Assembly: GCA_910574195.1 (NCBI GenBank)
Contig: CAJTBF010000001.1
Coordinates: 62,001-126,000, forward strand
Direction of reading: 5' to 3'
Origin: Lachnospiraceae bacterium
Lineage (GTDB): Bacteria > Bacillota > Clostridia > Lachnospirales > Lachnospiraceae
Length of the DNA: 64,000 nt
Below are positions 1-64,000 of the stretch, one piece after another. The position numbers and the translations under genes are program-made. Under the pieces are notes generated by a model. The model ran no database searches. It saw only the letters and a list, made by a program, of their open reading frames with translations, and was not told the origin of the DNA. Position 1 is the first letter of the stretch, and each line of letters starts with the position of its first letter.

Positions 1-146
1 TACATTTCATAGGAATCTTCCCTGGGGCAAAGTCCCCAGATCAGAATTTGATGATACCGGCATAAATTCAGAAACCGTTCCGGAGAAGTCCCCCGAATCC
101 GAATCTTTACATATCCGCATAAATACCGCATGATTGCCTGGATCAA
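1..146 (-). CDS. yqfD: Sporulation protein YqfD, N-terminal part (cut by window edge)
   Basis: Partial gene whose 3' part lies before base 1. The minus strand reads an open frame with the YqfD-type N-terminus: a GYVKIRIRG stretch followed by SPERFLNLC and then a tryptophan-containing strand. YqfD is a membrane-linked protein of stage IV sporulation in Bacillus and Clostridia; its exact biochemical role is not established. It follows yqfC by 10 bases, the usual order. The start is most likely TTG at 146, because a GAGGT ribosome site lies six bases before it; the in-frame ATG at 131 is the alternative. Family identity is from remembered motifs, with only about 48 residues visible. Confidence 0.75.
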   Translation of the reverse strand, partial: MIQAIMRYLCGYVKIRIRGTSPERFLNLCRYHQILIWGLCPREDSYEM

Positions 147-156
147 AGTTATTACC

Positions 157-468
157 TCACTTTTCCTGCTTCGCCCCTCCTGCCTGTGTACAGAACTCCA
201 GGGAGCAGATTTTTCCTGTAATCTTCATCTCATCATTGGTATAATATTCAATCTGCAGATGCTTCCCATGCAGGCGGATCTGTTTTCCTTTTGTCTGTAC
301 ACGAATCAGACATTCCGTATATTCAATAATCCCGCGGTAATTTTCGATACACACCTCGGAGTCCCCGAGAATGGTTACGACGGCCGCGCCAAGTACCACA
401 TCTTTGGGCATACTTGCAGCCGAAGCCAATCGGTTTCTCAGACCTTCTTTTTCTTGTTCATAGTCCAT
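157..468 (-). CDS. yqfC: Sporulation protein YqfC (YabP/YqfC family)
   Basis: 103 residues, the normal length of the YabP/YqfC family. The central LPKDVVL-like motif appears here as MPKDVVLGAAVVTILG, followed by ENYRGIIEYT and an IRLHGKHLQIEYY strand pattern, all typical of these small all-beta sporulation proteins made in the mother cell. The start ATG at 468 has a GGTGG ribosome site about nine bases upstream. yqfD follows immediately downstream, supporting the call. The 135 bases between this gene and the HAD gene upstream presumably hold a promoter, but I could not recognise a clear sigma-E site. Confidence 0.85.
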   Translation of the reverse strand: MDYEQEKEGLRNRLASAASMPKDVVLGAAVVTILGDSEVCIENYRGIIEYTECLIRVQTKGKQIRLHGKHLQIEYYTNDEMKITGKICSLEFCTQAGGAKQEK

Positions 469-603
469 AGAAGAATATCCACCGGGCCTTCCACATGATG
501 GTTCCCTCCCAGCCTGCTCCCATACAGACCGGTTTCAAAGATACGCATATGAAATGGCCGCCTATACGCCTTTTCTAAAGAGTATATGTACTGTTTTTCT
601 GTC

Positions 604-1197
604 CTATACCTGAAAATACTGTCGGATTTCCTCATAATCCCCGTGGAATACCGCCCCCTGTATCCCGGCCTTTTGCGCCCCCTTTACATTTTCCTCCAGA
701 TCATCAATAAAAAAGCATTCCTCCGGTTTCAGGGCATAGGTATCCAGCAGATGCCGGAAAATCCGAATATCCGGTTTGATCAGGTGTACATCGCAGGATA
801 CCACAATCCCGTCAAAATAAGCAGGATCTACAAGACGCGGAAAGTACCGGTAAAAAGAAGAGCTGGCGTTGGACAGAACATATAATCTATATCCCTGTTT
901 TTTCTTCTCTTCACAGAATGCTTTGGCTCCCTTTACCGGCTTCATGCAGATATCCCACTCATTGACGCACTGCCAGAGCTGCTTATGAAGACGCTCAGGC
1001 ACACGCTTGCTCACACCGGGAAAACGTTCCTCGTCCGTGAGATATCCCAGATCACCCTGTACCCATTCCGGCCCCAGAAAAAGTTCCTTTTTGATCAGCA
1101 GACGGTCTTCTTCACGCTCCACAAATCTTTCCAGACAAACATCCGGATTGTAGTCCAGCAGTACATTTCCCATATCAAATATAATATTTCGAATCAT
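604..1197 (-). CDS. HAD-superfamily hydrolase (HAD-IA, phosphatase-like)
   Basis: 197 residues. The HAD motifs are in order: motif I FDMGNVLLDYN with nucleophile Asp at about residue 8, motif II as LSNASS near residue 110, the lysine of motif III in LIKPD, and acidic motif IV in FIDDLEEN near 165. The FDMGNV form and the length match the subfamily of small sugar or nucleotide phosphatases (YihX-like) rather than dehalogenases. The substrate cannot be read from sequence. The start ATG at 1197 has a strong GAGGAGG site directly upstream. The gene stands alone, upstream of yqfC on the same strand. Confidence 0.88.
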   Translation of the reverse strand: MIRNIIFDMGNVLLDYNPDVCLERFVEREEDRLLIKKELFLGPEWVQGDLGYLTDEERFPGVSKRVPERLHKQLWQCVNEWDICMKPVKGAKAFCEEKKKQGYRLYVLSNASSSFYRYFPRLVDPAYFDGIVVSCDVHLIKPDIRIFRHLLDTYALKPEECFFIDDLEENVKGAQKAGIQGAVFHGDYEEIRQYFQV

Positions 1198-1216
1198 ATT
1201 TCCTCCTCTTCTATTC

Positions 1217-1262
1217 CAGCCGTTATGCGTTCTTACGGACTTTACAGCAAGTGCAAAGTCCT
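1217..1262. repeat. Dispersed stem-loop repeat, copy 1
   Basis: The sequence ATGCGTTCTTAC is followed by a hairpin with arms GGACTTT (1237-1243) and AAAGTCC (1255-1261) around an ACAGCAAGTGC loop. Close copies occur at 56,381-56,452 and 62,490-62,530. It lies just upstream of the HAD gene start, in the murT leader region. Confidence 0.75.
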
Positions 1263-1331
1263 AGAGTGTGTTTGTAAATGAATAATCCTATTTTACATGC
1301 AGGACTTCTGAAATACAAGTCACAATTCCCC

Positions 1332-1360
1332 TTGTTTTCTCTTTTTTCTTCCCGTATAAT
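1332..1360 (+). promoter_or_regulatory. Probable sigma-A promoter for murT-gatD
   Basis: The hexamers are TTGTTT (1332-1337), a 17-base spacer and TATAAT (1355-1360). If used, it gives a leader of almost 480 bases before murT, containing the 66-bp repeats and the 18-bp inverted repeat described next. A promoter closer to murT is not ruled out. Confidence 0.5.
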
Positions 1361-1377
1361 AGATCCATCGGGATATC

Positions 1378-1560
1378 CCGTATCAAGTACCCTCGGGTAT
1401 CCCGTATCTGGGATGCTTCGCACGACTGAACAGCTTATGCTGTCCGATAAGGTATACCCATCCGGGTATCCCGTATCTAATGTGCTCCGCATGAGTGGAC
1501 ACTTTGCGTCCAATAAGGTACACTAATCGGACTACTAATGTCCAATTAGGTATAGTTCAT
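1378..1560. repeat. Degenerate tandem repeat of about 66 bp in the murT leader
   Basis: Two nearly full units (about 1391-1458 and 1459-1524) both begin with CGGGTATCCCGTATCT and end with GTCCNATAAGGTANAC. Partial copies of the first motif occur at about 1378-1390, and partial copies of the second at 1541-1556 and about 1744-1759. The open frames across it on both strands only repeat the same short peptide and have no good ribosome site, so I treat it as non-coding. Confidence 0.6.
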
Positions 1561-1594
1561 CGGAACATGCCCTACATTTTTGCAGAAAAATAGT

Positions 1595-1726
1595 CAGGGC
1601 AGAAATACTTGTATATCAGAACCTCTCAAAAAACGTCAGCGCTTAACGAGGTTTTTTCGAGTTTAGCGTCTGCTACGTTTTTTGCGAAGCGAAAGCGGGG
1701 TGATGTGGACAAGTATTTCTGCCCTG
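1595..1726. repeat. MITE-like element with 18-bp perfect terminal inverted repeats
   Basis: The arms CAGGGCAGAAATACTTGT (1595-1612) and its exact reverse complement (1709-1726) enclose about 96 bases. The interior contains a second imperfect inverted pair built around AAAAAACGT and ACGTTTTTT. There is no coding capacity. It sits between the partial repeats of the murT leader and probably inserted there. Confidence 0.6.
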
Positions 1727-1843
1727 GCGGACGACTGCTTTTTGTCCAACAAAGTATAACCTGATTGGACATCAAGTATTCGCCCGACGGTATACACCGG
1801 ATATTGTTCCGGAAAAAAATAAAAAAGGATAAAGAAAAAGACT

Positions 1844-3193
1844 ATGAAATTACGAAGTAAACTCGCAGTTACCTGTGCAAAGTGGACAAGTACCTTCATT
1901 CGGAAATTAAACCGGGGAAGCGGCGTTACCCTTCCGGGTTATATCGCCAGAATCATTGATCCCGGCATTCTCACGACCATGTCGGAGATGGTACGTGAAA
2001 AAACAATCGTAACTATGGGGACCAACGGAAAGACGACGACGAACAGTATTCTTTACCATGCCTTAAAAGCGGAAGGAAAGAAAGTGATCATCAATCGAAC
2101 CGGCGCGAATATGCTGAACGGGATTATTTCCGCGTTCGTTCTTGCCACGGACCGGCATGGAAATCTGGATGCGGATTATGCGTGTATCGAGGTGGATGAG
2201 ATTGCGTCGGTACGTGTTCTCCCCCAGCTGAAGCCGGATTGCGCCCTTTTGACGAATATTTCCCGCGACCAGCTGGACCGCTTTGGAGAGGTGGACATTA
2301 CCTTTCAGAAGTTAAAGACGGCCATCCGCAGCGTACCGTCGTGCAAGCTGGTCATCAACTGTGACGATGTACTCTCCTATACGTTGGCGGCGGAGAGTAA
2401 AAATCCATACCTCACTTACGGAATCAGTGAACAGATCTTCGACGATATCTCCCGCTCTGAAATCCGGGAAAGTATCTTTTGCCGTTCCTGCGGTAAAAAG
2501 CTGGAATACGAGTTCTTTCATTATGGGCAGCTCGGTATTTATCACTGTCCCCATTGCGGGTTGAAACGTCCCACCCCTGATTTTACCGCCACAGATGTTG
2601 TGCTGCGGGGGGAAGTTTACTCTTTCCGAATTCAGGAATTACAGATCGACTCCACGGCGCGCACGCCTTACAATATATATAATACGTTGTCTGCCTACAC
2701 GGCCCTTCAGGCATTGGAGGCGCCGGAGACTCATTTTAAAGAGACCATCGAATCCTTTGATTACGGCAATAACCGGGAAAGTATTTTCACGATTCACGGG
2801 GCAAGAGTCCAGCTTCATCTGGCGAAGAATCCCATCGGCTTCCAGCAGAAGATTTCGTTGGTATTAAAGGATCCCAAACCCAAAGATGTGATCATTCAGA
2901 TTAATGACACGTATCAGGACGGAGAAGATGTATCCTGGCTGTGGGATGTGGATTTCCAATATCTGGCGGACGCCAATACGGCGACCATCACAACAAACGG
3001 TACAAGACGGCATGATATGGGACTCCGGCTCAAGTACGAAGATATCCCCTGTGACTCCACCACAGATTTGAAAGCCACATTGAAAAAACTGACGCGGGAC
3101 GGAACAAAAAATCTGTATGTGATTGTCAATTATTCCGGTTTGTACCGCACCAATCGGCTGTTGACAGAATTGGCGGCACAGACAGCACAATAG
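1844..3193 (+). CDS. murT: Lipid II isoglutaminyl synthase, ligase subunit MurT
   Basis: 449 residues, normal for MurT. With GatD it amidates the alpha-carboxyl of the stem-peptide D-glutamate in lipid II, using ATP and glutamine, on the inner face of the membrane. The Mur-ligase P-loop GTNGKTTT is at residues 59-66. A zinc-ribbon insert has cysteines 213, 216, 235 and 238, a hallmark of MurT. The C-terminal DUF1727 domain carries the WDVDF motif, whose aspartate belongs to the MurT-GatD active centre. The start ATG is preceded by AAAGGATAAAG. gatD follows 70 bases later and the two are surely co-transcribed. Confidence 0.95.
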   Translation: MKLRSKLAVTCAKWTSTFIRKLNRGSGVTLPGYIARIIDPGILTTMSEMVREKTIVTMGTNGKTTTNSILYHALKAEGKKVIINRTGANMLNGIISAFVLATDRHGNLDADYACIEVDEIASVRVLPQLKPDCALLTNISRDQLDRFGEVDITFQKLKTAIRSVPSCKLVINCDDVLSYTLAAESKNPYLTYGISEQIFDDISRSEIRESIFCRSCGKKLEYEFFHYGQLGIYHCPHCGLKRPTPDFTATDVVLRGEVYSFRIQELQIDSTARTPYNIYNTLSAYTALQALEAPETHFKETIESFDYGNNRESIFTIHGARVQLHLAKNPIGFQQKISLVLKDPKPKDVIIQINDTYQDGEDVSWLWDVDFQYLADANTATITTNGTRRHDMGLRLKYEDIPCDSTTDLKATLKKLTRDGTKNLYVIVNYSGLYRTNRLLTELAAQTAQ

Positions 3194-3261
3194 AGGAAAC
3201 CGTTGTTTAAAAACAATAGAAAGGAGTGCGGGAAATCCGATTTCCTGCAAATGAAATGATA

Positions 3262-4020
3262 ATGAGACTGACCATCGGGCATTTATATCCGGATTTATTG
3301 AATCTATATGGCGATCGGGGAAATATCCAATGTTTTCGAAAACGTCTGGAATGGCGGGGCATCAAGGCGGAAGTCCTCCCTTTTCTCTCCGGAGAGCGGA
3401 TTGATTTTTCCAAACTGGACCTGGTGCTTCTCGGAGGAGGCTCCGACCGGGAACAGGAACTGGTCTGCCAGTATCTGAAGGAAATCAAAACGGATTTTAA
3501 GGAGTATGTGGAAGACGGCGGCGTTGTGCTTGCGGTCTGCGGCGGCTATCAATTGCTGGGAAGTTACTATAAGACAGAAAAGAAACTGATCGAAGGTCTG
3601 GAAATTCTGGACATTTACACGGAGTGGGAACCGGAACGTCTGATTCGCAATATCGTATTGAACAGCCCGCTTTTTGAAACGCCAGTTGTGGGATTTGAAA
3701 ATCATGGGGGAAGAACTTACATTGGAAAGCACGCACCCTTTGGAAAAGTATTTTTTGGATTGGGAAACACGGGAAAATCCGGTTACGAAGGCGTGGTCTA
3801 TAAAAATGTCATCGCCACTTATCTGCACGGTCCTCTTCTTCCCAAAAATCCCCATGTATGCGACTATCTGCTGGAACGGGCGCTGCAGCGAAAATATGGA
3901 AAAGAAGCGACGCTGACTCCTCTCTCCGATCCGCTGGAACACAAAGCAAACCGCTATATTGTAGATCGGTACAGCGATAAAAAGTATGTACTCAAAGAGA
4001 CGATTAAACGGTATACCTGA
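3262..4020 (+). CDS. gatD: Lipid II isoglutaminyl synthase, glutaminase subunit GatD
   Basis: About 252 residues of class I glutamine amidotransferase fold (CobB/CobQ-like). It hydrolyses glutamine and channels ammonia to MurT. The catalytic cysteine is Cys93 in VLAVCGGYQLLG and the histidine is His189 in ATYLHGPLLP, matching the positions known for the Staphylococcus protein. The N-terminus MRLTIGHLYPDLLNLYGDRGN is the conserved family start, so I place the start at ATG 3262 (3256 also possible). A GTG at 3226 is in frame but lies inside the AAAGGAG ribosome site. That site is oddly far (about 30 bases) from ATG 3262, so the true start deserves testing. Confidence 0.93.
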   Translation: MRLTIGHLYPDLLNLYGDRGNIQCFRKRLEWRGIKAEVLPFLSGERIDFSKLDLVLLGGGSDREQELVCQYLKEIKTDFKEYVEDGGVVLAVCGGYQLLGSYYKTEKKLIEGLEILDIYTEWEPERLIRNIVLNSPLFETPVVGFENHGGRTYIGKHAPFGKVFFGLGNTGKSGYEGVVYKNVIATYLHGPLLPKNPHVCDYLLERALQRKYGKEATLTPLSDPLEHKANRYIVDRYSDKKYVLKETIKRYT

Positions 4021-4031
4021 CAGGATCTATA

Positions 4032-4078
4032 TTTTTGCCCGGTACGGTGCAGTGATTGTACCATACCGGGCAAAATGT
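4032..4078 (+). terminator. Terminator after murT-gatD
   Basis: The inverted repeat TTTTGCCCGGTA ... TACCGGGCAAAA (arms 4033-4044 and 4064-4075) lies 12 bases after the gatD stop. The T/A flanks make it usable in both directions. Confidence 0.7.
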
Positions 4079-4200
4079 TTGTTCCAGTTCATGTTTGTTC
4101 CGATTCGTATCCATGCGGACCGTCACTTTCGCAAGACGCCTGCGGATGGAGATTTCCCGTCACCGGACAACACAGTGTCTGGTACAATGTGAACAGGAAA

Positions 4201-6819
4201 TTATCTTTCCCACTTTTTAATGCTCATATAGACCGCCTTCATACCCTGAATCACAGGGAGATTTAAAAATGCCAGTGCATACACGGTCAAAAGCTGTATT
4301 CCGGTCAGTGTCTGTACATGAAAGACGATCTGACAGGCCGGAAGCAGTAATACGGTGGTGATCAACATAAGTCCCAGAAAGAATGCTCCCCACAGATATT
4401 TGTTATGGAATATCCGGCCGGTAAATACCACCGGCCGGTCTTCTTTACAGTTAAATCCATGCAAAAGACGGGCCGTACATAACGTTCCAAATGCCATGGT
4501 GCTTCCCAGAAGTGCATTTTTCCTTTCGTAGCCGACCCAAAAAGCGATCATTGTGGTCACACCGATGGACAGCCCTTCCGCTCCCAGCTTCCAGAGAAAT
4601 TCTTTCGTCAGAATGGATTCCGTCACCGGGCGGGGCCTTTCCTGCATTACATCCGCCGTATGCGGTTCCAGCCCCAGTGCAATGGCGGGCAGGCTGTCTG
4701 TGAGCAGATTGATGAACAGCAGGTGAACCGGTGCAAAAGGAACCGGAAGTCCGGCGATGGACGCGTATAGTACCGCCAGAATCGCTCCAAAGTTTCCGGA
4801 CAGCAAAAACTGAATGGAATGTTTGATGTTCCGATACACATTTCGGCCGTTTTCCACTGCTTTTACAATGGTTGCAAAATTGTCGTCGGCCAGGACCATG
4901 GAAGCGGCGTCTTTGGATACCTCGCTTCCCGTGATTCCCATAGCCACTCCGATGTCCGCCTGTTTCAGAGCCGGCGCGTCATTCACACCGTCTCCTGTCA
5001 TGGATACCACATGCCCTTTTTGCTGCCATGCACGGACAATGCGGATTTTATGTTCCGGCGATACCCGGGCATATACCGAAATATGTTCTACAAAATCTTG
5101 TAGTTCCTCTTCCGATAATGCATCAATCTCGGCTCCTTCACAGGCTTCGGATTCCTCCTGTAAGATTCCGATTCTCCGGGCGATCGCCGCCGCCGTCACC
5201 TTATGATCCCCGGTGATCATGACGGGACGGATTCCGGCTTTTTTGCAGGCCTCCACTGCCGCTTTTGATTCTTTGCGCGGCGGATCCATCATGGCGATCA
5301 AACCGAGGAAAATCAAATCCTTCTCTTCTTCTGGTGTCAACCGGGTGCCCATGGAAAGTTCTTTATAGGCAAATCCCAAAACCCGCAGTCCTTCCCTGGA
5401 AAATTCCTGGTTCTGTACCTCGATTTTCTTTCGATCTTCTCCGGTGAGATTCCGAATGGTTTCTTCGTCCTGAATCTGTGTGATCCGATGCAGCAGGACA
5501 TCCACGGCGCCTTTTACCAGCAGGATTCTTTTTCCGTCCATCTGATGTACCGTGGACATTCTTTTTCGATCGCTGTCAAACGGATTTTCTTCCAGACGGG
5601 GATAGTCTTCTCTGATCTCCTGCGGTGAAACATCCAGTTTTATGGCCAGTGCAAGCAGTGCGGTTTCGGTGGGATCCCCGATTTCCACTCCGTCCGTGCA
5701 GGAAGCGTCGTTGCAGAGGATACTGCTCCATAAAAGCATCTTCTGCCGCGGCTGCGCTTTGTCAATCTTTTCCGCCGGGATGCGGCGTCCGTCCACATAG
5801 TAATCTTCCACCGTCATCCGGTTCTGTGTCAGTGTCCCGGTTTTATCCGAACAGATGACGGAAACGCTGCCTAATCCCTCCACGGCCTGCAGCTTTCGAA
5901 TGATGGCATGTTCTTTTGCCATTTTCTGTGTCCCAAAGGACAATACAATAGTGACGATGGAACTCAATGCTTCCGGAATGGCGGCCACGGCCAACGCAAC
6001 CGCAAAGAGAAATGCGTCCCCGGCTCTTCCGCCCCGCAACACCTGCACTCCATACAGGATTCCGCAGAAAATGAGAATCAATATGGAAAGTTTTCGACCG
6101 AACTGATCCAGGTTTCTCTGAAGAGGCGTCTGCTTTGCGACGGTATTTTTCAGCAGCCCCGCGATCTTTCCCATCTCTGTTTTCATCCCGATTTCCGTTA
6201 CCAGAAAAGAAGCCCGGCCATATGTCACAAAACTTCCGGAATAGACCATATTCGTCCGGTCTCCAAGCGGAACTTCCCCGTCGATTTTTTCGGTATCTTT
6301 CTCGACGCCAAGACTTTCTCCGGTGAGTGCGCTTTCATCTATTTTCAGGCTGGCACATTCCAGGAGACGTCCGTCCGCCGGAACAAAATCTCCCGCGTCC
6401 AGCATTACAAGATCTCCCAGGGTCACTTCTGATGAGGGAACTTTTACCATCTGTCCTTCCCGCCATACTTTCGCTTCCGGGGCGGACAGCTTTTTCAAAC
6501 TGCGCAGGGATTGCTCCGCTTTCAAAGTCTGTATGGTTCCCAATAACGCATTGACAGTGATCACAATCAAAATGACGACCGCGCTTTTTATGTCTCCCAG
6601 GAACCCGGATACGACAGCCGCTACAATCAGAATCCATACGAGAAAATCCCGGTACTGTTCCAGAAAAATCTGCCAGACAGATTTCCTCTTTTCTTCCAAC
6701 AGTTCATTTGGCCCGTATGTTTCCTGCCGCTTCTGAATCTGTGCAGATGTGAGCGGCTCCGAAGAGCCGTTTATCTGCCGTCTTACTTCTTCCCCTGTAC
6801 ATTGATAATACGCATTCAT
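4201..6819 (-). CDS. P-type cation-transporting ATPase (Ca2+/Mn2+ type, P2A)
   Basis: 872 residues from ATG 6819. Motifs in order are the N-terminal cation ATPase domain, SALTGES (actuator), AIPEAL in the ion-binding helix, CSDKTGTLTQNRM (phosphorylated Asp), MITGDH, TGDGVNDAPALKQADIG (hinge), and NLLTDSLPAIALGLEP followed by C-terminal membrane helices, as in SERCA/PMR1-type pumps. It pumps a divalent cation out of the cytoplasm. The yybP-ykoY riboswitch upstream points to Mn2+ as the physiological cargo, as known for the Lactococcus YoaB pump; that part is inference. The frame is open to 7017, but ATG 6819 has a good ribosome site and the extra stretch begins right behind the riboswitch terminator, so it is leader. 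Confidence 0.92.
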   Translation of the reverse strand: MNAYYQCTGEEVRRQINGSSEPLTSAQIQKRQETYGPNELLEEKRKSVWQIFLEQYRDFLVWILIVAAVVSGFLGDIKSAVVILIVITVNALLGTIQTLKAEQSLRSLKKLSAPEAKVWREGQMVKVPSSEVTLGDLVMLDAGDFVPADGRLLECASLKIDESALTGESLGVEKDTEKIDGEVPLGDRTNMVYSGSFVTYGRASFLVTEIGMKTEMGKIAGLLKNTVAKQTPLQRNLDQFGRKLSILILIFCGILYGVQVLRGGRAGDAFLFAVALAVAAIPEALSSIVTIVLSFGTQKMAKEHAIIRKLQAVEGLGSVSVICSDKTGTLTQNRMTVEDYYVDGRRIPAEKIDKAQPRQKMLLWSSILCNDASCTDGVEIGDPTETALLALAIKLDVSPQEIREDYPRLEENPFDSDRKRMSTVHQMDGKRILLVKGAVDVLLHRITQIQDEETIRNLTGEDRKKIEVQNQEFSREGLRVLGFAYKELSMGTRLTPEEEKDLIFLGLIAMMDPPRKESKAAVEACKKAGIRPVMITGDHKVTAAAIARRIGILQEESEACEGAEIDALSEEELQDFVEHISVYARVSPEHKIRIVRAWQQKGHVVSMTGDGVNDAPALKQADIGVAMGITGSEVSKDAASMVLADDNFATIVKAVENGRNVYRNIKHSIQFLLSGNFGAILAVLYASIAGLPVPFAPVHLLFINLLTDSLPAIALGLEPHTADVMQERPRPVTESILTKEFLWKLGAEGLSIGVTTMIAFWVGYERKNALLGSTMAFGTLCTARLLHGFNCKEDRPVVFTGRIFHNKYLWGAFFLGLMLITTVLLLPACQIVFHVQTLTGIQLLTVYALAFLNLPVIQGMKAVYMSIKKWER

Positions 6820-7018
6820 CCAAAGACCTACCTTTCCTGATACAGCCGCCGCATTTCCATTTAAAAAGCGTGCTGCACAAACCCGTTTTTTCCATCGTGC
6901 AGTATTCTCCGCCGGACGATCTTCCGGCAGAATTCCCTGGGATACATTCTGAAAATTTCGGCAATATGTTTTGAATATGACAAACACAGCGCCGGTTTCC
7001 ATCCTGTCCGGGGACATA

Positions 7019-7057
7019 AAAAAAGAAACCTTTACTGCACAAAATCATGCAATAAAA
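7019..7057 (-). terminator. Riboswitch-controlled terminator hairpin
   Basis: On the minus strand TTTATTGCAT pairs (with two G-U pairs) with GTGCAGTAAA and is followed by GGTTTCTTTTTT. The 5' arm overlaps the CTTTTATTG strand that closes P1 of the aptamer, so the two structures exclude each other: ligand-stabilised P1 should prevent termination (an ON switch). Confidence 0.75.
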
Positions 7058-7147
7058 GTCTCACCATTTCAGCACGATACGGATGCAGAAGCATCGTATT
7101 GACGACATCGCGCACACATTTTTTGTGTTGGTTACTCCCTCTTACTG
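7050..7147 (-). promoter_or_regulatory. yybP-ykoY (manganese) riboswitch aptamer
   Basis: The minus strand carries the class hallmarks: AGGGAGTA near the 5' end, GTCGTCAATACG in the middle, a CGTATCG return strand, and GGTGAGACTTTTATTG at the 3' end. P1 is CAGTAAGAG (7139-7147) with CTTTTATTG (7050-7058). The class binds Mn2+ and commonly precedes P-type ATPase and other Mn2+ exporter genes. Transcription from the promoter just upstream would start almost exactly at P1. Confidence 0.9.
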
Positions 7148-7153
7148 AAATTT

Positions 7154-7182
7154 ACTATATGATATTTCCCCGCAGATGTCAA
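7154..7182 (-). promoter_or_regulatory. Sigma-A promoter of the riboswitch/ATPase transcript
   Basis: Consensus TTGACA (7177-7182), an exact 17-base spacer and TATAGT (7154-7159). The expected start point, near 7147, is the first base of aptamer P1. Confidence 0.85.
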
Positions 7183-7424
7183 GATTTATTTGCACGATTC
7201 AAAAAGTGCCGATCACAGTTCCGCCTTCCGCCTCCCTGTTAAGATTCACAATCACAAACACTTTCGTTTATTTTTTCCTGTGACGGAAAAAACATACATG
7301 ACTGTGTGAAAAATAAAAGATCAGCGCATCTTTTTGAAAACACAAATATATAGAAAATCAGCCGACGGAAATTTTTCCACATACGATGAGATACAAAAAA
7401 ATCTGCGGCTAATCGCTTTGGGGA
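7183..7424. other. Gene-free spacer between the rnf terminator and the ATPase promoter
   Basis: No gene is seen. At 7214-7241 there is a degenerate copy (CAGTTCCGCCTTCCGCCTCCCTG core) of the palindrome that is perfect at 62,400-62,430. The remainder is AT-rich with no recognised signal. Confidence 0.5.
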
Positions 7425-7460
7425 TTAAAAAATGGCAGGAAAACGACAGATTCCTGCCCT
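7425..7460 (-). terminator. Terminator of the rnf operon
   Basis: On the minus strand the hairpin GGCAGGAA ... TTCCTGCC (arms 7434-7441 and 7451-7458) is followed by ATTTTTTAAT, about 75 bases after the rnfB stop. Confidence 0.85.
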
Positions 7461-7535
7461 CCGAAGCGTCGTATCCATAAAGATGAATGCAACGATATAT
7501 CAGATGGCAGGAATGTCTGTTTTACAGCCCGTTTT

Positions 7536-8348
7536 TTAAGATACGGGAATCTTCCGCGGTACGATGATCTTTCTTGGACATTTTTCCGCACACACACCGC
7601 AGTTGGTACATTTGGACGCATCAATATGCGCCAGGAAATTCGTTACGGTGATGGCGCCTGCCTCACAATTCCGTTCGCAAAGTTTACAGCCGATACATCC
7701 CACAAGACAGACATCCATCAATGCTTTCCCCTTTTCATTGGAATTGCACTGTACAAATGTTTTCTGCTCATAAGGTACCAGTTCGATCAATTTCTTCGGA
7801 CAGGCGGCAATACACTTTCCGCAGGCTTTACACTTTTCTTTGTCCACTACGGCGATCCCGTCCACCACATGAATGGCATCAAACGGGCAGGCCTTCACAC
7901 AGGAGCCGTATCCCAGACAACCGTAATCACATCCTTTTGGCCCCGTATCCTGCATCATATGTACCATGGTACAGTCCTGAATCCCGTAATACGTATATTC
8001 TTCCTGGGCCTTCTCACAGGTTCCGGCACATTTCACAAAAGCGGTCATCCGCACCTGCTCTCCGGCTGATTGCCCCATAATCTCTCCGATTTTTTCCGCT
8101 ACCGGCGCACCGCCCACCGGACAGGCTCCTACTTCCGCCTCGCCCTTTACGATAGCGGCCGCCAGACCGGAACAGCCGGCATACCCGCAGCCGCCGCAGT
8201 TATTCCCCGGAAGAACACCCAGGATGGCCTCCTCCCGTTCATCCACTTCCACGGCGAACGCCTTACCGGAAATTCCAAGGAAGACACCGATCAACAGTCC
8301 GGTTCCGCCAACAATGGCGGCAGCCAGTAAAATTCCTGTTACACTCAT
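7536..8348 (-). CDS. rnfB: Rnf electron transport complex subunit RnfB
   Basis: 270 residues. The Rnf complex moves electrons from reduced ferredoxin to NAD+ and pumps Na+ or H+ out. RnfB is the iron-sulfur entry subunit. It has an N-terminal membrane helix (residues 5-27) and the NCGGCGYAGCSG cluster site with Cys51, 54, 59 and 76. Two pairs of ferredoxin-type CxxCxxCxxxCP sites follow, around residues 145-180 and 215-260. It is the last gene of the cluster, 15 bases after rnfA, and is followed by a strong terminator. Confidence 0.95.
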   Translation of the reverse strand: MSVTGILLAAAIVGGTGLLIGVFLGISGKAFAVEVDEREEAILGVLPGNNCGGCGYAGCSGLAAAIVKGEAEVGACPVGGAPVAEKIGEIMGQSAGEQVRMTAFVKCAGTCEKAQEEYTYYGIQDCTMVHMMQDTGPKGCDYGCLGYGSCVKACPFDAIHVVDGIAVVDKEKCKACGKCIAACPKKLIELVPYEQKTFVQCNSNEKGKALMDVCLVGCIGCKLCERNCEAGAITVTNFLAHIDASKCTNCGVCAEKCPRKIIVPRKIPVS

Positions 8349-8363
8349 GCTTTTCTCCCCTCC

Positions 8364-8939
8364 TTAAATCAGCCCGGAAAATCCGAAGAACGCAATGGCC
8401 ATCAGTCCGGCCGTGACCAGCACGATGGGCGTCCCCTGAAATGATTCCGTGATGTCATTGTATTCGATTTTTTCCCGGATTCCTGCCATCAGCACAATGG
8501 CAACAGTAAATCCAACCGCCGTCCCCACGCCGTATACGATTCCTTCCAGGATCGTGTAGGATCTCTGCACATTGGTCAAAGCCACTCCCAGCACGGCGCA
8601 GTTGGTCGTGATCAAAGGAAGATACACGCCCAGCGCGTTATAAAGCGGCGGCATGGCTTTTTTCAGAAACATCTCCACAAACTGTACCAGCGCCGCGATC
8701 ACAAGAATAAAGACGATGGTCTGCAGATATTCCAGCTCTGTGGGAACCAGAAGAAACTTATAAATCACGCTGGTGACAAACGACGCGATGGTAATGACAA
8801 AGATGACCGCACCGCCCATCCCGCCGGCCGTTTTTACATTTTTGGAAACACCGAGGAAAGGACAGATCCCCAGGAACTGGCTGAGTACGACATTATTTAC
8901 AAATGCGGAAGCTACCGCAATCAATAATAATTCTTTCAT
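8364..8939 (-). CDS. rnfA: Rnf complex membrane subunit RnfA
   Basis: 191 residues, the standard length. It is a highly hydrophobic six-helix protein with the family signature NNVVLSQFLGICPFLGVSK near the N-terminus and LPLITTNCAVLGVALTN in the middle. RnfA and RnfE are homologous, inverted membrane halves that together form the ion and electron path; their conserved cysteines are thought to hold a shared iron centre in the membrane. It lies between rnfE and rnfB with short spacers. Confidence 0.95.
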   Translation of the reverse strand: MKELLLIAVASAFVNNVVLSQFLGICPFLGVSKNVKTAGGMGGAVIFVITIASFVTSVIYKFLLVPTELEYLQTIVFILVIAALVQFVEMFLKKAMPPLYNALGVYLPLITTNCAVLGVALTNVQRSYTILEGIVYGVGTAVGFTVAIVLMAGIREKIEYNDITESFQGTPIVLVTAGLMAIAFFGFSGLI

Positions 8940-8949
8940 ATCTTACCTC

Positions 8950-9663
8950 CTACTTTGCCTGTTCTGTATTTGTCGTCTGTTCTGTTTTCACACCGCAGAC
9001 GGCCTTTTTTCCGCAGGATGCACAGTCCGTGCCGCATCCGATCAGCGCTGCATTTGGATCGCCTTTGGCCTGAGCGCGCTTTTTGGCCTTATTCTGCAGA
9101 GCCGTCAGACCGGCCAGCACGAAGAAGGCGCCCGGCGCCAGAATGAAAATGGTAATCGGCTCATAGGAAGACGGAAGAACCTGCACGTTAAAAGCCTTGC
9201 CGGAGCCCAGCAATTCCCGTACAATTCCGATCGCGGTCAGACCCACCGTAAAACCAAGCCCCATGCCGATTCCGTCAAAGACCGAGAGAAGCACCGGGTT
9301 CTTTGACGCATAGCTTTCGGCTCTTCCCAGAATAATACAGTTTACCACAATCAGTGGAATATAAAGTCCCAAAGACGCGTAAAGACTGGGAACAAACCCC
9401 TCCAGCAAGAACTGTACAATCGTAACAAAAGAAGCGACAACTACAATGAAGGCCGGAATACGCACGGAATCCGGTATAATCTTACGCAACATGGAAATCA
9501 ACATATTCGACAGGACCAGTACCACTGTTGTGGAGAGTCCCATTCCGATCCCGTTGATTGCGGAAGTGGTCACCGCCAGTGTGGGACACATTCCCAGCAT
9601 CAGAACGAAGGTAGGATTTTCTTTGATCAGGCCGTTGTACAGCCGCTCTGTATAATTATTCAT
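8950..9663 (-). CDS. rnfE: Rnf complex membrane subunit RnfE
   Basis: 237 residues with six predicted membrane helices. The NPTFVLMLGMCPTLAVT motif and IPLIVVNCIILGRAE are the RnfE counterparts of the RnfA cysteine motifs. The C-terminal tail adds a cysteine-rich stretch (GCGTDCASCGKKAVCG, residues 209-224), which some clostridial RnfE proteins have and proteobacterial ones lack; its role is unknown. The start overlaps the end of rnfG by eight bases, indicating translational coupling. Confidence 0.95.
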   Translation of the reverse strand: MNNYTERLYNGLIKENPTFVLMLGMCPTLAVTTSAINGIGMGLSTTVVLVLSNMLISMLRKIIPDSVRIPAFIVVVASFVTIVQFLLEGFVPSLYASLGLYIPLIVVNCIILGRAESYASKNPVLLSVFDGIGMGLGFTVGLTAIGIVRELLGSGKAFNVQVLPSSYEPITIFILAPGAFFVLAGLTALQNKAKKRAQAKGDPNAALIGCGTDCASCGKKAVCGVKTEQTTNTEQAK

Positions 9664-10270
9664 TGCTGCTACCTCCTAACACATTCTGAAAATAAACCAG
9701 CGCGGAATTCACCCCATTGGTTACGGCGTTGGTGGTGATCGTCGCGCCGCTTAAAGCGTCGATCTTATCGTCCCCCTCTTCTCCGCTTTTGGTGTATGCA
9801 AACTTTTCTACCTGCTTCTCCTGGAATTGTTCTTTAAATTCCGGCTCTGTGGCTTTCATTCCAAGACCGGCCGTCTCACTGATGGTGAGGATCTCAATCC
9901 CCTTTACCGTACCGTCGGAAAGAATTCCCACGGAAAACTGAATATCGCCGCCATAACCCTCGTGGGAGGTAACGGTAACCACATAACCAATCTCTGCACC
10001 GGATGCGTCTTCCGCCACGGCGACTTCGACAATCTCGTCACTTTCATACCCGGCTTCCTGTAATACCTTGCCTGCTTCTGTCCCGTCAAATGCCTCATAA
10101 ACCGCAAAGGAAGAGGCGTCTGCAAGAACGGTCTTGTAGGCTTCCTGTTTCGCATTTTCCTTGGACTGCGCGATGGGCGCTTTGGTGATATCGTAAACCA
10201 GCCCGAGAAGACAGCCGGCCACCACGGTAATCACAGTCAGAATGAGCGTGTTTTTTACTATCTTATTCAT
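9656..10270 (-). CDS. rnfG: Rnf complex flavin subunit RnfG
   Basis: 204 residues. One N-terminal membrane helix (residues 8-28) is followed by an extracytoplasmic FMN-binding domain. The covalent flavin site is the SGATITTNAV motif near residue 177, where FMN is attached to a threonine through a phosphoester bond by ApbE. The start ATG shares one base with the rnfD stop (TAATG). Confidence 0.95.
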   Translation of the reverse strand: MNKIVKNTLILTVITVVAGCLLGLVYDITKAPIAQSKENAKQEAYKTVLADASSFAVYEAFDGTEAGKVLQEAGYESDEIVEVAVAEDASGAEIGYVVTVTSHEGYGGDIQFSVGILSDGTVKGIEILTISETAGLGMKATEPEFKEQFQEKQVEKFAYTKSGEEGDDKIDALSGATITTNAVTNGVNSALVYFQNVLGGSSNE

Positions 10271-11202
10271 TATCTCTCTCCTCCTTTACCAAATGGTTTG
10301 GGAAGAGTCACCTTTTCAATCAACGGAACCAGAAGGTTACTGATGATGATCGCATAGGACACTCCCTCTGCCGAACCTCCGAAGAGACGGAACAATCCGG
10401 TAAGCACTCCCAGGCAGACTCCATATACAATCTGCCCGCTCTTCGTAATCGGGGACGTGACATAATCGGTCGCCATAAACCAGGCACCGAGCATCAGACC
10501 GCCTCCGCAGAGATGCGCGGTGATGTATTGTGGATCCACCCCATGTCCGCCGAACAGACAGATAAAAATTACGAAAGACAGAATATAGGTCCCCGGAATA
10601 CGCAGATCAATGATTCCCAACAGCAATAACAACATCGCTCCCAGCATAATGGCCAGTACGGAAGTCTCTCCGATGGTTCCCCGGATGGTTCCCAGCAGCA
10701 TGCTCATGGAATTGACCGCTTCCCCTGCTTTTAACTCTGCCAGCGGCGTAGCGCCGGTCACACCGTCGTATACAAAATAAGTCATCCGTCCGGTAAAAGA
10801 AATCAGAAGAAAACACCGGGCGCCCAGAGCCGGATTCATAAAATTCTGTCCCAGGCCGCCAAACAACTGCTTTACAACCAGAATTGCAAATACCGAGCCA
10901 AGCGCTCCCATCCAGAGCGGCAGCGTGGGCGGTAAGTTCAGCGCCAGTAAAAGTCCTGTCACTGTTGCACTGAAATCCTTTATTGTAATCGGCTTTTTCA
11001 TCAGTTTCTCATATATGTATTCCGTCAGTACCGCCGTACCTGTGGTAACCACAACAAGCAGCCATGCATTCTCATGTCTGAAATTATAGATTCCAAAAAA
11101 AGTTGCCGGCAACAGTGCGATCACTACCCACAGCATAATATTGCTGGTTGTCACCTTATCCCGGATATGCGGGGAGGATGATACGTTTAATTTTCCATTC
11201 AC
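10270..11202 (-). CDS. rnfD: Rnf complex membrane flavin subunit RnfD
   Basis: 310 residues with eight or more membrane helices. The FMN-attachment motif is GVTGATPLAE near residue 155, and PTLPLWMGALGSVFAI is a family landmark. I choose the GTG start at 11202 because AGAGGTGAG lies just upstream and the next residues NGKLNVSSSPHIRDK are the conserved RnfD beginning. The longer frame to 11247 runs into rnfC without a ribosome site. Confidence 0.93.
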   Translation of the reverse strand: MNGKLNVSSSPHIRDKVTTSNIMLWVVIALLPATFFGIYNFRHENAWLLVVVTTGTAVLTEYIYEKLMKKPITIKDFSATVTGLLLALNLPPTLPLWMGALGSVFAILVVKQLFGGLGQNFMNPALGARCFLLISFTGRMTYFVYDGVTGATPLAELKAGEAVNSMSMLLGTIRGTIGETSVLAIMLGAMLLLLLGIIDLRIPGTYILSFVIFICLFGGHGVDPQYITAHLCGGGLMLGAWFMATDYVTSPITKSGQIVYGVCLGVLTGLFRLFGGSAEGVSYAIIISNLLVPLIEKVTLPKPFGKGGER

Positions 11203-11218
11203 TGTTCTCTCACCTCTT

Positions 11219-12538
11219 TTATTTCTTCTTTTTATTCGCCAGAGCAATCTTCCGCATGGAACCGATGGACTGCTTTAACGGACGCTTTGCCGGACAGACA
11301 TAGCTGCAGGAACCGCATTCCACACACTCCAGCCCGTTCTGTGCCGTAAAGGTTTCCTCGTCATGACGCTCCGCATAATCTGCCAGTCTGGACGGTATAA
11401 TCCGGCTGGGACATATCTCCACGCAGCGGCCGCAGTTGATACAGGGGGTACTGGTACATTCCTCCACCGTATCTTTTTGAAAAGCCAGAATCGCAGAGGA
11501 AGTCTTCGTAACTGGTGTATCCAGTGTAATCATGGCAAATCCCATCATCGGACCGCCGGAAATCACCTTTTTTGGTTCCTTTTTGAATCCGCCTGCCGCT
11601 TCGATCAGCTCCTGCTGGCAGGTTCCCAGGAGAACTTTGAAATTTCCCGGTTTTTCCACCGCGTCCCCACTGACCGTTACGATCCGCTCCGTCAGAGGAC
11701 GGCCGTCTATCACTGCATGATGAATTCCGATCAAAGTCTCCACATTATCTACAATGCAGCCGGCGTCTGCCGGAAGCATGGTGGAGTTAATGGCCCTTTT
11801 TGTCAATGCGTAAATCAACTGACGTTCCGCTCCCTGCGGATATTTGGTCTGCAAAGCCTTCACTTCCATACGCGGTTCGTCTTTTGTGGCTTCCTTCAGT
11901 TTCGCGATACAGTCCGGCTTATTGTCTTCCACACCGAAAATACCTTTTGCCCCTTCAAACAGAGACAATACCACGCGCATTCCGCTGACCAGTTCCTCAG
12001 TGTTTTCCAACATTCTCCGGTAATCGGCAGTAATATAGGGTTCACATTCCGCGCAGTTTGCAATAATATATTCTATTTTATCCGGTTCTTTTGGGGATAA
12101 CTTGACACGGGTAGGGAATCCGGCTCCCCCCATCCCCACAATCCCAGCCTCTCCAATGGCCTGCAGCACGTCTTCCCGGCTCATCTCTTCCAGAGACTTT
12201 CCGGCAGCATACTCGACCTCGTTGTATTCGCCGTCATTCTCAATGACGATACAGTCCACATTACTGCCTGTGGGATTGAGGTGCTTTTCGATCGCTTTTA
12301 CGGTTCCAGATACGGACGCATACACAGGTGCAGAAACAAATCCGCCGGCCTCCGCAATCTTCTGGCCTTTTAACACGTGATCCCCCTTCTTCACAACGGC
12401 CGTTGCCGGAGCGCCGATGTGCTGGGAGAGCGGATATACCAGATTCCCCTGGGGCAATACATCTGTGATCGGCTGATCTTTCGCCAGGCTTTTGCCGTCA
12501 TCCGGATGGATTCCGCCTTTAAAAGTCAAAAGTCCCAT
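11219..12538 (-). CDS. rnfC: Rnf complex NADH-interacting subunit RnfC
   Basis: 439 residues, first gene of rnfCDGEAB. RnfC is the peripheral cytoplasmic subunit that reduces NAD+. It has an N-terminal lipoyl/barrel-like domain, a flavin and NAD-binding region with GEAGIVGMGGAGFPTRVK around residue 130, a soluble ligand-binding beta-grasp part, and two [4Fe-4S] sites near the C-terminus (CINCGRCVEICP and CVECGSCSYVCP). The start ATG at 12538 has GAAAGGAAGGATGAG upstream. Confidence 0.95.
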   Translation of the reverse strand: MGLLTFKGGIHPDDGKSLAKDQPITDVLPQGNLVYPLSQHIGAPATAVVKKGDHVLKGQKIAEAGGFVSAPVYASVSGTVKAIEKHLNPTGSNVDCIVIENDGEYNEVEYAAGKSLEEMSREDVLQAIGEAGIVGMGGAGFPTRVKLSPKEPDKIEYIIANCAECEPYITADYRRMLENTEELVSGMRVVLSLFEGAKGIFGVEDNKPDCIAKLKEATKDEPRMEVKALQTKYPQGAERQLIYALTKRAINSTMLPADAGCIVDNVETLIGIHHAVIDGRPLTERIVTVSGDAVEKPGNFKVLLGTCQQELIEAAGGFKKEPKKVISGGPMMGFAMITLDTPVTKTSSAILAFQKDTVEECTSTPCINCGRCVEICPSRIIPSRLADYAERHDEETFTAQNGLECVECGSCSYVCPAKRPLKQSIGSMRKIALANKKKK

Positions 12539-12597
12539 TTTCTCATCCTTCCTTTCTTCTTTTCACAGCAGCTTCGAAAAACTACTATTTTCACATG

Positions 12598-12625
12598 ATA
12601 TTATTCTACAAGAGTTTGTATACAA
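12598..12625 (-). promoter_or_regulatory. Probable promoter of the rnf operon
   Basis: TTGTAT (12620-12625), a 16-base spacer and TAATAT (12598-12603) on the minus strand, about 60 bases before rnfC. Confidence 0.5.
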
Positions 12626-12775
12626 AATCCAGTGATTTTCGCATTTTTTTTGTATCTTTCGAGAAACATCTTGTCGTTTTTTTAACACTCCTGACAGGCT
12701 TTTCACAGAGACTTTGAAATATGCCGCAGCACACAAAAAAACCGCTTCCGGCAGCTTTTTTGCATACTATGGTAT

Positions 12776-12808
12776 AAAAAACAGACGGAAAAATTCCGTC
12801 TGTTTTTA
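12776..12808 (-). terminator. Terminator after rpsA
   Basis: The hairpin ACAGACGGAA ... TTCCGTCTGT (12781-12790 and 12794-12803) has T/A runs on both sides and lies 22 bases after the rpsA stop; it is usable in both directions. Confidence 0.85.
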
Positions 12809-12829
12809 AGATTCGATCCTATTCTGTTG

Positions 12830-13906
12830 TTATTCTTCATCCTCTGCGGACTCTGCCATCTCAATGGCTTTCATACTCAGACTAATCTTTTTCTCGCTCT
12901 CATTCAAATCTACGATCTTTGCGGTAATCTCCTGTTCGATTGCAAGTACGTCTGACGGTTTTTCCACATGTGCACGGGAAATCTGGGAGACATGAAGCAA
13001 TGCGTCCACTCCCGGCGCCAGTTCCACAAATGCGCCGAAATCAGTCATACGCGCCACCTTGCCTGTAATCACGGAACCTACGGCGAAATCTTCCGCGGCA
13101 TGCGCCCATGGATTCGTCTCCGGGAACTTCAGACTCAATGCCACTTTCGTATCATTGATATCTTTTACGAGAACCTTCAGACTATCTCCTACTTTGAATA
13201 CCTTCTTCGGATTCTCTACTCTTCCCCAGGACATCTCGGAAATATGCAGCAGTCCGTCCACACCGCCTAAGTCTACGAACGCACCGAAGTCCGTCACATT
13301 CTTCACAATACCCTCAATGGTATCCCCGATCTGCAGACGTGCAAACAATTCTTTCTGCTTCTCTGCACGCTCTGCAACCAAAAGCTGCCGTCTGTCTCCG
13401 ATCACACGGTTTCTTCTCGGATTGAACTCGCTGATCACGAATTCAATCTCCTGTCCGTCATACTTGCTCAGATCCTTTTCGTAAGAATCGGATACCAGGC
13501 TCGCCGGAATAAATACCCGTACTCCCTCCACTTCTGCGCAGAGTCCACCGCCGAGAATCTGAGTAACCGTCGCTTTCAGCACTTCTTTATTTTCAAAAGC
13601 TTCTTTCAGTCTTTCATTACTCTTTTCAGCAGCCAGTCTCTTATAGGTCAGCAAAACCTGTCCCTCGCCGTCGTTTACCTTCAACACCTTCACCGTCATG
13701 GTATCTCCGGCAGAAACAACCGTCGTCAGATCCAGTGAAGAATCATTGGAATATTCATTCTTTGTAATGATCCCGTCTGCTTTATATCCGATATTCAGGA
13801 TAATCTCGTCGGGTTTCACGTCTATGACAGTTCCCTCTACGACCTCTCCGTTATGAATTGTTTTGAATGACTCGTCTAACATCTGTTCAAAAGATAACTC
13901 TGACAT
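12830..13906 (-). CDS. rpsA: 30S ribosomal protein S1 homologue
   Basis: 358 residues with four S1/OB RNA-binding repeats, beginning near residues 20, 105, 190 and 275. The third and fourth repeats are most canonical (VTDFGAFVDLGGVDGLLHISEMSW; MTDFGAFVELAPGVDALLHVSQIS, given here as the classic pattern). It helps mRNA binding at the ribosome, although in Firmicutes S1-like proteins are shorter than in E. coli (six repeats) and may not be essential. The start ATG 13906 has AGGAGG eight bases upstream and overlaps the end of ispH by 20 bases. In many Clostridia ispH and S1 are fused into one protein; here they are separate but coupled. Confidence 0.93.
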   Translation of the reverse strand: MSELSFEQMLDESFKTIHNGEVVEGTVIDVKPDEIILNIGYKADGIITKNEYSNDSSLDLTTVVSAGDTMTVKVLKVNDGEGQVLLTYKRLAAEKSNERLKEAFENKEVLKATVTQILGGGLCAEVEGVRVFIPASLVSDSYEKDLSKYDGQEIEFVISEFNPRRNRVIGDRRQLLVAERAEKQKELFARLQIGDTIEGIVKNVTDFGAFVDLGGVDGLLHISEMSWGRVENPKKVFKVGDSLKVLVKDINDTKVALSLKFPETNPWAHAAEDFAVGSVITGKVARMTDFGAFVELAPGVDALLHVSQISRAHVEKPSDVLAIEQEITAKIVDLNESEKKISLSMKAIEMAESAEDEE

Positions 13907-14741
13907 TATTTTGAACCTCCTCAATTATATTGTTGGGCGTGGATGCCCCTGCTGTAATACCTACTGTTTCCACTGACCCTAATTGATTCAAATTCAAATC
14001 GTCGAGTGTCTGTATGTAGTACGTATCTTTACATGCATCTGCACATATTTCAAATAACTTTTGAGTGTTGGAACTGTGCTTGTCGCCAATCACAATCATT
14101 GCATCCACCTGTTCCGCAATGCTCCTGGCTTCCGTCTGCCGTTCTTTGGTCGCATTGCAGATTGTATTTAAAACAACTATATCATAACTCTTTTCTGAAA
14201 TAATTTCAACTAAATCTTGAAATTTATTGTAATTAAATGTCGTTTGTGCCACAATACAGACTTTCTTTTCCGGATTTATGGAAAGGGTGGGAATGTCTTC
14301 CGCATTTTGTACAATCGCCGCATCCTTCCCCGCCCATCCGCGGATTCCCTGCACTTCCGGATGATTTGGGTTCCCGATGATCACGATAAAATGTCCCTGT
14401 CCGCTTTCTTTTTTTACAATAGTGTGGATCTTTTTTACAAAGGGGCAGGTAGCGTCTACCACCGAAAGATGCTTTGCTTCCAATTTGTCGTAGATTCGCT
14501 TTTCCACTCCATGAGAACGGATAATCACGGTTCCCTCTGTTACCGCGTCCAGTTCTTCCTCTGTGCGCAGAACAGTCACCCCTCTTTGCTGCATGTCCTT
14601 GATGACTTCTTCATTATGAATGATGGGACCGTACGTATAAATTTTTTCTCCTTTTTTCCGGGCAAGCTGTTTATAAACCTTCTCCACTGCCCGCTTCACT
14701 CCAAAACAAAATCCCGCGGTTTTTGCGACTCTTAGTTCCAT
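13887..14741 (-). CDS. ispH: 4-hydroxy-3-methylbut-2-enyl diphosphate reductase IspH
   Basis: 284 residues. It catalyses the last step of the MEP isoprenoid pathway, making IPP and DMAPP with a [4Fe-4S] centre. The three cluster cysteines are Cys12 (GFCFGV), Cys99 (DATCPFV) and Cys195 (NTICNATKERQ), with the substrate-binding HGV motif (IIRSHGVEKR) between. It lies between cmk and rpsA, a gene order common in Clostridia, and overlaps rpsA. Confidence 0.96.
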   Translation of the reverse strand: MELRVAKTAGFCFGVKRAVEKVYKQLARKKGEKIYTYGPIIHNEEVIKDMQQRGVTVLRTEEELDAVTEGTVIIRSHGVEKRIYDKLEAKHLSVVDATCPFVKKIHTIVKKESGQGHFIVIIGNPNHPEVQGIRGWAGKDAAIVQNAEDIPTLSINPEKKVCIVAQTTFNYNKFQDLVEIISEKSYDIVVLNTICNATKERQTEARSIAEQVDAMIVIGDKHSSNTQKLFEICADACKDTYYIQTLDDLNLNQLGSVETVGITAGASTPNNIIEEVQNNVRVIF

Positions 14742-14777
14742 AGGCTTTCTCCTAATCCCGTATCTATTTGTCCGGTT

Positions 14778-15434
14778 TTACCGGCACAGGCGGATAATCT
14801 CTTCCACCACCTGGGGGATGGTCATATCGGAACTGTCAATCAAAACGGCATCCGCCGCCTGACACAGAGGCGCCGTTTCCCGATTCATGTCCCGTGCATC
14901 CCGTGCGGCGATATCTTTTGCAATTTCTTCATAATCGCAGGAGATTCCTTTTTCGGTCAGTTCCGCATATCTGCGCTTTGCCCGTGTCTCCACGCTGGCC
15001 GTCAGATAAACTTTCACGTCTGCGTGAGGCAAAATATGAGTGCCGATATCCCGGCCATCCATAATCACATCCTGTTCTCTGGCCAGGGAACGCTGTAATT
15101 CCAGAAGTTTCTCCCGGACTTCTGGAATGGGAGAGGTCCTGGAAGCCATATTTCCCACTTCCTCCGTGCGAAGTATGGAAGTCACGTTCTCCTGGTTGAG
15201 ATAGACCTGCTGTACCCCCTTCTCATAAGCGATCCCAACCTGCGCATCCGCGCAGGCTTCGATGATCGCATCCGTATCTTCGGGCGAAAGCCCTTTCTTT
15301 AGAAAATGAACAGCCAGCGCACGGTACATCGCGCCGGTATCCACATAAATATATCCTTTCTCTTTTGCAACCAGTTTTGCAATGGTACTTTTTCCGGCTC
15401 CGGCCGGTCCGTCAATCGCTACATTATATCCCAT
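14778..15434 (-). CDS. cmk: Cytidylate kinase
   Basis: 218 residues. It phosphorylates CMP and dCMP with ATP. It has an N-terminal P-loop GPAGAGKSTIAK (residues 9-20), YVDTGAMYRAL for nucleotide binding, and the DGRDIGTHILP motif of the CMP site near residue 127. It is transcribed with ispH (36-base gap) downstream and the FAD-oxidoreductase gene upstream. Confidence 0.96.
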   Translation of the reverse strand: MGYNVAIDGPAGAGKSTIAKLVAKEKGYIYVDTGAMYRALAVHFLKKGLSPEDTDAIIEACADAQVGIAYEKGVQQVYLNQENVTSILRTEEVGNMASRTSPIPEVREKLLELQRSLAREQDVIMDGRDIGTHILPHADVKVYLTASVETRAKRRYAELTEKGISCDYEEIAKDIAARDARDMNRETAPLCQAADAVLIDSSDMTIPQVVEEIIRLCR

Positions 15435-15495
15435 CTCTATGTCTCTCCTGTCCGTTATTCTTTCTCCTGCCTGTTTCTGTCGTCAGGTGGCAATA

Positions 15496-16761
15496 TTATA
15501 CCGTTTTCTTATCCCTTTTTTGCGGATCTGTTTTTTCAATACTGCTTCCGGCCATATATCCCGTAGACCATGCGATCTGCAGATTGAATCCGCCGGTCAG
15601 CGCGTCCAGATCCAGAATTTCCCCTGCAAAATAAAGCCCTTTTACACGGCGGGATTCCATCGTTTTCGGATCCACCGCTTTGACGCTGACGCCGCCTTTC
15701 GTGATAATGGCTTCCGAAAATCCCCGCAGCCCGGTTAATGTCATGCGGAAATCTTTGATCAGTCCGGCAAAATGCCGCCGTTCGGCGCGCGAAATCTCAT
15801 GCACTTTCTTTTCCGGCGGAATTTGGCTAAGTTCCAGCATCACAGGTCTCAATTTTGCAGGAAACAAAGACTCCGCCGCATTTTTAAATTGTTTGTTTCT
15901 GTTTTTTTCGAATTCCCGCAGAATTCTTTGATCCATCTGCTCCGCCGACAACGCCGGTTTCAGATCAATTTTCAATGTCAGTTCCTTCTTCCGCAGCGAT
16001 TTTCCAATGATACTGCTGGCGCTGAGAATCACCGGGCCGCTGACGCCGAAATGGGTAAATAACATTTCACCGAATTCTTCATATAACTTCTTCTTCCCAT
16101 CCAGCACACATACGTTTACATTGCGCAGAGACAATCCCTGCAGTTCTTTTGCATACCACTCTTTTACTTCCAGGGGAACCAGAGAGGGAATACATTCCGT
16201 CACCGGATGCCCCAGCGTCCTGGCAAAACGATACCCGTCCCCGGTGGAACCGGTGGACGGGTAAGACCGCCCTCCCGTTGCGACGATACAGGCGTCTCCC
16301 GGTATTGCTCTTCCATTTTGGAGCAGCACTTCCAAAAAACGACCGTCCTTTGCACAGACTTCTTTCACCTCGCTGTGCAGCAAAACGGAAACGCCCAGCC
16401 GTTCCAATTCCCCGGAAAGGACGCGAATGACATCCGAAGAATGATCGGAGTACGGGAATACCCGGTCCCCGCGTTCTGTTTTGAGTTTTAGTCCCCGCTC
16501 TTCAAAAAATGCCATAGTCTGTTCATTACTAAATCCATAAAACGCACTGTATAAAAAACGGGGATTTTCCACCACGGACGCGAACAGGGTATCCATGTCC
16601 CCCGCATTGGTAAGGTTACATCTTCCCTTTCCGGTGATGAAAAGTTTCTTTCCCAGTTTTTCATTTTTTTCCAACAGTTCTACCTGATGTCCGTTCTGTG
16701 CCGCCGCGATTGCCGCCATCATCCCGGCGGCGCCGCCGCCCACTACGATTACTTTACTCAT
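15496..16761 (-). CDS. HI0933-family NAD(P)/FAD-dependent oxidoreductase (BaiN/aminoacetone-oxidase-like)
   Basis: 421 residues from ATG 16761. The Rossmann FAD site VIVVGGGAAGMMAAIAA is at the N-terminus. ITGKGRCNLTNAGD, IVATGGRSYPSTGSTGDGY and a C-terminal GGFNLQIAWSTGYMAG are diagnostic for the HI0933 family. Members have been linked to bile acid 7-dehydroxylation (BaiN) and aminoacetone oxidation, but most have no proven substrate; the operon context with cmk and ispH suggests a housekeeping role. The chosen start has GGAATGTGGGG upstream and overlaps the RpiR gene end by eight bases. Confidence 0.88.
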   Translation of the reverse strand: MSKVIVVGGGAAGMMAAIAAAQNGHQVELLEKNEKLGKKLFITGKGRCNLTNAGDMDTLFASVVENPRFLYSAFYGFSNEQTMAFFEERGLKLKTERGDRVFPYSDHSSDVIRVLSGELERLGVSVLLHSEVKEVCAKDGRFLEVLLQNGRAIPGDACIVATGGRSYPSTGSTGDGYRFARTLGHPVTECIPSLVPLEVKEWYAKELQGLSLRNVNVCVLDGKKKLYEEFGEMLFTHFGVSGPVILSASSIIGKSLRKKELTLKIDLKPALSAEQMDQRILREFEKNRNKQFKNAAESLFPAKLRPVMLELSQIPPEKKVHEISRAERRHFAGLIKDFRMTLTGLRGFSEAIITKGGVSVKAVDPKTMESRRVKGLYFAGEILDLDALTGGFNLQIAWSTGYMAGSSIEKTDPQKRDKKTV

Positions 16762-17671
16762 CCCCACATTCCTTTTCTTCCAGGACCTGTACCTGTTCCA
16801 GCTCATCGCTGCTGTATACCTGATATTCCCCCCAGAGACGTTCCAGCGTCTCCAGAGTAGAGACCACCTCTTTTTGCTTCTTCATACAAAGCGCCACCAC
16901 CAACGCATTGATCACACTTAAGGGGGCCACCAGGGAATCCACCACCGAAGCCATATCACTTCGTGCGATCAGATTGCAGGAAGAATATAAATTCATCGGC
17001 GAATGTACACTATCCGTCAGCGTGATCACTTTCGCTTTCCGGTTGCTGGCAAATTCCAGTGCTTTCAGGGTACGGACCGAATATCTGGGAAAACTGATTC
17101 CAATAAGCACATCCTCCTCATTGATCCGGATCAATTGTTCAAAAATCTCACTGGAACTGTTCGTATGGATCTGTATCACCTGCTCACAGACCAAATGCAG
17201 ATAGAAACTCAAAAAAGAGGCCAGCGGCGCGCAGCTTCGGATTCCGATGATATACACTTTTTTGGCTTTCAGAATCGTGTCAATGGCCAGATCAAACGCT
17301 TTTTGGTCGATGGAGTCTAACGTCAGTTTGATTTTTTCAATATCCGACTGCAGCACATTTTTCAGAATTTCTGATTGGCTGATCCTGCCATATGTTACCT
17401 CCATCCGCTGAATGGAATTCAACCGGTTCAAAACCAATTCTTCCAACGCTTTTTGGAAGCCCGGATACCCTTTATATCCAAGCTGGACAGCAAAACGCAC
17501 CACCGTGGACTCGCTCACTCCCACAATCTCTCCCATTTTTGCCGCCGTTAAAAATACCGCTTTATCATAATTGGCCGTCACGAAATCCGCCAGACGTTTC
17601 TGTCCCTTGCTCAGACGCGCGTACTGCGCTTCTATCCGCCCGAGCAGTTCTTTCGTACCATTTCCACTCAT
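16754..17671 (-). CDS. MurR/RpiR-family transcriptional regulator
   Basis: 305 residues. It has an N-terminal HTH_6 domain (residues 1-77, with VGVSESTVVRFAVQLGYKGYPGF) and a SIS sugar-phosphate-binding domain (about 120-260). Such proteins usually control sugar or amino-sugar metabolism by sensing a phosphorylated sugar. No sugar genes lie next to it: its neighbours are a peptidase upstream (31-base gap) and the HI0933 gene downstream (overlapping), so its target is not obvious. The start ATG 17671 has GGAGAAATG upstream. Confidence 0.9.
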   Translation of the reverse strand: MSGNGTKELLGRIEAQYARLSKGQKRLADFVTANYDKAVFLTAAKMGEIVGVSESTVVRFAVQLGYKGYPGFQKALEELVLNRLNSIQRMEVTYGRISQSEILKNVLQSDIEKIKLTLDSIDQKAFDLAIDTILKAKKVYIIGIRSCAPLASFLSFYLHLVCEQVIQIHTNSSSEIFEQLIRINEEDVLIGISFPRYSVRTLKALEFASNRKAKVITLTDSVHSPMNLYSSCNLIARSDMASVVDSLVAPLSVINALVVALCMKKQKEVVSTLETLERLWGEYQVYSSDELEQVQVLEEKECGDE

Positions 17672-17702
17672 ACTACATTTCTCCGGGTTTTCTTTTTCTT
17701 GC

Positions 17703-19502
17703 TTATATTGCTCTCGTATATTTTCTCAGCCATTTCTGCTCTTCCTTTGTCAAATATGGACCGATTGTTTCATATACTCTTTGATGGTAGACGTTCAAAA
17801 GAGACTTTTCCTCTTCCGTCATCAAAGCCGGTTCCAGCGCATCCAGATCAATGGGCACACAGGTGAGAACTTCAAAACGCAGGAATTGTCCGTATGCATT
17901 CTTTTCATCCGCACAGACGAGGAGTTCATTTTCAATCCGTATCCCGTGGGAATTCTCGATATAAATACCGGGTTCGTCCGTGAGCACCATATGGACTTCC
18001 AATGGACAGGGTGCTTCCCCTCCGGGGGCGGTCCGCCAGGAAATTCTTGCCGGTCCCTCATGAATATTTCCCAGATATCCCACTCCATGTCCGGTTCCAT
18101 GATTGTAGTTCAATCCCTGTCTCCAGAAAGGCGCTCTTGCCGCATAGTCCAGATTTTCCCCCGTACAGCCATACGGGAATTTCGCATCGGCAAGGCACAG
18201 CATGGCACATACTGCTGTGGTGAAATGCCTGCCTTCCTCTTCTGTAAGGCGCCCCAGGGCCACGGTGCGGGTGATATCCGTGGAACCCTCCATATAATGT
18301 CCGCCGGTATCCATTAAAAGCAGCCCTTCCGGCTTCAATTCCACATTCGTCTCTTCATCACACGAATAGTGTACAATGGCGGCATGTTCTTTATAGGCGC
18401 AGATAGGTGCAAAACTGGGCCCCAGGAAATGTGGCTGCATCCTGCGGAATTCCTCCAGTCTGGCCGACACGCATAACTCGGTCATTTCCATTTCTTCTTT
18501 GAATGCCTGTTCTTTCAGCCAGTACAAAAATTTCGTGTGTGCAATTCCGTCTTTGAGATGCGCTTTGCGAAGATTGTCGACTTCCACCGGATTTTTGATT
18601 GCTTTCATCCGAAGAATCGGACTTTCCCGTTCCACGATCCGTACAGTGGAGGGAATATTCCGAAATAACGTATAATTTACCTGTCCGGGATCCAAAAGAA
18701 GCGATTCTCCCGCTGAAAATTGTCGCATCCGTTCATAAATTCCTTCATAAGGATATACGATAACTCTCTCTTTTTCAAGCGTATTTTGGATTTCTTCGGA
18801 AAGTTTTCGGACATCGGTATACAATTCCACCTTTTCTTTTTGAATCACTGCGTAGGAAAGGAGAAGCGGACAGTAGGCCACATCCGCCCCCCGGATATTG
18901 AGCAGCCATCCGATCTCGTCCAGGGCGGTTATCAAAAAAGCATCCGCCTGGTGTTCTTCCATAACCCGGCGTACCCGTTTTAGTTTGCTTTCCACGGTTT
19001 CTCCGGCATAGGAAAGATCCAGCGAAAAAGCGGGTGCATCCGAAAGCGCGGGACGTTCTTCCCAAAAACGATCAATCAAATCCTGCTCATACGCCACCCA
19101 TCCGCCTTTCGACTCTGCAATCTCCGCGAATTTACGTCCCTGCTCCATCCCTACCGTTCGCCCGTCAAACCCGATCACACCTCCGGAGGGCAGCGCCTGT
19201 TTTAAGAATGTCTGAATCGTCGGCACTCCTTCTTCCCCGGATTTCTGCAAAAGGATTTCCGTTCCTTCCAGTTCCTGCGCTGCCTGGAGAAAATATCGGC
19301 CGTCTGTCCAAAGCCAGGCGCCTTCCTGCGTCACCACAGCGGTTCCGGCGGAACCAGTAAAACCAGTTAGAAATTTTCGGGCTTCAAAATGTGCCCCCAC
19401 ATATTCGCTTCCGTGATAATCTGCCGTCGGCACAAGATAAATCTGGATCCCCTGCTCTTTCATGCATTCCCGCAGCTTTTGTATCCGCTCTTTTTCCTGC
19501 AT
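17703..19502 (-). CDS. Xaa-Pro aminopeptidase (aminopeptidase P, M24B)
   Basis: 599 residues, the long three-domain form. Two creatinase-like N-terminal domains are followed by the pita-bread metallopeptidase fold. Metal ligands are visible in LLMDTGGHYMEGSTDITRT (two Asp), GTGHGVGYLGNIHEGP (His), DEPGIYIE (Glu) and RIENELLV (Glu). It removes N-terminal residues preceding proline in peptides, in the cytoplasm. It is the first gene of a run continuing into the RpiR, FAD-oxidoreductase, cmk, ispH and rpsA genes with short gaps. Confidence 0.93.
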   Translation of the reverse strand: MQEKERIQKLRECMKEQGIQIYLVPTADYHGSEYVGAHFEARKFLTGFTGSAGTAVVTQEGAWLWTDGRYFLQAAQELEGTEILLQKSGEEGVPTIQTFLKQALPSGGVIGFDGRTVGMEQGRKFAEIAESKGGWVAYEQDLIDRFWEERPALSDAPAFSLDLSYAGETVESKLKRVRRVMEEHQADAFLITALDEIGWLLNIRGADVAYCPLLLSYAVIQKEKVELYTDVRKLSEEIQNTLEKERVIVYPYEGIYERMRQFSAGESLLLDPGQVNYTLFRNIPSTVRIVERESPILRMKAIKNPVEVDNLRKAHLKDGIAHTKFLYWLKEQAFKEEMEMTELCVSARLEEFRRMQPHFLGPSFAPICAYKEHAAIVHYSCDEETNVELKPEGLLLMDTGGHYMEGSTDITRTVALGRLTEEEGRHFTTAVCAMLCLADAKFPYGCTGENLDYAARAPFWRQGLNYNHGTGHGVGYLGNIHEGPARISWRTAPGGEAPCPLEVHMVLTDEPGIYIENSHGIRIENELLVCADEKNAYGQFLRFEVLTCVPIDLDALEPALMTEEEKSLLNVYHQRVYETIGPYLTKEEQKWLRKYTRAI

Positions 19503-19534
19503 TTTTCCTCCAACCTTTCCATTTCAAAATCCAC

Positions 19535-19657
19535 ACGGAAAACCCGTTACCGACGGTTTTTCCGCATATCGTGCTTCCTGAACCACTCATGTTCAAGAAG
19601 ATATGGCATAAAGAAACCGAAGCCGTATTTCTCCTGGAAAACCGGCCCCGGTTTTAC
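19535..19657. terminator. Two palindromes between the oad cluster and the peptidase gene
   Basis: AAAACCGG-CC-CCGGTTTT (19,638-19,655) lies just downstream of the oadA stop and probably ends that operon. A second hairpin with GGAAAA and TTTTCC ends (19,536-19,562) sits nearer the peptidase start. Neither has a long T run, so the call is tentative. Confidence 0.4.
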
Positions 19658-19693
19658 TTTATCGCCGGAAACACATCCTCTTTTTCACATATC

Positions 19694-21109
19694 CTATACC
19701 GGATAGGAACCGTTCTCGGTATCTGCCACTTTGGCGTCTACCTTTGTCTGCTGTGCTTCTCTGTATTTGAAATAATCCACCGCCACCTGCGGGAACAATG
19801 CATAACTCAGCACATCTTCATCCTGCTGAATCCACTGTGCACATTCTTTGCGCAGGGTATCCAATTCGTCCGGAATCAGATCTGCCGGACGGCAGGTGAT
19901 GATCTCTGCATCTTCTCCGATGACTTTTTTCTGTACTTCCGGATTGAAGGGTTTGGCTGTTGCACCGTATTTTCCGGTCAGCACGTCCTTTGTCTCCTTT
20001 GTCGCCATCTTGTAACGTTCTCCCATCAATACGTTGAACACAGCCTGTGTTCCCACAATCTGGGAAGACGGAGTAACAAGCGGCGGCTCGCCAAGATCTT
20101 TTCTTACGCGCGGTACTTCTTCCAGCACATCATAGAACTTGTCTTCCGCACCCTGTTCCTTCAACTGGCTGGTCAGATTGGACAGCATACCGCCAGGCAC
20201 CTGATAAAGAAGCGTCTTAATGTTGACACCCATATTCTTCGGATTTAATAATCCGCTCTCCAGCGCCTCATCACGGATTGGCCGGAAGTAGTCGGCAATC
20301 TCGGACAGCAGATTCTGATCCAGTCCGGTGTCGTATGGAGTTCCCTTGAAGGTTTCCACCATAACTTCTGTTGCAGGCTGGGAAGTTCCCAGTGCAAACG
20401 GAGACATGGCGGTGTCAATGATATCTGCGCCGGCTTCCACGGACTTCAGATACGTCATAGCGCCCACGCCGGACGTATAATGGGTGTGCATCTCAATCGG
20501 AATATCCACCGCTTCCTTCAATGCGGTTACCAGCTCGGTAGATTGATACGGACACAACAGACCTGCCATATCCTTGACACAGATGGAATTGGCGCCCATG
20601 TCTTCGATTCTCTTTGCCAGATCCATCCAGTATTCCAGTGTATAGGCATCCCCCAGCGTATAGGACATGGCAACCTGCGCATGTGCCTTTTCCTTATTGG
20701 CTGCGGTGACTGCCGTCTGCAGGTTCCGGATATCGTTCATACAGTCAAAGATTCGGATGATATCAATTCCGTTTGCAACGGACTTCTGCACAAAATACTC
20801 CACCACATCATCCGCATACGGACGATAACCGAGAATGTTCTGTCCACGGAACAACATCTGCAGTTTGGTATTCTTAAAGCCGTCACGGAACTTCCGAAGC
20901 CTTTCCCACGGGTCTTCTTTTAAGAAACGTAAGGAAGCGTCAAATGTAGCTCCGCCCCAGCATTCTACGGCATGATAGCCGACTTTGTCCATCTTCTCCA
21001 CAATCGGCAGCATCTGTTCTGTTGTCATTCTTGTGGCAATCAGGGACTGATGCGCGTCACGCAGAATTGTTTCTGTTATTTTCACTGGTTTCTTTGCAAT
21101 ATCTGCCAT
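19694..21109 (-). CDS. oadA: Oxaloacetate decarboxylase alpha / 5S carboxyltransferase subunit
   Basis: 471 residues. HMGL-type TIM barrel carboxyltransferase: TETILRDAHQSLIATRM (metal-binding Asp), CWGGATFDASLRFL, RGQNILGYRPYADD, SICVKDMAGLLCP and MHTHYTSG (the two metal histidines) are all present, followed by the PYC_OADA conserved C-terminal domain. The fused biotin domain seen in many OadA proteins is absent, because biotin is carried by a separate protein (22303-22674). It transfers carboxylate between oxaloacetate/pyruvate and biotin. It is the last gene of the cluster. Confidence 0.92.
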   Translation of the reverse strand: MADIAKKPVKITETILRDAHQSLIATRMTTEQMLPIVEKMDKVGYHAVECWGGATFDASLRFLKEDPWERLRKFRDGFKNTKLQMLFRGQNILGYRPYADDVVEYFVQKSVANGIDIIRIFDCMNDIRNLQTAVTAANKEKAHAQVAMSYTLGDAYTLEYWMDLAKRIEDMGANSICVKDMAGLLCPYQSTELVTALKEAVDIPIEMHTHYTSGVGAMTYLKSVEAGADIIDTAMSPFALGTSQPATEVMVETFKGTPYDTGLDQNLLSEIADYFRPIRDEALESGLLNPKNMGVNIKTLLYQVPGGMLSNLTSQLKEQGAEDKFYDVLEEVPRVRKDLGEPPLVTPSSQIVGTQAVFNVLMGERYKMATKETKDVLTGKYGATAKPFNPEVQKKVIGEDAEIITCRPADLIPDELDTLRKECAQWIQQDEDVLSYALFPQVAVDYFKYREAQQTKVDAKVADTENGSYPV

Positions 21110-21128
21110 TTATTTTTCCTCCATTTTT

Positions 21129-22280
21129 TTACTTCACACCAAAGATTGCCATAAAGGTTCCGGCTGCAACCGCGGTTCCGATTACCCCTGCCACATTGGG
21201 TCCCATTGCATGCATCAGCAGGAAGTTGGTCGGATCTGCTTCCGCGCCGACTTTCTGGGATACACGTGCCGCCATGGGAACTGCGGATACGCCGGCAGAA
21301 CCGATCAACGGATTCACTTTCCCTCCGGTGGCCTTGCACATAATCTTTCCGAACAGCACGCCGGCCGCCGTACCAAAAGCAAAAGCAATCAGTCCCAGTG
21401 CAACGATCTTCAGCGTACTCCAATTCAAAAATGCTTCCGCGCTGGTAGTCGCGCCAACCGACGTTCCAAGCAAAATTACGACAATATACATCAATGCATT
21501 AGAAGCAGTATCTGACAACTGTCTTACTACACCGCATTCTTTAAACAGATTTCCCAGCATCAGCATACCAACCAATGGCGCCGTAGTCGGAAGAATCATG
21601 CAGACTACAATGGTTACGATGATCGGGAACAGAATCCGTTCCAATTTGGAAACCGGGCGAAGCTGATCCATCTTGATCTTCCGTTCCTCTTCTGAGGTCA
21701 TCAGTTTCATAATCGGCGGCTGAATGATCGGAACCAGCGACATATAGGAATAAGCCGCTACCGCAATCGGTCCAAGAAGCGCTGTCTGCTGCAACTTTCC
21801 TGCCAGGAAAATAGAAGTCGGACCATCCGCTCCACCGATAATGGAAATCGCCGCCGCCGCCTTATCGGAGAATCCCATAGCCATGGCACCCAGATAGGCT
21901 GCAAAAATTCCAAACTGCGCTGCCGCACCGAGAAGGAAACTCTTTGGATTGGCAATCAACGGTCCAAAGTCTGTCATGGCGCCCACACCCATAAAGATCA
22001 AGGACGGCAGAATGGACCATTCATCCAGCACATAAAAATAGTAAAGAAGTCCGCCTGTTCCGCTCGCGGCGTCTTCCGCATGCAGCATGATATCCGGATA
22101 GATATTCACAAGCAGCATACCAAAGGCAATCGGAACAAGCAACAGCGGCTCGAAGCCGTGTCTGATTGCTAAATATAGGAACACACACGCAACGGCGATC
22201 ATAATCAGATTTCCCCATGTAAGGTTCATAAAAGCCGTCTGCTGAATGAGGTTTCCTAACGTATTTGAAATATATTCCAT
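21129..22280 (-). CDS. oadB: Na+-transporting carboxylic acid decarboxylase subunit beta
   Basis: 383 residues, mostly membrane helices. The signature [16 protein letters not shown] (with the essential aspartate) and [20 protein letters not shown] are those of the OadB/MmdB/GcdB family. The protein decarboxylates carboxy-biotin and uses the energy to export Na+. It lies between the biotin carrier and oadA genes, about 20 bases from each. Confidence 0.95.
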
Positions 22281-22302
22281 TTGTCAAACCTCCGTATTTA
22301 CA

Positions 22303-22674
22303 CTAGTTTAATGTAGCCAACACTGCTCCTGATTCTACGGGATCACCGACCGCCACATCAATACTAGCCACGGTTCCTGCCTCCGGGGCAACTACCGGGA
22401 TCTCCATCTTCATAGCCTCGATGATCACAACGGCATCACCGGCCTGTACACTCTGTCCTACATTCGCTTCAATCTTGAATACCTTGCCGGCTGCGCCTGC
22501 TTTTACCTGAATGCCTCCTGCGCCCGCCGCTGCTTTTGGCGCTGCTGCCGGTACTGCCTTGGGTGCCGCCACCGGGGCTGCCGCTCTTGGCGCCGCTGCG
22601 GGAGCACCGCTTCCGTTCTCTTCCACCGTTACATCATAGACATTGCCATTTACTGTGATTGTATAATTTTTCAT
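22303..22674 (-). CDS. Biotin carboxyl carrier protein of the sodium pump
   Basis: 123 residues from ATG 22674 (AGGAGGAG upstream). An N-terminal beta strand part (NYTITVNGNVYDVTVEE) is joined by a flexible Ala/Pro-rich linker (residues about 27-55) to a C-terminal biotinyl domain with the EAMKMEIPV motif, whose lysine is biotinylated. It shuttles carboxyl groups between the carboxyltransferases and the beta subunit. Confidence 0.94.
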   Translation of the reverse strand: MKNYTITVNGNVYDVTVEENGSGAPAAAPRAAAPVAAPKAVPAAAPKAAAGAGGIQVKAGAAGKVFKIEANVGQSVQAGDAVVIIEAMKMEIPVVAPEAGTVASIDVAVGDPVESGAVLATLN

Positions 22675-22764
22675 GTTCAAATCTCCTCCTGATTTCTTTT
22701 CCATCCGCACGGCCGGTTCTCTTTCTCCGTTCCCATGTTTCAAAATGTCCGACCGCTTTGGTTC

Positions 22765-23529
22765 TTACCATTTATTTGACTTTCTTCTCCGAATAGAGCG
22801 GACAATAAAACCATCCGTTGTTGTTCCCTCTGCCGCCGCAATAGCCGCCGCAATGACGGCAATTAATTCGCTGTCGTCTGTCTGCACCGCCGCCGGCGCC
22901 GCTGCTGCAGGCTGCGGTATGGAAGGAGCCGGCGCCGCCGCTTCCTTCTTCCGGAATTTTGCTTCCAGTGCCGGAATTTGCTTAAAGAGGGAGATGATAA
23001 AGGAAATGAAAATCAACACGACAAATACGGTTCCCATTCCCAAAATCGTATTTAATCCCGCTTTCTTCAGAATCTCTCCGGTAGAGTATGACGCGTTAAT
23101 CGTCAGGCTTTCCAGGTTTCCTTCCTCATTGAAAGAAAACTGCATCTCTCCGGAACGCTCTTCTGCCGTAACCGATGCCGTCAGCATCACGCCGGTATTG
23201 GATTCCTCCATGGTATACTCCCCGAACTCCTGGAAATTGCCGCACTCCTTCAATCCGGCATTCCATGCATCAATCATGGTACGGAAATCATCTGCCTCAA
23301 TGGGCAGGCCTACCATCATTAATGTATAGTTCAAAGAATAATCGGACATGGATTGATACTGCTCCATCTCCTCGGCGGACATACTACTGAAGTTCATTAC
23401 GATTGCATCTGCATACTGTTCCAGCGTTGTCTGATCATAAGGTTCTTTTTCTTCTGACTTGCTGCCGCATCCCGCAAGACTGAAAATAAGGAGCAGGGCA
23501 AGCCCTATTAAACTTAATTTTTTCTTCAC
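22765..23529 (-). CDS. OadG-like gamma subunit with an extra N-terminal lipoprotein domain
   Basis: 254 residues, about twice the usual OadG length. A lipoprotein signal (LLLIFSLAGCGSK, lipobox cysteine at residue 21) leads to an extracytoplasmic domain of about 150 residues, then one membrane helix (about 180-202) and the typical OadG Ala/Pro-rich tail with Lys/Arg-rich end. OadG subunits anchor the pump complex and hold the alpha subunit to the beta subunit. The extra outside domain is a known clostridial variant, but its function is unknown to me. It is in operon with the carboxyltransferase (14-base gap). Confidence 0.85.
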   Translation of the reverse strand: MKKKLSLIGLALLLIFSLAGCGSKSEEKEPYDQTTLEQYADAIVMNFSSMSAEEMEQYQSMSDYSLNYTLMMVGLPIEADDFRTMIDAWNAGLKECGNFQEFGEYTMEESNTGVMLTASVTAEERSGEMQFSFNEEGNLESLTINASYSTGEILKKAGLNTILGMGTVFVVLIFISFIISLFKQIPALEAKFRKKEAAAPAPSIPQPAAAAPAAVQTDDSELIAVIAAAIAAAEGTTTDGFIVRSIRRRKSNKW

Positions 23530-23543
23530 TTCGCCTCACCTCA

Positions 23544-24980
23544 CTAAACCGTACCGTGCTTTTTGTCCGGACGATTCTCTCTTTTTGTGAACAGCATCTC
23601 GAAGGCGCCGATCACATATTTTCTGGTGTCCGCAGGTTCGATGATCGCATCCACATATCCTCTTCTTGCTGCAGACTTGGGACTGGACTGCAATTCTTTG
23701 TAAGCAGCCGCTTTCTCTTTGAGGACTTCTGCGTCCGCATCCGCATACATGATCTTGGCAGCCAGCGCGGCATCCATCATTCCGATCTCTGCTGCGGGCC
23801 ATGCATATACCATATCTGCCCCGATGGACTTACTGTTCATTGCGATGTACGCACTTCCGTACGCTTTGCCTACAATAATATTGACTTTCGGAACTGTCGC
23901 ATTCGCAAAAGCATAGGTCAGCTTTGCCACATTTTTTGCCATATCTTTTTCGGATTCTTTTGTCGCCTCGTACCCTGTGACATTGGTCAACGTCAATACC
24001 GGAATGGAAAATGCATCACAGAAGTTCAGGAAGTCTACGGCTTTTTTACATCCGTCCACCGTCAGTACGGAATCAAAACTTTCAGCGTTCCCCTCTGCAT
24101 CATAGATCCTGGAACGATTTGCAACCGCCCCCACCGTCATGCCGTTGAGACGGATAAATCCGGTTACCATCTCTTTTGCATATTCCTTCTTTGTCTCAAA
24201 AAAGATATGACTGTCAGAAATCTCTGCCAGTGCAATTCCGGTGTCTTCCGCCGCGTTTGCCAGGTCCGCACAGACACGGTTCAGATCATCCATGCACTCT
24301 CCATAAGAATTATCGTCTTCATTATTCGCCGGAATCATGCCGATCAAAGCACGGATCTGCTCCAGAATCTCTCCTTCGGTTCCGATTCCGTCCACCAGAC
24401 CGCTTGTCTCACTCTGATAAGCCGCGCTGGATGTATCACATTTGGAAATCTCGTTGCCTTCCAATGCATTCGGAGAATTTACGAATAATTTTCCTTCTTT
24501 ACTCTCCATAAATGTAAAATCTGTCAACCCTGGCACTACTGCAAGACCACCGCCGCACATTCCGAAAATTGCCGTAATCTGAGGTACCACACCGGACGCC
24601 ATGGATTGTCTGTAATACAGACTTCCAAATGCTTCCAATGCATCCGTTGCTTCCTGCAGTCTCAATCCGGCACAATCCACCAGGCCGATTACCGGTGCAC
24701 CCATCTTCATGGCCATATCATAAATCCCGACGATCTTTTTTGCATGCATCTCGCCGACCGCGCCTTTCAATACGGTTGCATCCTGGCTGTATACATAAAC
24801 CAGATTCCCGTCAATCACTCCGTAACCGGTAATGACACCATCGGACGGAGTCTCTTTTGCCTGCAGGTTGAAATCGGTGCTTCTCGCTGTCACAGCGCCG
24901 CCGATCTCAACAAAGCTTCCCTCGTCAAGCAGTGCGGCAATTCTTCTGCTTGCTGAGTTTCCTGTTGCATTGTAGCTCAT
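23544..24980 (-). CDS. mmdA: Acyl-CoA carboxyltransferase (methylmalonyl-CoA decarboxylase alpha / 12S type)
   Basis: 478 residues of crotonase-fold carboxyltransferase with both halves. The N half has SRRIAALLDEGSFVEIGG and VGLVDCAGLRLQEATDAL; the C half has TLTNVTGYE and IVGKAYGSAYIAMNSKSIGADMVYAWPAAEIGMM. The substrate is an acyl-CoA such as methylmalonyl-CoA, whose carboxylate goes to biotin. It is somewhat shorter than the usual 510-520 residues and lacks nothing obvious. It is the first gene of the five-gene cluster, with an extended -10 promoter upstream. Confidence 0.88.
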   Translation of the reverse strand: MSYNATGNSASRRIAALLDEGSFVEIGGAVTARSTDFNLQAKETPSDGVITGYGVIDGNLVYVYSQDATVLKGAVGEMHAKKIVGIYDMAMKMGAPVIGLVDCAGLRLQEATDALEAFGSLYYRQSMASGVVPQITAIFGMCGGGLAVVPGLTDFTFMESKEGKLFVNSPNALEGNEISKCDTSSAAYQSETSGLVDGIGTEGEILEQIRALIGMIPANNEDDNSYGECMDDLNRVCADLANAAEDTGIALAEISDSHIFFETKKEYAKEMVTGFIRLNGMTVGAVANRSRIYDAEGNAESFDSVLTVDGCKKAVDFLNFCDAFSIPVLTLTNVTGYEATKESEKDMAKNVAKLTYAFANATVPKVNIIVGKAYGSAYIAMNSKSIGADMVYAWPAAEIGMMDAALAAKIMYADADAEVLKEKAAAYKELQSSPKSAARRGYVDAIIEPADTRKYVIGAFEMLFTKRENRPDKKHGTV

Positions 24981-25012
24981 ACTTTAGCCCTCCATATAAA
25001 TAATTTGTATAA

Positions 25013-25021
25013 ATTATACCA
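25013..25021 (-). promoter_or_regulatory. Extended -10 promoter of the decarboxylase cluster
   Basis: TGGTATAAT on the minus strand about 35 bases before mmdA; the -35 region is poor, which is compatible with an extended -10 element. Confidence 0.5.
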
Positions 25022-25155
25022 AAATTTTTGCCTATTTTAGTATATCCCACCTGGACAAAAAATTCAATCAATAAAAAGAAAATTTTGTCATTCTTTTCCC
25101 ACTTTTCGGAAATGCTGCCGGCAGCTTGGGTTTTTCCGCATACTATGGCAGAAAA

Positions 25156-25208
25156 ACAGATGGATACATCTTTATGTTTCCGGTTGTATGTATCCATCTG
25201 TTTTTTTG
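25156..25208 (-). terminator. Bidirectional terminator after leuA
   Basis: A 14-base perfect stem ACAGATGGATACAT ... ATGTATCCATCTGT (25156-25169, 25188-25201) flanked by A5 and T7. The flank CATACTATGGCA next to it resembles that beside the rpsA terminator (12,761-12,774). Confidence 0.85.
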
Positions 25209-25252
25209 CATTGTGATCTGACACTGTGGGCAGAACCGGTGGAAAACCTGGC

Positions 25253-27241
25253 TTATTTCCGATTTCGGAACTGTACCGGTGTCAATTGATACATCTTCTT
25301 AAAAATACGGTTAAAATGTTCTACATTCTGATATCCCACAGACTCCGCGATACTTTCCACTGTTGCGTTGCTGCTCTTCAACATGGCTCTTGCTTTTTTC
25401 ATACGGACCTTTTTCAGGATATCCCCGAAAGTCATTCCTGATTTTTCTTTGATATATTTGGAAAGATATGGTTTCGACAGGAAAAACTCTTCCGACAGAT
25501 CATCCAGCGTCACCGTCTTATAATTTGCGTAAATATAATTGGTGATCTGCAGAAGCCTTGCGTCTTTGCTTTCTTCTTTATTTTTAATCTCCTCAATCTT
25601 GTTGACGGCTACTTCCAGTGCGGCGATGGAGGCCTTGATGATATCCGCGTCGATTCCAACACCCCAGTATTTTTTCTCGTTGCAGATAATTCCCACATAA
25701 GCAACCGCTTTGGATGAGGAACCTTTTGTCATAGAATGCTCTTCATAAAATGCCAGTTCATAACTGATATCGAAATAGTGCTTGATGGCATTGCTCACCG
25801 CGTCCAGACGTCCGTTCCCGACACCGGTAATCACCTGCTGTTTTCCGGCGTGCCCCATAGTCACGGTCGCCACGATGCCGTCCTCCTGTTTAAAATGGCA
25901 TTCGTCGATGGTAAACAGATTTTTTACATTAATATAGTGATCCTCGAAGATATGGTATACCCAATCCGGGGACAACTCCTTGTGCGCTTTGTCGGAAACA
26001 TCTTTGACCAGATAGCCCACTTCCTCCCGCATTTTTTCCGGCAGGCTGATCCCGAAGTTCTGCTTTAAGATGTAATTTACGCCGCCTTTTCCGGACTGGC
26101 TGTTGATTCGGATGACATCGGAATCATACCGGCGTCCCACATCTTTCGGATCAATGGGCAGATAGGGAACACACCATTTTTCTGTTTTCCCTTCCTCTTT
26201 CCAGGTCATTCCTTTTGCGATGGCATCCTGATGGGAACCGGAGAACGCCGTAAATACCAACTCTCCGGCATAAGGCTGTCTGGGCGAGATGTGCATTCCG
26301 GTCAGGCGTTCATACACTTCACTGATCTCGCTCATATTCGAAAAGTTTAACTGCGGATCGACGCCGTGGGAAAATAAATTCATAGCCAGCGTAATCACAT
26401 CCACATTCCCGGTCCGCTCCCCGTTCCCGAACAAGGTTCCTTCGATCCGGTCCGCCCCGGCCAGAACGCCTAATTCCGCAGTGGCCACGCCGGTTCCCCG
26501 GTCATTGTGGGGATGCAGGCTGATGATGGTATTTTCCCGGTATTTCATGTACTTATGGAAATATTCCACCTGACTCGCAAACACATGCGGAATCGCATTT
26601 TCCACCGTCGCCGGCAGATTGATGATGGCTTTTCGCTCCCTGGTAGGCTGCCAGACATCCAGCACGGCATTACACACTTCCATGGCATAGTCCATCTCTG
26701 TTCCGGAAAAGCTTTCCGGGCTGTATTCAAACGTAAAGTTTCCTTCTGTCTCATCTGCCAGTTTTTTCAAAAGTACCGCTCCGTCAACGGCAATCTGTTT
26801 GACCTGTGCTTTATCTTTTTGGAACACCTGCTCTCTCTGTGCCACCGAAGTAGAATTGTATACATGTATTATTGCATGGGGCGCTCCTTCTACCGCCTCA
26901 AATGTCCGCTTGATAATATGTTCTCTCGCCTGTGTCAGCACCTGGATTGTCACATCATCCGGAATCATATCTTTTTCAATCAAAGTACGCAAAAACTGAT
27001 ACTCCGTTTCCGAGGCCGCCGGAAATCCGACTTCGATCTCTTTAAATCCGACGTCCACAAGCAATTGGAAAAATTCTACTTTTTCTTCCAGGCTCATAGG
27101 CTCAATCAACGCTTGGTTTCCGTCCCGCAAATCCACACTGCACCAGGTGGGGGGCTGTTCAATATGATCCTTTTTTACCCAGTCATAGCATTCCACCGGC
27201 GGCATAAAATAAGTACGTTCGTATTTTTCGTAATTCTTCAT
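25253..27241 (-). CDS. leuA: 2-isopropylmalate synthase fused to a C-terminal AraC-type HTH domain
   Basis: 662 residues from ATG 27241 (TAAGGAG seven bases upstream). Residues 1 to about 550 are a LeuA type 2 synthase: WCSVDLRDGNQALIEP at the active site, SLHPHNDRGTGVA with the metal histidines, and a LeuA_dimer regulatory domain (about 430-545) that binds leucine. It condenses acetyl-CoA with 2-oxoisovalerate. From about residue 565 a complete AraC/XylS double helix-turn-helix follows (TLDDLSEEFFLSKPYLSKYI, then ATVESIAESVGYQNVEHFNR and the closing YQLTPVQFRNRK). There is no stop or frameshift between them. The fusion suggests a leucine-sensing enzyme that also binds DNA; this is inference. 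Confidence 0.93.
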   Translation of the reverse strand: MKNYEKYERTYFMPPVECYDWVKKDHIEQPPTWCSVDLRDGNQALIEPMSLEEKVEFFQLLVDVGFKEIEVGFPAASETEYQFLRTLIEKDMIPDDVTIQVLTQAREHIIKRTFEAVEGAPHAIIHVYNSTSVAQREQVFQKDKAQVKQIAVDGAVLLKKLADETEGNFTFEYSPESFSGTEMDYAMEVCNAVLDVWQPTRERKAIINLPATVENAIPHVFASQVEYFHKYMKYRENTIISLHPHNDRGTGVATAELGVLAGADRIEGTLFGNGERTGNVDVITLAMNLFSHGVDPQLNFSNMSEISEVYERLTGMHISPRQPYAGELVFTAFSGSHQDAIAKGMTWKEEGKTEKWCVPYLPIDPKDVGRRYDSDVIRINSQSGKGGVNYILKQNFGISLPEKMREEVGYLVKDVSDKAHKELSPDWVYHIFEDHYINVKNLFTIDECHFKQEDGIVATVTMGHAGKQQVITGVGNGRLDAVSNAIKHYFDISYELAFYEEHSMTKGSSSKAVAYVGIICNEKKYWGVGIDADIIKASIAALEVAVNKIEEIKNKEESKDARLLQITNYIYANYKTVTLDDLSEEFFLSKPYLSKYIKEKSGMTFGDILKKVRMKKARAMLKSSNATVESIAESVGYQNVEHFNRIFKKMYQLTPVQFRNRK

Positions 27242-27354
27242 TGTAAGCACTCCTTATATTTTATCAATTTTATTGTTCTTTTTTACTTTTCCTATACTAT
27301 CATAGATGTACACCGGAATCCAGTGTTGAAATTAATCATTTTTATTGATATATT

Positions 27355-28704
27355 TTAACTTCCCAGAAATATTTCCAGAACTCTTTTCATGCACCACGAG
27401 AAATCCCGGACTTCCACCGACTCTGCAGTGACAATACGTTCGGTAAATAAAACTTCTTCCCCCAGCTTATATATCACTTTTCCCACAGGATCCCCCTGAA
27501 AAACCGGCGCCGTAAGCTGTGTCTCCTCCTCTACGGAAACCTGTACAGCCTCGTCATCCCGAAGAAGATATTTACGTTTCGCAAATGTTTCTTCCTTTTG
27601 CGATGTATTTTCTTCGATGTTTTCCACAGACTTTCCGGTCCCTGCTTCCGATGCAATGCAGGTGGAAACAAAGGAGTTTCCGCTGAATCGGTTTCCATTC
27701 GGCGCACCCCGCAAAACTGGAATGGATTTCGTTTCTGTCTCCCGGGGCACTTCCTGATAGTGAAAGGAGGAAATTCCATACTCCATCAGTTTTTTGGTAT
27801 CCGCCCATTTATACCCTTTGTGATTGGGCCAGCCGCATGCCAGCAGACTCACAATAAAGGTTCGATCTTCTTTCTGAAGCGCGCCCACATAGCAGTACCC
27901 TGCATCCGCCGTAAATCCGGTTTTTCCGGAAAGAGCCCCCTCCATCATTTTTAAAAATGCATTGTGGTTGTAACAGGAAAAGCTGCGTCCCTTTCCTACA
28001 TCTGAAAATGAATACTGTTCCGTCCGTGTAATCTCTAAAAATGCTTTTTTCTGCGGGGAATCCATAATGCAGTATTTCATAATCCGTGCAAGATCCACAG
28101 CCGTTGTATGGTGTGTTCCTTCCGCATCCGTCCCGTCCAGTCCGTTGGGTGTCACGAAATGGGTTTGGGTACACCCCAGACTTTTTGCTTTTTCGTTCAT
28201 CATATCCGCAAATCCCGGAACATCTGTTCCGATGTGTTCGGCGATCACTACCGCCGCATCATTATGAGATTCCAGCATCAGTGAATACAAAAGGTCCCGA
28301 AGACAGAACCGCTCGCCCTCCCGGACGCCCAAATGTACTTCCGGCTGTGCCGCCGCATGGGCGCTGGCAGTTACGGTGTCGTCCAGATTTCCGTTTTCCA
28401 GCGCCAGAATGCAGGTCATAATCTTTGTGGTACTGGCCATCGCCCGTTCTTCCTGCCCGTTTTTTTCAAACAGAACCCGTCCGCTGTCCGCATCCAGTAA
28501 TACGGCGGACTGCGCGTACAGTCCTTGCGGTTCCTGGATTTCTTCCTCGGCCGATACCAGCGGCAGTTCCAATTTCCCTGTGATCTCAAGCAACAGAAAC
28601 AGGCTGAAAAATAAAAGACCTTTTCGGATTTTCTTCCTCCAAAAACAGGCGTCCCTGTTTTGTTTTCGTATACGCGCTCTTTCCCGCTTTCTTTTTTGAT
28701 TCAA
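27355..28704 (-). CDS. D-alanyl-D-alanine carboxypeptidase (DacB/DacF family)
   Basis: 449 residues. A basic N-terminus and hydrophobic helix (about 28-44) act as signal/anchor. Peptidase S11 motifs are ASTTKIM (catalytic Ser and Lys), SHNDAAV (SxN) and GKTGFT (KTG). The C-terminal beta-sandwich PBP5_C-like domain ends in an amphipathic RVLEIF tail. It trims the terminal D-Ala from peptidoglycan stem peptides outside the membrane; DacB/DacF relatives often act on the spore cortex, which I cannot decide here. The start is TTG 28704 with GGAGAGAG upstream. Confidence 0.9.
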   Translation of the reverse strand: MNQKRKRERARIRKQNRDACFWRKKIRKGLLFFSLFLLLEITGKLELPLVSAEEEIQEPQGLYAQSAVLLDADSGRVLFEKNGQEERAMASTTKIMTCILALENGNLDDTVTASAHAAAQPEVHLGVREGERFCLRDLLYSLMLESHNDAAVVIAEHIGTDVPGFADMMNEKAKSLGCTQTHFVTPNGLDGTDAEGTHHTTAVDLARIMKYCIMDSPQKKAFLEITRTEQYSFSDVGKGRSFSCYNHNAFLKMMEGALSGKTGFTADAGYCYVGALQKEDRTFIVSLLACGWPNHKGYKWADTKKLMEYGISSFHYQEVPRETETKSIPVLRGAPNGNRFSGNSFVSTCIASEAGTGKSVENIEENTSQKEETFAKRKYLLRDDEAVQVSVEEETQLTAPVFQGDPVGKVIYKLGEEVLFTERIVTAESVEVRDFSWCMKRVLEIFLGS

Positions 28705-28904
28705 ACGACTCTCTCCGCAGTATATTCTCTTCCTTCCAATGTATGTACATCCCTTTCTTTTTATGTATCTGCCGTCCTCCGGAAAAACGGCAGACAGCGC
28801 GCCACTTCTGTATCTCCATTATTTCCCGATCTCGTACAAAAATAACCCACACATTATTTTGCCGGTAGACGTTCCTGATACGGTGACATACGAGAAAAGC
28901 AGCT

Positions 28905-29004
28905 GAGGCTGTTGCAAAACAAAGCTTATGTACAATATATAGATAAGATTTGGGGAAATTCAATGCTATATTTTGTATAGAATGATTATTTTGCGACAAC
29001 CCTC
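28905..29004. repeat. MITE-like element of 100 bp
   Basis: Imperfect terminal inverted repeats GAGGCTGTTGCAAAACAA and GAGGGTTGTCGCAAAATAA (about 15 of 18 match, one gap) enclose an AT-rich core without coding capacity. They resemble the ends of an insertion sequence, so this is probably an internally deleted, non-autonomous copy. It lies in the 420-base gap between the carboxypeptidase and scpB genes. Confidence 0.55.
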
Positions 29005-29024
29005 GTTGCTTCGTGGAAAGAAAG

Positions 29025-29080
29025 GAAGCTGCCGGTTCACAATTATCTGATTGTGAAAGCGACAGCTTCTTCATTTGATT
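29025..29080 (-). terminator. Terminator after scpB
   Basis: A long hairpin starts GAAGCTG (29025-29031) and ends CAGCTTC (29063-29069), with an inner TTCACAAT/ATTGTGAA stem. It is about 56 bases downstream of the scpB stop. The T run on the plus side is better than on the minus side, so it may act both ways. Confidence 0.6.
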
Positions 29081-29125
29081 TTTTATTGATTTTCTACGCA
29101 GCTGTAAAGCAAACATTCTTATATA

Positions 29126-29725
29126 TCATATATCCAGCCGCAATTGCGCCTCATCCTCCGCTTCCTCTTTAAAATGAGCAATTTGTTCCGGCTGAAGCGT
29201 GGGTAACTCATCCAGAGACTGTACGCCAAATCTGCGCAGGAATTCTTCCGTCGTTCCAAAAAGCAGAGGCCGTCCGGGCGCGTCCAGCCGCCCTTTTTCC
29301 TCAATCAAACCGTATTCCACCAGTTTATTTACCGCATGATCACTTTTGACGCCCCGGATCTTCTCCACTTCCAGTCTGGTTACAGGCTGCTTGTACGCCA
29401 CGATGGAAAGCGTTTCCAACATCACATCCGTCAAAACGTAGCGTTTTGGCTGTTTGGCGATTCGGATCAAATACTCGTACATTTCCTTTTTCGTACACAT
29501 CTGAAACGAGTCGTCCAGTTCCAGAATTCCAATGCCCCGATTTTCCGCTCCGTAACGATCCATCAGACTATGGATGATTTTCCGGGTAGTTTCCTCATCA
29601 TGCCCAATTGCAGACGCAATCCGGTTCAATTCCACAGATTCCCCCATCGTAAACAGGATGGCCTCAATCACTCCCTGCAGCTTTTCAATTTCCATCTGTT
29701 CTAACTGTTCCTTTCCCTGCTCCAT
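29126..29725 (-). CDS. scpB: Segregation and condensation protein ScpB
   Basis: 199 residues from ATG 29725. It carries two winged-helix domains with the family landmarks VIEAILFTMGESVE, VMLETLSIVAYKQPVTRLEVEKIRGV and PGRPLLFGTTEEFL. ScpB forms the SMC-ScpA-ScpB condensin complex that organises and segregates the chromosome. The start overlaps the scpA stop region (TGAAATG), showing coupled translation. The longer upstream frame lies wholly inside scpA and is not used. Confidence 0.95.
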   Translation of the reverse strand: MEQGKEQLEQMEIEKLQGVIEAILFTMGESVELNRIASAIGHDEETTRKIIHSLMDRYGAENRGIGILELDDSFQMCTKKEMYEYLIRIAKQPKRYVLTDVMLETLSIVAYKQPVTRLEVEKIRGVKSDHAVNKLVEYGLIEEKGRLDAPGRPLLFGTTEEFLRRFGVQSLDELPTLQPEQIAHFKEEAEDEAQLRLDI

Positions 29726-29726
29726 T

Positions 29727-30485
29727 TCATCCACCCTTTTCGGACATCTGTGATTCGATCCATATTTCTCCAAACGGATTCTCCTGGGCAACCAGAATAA
29801 TTCCTGTCTTCATCAGTTCCAGAATTGCAAGAAACGTGACGACCACATGCATCCGGCTCTTCTGTTCACTTAAAAGCTGCCGGAAACTAAAACTGGAATG
29901 CTGTTTCGCATACGTTTCCACATAGGACATCTTTGCCGGCAGCGGTACCTCTTCCTTCTCAATCCGCCCAAATTTGCTTCTGACCGGATCAATCTTGTTA
30001 TCCTGCCGTTTCATCACGTCCTGAAACACCGCCTGCAGTTTGGAGAGTGTCAAATCAGACAAAAGCTCGTCCAAATCAATGGGTTCTACATAGTCCAGGA
30101 CTTCTTCCGGAACGGTAGGTTTCTTGAACAGAACCTGTTCCGCATCCAACTGGCGGTCTTTCAGCTCATACGCCATGTACTTATACATCTTATATTGAAG
30201 AAGCTGTTCTACCAGTTCCTTTCTTGGATCTTCTTCCTCACCTTCGTCGTTGATCTCTTTTGGGAGGAGCATCCGGCATTTGATATCCAGCAGCGTAACC
30301 GCCATAACCAGAAATTCACTCATGACATTTAAATCTTCTTTTTCCATCTGTCGGATGTGGTCCATATATTGATTGGTAATTTCTACAATCGGAATATCAT
30401 AGATATCAATTTTATTCTTATCAATGAGGTGCAGGAGCAAATCCAGCGGTCCTTCGAACACCTCCAGCTTTACAGGTATCCCCAT
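29727..30485 (-). CDS. scpA: Segregation and condensation protein ScpA
   Basis: 252 residues, normal length. It begins with the conserved VKLEVFEGPLDLLLHLIDKNKIDIYDIPIVEIT, here split over residues 4-36, and ends with the winged-helix that binds the SMC head. It is the kleisin that bridges SMC heads. It is preceded by the phosphoesterase gene (14-base gap) and followed by scpB. Confidence 0.95.
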   Translation of the reverse strand: MGIPVKLEVFEGPLDLLLHLIDKNKIDIYDIPIVEITNQYMDHIRQMEKEDLNVMSEFLVMAVTLLDIKCRMLLPKEINDEGEEEDPRKELVEQLLQYKMYKYMAYELKDRQLDAEQVLFKKPTVPEEVLDYVEPIDLDELLSDLTLSKLQAVFQDVMKRQDNKIDPVRSKFGRIEKEEVPLPAKMSYVETYAKQHSSFSFRQLLSEQKSRMHVVVTFLAILELMKTGIILVAQENPFGEIWIESQMSEKGG

Positions 30486-30499
30486 AGCATCTCCTTATT

Positions 30500-31378
30500 C
30501 TAAAAGTGAAGCGCCACAATTTCCGGCACATTGAAAAGCCGTAGATTTACCGTGTGGGTTCCCAGCCCTTTACTGACCACCACTACGGCGTCTTCTTCCA
30601 CGGACATTTCTCCGGAATACCTGGGAAACAAAAATGCCTGCGGCGTAATTACTCCTCTCCATCCGGGAAGCCGCATCACACCTCCATGCAAATGTCCGCA
30701 AAGGATCAGATCCGCCCCCCAGGATTTATAAGCCGAAACATATGCGGGATTATGGGCCAGTAAAATCTGTAAACGCTCCGAATCAGCCGGACCAAGCCGG
30801 GATTCCAGATCATCCCCTGTTATTTTTCGATGACAGAACTTTTCATAAGAATCCATGGGAAGCATCAAACCACTGATTCGCAGCGTTGTCTCTCCAAGTT
30901 TTACTTGTTCCGACCTGTTTTTTAAAAATTTCACGCCTGCTTTTTGCAGTTCTTCTTCGTAAGACTCCATGACATTTTTATACTTCCAGCGTCGCTCCAA
31001 CATTCGCTGTTCATGGTTTCCATAAGCATAGTAAACCGGGGCAATTCCGGGGAGCTGCCGAATCAACTCCAGGGAAGGCTGTGGGGAAACTCCTTTCTTT
31101 CCGATCAGCATATCGCCGCCAAGCAGAATCAAATCCGGTGTTTCCTTTCGGATACGTTCCAAAAGGATCTGATTATCCTTTCCATACACATGGTTATGCA
31201 GATCACTTAAAAAAATCACACAATGCTCTTTTTTTATATTTTGATTTCGCCGGCAGGTTTTCGGAAAACGCATGGTATAATGTGTCACTTTAAAACAATT
31301 ACATTCCCTTACACTCTCCAACATTGCCAACACAAACGCTCCGACGCCTGCCGCAAGCATTTTTCCCAGCCATCCCAT
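30500..31378 (-). CDS. Membrane-anchored metallophosphoesterase
   Basis: 292 residues. One N-terminal membrane helix (about 4-22) is followed by a calcineurin-like fold with all metal motifs: SDLHNHVYG, LLGGDML, YGNHEQ, LLAHNP and CGHLHGGVMRLPG. The family (YkuE-like) includes enzymes acting on lipid-linked or nucleotide substrates; the substrate here is unknown. It starts the phosphoesterase-scpA-scpB operon. Confidence 0.9.
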   Translation of the reverse strand: MGWLGKMLAAGVGAFVLAMLESVRECNCFKVTHYTMRFPKTCRRNQNIKKEHCVIFLSDLHNHVYGKDNQILLERIRKETPDLILLGGDMLIGKKGVSPQPSLELIRQLPGIAPVYYAYGNHEQRMLERRWKYKNVMESYEEELQKAGVKFLKNRSEQVKLGETTLRISGLMLPMDSYEKFCHRKITGDDLESRLGPADSERLQILLAHNPAYVSAYKSWGADLILCGHLHGGVMRLPGWRGVITPQAFLFPRYSGEMSVEEDAVVVVSKGLGTHTVNLRLFNVPEIVALHF

Positions 31379-32002
31379 ATATTTAACTCCTGTTGCCCCA
31401 TCCCATTCTTATCGTAAACCGGCAGAAACTTTTGTGAGATGCGTTCTTATTTCCGCGAAGCAACGAGCCAAGTGGACATGCTTGCATGTACATTTGGCGA
31501 CTGCCGCGAGGGGCAAATACCCCGCAGCTTGTTGCGCATAACAAATTTCATGCCCCGTAGCTTGCTGCGGGGTATTTGATTTCTCATGTACCGGTATGTA
31601 TCCTTAAAAACAGGGGCGTTATTCACATCACTCCGTATTTTGAGAAAAGTTATTCACATTTTACCTGGATAATCCGGTGGAAATGTGTCATTCACACTGC
31701 TACTCTTCTCCATTGCCGCTTTATAAATTCTCTTGTAGATCTTACACTTTTATATTGTATACACGTATTCATATTAATGGTCAAAATACGATACTTCTCT
31801 ATCCTAGCATCTTTTTTTCATAAAGTAAAGAAAACGTTTGGATTCTTCCCCTCTTTTTTCCAACGTTCAGCGCTTTTTTGCTAAAATACAACCTGTTTTT
31901 GTTTCTATTTTACGTAAATAATTTACTGCTCCACACTCTTTCTTCTTTTAGAAGTGCGTGCAAAAGCCATCGACAAAAAATTTTTTCTACTTCATAAATA
32001 TG
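31379..32002. other. Gene-free stretch with palindromic element
   Basis: About 620 bases without a convincing gene. It contains the palindromic element described at 31468-31578. The part from 31,600 to 32,000 is AT-rich with scattered TATA-like sequence and no open frame having a ribosome site. Confidence 0.5.
31468..31578. repeat. Nested palindromic intergenic element
   Basis: Two adjacent hairpins are present. The first has arms GCCAAGTGGACATGC and GCATGTACATTTGGC (31468-31498, 13 of 15 paired). The second is a perfect 15-base inverted repeat CAAATACCCCGCAGC ... GCTGCGGGGTATTTG (31514-31528, 31564-31578). The preceding ATGCGTTCTTA (31437-31450 area) is shared with the GGACTTT stem-loop family elsewhere in the window. 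Confidence 0.65.
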
Positions 32003-32039
32003 CGCAAAAACCTGTCAATGACAGGTTTTTGCGTTTTTT
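32003..32039. terminator. Bidirectional terminator after the second carboxypeptidase gene
   Basis: CGCAAAAACCTGTC ... GACAGGTTTTTGCG forms a 14-base stem with a four-base loop (32003-32016, 32020-32033), followed by T6 on the plus strand. Confidence 0.75.
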
Positions 32040-32065
32040 GTATACATGTATTTTTTTATTCTTTC

Positions 32066-33361
32066 TTACTTTTCTGTACTATGAATCAACATTCTTTTCA
32101 TGATTCTTTTTAAATAGATAAAAAATCCTGCTTTTTCTACTTTTTCTGTTGTGAGAATCGGAATACTTCCGATCTCCTGTCCATCCAAAGTATATACGAC
32201 ACGCCCTACTTCTTTCCCCTTTTTCACCGGCGCCGTAATTTTTTCCTTTCTCTCACATTTTTTCGTGATCTGGGAAAGATCTGCACCACTTGTATCCAGC
32301 CAGGTGAATGTTCCCCCATATTCACACGGTATACGTTCTGCCACACCACCCTCTACGACTGCTTCTTCCAGGGGCGTGGTCTCTTCATCCCGGTAAATCT
32401 GACATTTTCCGAATCCGTAATTCAGGAGAGTTACCGCATCCTGAAACCGTATTTTTGAATTTTCAGCGGCCATAATTACGGCAATCAATTCTACATCATT
32501 CTTCTTTGCGGTGGCGGATACACAGAATTTCGCCTGTCCGGTGGAACCCGTTTTTAATCCGGTGGCATATTCATATTGCCTGACCAGCTTATTGGTATTG
32601 GTCAATCCGAACTCACTGCTTCCTTTCTGTGTCGTATGCGTGATATTTTCCATCCAGATCATACAATAATCGTGAATCTGCGGGTACTTTGTAATCAGTT
32701 CCCGGGACATCAGTGCAATGTCATGGGCGCTGGTTTGATGTCCGTCTGTATCCAATCCGTTGCAGTTTACAAAATTGGTATGTTCCATCCCCAGATTTTT
32801 TGCCCGTTCGTTCATCTGCCGCACAAATTCTTCTTCGCTTCCACATATGTATTCTGCCATAGCCACACAGGCGTCATTGGCGCTGGCGACTGAAATGCAT
32901 TTCAGCATGGTATCCACCGTCTGGGTCTCTCCCGGTTCCAGAAAAACCTGGGATCCCCCCATGGACGCTGCAAACTCTGAGGTAGATACCTCATCCTCCA
33001 ATTTGATTTTTCCACTCTCCAATGCGTCGAAAATCAAAAGCATGGTCATGACTTTCGTCACACTGGCCGGCGGTCTTGCCGTGTCCGCGTCCTTTTCAAA
33101 CAAAATGGTCCCGGTAGATGCTTCCATCAGGATTGCCGACGGCGCGCTGATCTGTGGTCCTCCTGATGAGGGTTCCCCTTCTTTCAGACCGTCCGTTTCC
33201 TCAAAACAGAGAGGGCCTCCCTCTTTTTCTGTAATCATCCGTGTCTCACCCGTCAAAAAATGGGCGGCATTTCTCTCGGTAATATTTTTTTCCGTCGGAT
33301 ACACAGAAGCGCTCTGGAAACACATCAGTGCACTCAGTAAAATTGCCAGAATTGCCTTCAT
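32066..33361 (-). CDS. D-alanyl-D-alanine carboxypeptidase (DacF-like)
   Basis: 431 residues from ATG 33361 (AGGGAGAAC upstream). A signal peptide (residues 1-20) is followed by the S11 catalytic domain: PPASVTKVMT (SxxK), VASANDACVAMAEY (SxN) and LKTGSTGQAKF (KTG). A C-terminal beta domain and a final basic amphipathic helix for membrane attachment complete it. Same family as the gene at 27355-28704, but clearly diverged, so it is a paralogue rather than a recent duplicate. It removes terminal D-Ala from cell wall peptides. It is divergent from the DnaJ gene. Confidence 0.92.
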   Translation of the reverse strand: MKAILAILLSALMCFQSASVYPTEKNITERNAAHFLTGETRMITEKEGGPLCFEETDGLKEGEPSSGGPQISAPSAILMEASTGTILFEKDADTARPPASVTKVMTMLLIFDALESGKIKLEDEVSTSEFAASMGGSQVFLEPGETQTVDTMLKCISVASANDACVAMAEYICGSEEEFVRQMNERAKNLGMEHTNFVNCNGLDTDGHQTSAHDIALMSRELITKYPQIHDYCMIWMENITHTTQKGSSEFGLTNTNKLVRQYEYATGLKTGSTGQAKFCVSATAKKNDVELIAVIMAAENSKIRFQDAVTLLNYGFGKCQIYRDEETTPLEEAVVEGGVAERIPCEYGGTFTWLDTSGADLSQITKKCERKEKITAPVKKGKEVGRVVYTLDGQEIGSIPILTTEKVEKAGFFIYLKRIMKRMLIHSTEK

Positions 33362-33435
33362 TTTGTTCTCCCTCTGTCTGTCGTCTATTAACAATATAAT
33401 CTCCCGGCCATCAAAATAGAACTTTTTTGTTCGTC

Positions 33436-33464
33436 TTGATTTTTTACTGTCAGTAGCGTAGAAT
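33436..33464 (+). promoter_or_regulatory. Probable sigma-A promoter of the DnaJ-domain gene
   Basis: TTGATT (33436-33441), a 17-base spacer and TAGAAT (33459-33464), 45 bases before the start codon. Confidence 0.55.
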
Positions 33465-33509
33465 GAGGAAAGGCGAGATAAGTAATCTGTGTTTCAATAA
33501 GGAGGAATC

Positions 33510-34217
33510 ATGCAAATTCGTACATATTACCATGTCCTGGGCGTTTCCAGGGATGCGACTCCCGCGGAGATTACAAATGCGAAAAATGCGCTGGCAAAAA
33601 TATACCATCCCGATGCAAATATGAACCATGAGATAGATACCACTGCATATATGCAGGAAATTTTAGAAGCCTATCAGGTACTTTCGGATCCGGTGCAGCG
33701 AAAAAAGTACGATCAAAAACTAAGCGGCGGCGCCAATCGGGTATTCCGTACTTATAAAGTCGGGGAACCCGACGGACAGACGCAGGAATCCGATACGTTT
33801 GTTACATTTTGGAATGCGGCTTTGAAGCTACAAGAGACTGTGGCCAACAGTTCCAGACTTTTACAGCAGGATGCAAAGCAGAAAACACTTGCGATGAAGC
33901 TGCTGGAAAAAATCGGAAAAGTGGACAAGACTGAGAAGGAGCAATATGATCAACTCTGCGCCCTTTCCGTGCAGGCGCTTCAATATATCGCTGTGTTGAA
34001 TAAAGCGGAAATTCCTGTAGAATACTGGAATCCGGAAGCGATGAACTGGGTATTAATCCGTTGGGGCCAGAATCAGACTGCCGATTATCAAACGTTATTC
34101 GCCAAGTATGACGCCTATCTCAATCAGAAAAAATCCGGAACCGAGCGTCTGCGTCTCAAATCGCAGAACCGTCAATTCAAAAATAATTTAAAAAAACTGC
34201 TGGCCTACGCTCTATAA
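33510..34217 (+). CDS. DnaJ-domain protein
   Basis: 235 residues. An N-terminal J domain (about 3-72) has the HPD triad at residues 33-35 (IYHPDAN) that stimulates DnaK ATPase. No zinc-finger or typical DnaJ C-terminal domain follows. The rest is a mostly helical, charged region of unknown family ending in a basic RLRLKSQNRQFKNNLKK tail. It is probably a specialised co-chaperone. The start has AAGGAGG eight bases upstream. The gene is convergent with the phosphatase gene and their ends overlap by six bases. Confidence 0.85.
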   Translation: MQIRTYYHVLGVSRDATPAEITNAKNALAKIYHPDANMNHEIDTTAYMQEILEAYQVLSDPVQRKKYDQKLSGGANRVFRTYKVGEPDGQTQESDTFVTFWNAALKLQETVANSSRLLQQDAKQKTLAMKLLEKIGKVDKTEKEQYDQLCALSVQALQYIAVLNKAEIPVEYWNPEAMNWVLIRWGQNQTADYQTLFAKYDAYLNQKKSGTERLRLKSQNRQFKNNLKKLLAYAL

Positions 34218-34230
34218 GCGCAGCCAGCAG
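34191..34230 (-). terminator. Shared terminator at the convergent gene ends
   Basis: The hairpin CTGCTGGC ... GCCAGCAG (34197-34204, 34223-34230), with inner pairs, overlaps the stops of both genes. On the minus strand it is followed by T6. Confidence 0.6.
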
Positions 34231-34670
34231 TCTTGCAGGAGGGCTTCACAGCCCTCTTTGATGTCTTCATAGGTTTTGTCAAAATCTCCGGTATACCATG
34301 GATCTGCAATGTCTCTTGGATGCTGCGAAAAGTCCAGCAGGCGGCAAACCTTATGCTCGGGATCGCCTCCCAGGATCCGCAGCATATTGCGGAGATTCCT
34401 CTGCTCCATTCCAATCAAATAATCGTAAACGCCATAGTCTTTTTTTCGAAGCTGCACGGAATATTTGCCCTCTGTGGAAATGCCGTATGCACGGAGTTTC
34501 CGCACGGTTCCATAGTGCACCGGGTTCCCCAGCTCTTCTGTACTGGTGGCCGCAGAGGCGATGTAGAATTGTTCCGCCGCGCCTGCGCGGGCTACCAGAT
34601 CTTTCATTACAAATTCTGCCATGGGGGAACGGCAGATGTTGCCGTGGCAGATAAATAGGATTTTTATCAT
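34212..34670 (-). CDS. Low-molecular-weight protein-tyrosine phosphatase
   Basis: 152 residues from ATG 34670 (AAGGAG upstream). The N-terminal P-loop CHGNICRS gives Cys8 and Arg14 as nucleophile and phosphate binder, and the general-acid DPW motif lies near residue 125. It dephosphorylates tyrosine (or arginine) residues of proteins. It is the integration target of the mobile element: the first codons and about 80 upstream bases occur again at 50534-50640, where a stop ends the reading after 13 codons. The present promoter and start may therefore be donated by the element. Confidence 0.92.
   Translation of the reverse strand: MIKILFICHGNICRSPMAEFVMKDLVARAGAAEQFYIASAATSTEELGNPVHYGTVRKLRAYGISTEGKYSVQLRKKDYGVYDYLIGMEQRNLRNMLRILGGDPEHKVCRLLDFSQHPRDIADPWYTGDFDKTYEDIKEGCEALLQDCWLRL
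34640..34657. other. Left attachment site core
   Basis: TGCCGTGGCAGATAAATA, identical to 50534-50551. It lies in codons 5-10 of the phosphatase gene. Similarity of about 90 percent continues to about 34735 versus 50630, beyond the core. Confidence 0.75.
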
Positions 34671-34809
34671 TTTTCTATAACTCCTTACATGTTCTGTATT
34701 TCTTCTCAAATGCTTGATTTAACAGGGTTTTTGAACAATTCCGAAACTGTGTGTTTCCAAAGTATTTTCTCAAATCGTTTCATACTTTCTCATATTTGTC
34801 CCTGCAAAA

Positions 34810-34850
34810 TTGGTAAATACGTTGGTAAAGTAAGCGGCTTTACCAATGGG
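34810..34850. promoter_or_regulatory. Integrase arm-type sites and terminator, left end
   Basis: TTGGTAAAT (34810-34818) and TTGGTAAAG (34822-34830) are direct repeats. The second pairs with CTTTACCAA (34838-34846) to give a hairpin followed by GGGCTTTTTT. A similar pair of TTGGTAAA motifs lies at the right end (50454-50472). Confidence 0.6.
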
Positions 34851-34855
34851 CTTTT

Positions 34856-36055
34856 TTAAGAGTTTGCCACTCGCTGCAGTTCCTCTTTCGCATCATCGAA
34901 ATTCACATGGGTGTAGGTGTTCAATGTTACGCTGATATCCGCATGGCCCATGATGTACTGTAAGGTCTTCGGATTCATCCCTGACTTCGCCATATTAGAG
35001 CAAAAGGTATGTCTGCATACATGAGGGGTTACCTTTGGCATCTGAATACGATAAATTTTGTTATACTTTTCGATGATATGCTCCAGATACTTCTCCCAGT
35101 GAAGGGCAACCATTGGCATATCATTCTTATCCAGGCACAGGAAACGGATATAGCCATCTACCATAGGCTCAACTTTCGGTGTTTCCCGATTAGCAATGAT
35201 TCTCCGAAAACACGCTGCCACTTCTTCTGTCATAGGAACATAGCGGACACCGCTTTCCGTTTTCGGCTCCTGAATCACATATTCCATCTGTGATGTGCGC
35301 TGTAACTGATGGTCTACCTTAATACGCATTTCCCCAAATTCAATATCAGGTATTGTCAGCCCGCAAAACTCCGAAATACGAAGTCCCGTATGGAAAAGGA
35401 TATAGATTGCGTCATAGTATCTTTTAAAATGATTATCCTCTCTGATAAACTTGAGCAAATCCCTTTCCTGTTTCCGGGTAATCGCTTCTCTGGTCACAGA
35501 ATCATTGACAATAACTGATGCCAGCTCAAATCCAAATGGATTCTTGCGGATCAGGTCATCATCTACAGCCATCTGAAATGCCGGTCTGAGAACACCACGG
35601 ATAGAGTGAATGGAACTATATCCTCTGCCATCCACCTGCTGAAGCTTAATGAGCCACGCCTTTGCATCTGACAAACGTACCTTGTCAATACGTTGCCTGC
35701 CAAATGTTTCCTTTTTCAAGACGTTAATGACTGTCTTATATCCGGCAACCGTGTTGTGGCGAACCCCTGTTTTCAGCGACACATACTTCTCCACCAACTC
35801 CAGCACCGTATAATTGCCGCCATTGGTTACGATGTGGTCAAACAAATCCGCTTCAATCTGCTTTTCTTTCTCTCTCAATGAAGGCTCTCGCTTCTTGCCT
35901 TTCGGCATTGGGTCATTCTTATCCAAACGCCAACTGTAAACATTTTTCTCTTTTCCGTCCTCGTCAATATAACGGAACCGATACCTCCCATCTGAGCGCT
36001 GATACTCGCCCTCTCGCAAAATACGATTACGGTTATCTCTTCTTTTCTCACTCAT
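34856..36055 (-). CDS. int: Tn916-type tyrosine recombinase (integrase)
   Basis: 399 residues, close to the 405 of Tn916 Int. An N-terminal arm-DNA-binding domain (about 8-75), a SAM-like core-binding domain (about 85-180) and a catalytic domain are present. Catalytic residues are visible in HTGLRISEFCGL (Arg), HVCRHTFCSNMAKSG (His-x-x-Arg), GHADISVTLNTYTHV (His and nucleophile Tyr). It performs excision and integration at the att sites. The start ATG 36055 has AAAGGAGAG upstream, and the coding strand runs towards the left end, as usual. Confidence 0.95.
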   Translation of the reverse strand: MSEKRRDNRNRILREGEYQRSDGRYRFRYIDEDGKEKNVYSWRLDKNDPMPKGKKREPSLREKEKQIEADLFDHIVTNGGNYTVLELVEKYVSLKTGVRHNTVAGYKTVINVLKKETFGRQRIDKVRLSDAKAWLIKLQQVDGRGYSSIHSIRGVLRPAFQMAVDDDLIRKNPFGFELASVIVNDSVTREAITRKQERDLLKFIREDNHFKRYYDAIYILFHTGLRISEFCGLTIPDIEFGEMRIKVDHQLQRTSQMEYVIQEPKTESGVRYVPMTEEVAACFRRIIANRETPKVEPMVDGYIRFLCLDKNDMPMVALHWEKYLEHIIEKYNKIYRIQMPKVTPHVCRHTFCSNMAKSGMNPKTLQYIMGHADISVTLNTYTHVNFDDAKEELQRVANS

Positions 36056-36076
36056 CGAATCTCTCCTTTCAAAAAA

Positions 36077-36122
36077 GGAGAGTCAGACTTGCAAAACTAT
36101 CATACCACAAATCTGACTCTCC
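36077..36122. repeat. Inverted repeat upstream of int, also found at the right end
   Basis: GGAGAGTCAGACTTGC (36077-36092) pairs with AAATCTGACTCTCC (36109-36122). The reverse complement of the first arm occurs exactly at 50431-50446, near the right end. It may be an Int or Xis binding site or a terminator between xis and int. Confidence 0.55.
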
Positions 36123-36176
36123 GTATAGCTTTATCATAGGATACAGGTAATTTGCCGTTTCCTTTTTCAGATATTT

Positions 36177-36410
36177 TTATACAGCAGTTGCGCGATCAAG
36201 ATACCGTTCAAATTTCTCACGCTTAATCAAGACTCTGTTTCCATTCATCATATAGAAATCTTCATTGGGATGTGTGTCAATGAGCATTCGCAGCTTTCCC
36301 TCGCCAATATGATAATATCCGGCGGCTTCTTCAATGGTCAGCGTATACCTGCGCCAGACCGGAATATCTGAATATCTTTTTTCATCCACAATCATTTTTT
36401 TATTCGCCAT
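36177..36410 (-). CDS. xis: Excisionase-type DNA-binding protein (Tn916 Xis family)
   Basis: 77 residues from ATG 36410, preceded by GGAGGACA. It shows the winged-helix excisionase pattern of Tn916-family Xis: PVWRRYTLTIEEAAGYYHIGEGKLRMLID, then NGNRVLIKREKFERYLD. It directs the integrase towards excision. It lies directly upstream of int on the same strand, as in Tn916. The longer open frame to 36500 has no ribosome site. Confidence 0.9.
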   Translation of the reverse strand: MANKKMIVDEKRYSDIPVWRRYTLTIEEAAGYYHIGEGKLRMLIDTHPNEDFYMMNGNRVLIKREKFERYLDRATAV

Positions 36411-36455
36411 AGGCAGTTGTCCTCCATACATGAAAACAGCCAGACAGGGGAATGT

Positions 36456-36760
36456 CGGCAACGAAGTCCGGCAACGGGCTTCAAAAGACCTCGCAAACAA
36501 TCCTTGTCTGGCGGTTGGGTTATTTTATACTTTTTCTTTTATTTTTCTGTTGCTTTGGTTGTTAAAGGGGAGAAAAGCCCGCAGTTACGGGATTTTCCCC
36601 GGCAACCGGCTCGGCAACGGGATAGCAACGGAGTGTGCAACGGGATAGCATTGGGCTGTTATTTGCCGGTTTTTTTCAGAAGGGAAGCTCCATCTGCTCC
36701 GGCACTGGCGTAAATCCCTCCGGGGTTTTTCCCGTCCCGTTGCCGGTGTCCGTTGCCGGC
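36456..36760. repeat. Iteron-like GCAACGG repeats
   Basis: GGCAACG-type motifs occur at about 36457, 36470, 36613, 36625 and 36637, with a GCAACCGG variant at about 36602 and two inverted copies (CCGTTGCCGG) at about 36737 and 36748 inside the end of the VapE-like gene. The 176-base gap 36501-36675 holds no gene. The cluster lies beside the replication genes and could be an origin or Xis-binding region. Confidence 0.45.
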
Positions 36761-38073
36761 TGCTCCCGTTCCCATCCCTTCTGCCTGCCATACCCGGCGA
36801 ACATCCGGGGGTTGGAGAAATAGTTCCAACCGGTGACGCACTGGTTCATTATCTCGTTGATTTCCCGTATCTCCCATTGTTTCGGCTCGTCAAAATCATG
36901 GTTCAGGGCTTCTTTGTAAAGCTGCTTGGAGCAGACCGTATCGCCGGGATAGCTGTCAAGGAAAGCCTGAATCATCCCGGCCTTGGTGTCCTCCGGCATG
37001 AAGTCCCGCTGGTGTTCCTTTAAATGGCGCACCATTTCCGGGCTGAATGTCAGCTTCCATCTGCCGCTTCTGTAAATCTCCATCGCTTCCGCCCATACTT
37101 GATTGATATAGGCTCTGGAAGCGGGTTCGTCCTCTAAAATGTGTGTTTCCGCCTGCTCCGGGCATACCTGTATGGGGATGAAGCGGCGGTTGCCGGAGCG
37201 GTCAAGGGGCAGGAAGTCAAGGGCGTTGGATGTGCCGCCGAACACGCACTGCCTTGGGCGGTCTGCCGGGTGGGTTTCATAGGGTATTTTGTAAACCTCC
37301 TTCTGGCGGCTCAAAAAGGACTTGATTTCCTCTATGCTCTTGGCGTTTGCGGTGGCAATCATTTCCGACATTTCGATTATCCAGTGGCCTTGGAGCTTGC
37401 GGTATACGTTGTCATCGTCCAGCTTCCGTAAATCATCGGAGAACCACTCGTCTTTGACCGCCAGCAGCCGGAAGAAGGTGGACTTCCCGGCTCCCTGGCC
37501 TCCCACAAGGCAGAGCATGACTTCAAATTTACAGCCGGGGGAAAATGCCCGGTGGATGGCTCCCAACAGGAACAGGCGCAGGGATTGGTAGGTGTAATCG
37601 TCCTCACCGGCTCCCAGAAAGTGCCGCAGGCAGGAGCGTATCCGTTCGGTTCCGTCCCATGTCAGGCCGTTTAAATAATCCCGGACAGGGTGGTAACTGT
37701 TCTCATTGGCGGCAAGGTCGGCGGCGTCCTGTATCTTTTTCTCGCTTGTCAGGCCATAGGTCTTTTCCAGATACAGCCGGATATATTTCATGTCCGTGTC
37801 GGTCATGGGGCTTCCGGCGGCTCTTTTGTAGCCGATTGGCTTAAAAATATCGGTACGGTTGGTCAGCAGGTTGTAGGCAACCGCCCCGGAAAGGAGCGGG
37901 TCGCACTGGAACACGGTCAGGCAGTTGCCCATGCTGTTGCGGAAGCCGCCTTTCTCGGTGGTTTCCAGCATGGCCTTTACTTCCTCAACGCTCCGGGGCG
38001 GCTCGGCGTTTTCTGCCATGTTCGCTATTTCCTGCCGTATCTGGGGCGGTAAATTCTGCCATTCGTCTTTCAA
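36676..38073 (-). CDS. VapE-domain (virulence-associated E) replicative helicase-like protein
   Basis: 465 residues. The SF3-like P-loop GGQGAGKSTFFRLLAV (near residue 188), Walker B in HWIIEMSEMIATANAK, an arginine-finger region in DRPRQCVFGGTSN and RSGNRRFIPIQV are the marks of VapE/phage primase-helicase ATPases of mobile elements. It probably unwinds the element's origin for replication after excision. The start appears to be TTG 38073 with GTGAGGAAC upstream. It overlaps the primase gene by 89 bases. The C-terminal tail (ATDTGNGTGKTPEG) is encoded within the GCAACGG repeat cluster. Confidence 0.85.
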   Translation of the reverse strand: MKDEWQNLPPQIRQEIANMAENAEPPRSVEEVKAMLETTEKGGFRNSMGNCLTVFQCDPLLSGAVAYNLLTNRTDIFKPIGYKRAAGSPMTDTDMKYIRLYLEKTYGLTSEKKIQDAADLAANENSYHPVRDYLNGLTWDGTERIRSCLRHFLGAGEDDYTYQSLRLFLLGAIHRAFSPGCKFEVMLCLVGGQGAGKSTFFRLLAVKDEWFSDDLRKLDDDNVYRKLQGHWIIEMSEMIATANAKSIEEIKSFLSRQKEVYKIPYETHPADRPRQCVFGGTSNALDFLPLDRSGNRRFIPIQVCPEQAETHILEDEPASRAYINQVWAEAMEIYRSGRWKLTFSPEMVRHLKEHQRDFMPEDTKAGMIQAFLDSYPGDTVCSKQLYKEALNHDFDEPKQWEIREINEIMNQCVTGWNYFSNPRMFAGYGRQKGWEREQPATDTGNGTGKTPEGFTPVPEQMELPF

Positions 38074-38632
38074 GGTTCCTCACTTCCTTTCCGTGTCCTG
38101 TGATAAGGGCTACCCGCTCGTGAATATCCCCGGAGAGAAGCACGTCCATCAGGTATTCCACCCGGCTCATGTTCTGCAGGGCTTCCACAAACCGGGGGTT
38201 CCATGCTTCATCGGGCTGGCGTGGGGCGTATTCCTCCTTCCAGCGGCGCAGGAGATGGTAATAATCGGACAGCACACGGAAACAGTGCCGCTCCATGCGC
38301 TTAAACTTCTGTTCCTCGGTTTCCCTCCGCAGTCGTGGACGGATGGGCGGCTTCCCGGCGTTCCTCCCGTCCTCGTAGGGGATGGAGAAGTCCTGCGCCA
38401 GCATGAGGGCGGCTTCCCGGCTCCCGATTCCGTGGAGCCGGGAAACAAAGTCAATTATGTCCCCGGTGGCTCCGCAGCCGAAACAGTAAAAGCGGCGGTC
38501 AACCTTCATGCTTGGGTTCTTGTCGTTGTGGAACGGGCAGACGCACATCCCGTTCCGGTTTACTTTAATTCCGTAACACTCCGCAGCCTGCCTTGTGGTG
38601 ACGGACTGCTTCACGGCTTCAAATACGTTCAA
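37985..38632 (-). CDS. CHC2 zinc-finger primase-like protein
   Basis: 215 residues. A CHC2 zinc finger at the N-terminus (MCVCPFHNDKNPS ... FYCFGCGATGDIIDFV; Cys-x2-His ... Cys-x2-Cys) is the DnaG-type DNA-binding module. No TOPRIM catalytic domain follows; instead there is a helical region and a basic tail. It may act with the VapE-like protein as a split primase-helicase. The start is TTG 38632, chosen for the perfect AGGAGGG eight bases upstream; the longer frame to 38671 has none. Confidence 0.85.
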   Translation of the reverse strand: MNVFEAVKQSVTTRQAAECYGIKVNRNGMCVCPFHNDKNPSMKVDRRFYCFGCGATGDIIDFVSRLHGIGSREAALMLAQDFSIPYEDGRNAGKPPIRPRLRRETEEQKFKRMERHCFRVLSDYYHLLRRWKEEYAPRQPDEAWNPRFVEALQNMSRVEYLMDVLLSGDIHERVALITGHGKEVRNLERRMAEFTAPDTAGNSEHGRKRRAAPER

Positions 38633-38699
38633 TAGGCGTTCCCTCCTGATAATAAAAAAAGCGCCTGACATTCCCGATGTGAAAATGACAAGTGCCTGT

Positions 38700-40289
38700 T
38701 TAAAGTTCCATATTCTGTTGTTTCTGTGTCCGGGGCGGCTGGCTTTTCGCTGCCTGCTCTTGCCGGATGCGTTCCTGCCGCCCTTTCAGGCTCTCCTGAA
38801 CGGACGGTTTCCTCCCCGGATCGGCGGTCTGGCGGTACTGCTCGGATGGCAATACCTGATTGAGCCAGTGGCGCACGTCACGGAGTACCTTCACGTCCGC
38901 CTGAACCGCTTCCAGCTCCTTCCTCTGTCCGGGCAGGGCGGCGGCAAGCTGTTCCCGTTCGGATTCTAAATCTTTACGGGAGTAAGAGTTTCCTTTCAGG
39001 TTGGCTTTAAAATACCGGATGGCGGCATTGTAAGCGTCCAGTTCCTCCCGGTGGCTCTCCGCAAACTTCTCCTTTTTCTTCTTCCAGCCGATGGCGGCAT
39101 ACTCCGCATGGACTGGCTTGCCCGCTTCGTATTTGTCAATGTAGGACAGCATGGTGTTGATGGCTTTTATGCGTTTCTCGCTTTTTTTTATGCTCCCCAT
39201 GACGGAAACGGCGTTCTGGCTGATTTCGTCCAGCCGGGTGTCAAGGCTCCCCACGGTGGAGATTCCTTTCTTCCGCAGGAAGTCCATAGCCGCCTGCACT
39301 TTATTGTAGTCAGCAACTGTGCCTTTCAGTTTCCCTCTGGAAGTCCAGCCGGCACGTTCCCCGCCCCGCAGTTCCAGATACTGAAAAAGCAGCTCCGGGA
39401 GTGTCGGTTCCTTGGCCTGCTCCAATGCTTCCAGAAAAGCGGCTTTTTTCTCTTTTAAGTCGGCAATCCAGCCTTTTAAATGGCGCACCATCTGGCGGAT
39501 GGACTGCATGCGGGAGTTGGCGGCTCTGATGTCCCGGTTCAGGTTGCCGATGTTGGTCTGGATTCCTTTCTTCTCCATCTGGCAGGCGGCTGGCCCCATG
39601 TGGACGGTGGGGATTTGGTCAATCCCCTGTCGGACATAGGAACGCAGGTCAAGCCGTTCCGGGCGGTCGTTTGCTTCCAGATAGCGGTTGGCCGTATCCG
39701 CCCATCCCTGCCGCCAGATTTCAGCGTACTTCCGGTCGTTCCAGTCCACGGTGTTCTCCTTGTGGCTTTTCCATCTGCCGGACGGGAGCCGGATTCTTTC
39801 GCCGTTTTTGTCAAGGTCATAAACTTTGCGGCTCTTGGGGAGCCATTTCCCTTTTTCGTCCATCGCCCGCATGGTGAGCAGGATATGGGCGTGGGGGTTC
39901 CCATCCCCCTTGTCATGGATGGCAAAGTCGGCTATCATGCCTTTGGAAACAAAAAACTCCCGGCAGTAGTCACGGAGAAGGTCGGCGTACTGTCCCGGCG
40001 GGATTTCCCTTGGGATGGCAAGCACGAACCTCCGGGCAAGCTGGGAGTTCCATTGCTTTTCCTGCGCTTCGGCAGAGTTCCATAGGGTATTGCGGTCTGC
40101 ATACTCCGGCGGCACATGGGGCGGGAGCATGATTTCCTTGTGGGTGACTTCGTTTTTATAGGGATAGTATTTCTGCTCTTGGTCGTATTCAGAGAACAGC
40201 TTCTCGCCGCTCTGGTAGGCGGCGGCAGAAACAGCGGATTCATTGTTGCTCCGCTTAATGATGGTGATTTTACAATGCGGGCATGGCAA
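38700..40289 (-). CDS. MobA/MobL-family relaxase
   Basis: 529 residues from TTG 40289 (AAGGAGAG upstream; an ATG at 40370 would add 27 residues). The HUH relaxase domain has motif I AVSAAAYQSGEKL with the likely nucleophile Tyr and motif III AIHDKGDGNPHAHILLTM with the metal histidines. A long coiled-coil C-terminal half (about 255-500) follows. It nicks oriT and pilots the strand into the recipient. The oriT-like palindrome lies 1.2 kb upstream, across the MerR gene, which probably inserted between them. Confidence 0.93.
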   Translation of the reverse strand: MPCPHCKITIIKRSNNESAVSAAAYQSGEKLFSEYDQEQKYYPYKNEVTHKEIMLPPHVPPEYADRNTLWNSAEAQEKQWNSQLARRFVLAIPREIPPGQYADLLRDYCREFFVSKGMIADFAIHDKGDGNPHAHILLTMRAMDEKGKWLPKSRKVYDLDKNGERIRLPSGRWKSHKENTVDWNDRKYAEIWRQGWADTANRYLEANDRPERLDLRSYVRQGIDQIPTVHMGPAACQMEKKGIQTNIGNLNRDIRAANSRMQSIRQMVRHLKGWIADLKEKKAAFLEALEQAKEPTLPELLFQYLELRGGERAGWTSRGKLKGTVADYNKVQAAMDFLRKKGISTVGSLDTRLDEISQNAVSVMGSIKKSEKRIKAINTMLSYIDKYEAGKPVHAEYAAIGWKKKKEKFAESHREELDAYNAAIRYFKANLKGNSYSRKDLESEREQLAAALPGQRKELEAVQADVKVLRDVRHWLNQVLPSEQYRQTADPGRKPSVQESLKGRQERIRQEQAAKSQPPRTQKQQNMEL

Positions 40290-40403
40290 GTGTGCGCTCT
40301 CCTTCCTCCCGGATTCCGGGCAAAAAAAGAGCAGGATAACCTGTTTAGATTTCCTGCTCTTTGCCGCCATTGATTAACGGCAGATATTTAGTTGTCCTTT
40401 TCT

Positions 40404-41252
40404 TTATTCTTTCCCATAAAAGGCTTCAATCGCTTGTGCGAAAAAATCCGAAGCCCCATCTCCGTATTTTTCATCCGTCATCGGCTTGATTTTTTCATTG
40501 CGGTAATACTTCGCCTGCGCCAGCATGAATCCTTTTTCCTCTTTTACCTGTGAGAGTTGTTTCATAACAAAGCCGTATTCCCCGACTATCTCTTTTACTT
40601 CAAAAGAATCCACGGCACAATCCCGTTTAGCGATTAGTTTTTGCAGAATTGCTTCAATCCGTTTGTTATAGCTTTCTGCAACTTCTTTGCTGATGGGGTT
40701 CTGGGCGGCAGATAAAAATTTGTCTTTCCCGCCATACCATTCAACTACCTTTGCATATCCTTTCTGCATTTTTTCAGAAGATACGGCTTCCATGTAATGC
40801 TTTTTCCATTGTTCAATGCTCCCAAATTCTTTTATTGCGATGTTTCTCATGTTTTCCGGCATATGCTCCATCATAGTCTGGAACATTTCCTCAATCTCTG
40901 TTTTACTGAAAACTGCAAAATCCATTGTGTTTTCTCCTTTCAGGATGTCGTCAATGCTGTCGATCAGGCGTTCCATACGCTCTTTTTTTGCTGTCAGCAT
41001 TTTCCTCTGCATTTGTAAAATCTGGTTCCTGTCAAGAGCCGGGTTCGCCATAACCGCTTTGATTTCCTTCAGGGGAATATCAAACTCACGGAAGAACAGC
41101 ACTTGCTGTAATGTTTCCAGTGCTTTATCGTCATAAAGCCGGTATCCCGCTTCACTTTTGCCAGTCGGCTTTAACAGTCCGATTTCATCATAATAGTGGA
41201 GCGTGCGCACGCTGATACCTGTTAAGTTTGATACTTCTTTTACTGTCCTCAT
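40404..41252 (-). CDS. MerR-family regulator with TipAS-like ligand domain
   Basis: 282 residues. An N-terminal MerR winged helix (VSNLTGISVRTLHYYDEIGLLKP) and a dimerisation coiled coil (about 80-112) are followed by a TipAS-type helical domain (about 150-280, with KKHYMEAVSSEKMQKGYAKVVEWYGG). TipA-like proteins bind thiopeptide or other drugs covalently or loosely and activate their own promoter. No efflux gene is adjacent, so the ligand and targets are unknown. It is cargo within the mobilization region. Confidence 0.9.
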   Translation of the reverse strand: MRTVKEVSNLTGISVRTLHYYDEIGLLKPTGKSEAGYRLYDDKALETLQQVLFFREFDIPLKEIKAVMANPALDRNQILQMQRKMLTAKKERMERLIDSIDDILKGENTMDFAVFSKTEIEEMFQTMMEHMPENMRNIAIKEFGSIEQWKKHYMEAVSSEKMQKGYAKVVEWYGGKDKFLSAAQNPISKEVAESYNKRIEAILQKLIAKRDCAVDSFEVKEIVGEYGFVMKQLSQVKEEKGFMLAQAKYYRNEKIKPMTDEKYGDGASDFFAQAIEAFYGKE

Positions 41253-41439
41253 AGCTGTCGACCTCCTGTTCTTGATATATCCACTCTAACCCATGACGTT
41301 CCGTGAGGGTCAATAGGTAATTTCAAATATTTTTGAATATATCACATTTCAAGAATGTCGGGAAGAATTTCAGCCAGAATTTCAAAACTTGCCAGACTTA
41401 AAATAGCTGGCAGCGCAAGAAGATTCTGTGCGGCAAGTC

Positions 41440-41640
41440 CACAAAGGGGTAGCTGGCGGAGCCAGCGCAGGGGAAGGGCAGCTTCCCCTGTGATGATTGG
41501 AGCAGATTGGAAATCTACGGAAATCATCTGCTGTCCGCAGGACGCTCCCGGCAGGGCGCAATGCACCACTTTCCTAAGTGGTGTATAATTGCGCCCTCTT
41601 TCAGAGGGGGATTGTCCGGGTTTCCGTTTTTCTGCCATTT
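41440..41640. other. Probable origin of transfer (oriT) region
   Basis: A nested palindrome at 41553-41597 has outer arms AGGGCGCAAT/ATTGCGCCCT and inner arms CACCACTT/AAGTGGTG with a TCCT loop. Two more hairpins lie just upstream: GCTGGC/GCCAGC (about 41451-41465) and AGGGGAAG/CTTCCCCT (about 41468-41489). No convincing gene occupies 41253-41640. Position between the mobilization genes and the relaxase, and similarity to oriT palindromes I recall from clostridial conjugative elements, support the call; the nick site is unknown. Confidence 0.65.
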
Positions 41641-42156
41641 TTACCGTTCCTGCTGTTTGGGCTTCCTGTCAGGATTGAGCTTCCCGGCGACAACGGCGGC
41701 ATGGCTCTTTATCTTGATTTCCCCCTCCTGCTCGCTGCGCTTTGCGTTCCGGTAGCCTTCATCGGAGAGGAAGAAACGGAATCGTTCTCCTTTAAAACCG
41801 ACAAAGCATTGCTTCTGTACTTCTAGCATAATCATGTGCCGGGTTTCCGGGTGGAACCGTTCCTTTCCTGACAGGTCATGCCCCTGCAAAATCGGCTCCT
41901 GTGCCTTTGCTGCCGCAAGCCGCTGGCGGATGGAATTGTCGCGCTCTGCAAGGAACCGGGCTTTTGTGGCGGCAACAAACTGGCTGCACTCCGGCTCCGG
42001 TATCTTTTCCAGTTTTCGGATGGCGTTCTCCACGATTGCCTTTGTTAGTAAGTCCTTTATCACCGGCACGATTTCTTTCATGCCCGCAAGGGTTTCCGCC
42101 TTGGTCGGTGCGGCATACTGGTAGATAATGTCCAGCTCGCTTTTTGAAAATTTCAT
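41641..42156 (-). CDS. Element-encoded protein of unknown function (mobilization region)
   Basis: 171 residues. I do not recognise a characterised family. It has a helical N-terminal half (residues 1-100), an LxRHxL-like middle with ETRHMIMLEVQKQCFVGFKGERFRFFLSDEGYRNAKRS and a lysine-rich tail. Its start ATG overlaps the stop of the DUF3847 gene (ATGA), so it is translated with it. The position next to oriT in a Mob-type operon suggests a role in DNA processing or transfer; this is by context only. Confidence 0.75.
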   Translation of the reverse strand: MKFSKSELDIIYQYAAPTKAETLAGMKEIVPVIKDLLTKAIVENAIRKLEKIPEPECSQFVAATKARFLAERDNSIRQRLAAAKAQEPILQGHDLSGKERFHPETRHMIMLEVQKQCFVGFKGERFRFFLSDEGYRNAKRSEQEGEIKIKSHAAVVAGKLNPDRKPKQQER

Positions 42157-42446
42157 TCTGTGTCCTCCTTCCGGTTTTCGGTAAGAATCTGTGCCACAAG
42201 GCGCTTCGTGTCGCCCTGATGGAACAATGCTTTTAAGATGGCGCTAACCTGCTCGTCCGTCACGGATTCCGGGTGGGGGAGATGGCTTTCCAGCATTGCC
42301 CCTCTGGTACATAGCCGGTGCGTCCGTTCTTTCCGGTTCAGGGTCTTTATCTGGTGTTCCAGCATTTTCTCCTTATGCTGCGCCCGCCGCAGCCTTGCTT
42401 CGGTCTTTTCAATCTCCTGATTCAGTTTTTCCAGCTTCTCATTCAT
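42153..42446 (-). CDS. DUF3847-domain small mobilization protein
   Basis: 97 residues from ATG 42446. A coiled-coil N-terminus (residues 1-40, KLNQEIEKTEARLRRAQHKEKMLEHQ) is followed by KERTHRLCTRGAMLE, the landmark of DUF3847 proteins found beside relaxase genes in clostridial elements. It may be an accessory relaxosome protein. It overlaps the preceding gene by eight bases and the next by four. Confidence 0.85.
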   Translation of the reverse strand: MNEKLEKLNQEIEKTEARLRRAQHKEKMLEHQIKTLNRKERTHRLCTRGAMLESHLPHPESVTDEQVSAILKALFHQGDTKRLVAQILTENRKEDTE

Positions 42447-42777
42447 GGGCAGCGTCCTCCTTGGGGAGCAGGATATAGATGTGGCTGACCTCCCCGATTC
42501 CCTGACGGACACGCATAATCATCCCGGCCTGTTCCAGCTCATTCAGGGAACGCTTGCAGGTCTGGGGGCTTCGGGAGAGTGCCGCCGCTATCTCCATGAC
42601 GGGGAAGCGGATGAACAGAATCCCGTTGCTGTCCTCGGTTCCGTTTGTCAGGATTTCATCCAGCAGGCGGGCATACATGACTTTTGCCGTGTTACTGACC
42701 GGAAGCCGGAGCATTGCCTTTGGGAGCGGCATACAGGGCGGCAGGGGCGTACTGGCTATCATAAATTCACAATTCAT
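42439..42777 (-). CDS. RepA-like winged-helix protein
   Basis: 112 residues. The N-terminal LPKAMLRLPVSNTAKVMYARLLDE and IRFPVMEIAAALSRSPQTCKRSLNELEQAGMIMRVRQGIGEVSHIYI form a winged helix like the N-terminal part of RepA_N/replication initiator A proteins, but the rest of a full RepA is absent. It may control copy or transfer of the element. The start has AAAGGAGG upstream. It is in operon with the 63-residue gene before it (11-base overlap). Confidence 0.75.
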   Translation of the reverse strand: MNCEFMIASTPLPPCMPLPKAMLRLPVSNTAKVMYARLLDEILTNGTEDSNGILFIRFPVMEIAAALSRSPQTCKRSLNELEQAGMIMRVRQGIGEVSHIYILLPKEDAAHE

Positions 42778-42958
42778 TGGGTGGTATCCTCCTTTTGGCT
42801 CGTTTGGATAGATAGCGGGGGCAGTCGATCATGACAGCCCGGAAACTCTGCTTGCACCCATGCTGGCATTTCCGGCAGATTTCATTGTAGCTTCTGCGCC
42901 CCCGGTCGTTCAGGAAGAAAGCAAGCTCTTTCTTCCGCTTTTTTGACATTCTCGGCAT
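42767..42958 (-). CDS. Small cysteine-rich element protein
   Basis: 63 residues, basic, with a CRKCQHGCKQ cluster plus a fourth cysteine in DCPRYLSKRAKRR, suggesting a zinc-binding knuckle. GAAGGAGG precedes the ATG. It is the first gene of the 42958-41641 operon. The function is unknown. Confidence 0.7.
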   Translation of the reverse strand: MPRMSKKRKKELAFFLNDRGRRSYNEICRKCQHGCKQSFRAVMIDCPRYLSKRAKRRIPPNEL

Positions 42959-43488
42959 AATGCCTCCTTCATAGAAAAACCGCCCGATTCAGCGGTAACA
43001 GCCGGAATGGGCGGGTAGTGGTTTTTTGTGTAGCGTTTCGGGGCGATTTTCAGGGGAAACATAGCCGTAGAGCCGCCCCAAAATCTCCCGTGGTATTACG
43101 GGCAGGGCAGACTATGCCCTGTGAAATTGTTGTGTTTCGGTATCGTTTCGGTGTTCATTTTTGCCGGTTCCCTCTGCTGTCGTTCCTGCCCCCGTCTTTG
43201 GCGGCGTTTCGCTCCACTTGGTACGCTCGTTGCGGTCAGGGTTCCTCCGTTTCCCTGCCGGAAGTCGTTGCGTTACATCGCCGGGGAGCATATCCCATAC
43301 AGGCCGGTCATTCGATTGGAATAATCCATCGATGAACTGCCTATATCATAGGACATTTTTGTACCCTGTGCCGTATGTCCACGAATCAGGAATGAAGCCC
43401 AAAATCCAAAAAATTCCACGATTGCGGAATGGGTGTGGTATAATGTCCTTGTTGCGGCAGGCTGGCCGCAGGGAAGGAGCAGGAAGCC
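42959..43488. other. Gene-free regulatory stretch between divergent operons
   Basis: About 530 bases. At 42974-43027 there is a hairpin with ACCGCCCG and CGGGTAGTGGT arms, followed by T6. An extended -10 promoter for the XRE gene is at 43436-43444. The open frames crossing it have no ribosome site and no protein-like pattern. Confidence 0.5.
43436..43444 (+). promoter_or_regulatory. Extended -10 promoter of the XRE gene
   Basis: TGGTATAAT about 45 bases before the start codon. There is no good -35 hexamer, as expected for the extended type. Confidence 0.55.
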
Positions 43489-44298
43489 ATGAAGCAGGGG
43501 ATAACGGTTCAGGAACGGTTAAAGGATTTAAGGACGGAGCGGCATTTAAAGTTAGAGGAACTGGCGGCGGCTACAAAGATTTCCAAATCAGCTTTGGGAA
43601 GCTATGAGAATGACGAACTAAAGGAAATCAGCCACAAAAACCTTGTGGAGCTGGCAAAGTTTTACGGGGTGTCAACGGATTACCTTCTCTGCCTGACAGA
43701 GAACAGGAACCATCCGGACACGGGGCTTACCGAACTGCATTTGAGTGATGATATGGTGGAGCTGTTAAAAAGCGGGCTTATCAACAACCGGCTGCTGTGT
43801 GAGATTGCCACGCATGAGGACTTCGTTACCCTGATGACGGACACGGAGATTTATGTGGATGGTGTCGCAACCTCCCACTTCCAAAACTTCAACAGCCTTT
43901 TGGAAGTCCTGCGGGGGCAAGTCCTTTCCCAATACCAGCCGGTAGAGGAAGATACTGCGTTAAAGGCGTTGGAAGCCATGCAGATACAGGAAGAAGATTA
44001 TTTCTGCCAGGTCACGCACCGGACTTGGGACGCTATCCTCCATGCCATAAGGGAAGCGCACAAGGACGATGCGGACAGTGCGCCGGATGGCTCCAATGCC
44101 ATGAAGCTAATCAAGGACGCAAAGAAGGCACTGGCTGTGCCGGGTTCCTATCTGGATGTGTTCACCGCCCTTATGTGTACGCAGCTTCAAGTCCGGTATG
44201 AAAAGCTGTCGGAGCAGGAGCGCACGGTTTTGAAGAATGTTATGAAGAAAACTCCGGCATATAAGGATTCCCCGTTGAGTAGGATGAAACGGAGATAA
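43489..44298 (+). CDS. XRE-family transcriptional regulator
   Basis: 269 residues. An N-terminal HTH_3 domain (residues 8-67: RLKDLRTERHLKLEELAAATKISKSALGSYEN) is followed by a helical region of about 190 residues without a recognised fold. It probably controls the mobilization/replication genes that diverge from it. The start ATG has AAGGAGCAGG upstream and a terminator follows. Confidence 0.88.
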   Translation: MKQGITVQERLKDLRTERHLKLEELAAATKISKSALGSYENDELKEISHKNLVELAKFYGVSTDYLLCLTENRNHPDTGLTELHLSDDMVELLKSGLINNRLLCEIATHEDFVTLMTDTEIYVDGVATSHFQNFNSLLEVLRGQVLSQYQPVEEDTALKALEAMQIQEEDYFCQVTHRTWDAILHAIREAHKDDADSAPDGSNAMKLIKDAKKALAVPGSYLDVFTALMCTQLQVRYEKLSEQERTVLKNVMKKTPAYKDSPLSRMKRR

Positions 44299-44300
44299 GG

Positions 44301-44342
44301 AAATGCCGTTGCTTGGGCTTTTATCCATGCAACGGCATTTTG
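44301..44342 (+). terminator. Terminator after the XRE gene
   Basis: AAATGCCGTTGC ... GCAACGGCATTTT (44301-44312, 44329-44341), 3 bases after the stop. Confidence 0.75.
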
Positions 44343-44390
44343 AGAGGTTCCATATTCACTTTTCTTTGTCTTTTATTCTATAAATCTCGT

Positions 44391-45152
44391 TTACAGCCAT
44401 ACGCCCCAATCGCCATAATGATATGTACCGCTGCCATGATGGAGCTTCCCGTCTGCTTTTAACTGGCGGAACGCATTTGCCATGCGGATTAGTATTTCCG
44501 GCTGTATATCCAGCGAATGGTGTGCAGGGAATACCCTTTTTACAGGCAGTGCCGCAACTTTTTCCAGTGAAGCAAGATAGGCTTCCGGGTCAGTGGAAGG
44601 GTAATAGGCAAACAGGGTATCTTTATAGACCAAATCGCCAGTAAACAAATATCCTTTGTCTTTTTCCCAAAAACATAAATGTCCGGGAGAGTGTCCGGGC
44701 GTATGCAGCACTTCAATTTCCCTGCCACCAATATCGATTACATCATGGTCATTTAATACTTTTGTTGGTATACCTTGAAAGAATACATAATCGTCAACAT
44801 TAAAACCGTCAGGCAAATCACAACGGTCAACCACCATTTCCTTAACCGTTTCGATTGTCAGGGGGAATTTCCCGTCCAGCCAGTCCAATTCTTCTGCGTG
44901 TGCATAAAATTCCGGGAAATATTTATGCCCGCCGATATGGTCCCAGTGAATGTGCGTGGCAACCGCCGCAATCGGTTTATCCGTAAGTTTACGGACTTCA
45001 TCATATATATTGGAAATCCCCAGCCCTGTGTCAATAAGCAGGCTTTTCTCTTTTCCATTCAATAGATAACAGTGGGTTTCTTCCCAATGCCGGTATTCGC
45101 TTATGATTATGGTTTCATTATCATTCTTTTCTATTGTAAACCAGTTATCCAT
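44391..45152 (-). CDS. MBL-fold metallo-hydrolase
   Basis: 253 residues (a TTG at 45161 would add three). The metallo-beta-lactamase zinc motif is THIHWDHIGGH, with the further ligands in LHTPGHSPGHLCF, FTGDLVY and FPAHHSLD. The pattern resembles glyoxalase II/lactonase-like hydrolases rather than true beta-lactamases; the substrate is unknown. It is the last of three small enzyme genes (GNAT, tautomerase, MBL) on this strand, likely passenger cargo. Confidence 0.88.
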   Translation of the reverse strand: MDNWFTIEKNDNETIIISEYRHWEETHCYLLNGKEKSLLIDTGLGISNIYDEVRKLTDKPIAAVATHIHWDHIGGHKYFPEFYAHAEELDWLDGKFPLTIETVKEMVVDRCDLPDGFNVDDYVFFQGIPTKVLNDHDVIDIGGREIEVLHTPGHSPGHLCFWEKDKGYLFTGDLVYKDTLFAYYPSTDPEAYLASLEKVAALPVKRVFPAHHSLDIQPEILIRMANAFRQLKADGKLHHGSGTYHYGDWGVWL

Positions 45153-45171
45153 TATCTCCAATCCCTTCCCA

Positions 45172-45384
45172 CTATGATTGATGTGCCTGTATATATTCCG
45201 CTTTCACTTTATCAATCGTTTTACCGCCAATCCCAAAGTTCTTATCTGGCAATTCTTTAATCGTAGTCACAAAAAATTCCTGCGGCACATTCATAATTTC
45301 AGAAGATACTTCTGTCAATCTTTTTATCAGCAGTTCCTTTTGCTTATCCGATAAAGTGCCGCTTTCAACTGTAATATATGGCAT
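45172..45384 (-). CDS. 4-oxalocrotonate tautomerase-like protein
   Basis: 70 residues, the size of a small tautomerase subunit. The catalytic N-terminal proline (MPYITVESG) is present and the ELLIKRLTEV helix follows. It promotes keto-enol tautomerisation of an unknown small acid or detoxifies halogenated compounds. AAGGAGGGGC precedes the start. It lies 20 bases before the MBL gene. Confidence 0.88.
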   Translation of the reverse strand: MPYITVESGTLSDKQKELLIKRLTEVSSEIMNVPQEFFVTTIKELPDKNFGIGGKTIDKVKAEYIQAHQS

Positions 45385-45440
45385 TTTGCCCCTCCTTCAA
45401 CTTTTCATTCATTGTTTATTCAGCCCCGCTAAATGGGCAG

Positions 45441-45950
45441 TTATAGTTTTAAGCTATATTGCAAAAGATTATAACTGTGTCCATCTTTGCCGTCTGTTTT
45501 AGGTACTGAAGAAATCACTGTAAAACCTAATGACTTTGCCAATCGATTGGAAGCCTCGTTTTCCTCTCTTGTTGAATAAATAAACTCTTTCGCGTCAAAT
45601 TCTTCTTTGCAGTATTGTATCAAGCCTTGAAGAATCTGCTTGCCAAACCCTTTTCCCACATAATCCGGCCCTAGGCATATCCCTGCTTCCTGATAGATGT
45701 AAGGTTCGATTTTTTCTACACCAGCAAATCCAATCGCCTTACCGCTTGATTTTTCATAAACCACATAGGTATCATGCTCTTTCTGAAATGCAATGGTTTT
45801 CATGATTCTTATTTTGGCGTTTTCTTCGCTTGTAGTAATATTCCATGCCATGTATTTTGCGCTTTCTGGCTGTGACCAGACATTGCAATACATTTCCTTC
45901 CAATCTGAAAACTTTGCCTTATCAAGAATCAGGCTCTCCGTTTCAATCAT
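45441..45950 (-). CDS. GNAT-family N-acetyltransferase
   Basis: 169 residues from ATG 45950, chosen for CTGGAGGAAC upstream; the longer frame to 45989 has no ribosome site. The acetyl-CoA-binding motif A is LGPDYVGKGFGKQILQGLIQY, followed by NEASNRLAKSLGF, typical of RimJ/RimL-like enzymes. The substrate cannot be told. The AT-richer composition than the mobilization genes suggests separate acquisition. Confidence 0.88.
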   Translation of the reverse strand: MIETESLILDKAKFSDWKEMYCNVWSQPESAKYMAWNITTSEENAKIRIMKTIAFQKEHDTYVVYEKSSGKAIGFAGVEKIEPYIYQEAGICLGPDYVGKGFGKQILQGLIQYCKEEFDAKEFIYSTREENEASNRLAKSLGFTVISSVPKTDGKDGHSYNLLQYSLKL

Positions 45951-46024
45951 TTTAAAATGTTCCTCCAGCACTGGCTGACTTGTTGCCATTTCTATTATAC
46001 TGCAAAAGCGGCCTTTGTCTATAT

Positions 46025-46213
46025 TTATTTTTCATGCTCTGCTGATGGTTCGTTCTTAGTAATAATAAGCTGACCCTGCTGGCATTTCACGGTGATTTTG
46101 TCCCCTGCGGAAAATCCGGCCTGTTCCAGCCACTTACCCTGTAAAAAAATCTGCGGCGGAGCCTGCTTGTAATTGCCACGCCCATAGCAGACGGTCAGTT
46201 TGCGGTCGTCCAT
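46025..46213 (-). CDS. SymE-like (AbrB-fold) small protein
   Basis: 62 residues from ATG 46213. The pattern PQIFLQGKWLEQAGFSAGDKITVKC is the SymE/SpoVT-AbrB-derived core of SymE-family proteins, called type I toxins in E. coli. No antisense RNA can be recognised, so toxin activity is only possible. It overlaps the 62-residue gene upstream by 19 bases. Confidence 0.75.
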   Translation of the reverse strand: MDDRKLTVCYGRGNYKQAPPQIFLQGKWLEQAGFSAGDKITVKCQQGQLIITKNEPSAEHEK

Positions 46214-46383
46214 CCATCCTCCTTCCCCGCTGCCTTCCGGCATACGATTTCAAATACATTCCCGTCCTCTGTCTTTACAGTAAACAGGCTGTTCCTCTCG
46301 TCTGCGTTCAGGTCAACAATCCCCATTCCCTCGCTGTCGTTCAGTAAATCAAAAAGCCTGTCCCTAAAATAGTTCAGTTCCAT
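46195..46383 (-). CDS. Small acidic protein upstream of the SymE-like gene
   Basis: 62 residues, acidic; no family recognised. It contains MGIVDLNADERNSLFTVKTEDGNVFEIVCRK, a short beta-rich stretch. The start has GGGGAAC upstream. Coupled translation with the SymE-like gene suggests a functional pair, perhaps a modulator. Confidence 0.6.
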   Translation of the reverse strand: MELNYFRDRLFDLLNDSEGMGIVDLNADERNSLFTVKTEDGNVFEIVCRKAAGKEDGWTTAN

Positions 46384-46408
46384 TCTGTTGTTCCCCTTTC
46401 ATAATTTA

Positions 46409-46479
46409 TAGTCTACTAGCTAATATTATATAGTCTTTTAGAATCTATTGTAATCCCTAAGTGTGATGTAGTCTAAAAG
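46409..46479. promoter_or_regulatory. TAGTCT operator repeats between divergent genes
   Basis: TAGTCTACTAG (46409-46419), TAGTCTTTTAG (46431-46441) and TAGTCTAAAAG (46469-46479) lie between the SymE-side operon and the XRE gene. They are probably binding sites of the XRE protein. Confidence 0.5.
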
Positions 46480-46521
46480 TGAACAAAATAAATGCTAATA
46501 GCTTATGAAATGGGTGGCATT

Positions 46522-46848
46522 ATGGAAAGTAAAGGATTAGGCAAACGTATCAACATGGTGAGGAAAGACCGGGGATTCACGGCGGACAGGCTCTCGGAGC
46601 TGTGCAATATCAACGCAACCTACCTCCGGCAGATTGAGGGCGGGACAAAGGTTCCCAGTCTGCCCGTATTTATCAATATCTGCAACGCACTGAAAATCTC
46701 CCCTGATTATCTGCTGCGGGATGCGCTGGAAGATAATGAGGTCAGCAAAATACGGGAGCTGGCGGAACTGTGGGAAAGAACATCGCCCAGCCAGCAGGAA
46801 ATCGCCGTTGCCATGATTCGGGCGGTATTGGAGCGCAGGGACGATTAG
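46522..46848 (+). CDS. XRE-family HTH regulator
   Basis: 108 residues from ATG 46522 (46492 possible). A Cro/C1-type HTH occupies residues 6-62 (KRINMVRKDRGFTADRLSELCNINATYLRQIE), followed by a short helical tail. It faces the SymE-like pair and probably represses both directions through the TAGTCT sites. A strong terminator follows. Confidence 0.88.
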   Translation: MESKGLGKRINMVRKDRGFTADRLSELCNINATYLRQIEGGTKVPSLPVFINICNALKISPDYLLRDALEDNEVSKIRELAELWERTSPSQQEIAVAMIRAVLERRDD

Positions 46849-46880
46849 AAAGACCAGCCGGGTAGTCGGCCGGCCTTTCC
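46849..46880 (+). terminator. Terminator after the small XRE gene
   Basis: A hairpin of AAAG-CC-GCCG ... CGGC-GG-CTTT type, directly after the stop codon. Confidence 0.65.
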
Positions 46881-46888
46881 ATATTCTA

Positions 46889-46985
46889 TCAAATATAAAT
46901 CAACTCATTGTTTATAATTTCCTCTGCCCGGTTGCGGATATTGTTAATCCTCCCTATCCATTTATGCCGGTTCCGATTTTTAACT
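46889..46985 (-). pseudogene. tnpV: 3' remnant of a tnpV gene
   Basis: The minus strand reads NRHKWIGRINNIRNRAEEI followed by INNELIYI and a stop, the C-terminal 30 residues of TnpV. It aligns with the end of the intact gene at 50015-50398 (about 75-80 percent at DNA level) and is in the same orientation. The rest of the gene is missing. It marks the left edge of the AT-rich insert that carries the 820-residue ATPase. Confidence 0.85.
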
Positions 46986-47023
46986 TTTTGTATGTTCATG
47001 AATAATTCAGGTTTAATGTTATG

Positions 47024-47052
47024 TTTAAATGTGCTATAAAATATGATATAAT
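47024..47052 (+). promoter_or_regulatory. Possible promoter of the 820-residue ATPase gene
   Basis: TTTAAA (47024-47029), a 17-base spacer and TATAAT (47047-47052), 71 bases before the start codon. Confidence 0.5.
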
Positions 47053-47123
47053 AACAGCAAAATGAATATATTGGAATAATACCGATCTGTATAAGAAATT
47101 TATTTTTAAGGAGAATTAATGCA

Positions 47124-49586
47124 ATGACTGGATATATAAATAATATTATGTTAAATGATTATGGATATGAATATGGGTATATTACAGGCGATGATGGATA
47201 TTCGTATTCTTTTGATGGCAGATCCCTATTTGGCACTATAAGAATGGAAAATTGCGATTTTGATGATGAAGTAGAGTTTGATTCAATCCCTCCCACTGCC
47301 AATCATAAATATGGCAGAGCAAGTAATGTTATGCTTATCAAACTGAAAGATAGATTTGCGAACTTTCAAAATTTTTCTGCAAATACACCTGCTAATTCAA
47401 AAGAAGTTATTGATTTCTTTCCCCCAGGCTTTGCAGTTCATATGAATAAACAGGATGCTTATAAACAATATTTAAAACCTTTTTCAAAAGAAGACTTAAT
47501 CATCGATAAGCTGAGTCAAGTATTATATATCTCTCGCATTGGACATCACTTTATTGATCAACGAAGTAAATTTGAGTTCTGTTTGGCTGGAACGACAAAG
47601 GTTTTAAAACAATTTATACATGGGAAAAGTGAATTTCTTATTATTTTTTCATACTTCAATTCAAACGATTGGCAAGCCAAAAATTTAATCGTTGAAAGGG
47701 AAATTCGAAAACGGAAAGAAATATCTGACAGAAGACCTCTTGTCAATTTCTATATTTTAATATGTAATGCCTATAGTTTGATGCAAGAAGTAGAAAAAAC
47801 AAAAGGAAGCACAAATGCAGCCATAATTCCATTCAGCTTTAATGACATATTAAGTTGCTCTTCTAAAGAACAACTAGAGTCACTTATAGTTGAGCGTTTT
47901 GGTGAATACTTATATGAAAACAATATGCTTGGTGAAACAAACGCTATTGATGATGATAATTTGCTATTTGGTGACCGTGGCAAAATTGCGGACTTAATTG
48001 TTGATCGTTGTCAAAAAAATGCATATTCTGGAATATTCGGACTTAGAAGGAGTGGAAAAACATCAGTTTTAAAAGCTGTGTTAAGGAGATTTGACAAATC
48101 TGATATTAAGTATGTTAAAATTGAGTCTCGCTCTGAACTGGAGAATTTGGATTCTTGGAAAACTGCGCTATATGATATTGCCAAAAAAATCAGGCAAGGA
48201 TCTTTAGGCATAGAACAAGATGAAAGCGAAACAAGAAGAGAATTTACGGAAAGATTAAAATTAAATAGCACTGAAGATGACTACTACAAACGCCCTTCTG
48301 CATGCTTTGTTGAGGACGTAAGGTTGTATTGTAAAAATCAAAGTACATTTGTTATTGCTATTGATGAAATTGAGTTAATAACATTTAATACGGCCAAAAG
48401 TAGAACCTGGCAGACTGTAGAAGCATACTGTGGGTTTTGGGGTGCATTAAGAGATTGTGGTTGTCCACTAATAATTTGTGGAGTAAATTCAACAATCAAT
48501 GAATTAAATACAATCTCATTTAACAGCGAAACCGGTGACAACCCTATGTATAAGAGAATTCTTAGTTGTTCTGATTTCTCTGATACCTATTTACCGGCAT
48601 TTACGAATGAGCAAACCCTATATATGATAAATACTTTAGGTGGATATAGTAATATCGGCTTTTCTACTGTTTATAACGAAATAAATAATGCTTTTGGTGG
48701 TCAACCATATGCAGTAAGACAATTTTGCTCATATGCTTTTGAAAAGGTAAAAAAATTCAGAAAATCTAATGAAGTATATGAAATAAGTAAAGCAACTATT
48801 GATAATTTACTAACAGACTTTCAAAAATCATCCGAAGGAAGTAGTCTTTGTGAAATAATTCTTCAACATGTAACAATATTTGTTGATGAATATGAAATGC
48901 TAAAAAAATTAGCTTTATCCCCAGAAAAATATAGAAAAATAGATAACCAACAAATTGACAAAATAGATCATTTACAAAAATATGGTTTAATTAACTATGA
49001 TCCAAACACAATGTTCGTTTCTTTTAAGATACATTCCATATATAACTATATATGTCAAAAATATGCAAAAGATCCTATTGATATGACGAACCAAGAAAGG
49101 CGTGAATATATACAAACTCATGTTTCCGAATGTGAAATCAAATTTAAAACATATTTATGCAATTATTATATTTATAATGTTAACGGTGAAACAATATGCC
49201 GAAATATAATGAAAGGTTATATCAACTCGGCATCTCGTTATAAACCAGTTAAGATTAATCCCAAGGCTTCTCCAATACCTGATCCAAACACTTGTAATAT
49301 AAGAGAATTTTTTGACCATAAAAAATTCATAATGTATTTTTCTTCAATTAAGGCTATTATAAAAGATAATTGGTCATCCTTAGGAACTAAATTGGAAAGT
49401 GTTGGAATTACAAAAGATAAATTCAATTTATTTATGGATGATTTGAATGCTGGAAGAAACGATGCTGATCACTATGATGCTGAAGATCTTACCGTATATC
49501 CAGAAAAATGGATGATTAGTGATACCACAATGCAAAATTTTGAAAATGCATTAAGAAATCTGAAACAATTTTTTGAATTAATCTAA
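47124..49586 (+). CDS. Multidomain P-loop ATPase with cold-shock-like N-terminus and HEPN-like C-terminus; candidate defence protein
   Basis: 820 residues, not a family I know by name. Residues 1-75 look like a cold-shock/OB fold (GYINNIMLND..GYITGDD, DEVEFDS). Residues 120-270 are an uncharacterised alpha/beta domain. An ORC/STAND-type ATPase follows: LLFGDRGKIADLI before Walker A GIFGLRRSGKTS (Lys312), Walker B FVIAIDEIE (Asp414, Glu415), and a sensor strand PLIICGVN. Residues about 570-645 suit a winged helix. The C-terminal helical region has GRNDADH, an Arg778-x4-His783 motif as in HEPN ribonucleases. Composition is much more AT-rich than its neighbours. AAGGAG lies ten bases before the start. 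It stands alone between a broken and an intact tnpV. A role as a single-protein anti-phage system is inference. Confidence 0.8.
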   Translation: MTGYINNIMLNDYGYEYGYITGDDGYSYSFDGRSLFGTIRMENCDFDDEVEFDSIPPTANHKYGRASNVMLIKLKDRFANFQNFSANTPANSKEVIDFFPPGFAVHMNKQDAYKQYLKPFSKEDLIIDKLSQVLYISRIGHHFIDQRSKFEFCLAGTTKVLKQFIHGKSEFLIIFSYFNSNDWQAKNLIVEREIRKRKEISDRRPLVNFYILICNAYSLMQEVEKTKGSTNAAIIPFSFNDILSCSSKEQLESLIVERFGEYLYENNMLGETNAIDDDNLLFGDRGKIADLIVDRCQKNAYSGIFGLRRSGKTSVLKAVLRRFDKSDIKYVKIESRSELENLDSWKTALYDIAKKIRQGSLGIEQDESETRREFTERLKLNSTEDDYYKRPSACFVEDVRLYCKNQSTFVIAIDEIELITFNTAKSRTWQTVEAYCGFWGALRDCGCPLIICGVNSTINELNTISFNSETGDNPMYKRILSCSDFSDTYLPAFTNEQTLYMINTLGGYSNIGFSTVYNEINNAFGGQPYAVRQFCSYAFEKVKKFRKSNEVYEISKATIDNLLTDFQKSSEGSSLCEIILQHVTIFVDEYEMLKKLALSPEKYRKIDNQQIDKIDHLQKYGLINYDPNTMFVSFKIHSIYNYICQKYAKDPIDMTNQERREYIQTHVSECEIKFKTYLCNYYIYNVNGETICRNIMKGYINSASRYKPVKINPKASPIPDPNTCNIREFFDHKKFIMYFSSIKAIIKDNWSSLGTKLESVGITKDKFNLFMDDLNAGRNDADHYDAEDLTVYPEKWMISDTTMQNFENALRNLKQFFELI

Positions 49587-49625
49587 CACATAAACTACAC
49601 CTCCATATCTCTAAACATCTGTATG

Positions 49626-49662
49626 AAAAAAGTGGGAAGCCACGCAAATGTTGGCTTCCCTT
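49626..49662. terminator. Terminator between the ATPase and tnpV genes
   Basis: GGGAAGCCA ... TGGCTTCCC (49634-49642, 49652-49660). On the minus strand it is followed by ACTTTTTT. It can serve both convergent genes. The rest of 49,663-50,014 shows no gene. Confidence 0.7.
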
Positions 49663-50014
49663 GCATTTAGCCAATTCCAATATTACCAAAAACAAAAATC
49701 GAAATGCATACTGTATTTACCTTTTACCATTCCTATAATACCTACGCCTACTGATCCAACTTATTCATTTACTTTCCATTTAAAAATATTTAACTAATCA
49801 GTAGAAACTCTGCATACTATCACGAATTAGTTCAACGGCTTTTTAAGAAACCTTCGCATTAAAAAGTAGTAAGCGTCAAATCACTCGCCTTGGATAATTA
49901 GCATTTTTGTGTGGCTCTCTAAAAGGCACGAAAAAACTAGTAGTTTTTTAGAGGAGTAACCAGTATGGATCAAATTACACATTGGTCATAAACCAGCTGG
50001 TTTTCGCATAATAA

Positions 50015-50398
50015 TCAATTATAAATCAATTCACTTTTTACGATTTCCTCCGCCCGGTTGCGGATATTGTTCATCCGGCCTACCCATTCAAGCTGGTTTC
50101 GGGCTTTCAGTTCCTCGGTCACTCCCCCGGCGGCTTTCATCTGCTCCACGATTAAATCAAGCCGTTTCTCTGCCTGCCCGTTCAGGTCAGCAAGGTATGT
50201 CCATAATTTCCCGGTCAGGATAAGGGAGCTGTACCGTGCCGGGTGTTCCTGTTTGAGATATTCCCGATGCAATCGTCCATAGCGTCCGATGGGGCGGCTT
50301 TCCTCCGGCAGCTTCAAGTCAGGAATATAATAGTCGCCTACCAACGTATAATGTAGTCCATTATTCCCATCATAAATATGTTTTTTCAATTTATCCAT
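50015..50398 (-). CDS. tnpV: Transposon-encoded protein TnpV
   Basis: 127 residues. The pattern GDYYIPDLKLPEESRPIGRYGRLHREYL, then LTGKLWTYLADLNGQAEKR and the ending WVGRMNNIRNRAEEIVKSELIY are those of TnpV, first named in Tn4451 and common in clostridial mobile elements. Its molecular role is not known. It is the last gene before the right end of the element. A ribosome site GAGGAG precedes the ATG. Confidence 0.9.
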   Translation of the reverse strand: MDKLKKHIYDGNNGLHYTLVGDYYIPDLKLPEESRPIGRYGRLHREYLKQEHPARYSSLILTGKLWTYLADLNGQAEKRLDLIVEQMKAAGGVTEELKARNQLEWVGRMNNIRNRAEEIVKSELIYN

Positions 50399-50430
50399 TT
50401 TGTTAATCTCCTCATTCTGGTTTTACAATC

Positions 50431-50472
50431 GCAAGTCTGACTCTCCAGAAATATTGGTAAATCATTGGTAAA
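50431..50472. promoter_or_regulatory. Right-end repeats: 16-bp copy and TTGGTAAA arm sites
   Basis: GCAAGTCTGACTCTCC (50431-50446) is the exact reverse complement of 36077-36092. TTGGTAAAT (50454-50462) and TTGGTAAA (50465-50472) repeat the left-end pair with a period of 11 instead of 12 bases. They are probable integrase or excisionase binding sites. Confidence 0.6.
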
Positions 50473-50533
50473 ACTGAGTAAGAAACACGGAAAACATTGG
50501 ATTTATAAGCATTTTACCATGATCAACAAATCC

Positions 50534-50551
50534 TGCCGTGGCAGATAAATA
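50534..50551. other. Right attachment site core
   Basis: TGCCGTGGCAGATAAATA, same as 34640-34657. On the minus strand ATG at 50563 begins a displaced phosphatase start that reads MIKILFICHGRIC and then stops. Confidence 0.75.
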
Positions 50552-50640
50552 ATATTTTTATCATTTTTCCATAACTCCTTATATGTTCTATATTTCTTCT
50601 CAAATGCTTGATTTTACGGGATTTTTGGATTATTACCAAG
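50534..50640 (-). pseudogene. Displaced 5' end and upstream region of the phosphatase gene
   Basis: About 107 bases matching 34640-34740 at roughly 90 percent: the first codons of the tyrosine phosphatase, its AAGGAG-like site and upstream DNA. After ten codons the reading diverges and stops. This is probably the original chromosomal start of the gene, cut off by insertion of the element. Confidence 0.7.
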
Positions 50641-50990
50641 CTTCTGTATTTCCATTCGGCAAATTATAGAACATAGTCCCATTTTCGTATTCATGTATTT
50701 ATGTACAATAACCGCTCTGTAATGCTAGTCCCTGTGTATCAGACGATCTTCCATGACAAATATTCTGATTCGTTATTTAGAAGAAGGGGGAAAAGAGCGA
50801 TTTATTCTCGCATGACCTCTACGGTCATACTTGTTTTTCAAATTGACTCGACAATTTATTTTGCAAATAAGTAAAACAAAAAGTATCAACTTGTGAACTA
50901 ACCTCCAAAAGTCGGACCAAAAATCTAGCGTTCGAAGGCCACATCATTTTTACGATTGATCCTTTCTGACATATCCTTTATTTTATGATT
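50641..50990. other. AT-rich gene-free stretch beyond the element
   Basis: About 350 bases with no gene, repeat or clear promoter that I can support. Confidence 0.4.
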
Positions 50991-51866
50991 CTATGTCTCA
51001 TTATTTCTCATTAAATCAAACTTACTAATAGCTTTTTCTAAATTTTGAAATGCCATTTCCCTTATCGAAATATATTGTGAAACTTCTTCTGCAATATCTC
51101 TTTGCACACTTTCACTTATTCTTGGGAGTTTAAATTGTTTAAAATATTTATCAGTAATTGAAGACATTATTGCACCAGAAGACATTTGTTCAATGAACAT
51201 ATCATAATAAGTTGAACGAAATATCAAGTACAGAACTTCTGGTAAATATTCATCATCTCTAATAACATAGAATCCTGTTGATGCAACTACATTATCTAAT
51301 TCACTATTTACAATAGCAATCTTTTCTTTTGAACCTTTAATCTTTCGACCAGTTTTTCCCATTTTTTTTCGTAGTATTCGGTATCAAATCTTTGTACAAA
51401 TTCTTTACAGGACATATTCAAAACAAACATATTCCCCATATCTTGGTAAATAAAGTTTTTTCTTGTATCCATATTGGACCGGCTTTGTTCTTTCCCAATA
51501 ACTTATATCATTACCATTATTCCAAACAACAATGGAAGCGGTTGTACAATTTCCATAACTTTTAGCTTGTACTTCTCCCTCCATGACATTAGATTGCTTA
51601 CATTCAACAATGATATATATTTCATCCGTTGACTGCATAGCATTTCTATAAATTACTATATCTGCACGTTTGGGATTTCCAGTAACAACATCTATAACTT
51701 CGGATATTCCATTTTTAATAGGAGCCTCTTTTGCCATATTTTCCTTTGGATAACCATACTCTTCGTGTAAAACCTTTAAATACGCTTGCCTTACAATTTC
51801 TTCTGGTTTATGTGTTATGTCAATTTCTTTTCCGGTGAGATAGTCTTTGATAAGATTCTTACTCAT
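50991..51866 (-). pseudogene. Collapsed restriction-modification gene (HsdR_N-like start joined to specificity-domain end)
   Basis: The 5' part (51866-51405, ATG with AAAGGAG upstream) encodes an HSDR_N-type domain: HKPEEIVRQAYLKVLHEEYGYP, RADIVIY and IYIIVECKQ with the nuclease-like Asp and Glu-x-Lys. It breaks off near 51405. The 3' part (51362-50991, other frame) reads like the end of a target-recognition domain (FYVIRDDEYLPEVLYLIFRS, DKYFKQFKLPRIS). The N6-adenine methylase expected between them is missing. It looks like a single-chain R-M protein with a large internal deletion and frameshift. Confidence 0.7.
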
Positions 51867-52043
51867 ACAATTCTCCTTTAGTATTCGTTCTTCCTTATGT
51901 GTCCAGTTAAGATTGTAAACGCGTGTGTTCACAATCTGCTTATCAGGAAAGCACTGACAAAATTTGATGTAATAACGCAAATTTCTTTTAGAATAATTTT
52001 TGCCAAACTCCTTTGTCAAATTTTCTGCTAATGTGGAACTCAA
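51867..52043 (-). pseudogene. Fragment of a DUF1016 (YhcG-like) gene
   Basis: The reading frame upstream of the previous remnant encodes LTKEFGKNYSKRNLRYYIKFC and FPDKQIVNTRVYNLNWTH, part of the DUF1016 N-terminal domain found in YhcG-type nuclease/recombination proteins. Both ends of the gene are gone and the frame runs on into the next remnant. Confidence 0.65.
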
Positions 52044-52882
52044 ATATCCATACTACATTCATTCAGCAAAAAATCATAAACACTCATAACCAGCACACCA
52101 TTATCATTGTAATACGGTGTTGGCGCCTCTTTCGTGATAATGATCTTCTTGAAAAAATCTCCGGTCAGCATCAGAGAACGCTGTTCCTGCTCCATCTTTT
52201 CCCGGTCTGGAATCGCATAGATAGTCAATATACCTTTTAATAGTTGTGTTACTGATGGTTTTCTGCCTGACCGATTTAAAAGTGGCCGATAATTTTGTCG
52301 GATTTGTAAGCGAACCGATAGCAGATGAGAGGATATTCAAAAGTTCCTCCAATTCTGCCCGGTTCCATACATTATGTCTGCCTACAATATCCGAAATATA
52401 GGTTTCCTCGAACAATGCCTTTAAAAAACTAATCTTTTCCTCCGGACTTGAAATATTCACGATAGGCGGCAATCCACTATAAAGCATATATTCGTTCCAG
52501 CCGTCCTGTTTTGTTCCCGCATAAACGGACATAAATTCAGCAAAACTGAGGGGATGCATATGAACTTCATCTCCCTGGCCTCGGAATTCAGTAATCACAT
52601 CTTTAGACAAAAATCGGGCATCGCTTCCTGTCACATACACATCTACATTTTTCATACGGATTCAAACTCTCCTAAAAGCTGCACCTCGTCCAACAGGACA
52701 TAATACACTCCATCGCCTTTAATCTGTTCCTTAAGATAGGAGTACAGAACATTTGGATCACGAAAATGCTTATTTTCAAAAGAGTCAAATGCAATTTCTA
52801 TAATGTGCTGTTCATCCGTTCTTTCTTCCAGCAAATTTTTTAGCGAGTTATCGCGAAATTCTTCAGTAGCATTATACCTCAT
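52040..52882 (-). pseudogene. Broken AAA-family ATPase (AAA_14/DUF4143 type)
   Basis: Three pieces in different frames: 52882-52652 (HIIEIAFDSFENKHFRDPNV, YYVLLDEVQLLGEFE), 52655-52104 (NVDVYVTGSDARFLSKD, FRGQGDEV, SLFEETYISDIVGRH-like) and 52228-52040 (REKMEQEQRSLMLTGDFFKKIII, VLVMSVYDFLLN). The N-terminal P-loop is lost, a small deletion breaks the frame at about 52655, and part of the DUF4143 region is missing near 52220. A GCGAGTTATCGC repeat (52843 and 52919) flanks the lost N-terminus. Confidence 0.8.
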
Positions 52883-53119
52883 TCAAACTAATTTTTACAA
52901 TTCCTAATAAAAATTTTTGCGAGTTATCGCAATTACACGTAATAAAATTTTACTATCTCTGAACCCACTCGTATCTTGCCGGGGAAAAGACGGCCGGAAT
53001 AGCGCCCCTGTGGTCGTCCTTATGGCCGTCTATGCCGCTAACATATCCGGAAATAAATCCTCTCCACCATCCACCTCATTTCCGAATATCAAAAAAGCAC
53101 CGTCACTGGCGCTTTCCTG

Positions 53120-53971
53120 TCATTTTACATTTATAACTTTCCGCGAATACTCCCTGCTTTGCAGGTCAATCTCCGCATAGACCATATCATTACCACCAAG
53201 CTCTGTCTGGCCCGTCTGAATACAGGCCGTGCCGCATATCTGATTTATCCATTTTCCTTTTTGCGTATCAGGGCTTTCATGAATATGCCCGTGCAGGGAG
53301 AGCAGCGGCTGCCTCTCTTCCAGAAACCTGTAAATATCCACAGAGCCTATATCCAAATCCTGATACAAAAGCTGTCCCAGCCTTAATCCTGCCGGAGGCA
53401 TGTGCATCACGTAGACTGTCTGCTGCGGATTTTCCGGTTCAGGCAAAGCATCCAGAATATCACACATATATGGAAGCGCTGTCTTTGCATACTCCAGCCA
53501 GTTATATATCCTGTCATAACCGTACTCATTAGAAATACCGGCGACACGGCTTAGCTGGCTTTGCGGAATATAATGCATTTCTGCGACAACCCTGTCCTTA
53601 CAGCCGAAAGGGTGATCTAAAATATGGTTCATACCAATAAATTCATATTCACCGATACGAACCCTTTTGCCTGCTATATTATGGACATTCCCAAATTCCC
53701 TACATACTGTATCAAACAACTCATCTACCGACATAAGATCATCATTTCCCAACATGGCAAGGTATGTAATACCGTGCTTTTCAAGTTCCGAGAAATAGTC
53801 TTTCAAAAAACCATTGATGAACGCGGGCTGTTCCAAATGCCTTTCACCAAGTTTCGGGAGCATATCCCCACCATTCACAATGACGCCGATATTTTTCTCA
53901 ACAGCAATGTCCAGCGATTTCCTGTATTTGTTTTTATCTCCATGCAAATCTGTAACATATAATATTCTCAT
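53120..53971 (-). CDS. Metallophosphoesterase family protein
   Basis: 283 residues from ATG 53971 (AAAAGGCGG upstream). Calcineurin-like motifs: YVTDLHGDKNKY, VNGGDML, LGNDDLM, VMHMPP and SLHGHIHESPD. The GNDD form instead of GNHE is the variant of a metallophosphoesterase subgroup; the substrate is unknown. It stands alone in the decayed region and appears intact. Confidence 0.85.
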   Translation of the reverse strand: MRILYVTDLHGDKNKYRKSLDIAVEKNIGVIVNGGDMLPKLGERHLEQPAFINGFLKDYFSELEKHGITYLAMLGNDDLMSVDELFDTVCREFGNVHNIAGKRVRIGEYEFIGMNHILDHPFGCKDRVVAEMHYIPQSQLSRVAGISNEYGYDRIYNWLEYAKTALPYMCDILDALPEPENPQQTVYVMHMPPAGLRLGQLLYQDLDIGSVDIYRFLEERQPLLSLHGHIHESPDTQKGKWINQICGTACIQTGQTELGGNDMVYAEIDLQSREYSRKVINVK

Positions 53972-54136
53972 GTGCATACCGCCTTTTGTACTGTTTTCAA
54001 AAACCTGCCTTTCTGATTGTACCATACTATGGGATAACTTTCAGCGTGTTACTTTAACCTTTATCCCCCTATTTTCGGAATAATGTCTTGTGCTTTTCGA
54101 AACAAAAAAGACCCAAAGATGCAATCACCACATTTC

Positions 54137-54703
54137 TCAGTACCTTCCTGCATACGCCTTTTTTGCTTCGGATGTCCATTTTCGGATAAATTCCGTCTTT
54201 GCATTTGTATAAGCATCCCTGTCGTGCTCAAATTGCTTCCATAATCGCAATTTCATGATCTCATATTCCCTGGCTATCTGAGGGAATTCATTTAAGTAGT
54301 CTCTAAAATACAGCTCGTCATTATCCCCGACATAGCGAAGGTGGATATGAAACACTTTGTCGGCAAATCCTTGTTTCGTATATCCGCGGTTAAACGATAT
54401 TCTGCCTGCTTCTACTGACATTCGTATAAATCCGTTTTTTTCTACTACTTTTGCAGTAGTCTCAATGTCCGAATTTTGGGATACTTCAACCAGCACGTCC
54501 ACAATATCCTTGGCCCATATTCCGGATATGGCCGTACTTCCGATATGACTGATTCTCTCCACCGGACATGCGGACAATGTACTTCTTAACAGAATTTCGA
54601 TTTCCACATAATACCGATTCCATTTATCGCTGGGCGCAACAAGGAATATAGGAAATAGTTCCCACAATTCTTTCAAAGACATTTCTGACAATTCTTTTCC
54701 CAT
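54137..54703 (-). CDS. GrpB-family (UPF0157) nucleotidyltransferase-like protein
   Basis: 188 residues. SHIGSTAISGIWAKDIVDVLVEV is the minimal nucleotidyltransferase G-S motif with the acidic pair, and FHIHLRYVGDNDELYFRDYLNEFPQIAREYEIMKLRL is the GrpB C-terminal pattern. Its biochemical activity is not established in general. The start overlaps the sensor kinase gene end by 31 bases. Confidence 0.88.
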   Translation of the reverse strand: MGKELSEMSLKELWELFPIFLVAPSDKWNRYYVEIEILLRSTLSACPVERISHIGSTAISGIWAKDIVDVLVEVSQNSDIETTAKVVEKNGFIRMSVEAGRISFNRGYTKQGFADKVFHIHLRYVGDNDELYFRDYLNEFPQIAREYEIMKLRLWKQFEHDRDAYTNAKTEFIRKWTSEAKKAYAGRY

Positions 54704-56019
54704 TTTCTATCCCTCTCTTCCTTTGGAAGCTGAGAAAGATTCAACAGCACGTTCAGAGAAAAATGCCCGCCCTCTTTCTCTGTCAGCATCGCGCCGTGAT
54801 ATTTTTCCGCCACTGATTTTATATTGGAAAGTCCGATTCCCGGAGAGGGGAGCGGTTCATCCAGACAGGTATTTTCAAATATCAGCATGTAGAAATCCCC
54901 CTGTCGTTCTCCGCTGATATGAATAGATTTTACTCCTGCAAGTAAACGGCACGCACAAATCGCATTATCCAAAGCATTTGCAAAAATTACGCACAAATCA
55001 AAATCATCTATCCCGCAGGGGGTGGGCAGAAGCAGTGAAACCTCTGTCTCAATCCCCTCTGTTTCTGCCGGCTCCAGCTTTTCTCCCAGCAGGATATCTA
55101 CCACCGGATTGCCGGTCTGGTAAGGGAACGACAGCATAGCCGAAGCCAGTTCCAGCTTTTTCAGATAAGCTTTCCCTTCTTCCAGCTTTTCGCTGTTTAG
55201 CAAACCATTTAATACGGAAAGATGATTTTTCATATCGTGACGAAACGATCTCGTCTGCTCATAACGCGTTTGCGCCTCGGCAATATATATCTTTTGTGCC
55301 CGGGCCGCCTGTGTCAAAGACCTCATCTTTGCCTGCGCCTGCAGACTGTGACAAAGATGGCGATACGCATACAAGGTACAGAGTAAGGCTCCCAGCCCCA
55401 GAAACTGCAGAACCAGCAGCGCGGTATGCCTTCCCACATCTTCCAGTGGAAGCACCGCTGACATCGTAGAATAGAAAGTCTGTGTATAAGAAGTTTGCAT
55501 GATATACAATTCTGCGGCAAAGAAGAACAGAACCGGGAACAGCAGATAGACCGCATTTTCTATCCGGCTGATTTCTTCCGGAGATATGGATTTTACTACA
55601 ATTGTGTAGCAGATCATGCAGACGGCAAAAGAAATCCCTGTGGCCGCAATCACCAGCAGGTACAAAAACGGCTTTCCCGCCACACAGGGAAACAGTACGG
55701 CTTCCACCGAATTCATGAGTCCAAAAGAAAACTGGGAGATATAACTCGCAAGAATTGCGGCAGCCCAGGACGCGGACGGACAATTATGCAGGGCAAAACG
55801 GTTGACCCCATACAAAAGAAGCAGTCCTGCGCCTATCGCCGCAATCCATGGAAGGGAAAACTTATTTGCAGACCAGTCCAAAATACAGAGAAGAAAAAGG
55901 TATCCTGCACCATTCCATATCCCCTGCTTTTTCCCGGTGAGGCGGCTGCAAAACCAAAGATGCAGACCTCCCTGAACAAGCAGGCAAAAAAGATTGAGAC
56001 ATATACTAAAATAATCCAT
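54673..56019 (-). CDS. GHKL-domain sensor histidine kinase (AgrC-like)
   Basis: 448 residues from ATG 56019, with GAGAGGAA upstream. Six or seven membrane helices fill residues 1-215. A coiled linker and the HisKA-like motif SFRHDMKNHLSVLNGLL follow, then a GHKL ATPase domain with IFANALDNAICAC (N box) and PGIGLSNIKSVAEKYHG (G box). AgrC-like kinases sense peptide signals. No response regulator of the LytTR type is adjacent, so it is an orphan here. A permease stump lies just upstream. Confidence 0.9.
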   Translation of the reverse strand: MDYFSICLNLFCLLVQGGLHLWFCSRLTGKKQGIWNGAGYLFLLCILDWSANKFSLPWIAAIGAGLLLLYGVNRFALHNCPSASWAAAILASYISQFSFGLMNSVEAVLFPCVAGKPFLYLLVIAATGISFAVCMICYTIVVKSISPEEISRIENAVYLLFPVLFFFAAELYIMQTSYTQTFYSTMSAVLPLEDVGRHTALLVLQFLGLGALLCTLYAYRHLCHSLQAQAKMRSLTQAARAQKIYIAEAQTRYEQTRSFRHDMKNHLSVLNGLLNSEKLEEGKAYLKKLELASAMLSFPYQTGNPVVDILLGEKLEPAETEGIETEVSLLLPTPCGIDDFDLCVIFANALDNAICACRLLAGVKSIHISGERQGDFYMLIFENTCLDEPLPSPGIGLSNIKSVAEKYHGAMLTEKEGGHFSLNVLLNLSQLPKEERDRKWEKNCQKCL

Positions 56020-56096
56020 ATCAGCCATTCCTCTCCCGTTTACTTCTCTTCCATAAATATATCGGTTGACCGAAGCGTTGTCAACCGGATCTCCGG

Positions 56097-56368
56097 TCAT
56101 GATACTTCTATTGATTTTTGAAACAATACCCAGGTGCTGACAAAATAGCATACCAGCAAAAGTACACGCTCCAGGGCCGTAACGGACACCTGAGCAAACA
56201 ATACTTTCGTTCCGATATAGGCGGAAATTTCAGAGGAAATCACTTGCAGGAAATATCCCACAATCATGCCGGAAATCAGGACGGCCACTGTGATCGGTAA
56301 ACCGAACCATATGCTCAATTGTTTCAGGATGAGCCTTTTTATATCCCGTTCTTCCACACCGAGACTTT
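56097..56368 (-). pseudogene. C-terminal stump of an FtsX-type ABC permease
   Basis: The frame encodes ERDIKRLILKQLSIWFGLP and two membrane helices ending WVLFQKSIE, the end of BceB/FtsX-like permeases that often neighbour AgrC-like kinases. An in-frame stop and the GGACTTT repeat element lie immediately upstream, and the rest of the gene is missing. There is no start with a ribosome site. Confidence 0.7.
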
Positions 56369-56380
56369 AAAGCACCGAAA

Positions 56381-56452
56381 AACGATTCAGCTCAGGACTT
56401 TGCACTTGCTGCAAAGTCTGTAAGAACGCATAACAGTTGAAATAGAATCGTT
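56381..56452. repeat. Dispersed stem-loop repeat, copy 2
   Basis: On the minus strand it reads ATGCGTTCTTAC, then AGACTTTGC ... GCAAAGTCC. Outer arms AACGATTC (56381-56388) and GAATCGTT (56445-56452) enclose the whole 72-bp unit. It adjoins the truncated permease, suggesting the element is linked to the deletion. Confidence 0.7.
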
Positions 56453-56481
56453 CTATTTTCTATATCATGAGAAAATGGGAA

Positions 56482-56510
56482 TTGACATCTATCCCATAAA
56501 ACAATATGAT
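56482..56510 (+). promoter_or_regulatory. Sigma-A promoter of the two-component/ABC operon
   Basis: TTGACA (56482-56487), 17 bases, TATGAT (56505-56510); 66 bases before the response regulator start. Confidence 0.75.
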
Positions 56511-56575
56511 GATGCCAGGGGCAAAAAATGCGAACAGAAGAAGGCTACCATGCAGAAAAACGGAGGTACCACATT

Positions 56576-57244
56576 ATGGCGAATATCCTGATTGTCGAGG
56601 ATGAGAAGAATATGCGGGAAATTATTGCGGAATATATGCGGCGCGGCGGTCATACCTGCTTTACGGCGGAAGATGGCATGGACGCACTGCTGCTGCTGAA
56701 AAATACCCCCGTGGATCTAATGATACTGGATCTGATGATGCCCCATCTTGACGGCTTTTCCGTCTGTAAAATAGCAAGAGAAATCAGCGCTCTTCCCATT
56801 ATCATGCTGACTGCCAAAGACAGCGAGGACGATAAGCTGAAAGGTTATGATCTGGGCGCAGACGATTATATGACAAAACCGTTCAGTCCGAAAGTACTGC
56901 TGGCAAAAGTAAACGCCCTGCTGCGCCGTTCCTTTCCCATCCCGACAGATACCTTAAGCGCCGGGAAAATTTCGCTCGTTCCCGCCTCACATAAGGTCTT
57001 TCTGGACGGGCAGGAAATCGCCCTGACCTACAAGGAATATGAACTGCTTCATTTTTTTATGAAAAATCCGGAACAGATTTTCAGCCGGGAACAACTGCTG
57101 AACCGGATATGGGGATATGACTTCGCCGGAACAACACGGACGGTAGACACACATATCAAAACCCTCCGCCAGAAACTGGGCGACGAGGGCCGCCACATCG
57201 TTACGCTGATTCGATCCGGTTATAAATTCGAGGTACATGTATGA
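56576..57244 (+). CDS. OmpR/PhoB-family response regulator
   Basis: 222 residues from ATG 56576 (GGAGG nine bases upstream). The receiver domain has Asp52 (LMILDLMMPHLDG) as phosphorylation site, with Thr79 and Lys101 as the switch residues. A C-terminal winged helix ends with SREQLLNRIWGYDF and HIKTLRQKLGD, the PhoB-type recognition region. It should control the ABC exporter downstream. The stop overlaps the kinase start (ATGA). Confidence 0.95.
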   Translation: MANILIVEDEKNMREIIAEYMRRGGHTCFTAEDGMDALLLLKNTPVDLMILDLMMPHLDGFSVCKIAREISALPIIMLTAKDSEDDKLKGYDLGADDYMTKPFSPKVLLAKVNALLRRSFPIPTDTLSAGKISLVPASHKVFLDGQEIALTYKEYELLHFFMKNPEQIFSREQLLNRIWGYDFAGTTRTVDTHIKTLRQKLGDEGRHIVTLIRSGYKFEVHV

Positions 57245-58317
57245 AAAAAAGCGATTCCGGAAATGTTTTTACCGTTCGAAAGAAGATACTGCTGTTTTCG
57301 AAACTGATGGGCGTCCTCCTGGTGGTCTCCTATATTATTTTTACCAGATTGCCTTTTGGCGCCGATCTTTCCTTTGTAATCTGGCTTGCTTTCGTTGTCA
57401 TCCTGATCTGCGTCATCGACTTGTGGATGGCCCGGTTTATTTCCAGGCCCGTATCCGAACTGAATGATGCCGCCCGGAGTATGGCAGATTTAGATTTTTC
57501 CCGGCCGTGCAAAGTAGCGGGCCGTGATGAATGGGGAGAACTCTCCCACAGCCTGAACGTGATGGCAAAACGTCTGCAGGAAGCCTTCTCCAAACTGGAA
57601 CAGGCGAACCGGCTGCTGGAACGGGATGTGGAGCAAAAGAAGCGTTTGCTGGCGGAACGAAAGGAACTTACAGACAGCCTGTCTCATGAGATGAAAACCC
57701 CGCTGGGTGTAATCCGTGCCTATGCCGAAGGCTTACAGGATGAAACGGACGAAGCAAAGAGACGGAAATATGAACAGGTGATTCTGGCGGAAACAGAACG
57801 TATGAACAATCTGATTACTACCCTGCTTGATCTGTCCGCGTTGGAAAGCGGCGCCACACAGCTTCACCCGGAACGTTTTGATTTTGTTGAATTTCTGGAA
57901 ACCGTTGCCGGACGGCTGTTATTGAATACCCCGGACGCCGTTTTCGGTCTGCAATATGAACTGCCGGAGCAGCCGGTTTATGTCCATACCGACAGGGGCC
58001 GGATGGAACAGGTACTGAACAACCTGATCGTCAATGCAAAAAGAAATGTCAGGCCGGGCGGCATTTTGAAGTTGTCGCTGAAAGTAAAGGATGGGATGCT
58101 GCATTTTTCGGTCTATAATGAGGGACAGCCGATCCCGCAGGAAACACTTTCCAAAATCTGGACAAAATTTTATCGAAACAGGCATACAACATACAGTGGT
58201 TCCGGACTGGGACTTGCGATTGTGGCACAGATCCTTTCTATGCAGCATTTTCAATACGGCGCTGCAAACCGGCCGGGCGGCGTGATATTCTACTTTTCCC
58301 TTCCCATTGTAACATAA
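57241..58317 (+). CDS. Sensor histidine kinase (HAMP, HisKA, HATPase)
   Basis: 358 residues. Two membrane helices (about 16-36 and 43-66) enclose only a few outside residues. A HAMP domain (about 66-117), a HisKA domain with phospho-accepting His149 (SLSHEMKTPLGVI) and an HATPase domain with NNLIVNAKRNV and GSGLGLAIVAQIL follow. The almost absent sensor loop suggests sensing within the membrane or through the transporter, as in bacitracin-type systems. It is partner of the preceding regulator. Confidence 0.95.
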   Translation: MKKSDSGNVFTVRKKILLFSKLMGVLLVVSYIIFTRLPFGADLSFVIWLAFVVILICVIDLWMARFISRPVSELNDAARSMADLDFSRPCKVAGRDEWGELSHSLNVMAKRLQEAFSKLEQANRLLERDVEQKKRLLAERKELTDSLSHEMKTPLGVIRAYAEGLQDETDEAKRRKYEQVILAETERMNNLITTLLDLSALESGATQLHPERFDFVEFLETVAGRLLLNTPDAVFGLQYELPEQPVYVHTDRGRMEQVLNNLIVNAKRNVRPGGILKLSLKVKDGMLHFSVYNEGQPIPQETLSKIWTKFYRNRHTTYSGSGLGLAIVAQILSMQHFQYGAANRPGGVIFYFSLPIVT

Positions 58318-58386
58318 AAACGGAATCTTTACAAAAAGGCGTTCGCTTCTGAACGGAAACAGCGTATCTATTTAGCATTTCACACC

Positions 58387-58415
58387 GTTCTCACATCCAC
58401 TTCACATGGACTTCA
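58387..58415 (+). promoter_or_regulatory. Possible response-regulator operator before the ABC genes
   Basis: Direct repeats with CACAT at 58392 and 58403 and a weaker third unit at 58414 keep an 11-base period, the spacing usual for OmpR/PhoB dimers. It lies in the 226-base gap between the kinase and the small membrane protein gene. Confidence 0.4.
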
Positions 58416-58543
58416 ACGCGTTTTTTTATTCTTACCCCATCAAGGGAAACTCCCCTTAGAACGGGCCTGTTTTATCCGGCTGATAAGGCAGGTATACCCT
58501 TTCGGTATCCCGTAACTCACAAAAATAACAGGAGGTAACGATT

Positions 58544-58690
58544 ATGTTTTTTGGTTTGGAGTGGTACTGGTGGCTTGTCATTCTGGCAATATTGGTAATT
58601 TCTGTTCCGCTTAAGGTAAAGTTCCTGAAATGGTGGAACAAACGGAGCAGGAAAAAAGAGCAACATGGGAAATGGGGTGATGACGAATGA
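58544..58690 (+). CDS. Small membrane protein (48 residues) leading the ABC operon
   Basis: It has a perfect ribosome site (GGAGGTAACGATT before ATG 58544). The peptide begins MFFGLEWYWWLVILAILVI, one aromatic-rich membrane helix, and ends with a highly basic then acidic tail (KWWNKRSRKKEQHGKWGDDE). Its stop overlaps the ABC ATPase start (AATGATG), so translation is coupled. No family recognised; it may be an exporter subunit or a regulator of the kinase. Confidence 0.8.
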   Translation: MFFGLEWYWWLVILAILVISVPLKVKFLKWWNKRSRKKEQHGKWGDDE

Positions 58691-59535
58691 TGGAAGTGAA
58701 AAACCTGACCTTTTCTTATGGGAAAGAGAAGCAGGCACTGCATGGCCTGAACTTTTCCGTAGAGGACGGGGAAATCTTTGGTTTCCTGGGGCCCAACGGT
58801 TCCGGAAAGTCTACGACGCAAAAAATATTAACCGGGATCCTGAAAGGATATGGCGGTACGGTATCTTTGTTCGGAAAGGATCTAAGCAGCACACATACAC
58901 AGGATTTTTTTGAGGAAATCGGCGTCCTGTTTGAATTTCCCTATCTATATGCCAATTTAAGCGCTCTGGACAATCTGCGATACTTTTCCTCATTCTATCC
59001 CAGGGAACGACTGCGGGATGTGGAGGAGCTGCTCGACGAGCTGGAACTAAAACAGGACTTTCGGAAAAAGCCGGTATCCTCTTACTCAAAAGGGATGCGC
59101 CAGCGGGTCAGTATGGCAAGAGCCCTGATCAGCAATCCCAGGCTTCTGTTCCTGGATGAGCCCACCAGCGGACTGGATCCTTCCGGAGCGGTTCTCTTTC
59201 GCAGAATCATTGAAAAGGAACGTCAGAAAGGAACCACCGTATTCCTGACCACCCATAATATGCTGGACGCAGATCTGCTCTGCGACAGGATCGCCTTTCT
59301 GGTAAAAGGGAACATTGCCGCCCTTGATACGCCGAAAAATCTGAAGGAGCAACATAGCAATCACCGTATTACGGTGGAGTATCTGCATCAGGGCAGACGC
59401 GGCGAACAGACCGTCGAACCCACAGAATTAAAAGCGGGAATTCCTTTTGCATATGACGAACTGCTCAGCATTCACTCGCAGGAACCGACACTGGAGGACA
59501 TCTTTATCCGGTACACAGGAAGGAGGCTGTCTTAA
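58687..59535 (+). CDS. ABC transporter ATP-binding protein
   Basis: 282 residues. Walker A GPNGSGKST at 35-43, signature SYSKGMRQRVSMARAL, Walker B RLLFLDEPTSGLDP and the switch histidine in FLTTHNM are all intact. It belongs to the drug/peptide exporter (DrrA/BcrA/CcmA) group. It powers the two permeases encoded next. The stop shares one base with the next start (TAATG). Confidence 0.95.
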   Translation: MMEVKNLTFSYGKEKQALHGLNFSVEDGEIFGFLGPNGSGKSTTQKILTGILKGYGGTVSLFGKDLSSTHTQDFFEEIGVLFEFPYLYANLSALDNLRYFSSFYPRERLRDVEELLDELELKQDFRKKPVSSYSKGMRQRVSMARALISNPRLLFLDEPTSGLDPSGAVLFRRIIEKERQKGTTVFLTTHNMLDADLLCDRIAFLVKGNIAALDTPKNLKEQHSNHRITVEYLHQGRRGEQTVEPTELKAGIPFAYDELLSIHSQEPTLEDIFIRYTGRRLS

Positions 59536-60611
59536 TGTGGAATCATAACAAGGGAAACCGCGATCCTGCCCGCACGAACCACCGTTTGACGGGAAAGTCC
59601 TGCAAGACGCGGTCGATCTGGAAAAGCCTTCGTTCCCTGCTTCAAAAAGATTTCCGGATGATGAGATCCGGAAAATTCTTCGCCGTGGCGCTGGGATCTC
59701 TTTTGCTTTATACCCTGTTCATTCACTTTGCCTATGTGCGGTTTATGGACATGGAGATCTATCAGGTGTACCTTTATGATCCGGCCGGGACACAACGCAA
59801 TGTTTCACCTCTCGTCCACCCGGTGGCCTCTTTGGAAGAAATGGACCGGATACTTCACAAAGACGCAAACAGTGTGGGCATCCACGTAACTGACGGAAAA
59901 CCTGAGGTTTCGCTCTATACGGCCTCTAAAAAGCTGGATCGGCACAGAAGTGATTATGCGCTGTCTCTGCTGCATCCGGGTGGAAAATATACCCCGGAAA
60001 CCGTGGGCGGCAACAATCTGGAACAGAAAAACCGCAGAGACATTACCTGTGAATTACTATTTATTGAGATTGTCGCCGTAGGCTTCCTGGGAATTGCGTC
60101 CGTACTGTTCAAAGAAAAACAGATGGGGGTGATGCGTGTCCATGCCATTCTGCCGCTCCCGAAAAGTCTGTTTCTCTTTTCCAAGATCTTTCTTTTTCTG
60201 GCAACGGATCTGGTGTTTGCTATTCTGCTGGTTCTGTGCAATGTGGGACTCTCAGGCACGGGAAAGATCCTGCCCGGCCTGCTGATACAGACGACCATTC
60301 TGTCTCTCGTCATGGCGCTGACAGTTTTCGGCTGTGCCATGATACTGAAAGATTTCCGGCAGTTCTCACTGGCCTATCTGGTCATTGCTCTGTTTGTAAC
60401 GGCCCCTGTTTTTCTGTCGGCCAATACTTCGATTAAAATGACCTGGATCCGTTTCCATCCGTTTTATCACATTTATATGGGACTGAAACATGCATTTTTC
60501 GGTATACCTGTCGCGAACCCGCTTTATTATCTTTGTGCGGCGGGCGCGGTAGTCCTGCTCTTTGGCATTGTAAAAACAGCCTTTTGCAGGGAAATGGAAA
60601 AGGAGGGCTGA
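59535..60611 (+). CDS. ABC-2 type exporter permease, first subunit
   Basis: 358 residues. One N-terminal helix (about 52-70) is followed by a large outside domain of about 100 residues and five C-terminal membrane helices. The layout is that of ABC-2 permeases related to fluoroquinolone or lantibiotic exporters. The basic N-terminus (NKGNRDPARTNHRLTGKSCKTR) is unusually long. The substrate is unknown. GGAAGGAGG precedes the start. Confidence 0.85.
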   Translation: MWNHNKGNRDPARTNHRLTGKSCKTRSIWKSLRSLLQKDFRMMRSGKFFAVALGSLLLYTLFIHFAYVRFMDMEIYQVYLYDPAGTQRNVSPLVHPVASLEEMDRILHKDANSVGIHVTDGKPEVSLYTASKKLDRHRSDYALSLLHPGGKYTPETVGGNNLEQKNRRDITCELLFIEIVAVGFLGIASVLFKEKQMGVMRVHAILPLPKSLFLFSKIFLFLATDLVFAILLVLCNVGLSGTGKILPGLLIQTTILSLVMALTVFGCAMILKDFRQFSLAYLVIALFVTAPVFLSANTSIKMTWIRFHPFYHIYMGLKHAFFGIPVANPLYYLCAAGAVVLLFGIVKTAFCREMEKEG

Positions 60612-60613
60612 CC

Positions 60614-61624
60614 ATGAAAGGATGGATCTATCAACTGAAAAGCGTACGGAAAGATAAGTTTTGCATCATGTCGTTTTTCCTGCCTGTACTGGTCGCCATA
60701 CTGTTAAATTTTGCCGGCTCCATAGATCTTTCCTCTTTGGGGGAATTACAGTTTGTCCTGACAGCCGGTGATCTCACTTCGGAAACAACGGAGTGGCTTG
60801 CACGATACGGCACGGTTATGATCTGCCAGACAGAAGAAGAACTGATTTCAGAGATCAATGATCCCTCCACCAACCTGATTGGTATAGAAAAGGACGGAAA
60901 AGGGATCAAAACCATTTTATCCGGCGACGAATGGGCAATCCTGCAGCAGGCGGCAGGTACGCTCCCGCTGCTCTATGAACAACGGGAATCCTCGGCGCAA
61001 GTGGGCGTACAGATTCTGTCGCGCCCGGATATACTGGCAGGTTACCAGCATATTTTTGCCGCAATGACGTTGGTCGTAGCGATGTTCATGGGCTGTACTT
61101 TTAACGCCATGAACATCATTTCCGAAAAAGAAGAAGGGGTGGTGTTTATCAATGAGATCCTGCCCATGTCCCCCAAAGAATATCTTATACAGAAAATCGG
61201 AATCGGATTTGTATTCGGATGTTTATCCGCTCTTATTACCGCGGCAATCTGTTTCAGACTGCCCTTTGCCAGAGCGGCGGTCATGCTGGCGCTGCTCGTG
61301 TTGTCGGCCTTCGTGTCCTCTTTGATCGGCCTGTTTATCGGGCGCTTTTCAAATGGACTGATGATCGGCGTCGTCTACATCAAACTTGTTATGATTGTAT
61401 TTATGGCAGTCCCGATGATCTCCTATCTGGCTGGTGTGGAGAATCGGATTCTCACCTTTCTCTCCTATCTTATCCCATCCAGCGCTACTCTGGAGGGAAT
61501 CATGGACCTGGCCAACGGCGGCACGGCAATGGCGGGCAAAGATACGGTGATCCTCGCAGTACATGGTATCGTTTGGTTTTTGCTTTATCTGCTGCTGGCC
61601 GGAAGAGGGAAAAAACAGGCGTAA
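60614..61624 (+). CDS. ABC-2 type exporter permease, second subunit
   Basis: 336 residues from ATG 60614 (AAAAGGAGG upstream). Same topology as the first permease: N-terminal helix (about 18-38), outside domain to about residue 140, then five or six helices. NIISEKEEGVVFINEILPMSPKEYLIQK is the usual cytoplasmic coupling segment of ABC-2 proteins. It presumably forms a heterodimer with the first. It is the last gene of the operon. Confidence 0.88.
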   Translation: MKGWIYQLKSVRKDKFCIMSFFLPVLVAILLNFAGSIDLSSLGELQFVLTAGDLTSETTEWLARYGTVMICQTEEELISEINDPSTNLIGIEKDGKGIKTILSGDEWAILQQAAGTLPLLYEQRESSAQVGVQILSRPDILAGYQHIFAAMTLVVAMFMGCTFNAMNIISEKEEGVVFINEILPMSPKEYLIQKIGIGFVFGCLSALITAAICFRLPFARAAVMLALLVLSAFVSSLIGLFIGRFSNGLMIGVVYIKLVMIVFMAVPMISYLAGVENRILTFLSYLIPSSATLEGIMDLANGGTAMAGKDTVILAVHGIVWFLLYLLLAGRGKKQA

Positions 61625-61674
61625 ATAATTTTAAAACCCAAACCGCCCACGCTAACATATTTTTCATAAAATAC

Positions 61675-61712
61675 ACAGGGAAGGAAATCTGTCTGATGAT
61701 TTCCCTCCCTGT
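61675..61712 (+). terminator. Hairpin after the ABC operon
   Basis: CAGGGA-GGAAATC ... GATTTCC-TCCCTG with one bulge on each side (arms from 61676 and to 61711). There is no T run, so it may need another factor. Confidence 0.45.
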
Positions 61713-61771
61713 AACATTGAAATATCCTTTAAAAAGATGCCACAATATAAATAAACCGTGTATATAACCAT

Positions 61772-62332
61772 TCAGCCTTTCGTCCTCTTTGTTACGGAAT
61801 TATATTCCCTTAATATTCCACACTTTTTTAGAATCTTATGTGCTTTTAAGGAATTGATATTAATAACCTTTGCGTTTAGTTCTACCGAATTTTCAGCTCC
61901 TGTACTTAAAATTGCATCTGACAGCGTTAATTCCTACTCCAAAGGAAATTCTTTTGTTCCATTATAGAAGGTGTAAAATTCCGGTGTCGGAATCTTTACA
62001 AGCCTGGTCTTATATCGTGCTTCTTCCTCTACCAACTGTTCATATGCTCTCCCGACATATAACAGACACCGTAAAGGCATGTTCGGATTGATACTACTTT
62101 GATGTTCCCCAAACACAATGATCTTTTCGTCCACTCCAAAAGAAATATCATTTTTAAAATTCTTATATAAGATGTCATCTATTTTTATTTTCTGAATAAT
62201 TCCCTCATCCTGATAATCTGTATCATGTAATGCATTATACAAACTTAGCAAATTCTTTTTCGCTGTTTTATCCTGATAAAACAAGTCTACAAAAAGACTG
62301 TCCTTATACTCTCGATTTTCTTTTTCTATCAC
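61772..62332 (-). pseudogene. Rpn/YhgA-like PD-(D/E)XK nuclease, interrupted
   Basis: The intact 5' part (62332-61937, 132 residues) has the Rpn-family start YKDSLFVDLFYQD, then ISFGVDEKIIVFGEHQSSINPNMPLRCLLYVGR with nuclease-like acidic residues. A TAG stops it after KEFPLE. The same frame then continues with ELTLSDAIL, VELNAKVININ and HKILKKCGILREYN to a stop at 61772, all expected of the family but with a segment missing. It is therefore decayed, not simply short. Confidence 0.8.
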
Positions 62333-62394
62333 AATATACTCACTTTCTCATTATCTGATTTTATAATATCACAATTTAATTGACGTTTCAATGT

Positions 62395-62530
62395 TTCTCG
62401 TAACAGTTCAGCCTTCGGCCTCACTGTTACGCAAATCCAGCCCATTTAAAGTTTGCTTTCAGCAAAGGGCTGGATTCTTTGACTGGATTTATACATTCTT
62501 ACGGACTTTGCCGCAAGTGCAAAGTCCTGG
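62395..62530. repeat. Cluster of three palindromes including stem-loop repeat copy 3
   Basis: First, GTAACAGT ... ACTGTTAC (62400-62407, 62423-62430). Second, AATCCAGCCC ... GGGCTGGATT (about 62433-62477). Third, the GGACTTT family: GGACTTTGCCGCAAGTGC followed by AAAGTCC (62503-62527), preceded by ATTCTTAC. The rest of the gap to 62,696 shows no gene. Confidence 0.7.
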
Positions 62531-62696
62531 GCTGAATAGTTACCTGTTTCTCATAAAAGGGAGCCTTTCACTGTTGATTTTTCCTCCTGCCGTCATTATA
62601 CTGAAAAGCAGAATGTAACCAAAAAAGCTGACTGTCGAGCTGTTATGTCAGAACTCAAGACAATCGTTTCAAAGGAATTTTCCAGGTGAGGTCTTT

Positions 62697-63224
62697 ATGA
62701 TTTATTTTATAAAATCAAAGAAAAGGCATTTTTCATATGCCCAATGGAATACTTATTTTGAGCAGAACAACGCGCAGCGTCTGCTGATTTCATTTGAAGA
62801 TGATCGATTAACGGAAAAAGAAAAAGCATTGATTTTCCCATCTATCTGCCAGTTCGAGCGCGGAGAATATTCTGACGGAAGACATCTGAAAAGAGTGGCG
62901 GATCGCTTTGCCGCAGAGACACAGAACAAAGATTATATGCACTGCATCCGATGGTTTATAAAGGAAGAGAATGCACATTCAAACTATTTGAAAACCTATA
63001 TGGAACACTACAATGTCCGTGAAAAAAAGCATGTAATCCTGGATCATATATTTCGGCAGTTAAGAAAACTTGCCGGACTCCGATGCGAGGTTATCGTGCT
63101 GGTGACGGCTGAGATGATCGCATTATCCTATTATGACGCTTTGCAGCATGCCGCAGGATCTCCCGCACTAAAGGCGATCTGCCGGCAGATGCTTCACGAT
63201 GAGATCCCACACATTAGTTCATAA
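62697..63224 (+). CDS. Ferritin-like (di-iron) protein, C-terminus probably lost
   Basis: 175 residues. Helical, with metal-ligand spacing of the ferritin-like fold: FERGE near 54, IKEENAHS (E-x-x-H) near 90, TAEMIAL near 138 and LHDEIPH (D-E-x-x-H) near 170. Relatives continue well beyond this last motif, whereas here the frame stops three codons later (ISS), exactly where the DUF4180 gene also breaks off. It is therefore likely a truncated pseudogene or nearly so. AGGTGAGG precedes the start. The function of the family is not known to me. Confidence 0.6.
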   Translation: MIYFIKSKKRHFSYAQWNTYFEQNNAQRLLISFEDDRLTEKEKALIFPSICQFERGEYSDGRHLKRVADRFAAETQNKDYMHCIRWFIKEENAHSNYLKTYMEHYNVREKKHVILDHIFRQLRKLAGLRCEVIVLVTAEMIALSYYDALQHAAGSPALKAICRQMLHDEIPHISS

Positions 63225-63435
63225 ACTTTTGCAGAATTTCACCCGCAATTCCCGAACTGAGGATAAAGAAGTCCCCACATATCCTGTTCTTATCAATGAC
63301 AATTCTGTCCGCTCCCGTTTCATATTTTACAGTCATCGCAAAATCCAGCGCGGACTGCGTATCCACAATAATCATCTCATCACCGGAAACAACTGCGATG
63401 TCAATCCCGTTCTTTTTCAAATGTTCTATTTTCAT
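63214..63435 (-). pseudogene. DUF4180 protein, C-terminally truncated
   Basis: 73 residues of a family usually about 110-120 long. NGIDIAVVSGDEMIIVDTQSALDFAMT and FILSSGIAGEILQKF match the DUF4180 first half. The frame ends in KFMN where the second half should begin. The last 11 bases overlap the truncated ferritin-like gene. The start ATG has AGGAGGGTAAG upstream. The family function is unknown. Confidence 0.75.
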
Positions 63436-63486
63436 CTTACCCTCCTAAACCAAATCTGCAGTACAAATCCCGGTTGAAAATAGATT

Positions 63487-64000
63487 CTATCGGATTATGG
63501 ATTCATTATCAAGCATTCTCTTCTCTCGATTTCTATATTCCCGCGGTGTGCAGCCATAAAAACGTTTAAATGTTTTCGCGAAATTGCTTGGACTGTCAAA
63601 ACCACATAAAGTTGCTATTTCCGAAATGTTGTTTGCCAGATCCTTTCGCAGCATCTCTGCTCCCTGCATAATCCGATACTTAATCAAATATTGAATCGGA
63701 GAAAGCTGAATTCTTTTTTGAAAACAACGCAGACATTCCCTCTCACTGATATCCGCTGCGCCTGAGATGTCCGACAGGGTCAGCCCATCTGAAAAATTTT
63801 CGTGAATATAGGTCAGCATTTTCCGGATACGGAGATTGTCCTGGTCAGGAGAACCTCCAGACTGATCTATCTTCCCCTGAAATTCCTGATACAGAAAAAA
63901 ACAGATTCGGGATAATTTTTCCCGCACAATAAATTCAAAACCTTCGCAATCGCATGCCAGCGCTTCGAATGCACGGCAAAACCAGTGCGCTGCCTTTTCG
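63487..64000 (-). CDS. AraC-family transcriptional regulator (5' part outside window)
   Basis: 171 residues visible; the frame is open to the window end, with AAHWFCRAFEALACDCEGFE upstream of the GTG at 63927, so the start lies beyond 64000. A C-terminal AraC/XylS DNA-binding domain covers the last 100 residues: TLSDISGAADISERECLRCFQ (first HTH), NISEIATLCGFDSPSNFAKTFKRFYGCTPREYR (second HTH). The N-terminal ligand domain is mostly outside. Targets are unknown. Confidence 0.92.
   Translation of the reverse strand, partial: EKAAHWFCRAFEALACDCEGFEFIVREKLSRICFFLYQEFQGKIDQSGGSPDQDNLRIRKMLTYIHENFSDGLTLSDISGAADISERECLRCFQKRIQLSPIQYLIKYRIMQGAEMLRKDLANNISEIATLCGFDSPSNFAKTFKRFYGCTPREYRNREKRMLDNESIIR

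Follow-up and report, generated by a model that had tools for sequence, protein, structure and literature searches.

Control of a C-terminal HEPN RNase by an N-terminal NTPase within one anti-phage protein is established for PrrC and RloC, whose NTPase is of the SbcC/Rad50-like ABC type (PMC3710099). Swt1-like HEPN domains fused to STAND-ATPases were tabulated in 2013 (PMC3710099); Table 1 of that paper lists Npun_F6454, MED222_16016 and Desac_1927, which join such a HEPN to a STAND-ATPase, TPR and S1, and gives the fusions as mostly active. The BREX-related DUF499-HEPN ATPases also combine a HEPN domain (Swt1/Abi2 clade) with an AAA-type ATPase (PMC12839542, PMC3710099), with the HEPN at the N-terminus and the gene beside a methylase and a helicase (PMC12839542). 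Within P4-like satellites, the interval between int and psu is a hotspot of anti-phage systems, HEPN-bearing ones included, and one of its residents, TIR-STAND-TPR, is an NTPase-switched single protein with its effector at the N-terminus and sensor repeats at the C-terminus (PMC9122126). Tha, from staphylococcal prophages, is a 301-aa single-gene anti-phage protein with a C-terminal HEPN (R-x4-H), and the accessible text on it mentions no NTPase (PMC11087260). Several other HEPN systems appear in PMC13092281 and PMC9519451, in passages too brief for comparison.

We analysed a 64,000-nucleotide stretch of Lachnospiraceae DNA (the window), which encodes an 820-aa protein (P0001) that belongs with these systems without coinciding with any of them. 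Its order of parts is that of PrrC and RloC, which gives a precedent for the C-terminal position of the possible effector that an earlier note on this DNA set against the more usual N-terminal one. Whereas the PrrC/RloC NTPase is of ABC type, that of the present family is AAA_22/ATPase_2/AAA_35-like, and Pfam found no ABC ATPase family (SbcC/Rad50-like) in P0001 up to E 1. The three tabulated fusions combine a HEPN of its clade with a STAND-type ATPase and an OB-type RNA-binding domain, likely counterparts of the parts of P0001, so this kind of protein was foreseen; the TPR named for them has no counterpart by Pfam in the window protein, in a comparison made by description alone. Unlike DUF499-HEPN and TIR-STAND-TPR, P0001 carries its effector at the C-terminus; it also differs from the former in having no recurrent partner gene, from the latter in lacking Pfam repeats and from Tha in possessing an NTPase. 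Among the papers that our literature search listed, none was recognisable as covering the family, and earlier testing is possible. P0001 is a member of a widespread bacterial family that is apparently unnamed. With a probability of roughly 55%, we read P0001 as a stand-alone, mobile abortive-infection-type defence protein in which a STAND-like NTPase would restrain the Swt1-type HEPN endoribonuclease at the C-terminus and release it once infection is sensed.

The gene and most of the domain reading put forward in the earlier note are borne out: one 820-residue frame encodes an NTPase and, by sequence, a C-terminal HEPN-type domain. The gene is present once in its own genome. It is indeed AT-rich, with a G+C content of about 31% across 47-50 kb (1-kb bins) against roughly 38-57% in the remaining bins of the 30-60 kb region; the exception is the bin at 51-52 kb, whose value is as low as that of the focal gene. 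Searching the PDB by sequence with the whole of P0001 gave nothing of note. PADLOC 2.0.0, which models Avs among other systems, matched no family to P0001 up to E 1 and none to a close relative (L002); two more distant relatives matched PDC-M34B weakly (P0002, 0.0017) and PDC-S01 on the ATPase (P0003, 6.8e-6). Conservation was read from an alignment of P0001 with 83 relatives (84 rows). This alignment leaves out L019, which was read without R-x3/4-H, L020 and L021, which have no HEPN, and the truncated loci L054, L078, L103, L104 and L116; P0002-P0004, L002, L023 and L024 also stand outside it. The features of the gene are as follows.

47124..49586, + strand: gene of the 820-aa NTPase-HEPN protein (P0001), a single open frame
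47124..47363, + strand: probable divergent cold-shock (OB) domain, residues 1-80 (relatives' profile, E 0.0027; 5-sequence profile against solved structures)
47457..47951, + strand: family-specific middle domain, residues 112-276, candidate sensor or regulator (relatives-only profile)
47964..48803, + strand: P-loop NTPase core, residues 281-560 (Pfam AAA_22 at 304-455)
48039..48065, + strand: Walker A, residues 306-314 (G306-S314), with Lys312 in 84/84
48363..48368, + strand: Walker B, Asp414-Glu415, both residues in 84/84
49086..49583, + strand: Swt1-type HEPN domain, residues 655-820 (relatives-only profile, 4.9e-9; PF18731 in relatives)
49134..49148, + strand: E671-x3-K675, HEPN Ex3[KR] motif (E in 84/84; K or R at 675 in 84/84)
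49455..49472, + strand: R778-N-D-A-D-H783, HEPN Rx4H motif (R in 84/84; His at x3/x4 in 84/84)

On profile evidence, the C-terminus of P0001 is a Swt1-type HEPN domain. When the window was searched with a profile built from 59 relatives, P0001 not among them, the best match was P0001 (E 4.9e-9). PF18731 (HEPN_Swt1) matched 22 of the 60 C-termini scanned, with a best value of 1.5e-7, and the next-best Pfam family matched three; P0001's own C-terminus is not among the 22. A PDB profile search with the domain returned nothing relevant. The R778-N-D-A-D-H783 motif highlighted by the earlier note is present, with an invariant R always followed by His. We looked through the 84 aligned proteins for loss of either residue, which the note had named as grounds for abandoning the idea, and saw none. 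Ex3[KR] and Rx4-6H are published sequence features of HEPN RNases (PMC3710099, as far as its accessible text goes), and the majority spacing in the family, R-x3-H in 68 of the 84, is shorter than the latter; the other 16, including the window, have R-x4-H. At the alignment column where 83 proteins have His, the window has Asp, with its His one place further on. R-x4-H ending in D-H recurs in L002, L024 and the truncated L104, all outside the alignment. Directly after R, the family commonly has V, A, I, P or S where the window has N779, so a polar residue there is not a family feature.

The complete P-loop ATPase described in the earlier note (Lys312, Asp414-Glu415) is likewise present, and these residues are invariant in all 84 aligned members. 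Pfam assigns P0001 to AAA_22, barely over the cut-off (27.1 vs 27 bits), and lists AAA_14 besides, with no STAND or nSTAND model. A GxP motif after the core is a feature of STAND-type NTPases, and G526-x-P528 follows the core here and is invariant in the 84 aligned members. Three relatives, P0002-P0004, gave sub-threshold matches to nSTAND1 or nSTAND6, and one of them, P0002, exceeds the threshold for AAA_35. Since no Pfam family of superstructure-forming repeats matches P0001 up to E 1 and the HEPN domain occupies the C-terminus instead, we call the protein 'STAND-like' rather than a canonical STAND receptor. The likely winged helix of the earlier note left a single trace, a sub-threshold MCM_C match at residues 540-570 (E 0.0012; 19 vs 27 bits).

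Ahead of the core, the proposed cold-shock/OB fold gained indirect support, by way of relatives. A profile of three relatives' N-termini ranked P0001 first among window reading frames of at least 60 aa, at an E value of only 0.0027, and a 5-sequence N-terminal profile that includes the window matched solved cold-shock domains (2kcm, 8.7e-16; CspB, about 1e-7). The window N-terminus by itself matched nothing, in Pfam or otherwise. Kinship with cold-shock domains is thus plain in the three relatives and tenuous in the window sequence taken singly. A cold-shock-like N-terminus occurs in 4 of the 84 aligned members, as well as in L002, and is therefore not the general sensor of the family; the earlier note had put it forward as a possible sensor. 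Its occurrence in scattered branches requires three changes on the tree, so it was either gained repeatedly or both gained and lost. The middle domain is common to the whole family: a relatives-only profile finds P0001 (E 5.4e-10), and Arg204 is invariant in the 84 aligned proteins. A PDB profile search uncovered no sequence relative of it.

The family is patchy within lineages and broad across them. Convincing copies were found in 2 of 250 genomes of the bacterial family, namely the window's and L002, a full-length relative with 70% identity, and in 1 of 398 genomes of the phylum, which is the window's own. A further candidate from the 250-genome set, L003 (E 6e-4), proved spurious, being unrelated by its ORFs. 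In a further profile search, 20 genomes had matches, and only the window's, G823 and G060 showed near-whole-profile coverage. Motif patterns taken from P0001 alone retrieved no relatives from genome or viral contigs, and profiles that included plasmid relatives succeeded. The plasmid collection held relatives on 19 records with 22-28% identity (16 from Klebsiella and one each from Deinococcus, Qingshengfaniella and Nostoc), 16 of which are called conjugative. A five-row profile found relatives on 11 contigs of the viral collection, and the phage collection contained none in 50,697 records. Across 84,980 species genomes, a 13-row profile identified at least 252 relatives, a lower bound because the scan started from two motifs; the 80 that we kept include Pseudomonadota, Bacteroidota, Bacillota, Chloroflexota, Acidobacteriota and Planctomycetota. 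L067, L079 and L085 are almost identical and come from different phyla, which points to horizontal transfer. In the tree, the window protein pairs with L002 on a long branch of its own (length 3.3) whose exact placement is unsure. A housekeeping gene at a fixed chromosomal position, which the earlier note said would count against it, was not what we saw: distribution is patchy and copies lie in different places. Only one of 42 genomes, G1029 (the genome of L100; contigs C38 and C52), has two family members, and its second open frame, at 832 aa, is close in length to the window protein. Two viral-collection proteins (L020:8757-11048 and L021:357-2861) keep the NTPase core and end without HEPN; L020 begins, by eye, with a cold-shock-like stretch.

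In the window, the gene sits near the right end of what we read as an integrated mobilizable element of about 16 kb, with two direct repeats as its probable ends.

34633..34748, no strand: left direct repeat, probable element end (85% identity to 50527-50642 over 116 nt)
34856..36055, - strand: Tn916-type tyrosine integrase (Integrase_DNA 5.2e-32, Phage_integrase 5e-31)
38700..40370, - strand: MobA/MobL relaxase (PF03389 1.6e-89)
46888..46986, no strand: second, partial tnpV end, left of the focal gene (80% identity to 50014-50112)
50015..50398, - strand: tnpV (TnpV) gene, right of the focal gene (PF14198 6.5e-45)
50527..50642, no strand: right direct repeat, probable element end, pairing with 34633-34748

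A VapE-like protein and a CHC2 zinc-finger protein (Pfam) are also encoded between the repeats. The repeats, integrase and relaxase support the earlier suggestion that the gene is cargo of a mobilizable element. Because the tnpV gene and the 80%-identical end piece bracket it, the cargo may have arrived by recombination between tnpV-bearing elements. The close relative L002 is located elsewhere, near genes that read by eye as EF-Ts and ribosomal protein S2.

Neighbourhoods in E. coli place the copies of that species within the P4 interval introduced above. A DNA search of 5,426 E. coli genomes found the gene in five, each time at tRNA-Sec (selC) and directly after the tyrosine integrase of a P4-like satellite. 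Beyond the gene, psu (phage polarity suppression) is annotated in four of the five copies, one of them IS-interrupted; in the fifth, the stretch inspected is short and runs out in an IS21-type element. The layout of viral contig L011 resembles that of the E. coli satellite copies. Two of the five copies are annotated as two ORFs (L009:15001-17003; L158:3001-5004), hinting at decay or a carriage cost. No partner gene recurs, as the commonest neighbour cluster is found at 7 of 88 loci.

The defence-island enrichment that the earlier note proposed as a check was sought by two crude tests, neither of which showed the classic signature of such an island. The first compared three sets of 130 proteins: one drawn from 330 (150-800 aa) lying no more than 3 kb from a family gene, one from 211 lying farther off than 6.5 kb, and one from 158 encoded on 15 stretches of other genomes in the same family (20 stretches were wanted and five contigs were too short). 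At a PADLOC threshold of E up to 1e-12, these matched 104, 89 and 108 models, respectively, which indicates no enrichment in defence genes, in a test made crude by counting models instead of proteins and by a simple ORF caller. The second looked for Pfam N6_Mtase within 20 kb of 43 family copies in 42 genomes, in neighbourhoods that draft contigs sometimes shorten: no family copy had a strong match (0/43), and two had weak ones (G1002, E 4.9e-5; G1017, 3.1e-6). Pfam families of near and far neighbour proteins showed no clear contrast. A home-made integrase profile matched near 3 of 38 family loci and none of 15 controls, and is too insensitive to use.

Taken with the domain data, these contexts allow a mechanism to be proposed. 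Before infection, the NTPase would keep the HEPN RNase autoinhibited, with the family-specific middle domain possibly acting as sensor or regulator. Once infection is sensed, nucleotide binding or exchange could drive assembly; paired HEPN domains would then form a composite RNase site, cut cellular or phage RNA and halt growth. The cold-shock domain gained by the lineage of the window is likely to bind RNA or single-stranded DNA, and may tune triggering or targeting. The earlier picture of an ATP-dependent sensor switching a terminal RNase retains its NTPase and the conserved active-site residues of its C-terminal HEPN and loses the cold-shock domain as a general sensor. A bolder version, which we consider quite improbable, casts P0001 as an immune receptor of a class of its own, made of one protein: an NLR-like NTPase that carries a Swt1-type HEPN effector at its C-terminus and whose cold-shock domain binds RNA of phage or stress origin, this binding triggering or aiming the RNase. 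If true, the protein would sense RNA and switch on defence by itself, with no need of a guide RNA.

Anti-phage activity of the family is what we infer from the way the protein is built, the conservation of its active sites, its carriage on mobile DNA and the P4 interval. The NTPase-gated defence reading is supported by catalytic residues of both enzymes that are invariant in 84/84 together with Swt1-type HEPN profiles, by the position of all five E. coli copies beside a P4-like integrase at selC in the hotspot of PMC9122126, by carriage on plasmids, viral-collection contigs and an element with integrase and relaxase, by the absence of a recurrent partner (7/88 at most), and by the precedent of PrrC and RloC (PMC3710099), within what the accessible text of both sources covers. 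It is weakened by the lack of defence-gene enrichment and of a PADLOC model, by the 0 relatives in 50,697 phage records and by the R-x3-H majority. Of the earlier note's case for a defence gene, the stand-alone gene on mobile DNA is supported, the int-psu position of the E. coli relatives adds to it, and the enrichment that the note proposed to look for was not found in the two crude tests. The same mobility would suit a selfish stabiliser, an NTPase-gated toxin that hurts cells losing the carrier or receiving a competitor and has an incidental anti-phage effect: its carriers include plasmids, a satellite and the mobilizable element integrated in the window, and HEPN domains do serve as toxins (PMC3710099, accessible part). 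We regard this as unlikely, though worth keeping in view, given that no antitoxin-like partner recurs across 88 loci and that the E. coli copies lie within an anti-phage interval.

It is rather improbable, in our estimation, that the HEPN serves for RNA binding or dimerisation and leaves the work to the NTPase, which might for instance regulate the element or the RNA of the host. Non-catalytic HEPN domains exist (PMC3710099, accessible part), and most members fall outside the published spacing; the window itself has R-x4-H, and the retention of E, [K/R], R and His in 84 very divergent proteins would be hard to explain without catalysis. The weak Pfam likeness to ATPase_2, AAA_22 and an MCM-type winged helix, along with a nucleic-acid-binding cold-shock domain, might recall an ORC/Cdc6-type replication or partition ATPase serving its carrier. 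This we find very improbable, as relatives sit on unrelated elements with their own replication genes and in chromosomes, the HEPN residues are conserved, and the universal, fixed-place occurrence of such a housekeeping gene is contradicted by 2/250 and 1/398 genomes and varied sites. If the NTPase-gated defence reading is right, the PrrC/RloC principle of an NTPase gating a C-terminal HEPN RNase would extend to a second NTPase class, with the cold-shock domain as an optional add-on in scattered branches. It would also tie a large, phylum-crossing family that matches no PADLOC model to a concrete mechanism, for which the intact E. coli P4-satellite relative (WP_021563882.1) is a ready laboratory model.

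The surroundings of the window's element offer a few observations of their own. The gene whose start overlaps the left repeat is one that we take to be a low-molecular-weight phosphatase, and this start looks like an integration hotspot (window 34200-34748; L159, L160). At the matching site in G989, the DNA is similar to the window through its integrase; in G991, the site is present with no match to the window integrase. Beyond the right end, 50991-52655 (- strand) holds short genes that match HSDR_N_2, DUF1016_N and, in part, AAA_14/DUF4143; they may be what is left of genes for restriction or another form of defence. On the other side of the element, window 31447-31582 is a dispersed repeat of about 130 nt, often in many copies, that occurs in at least 10 of 12 genus genomes among the matches listed.
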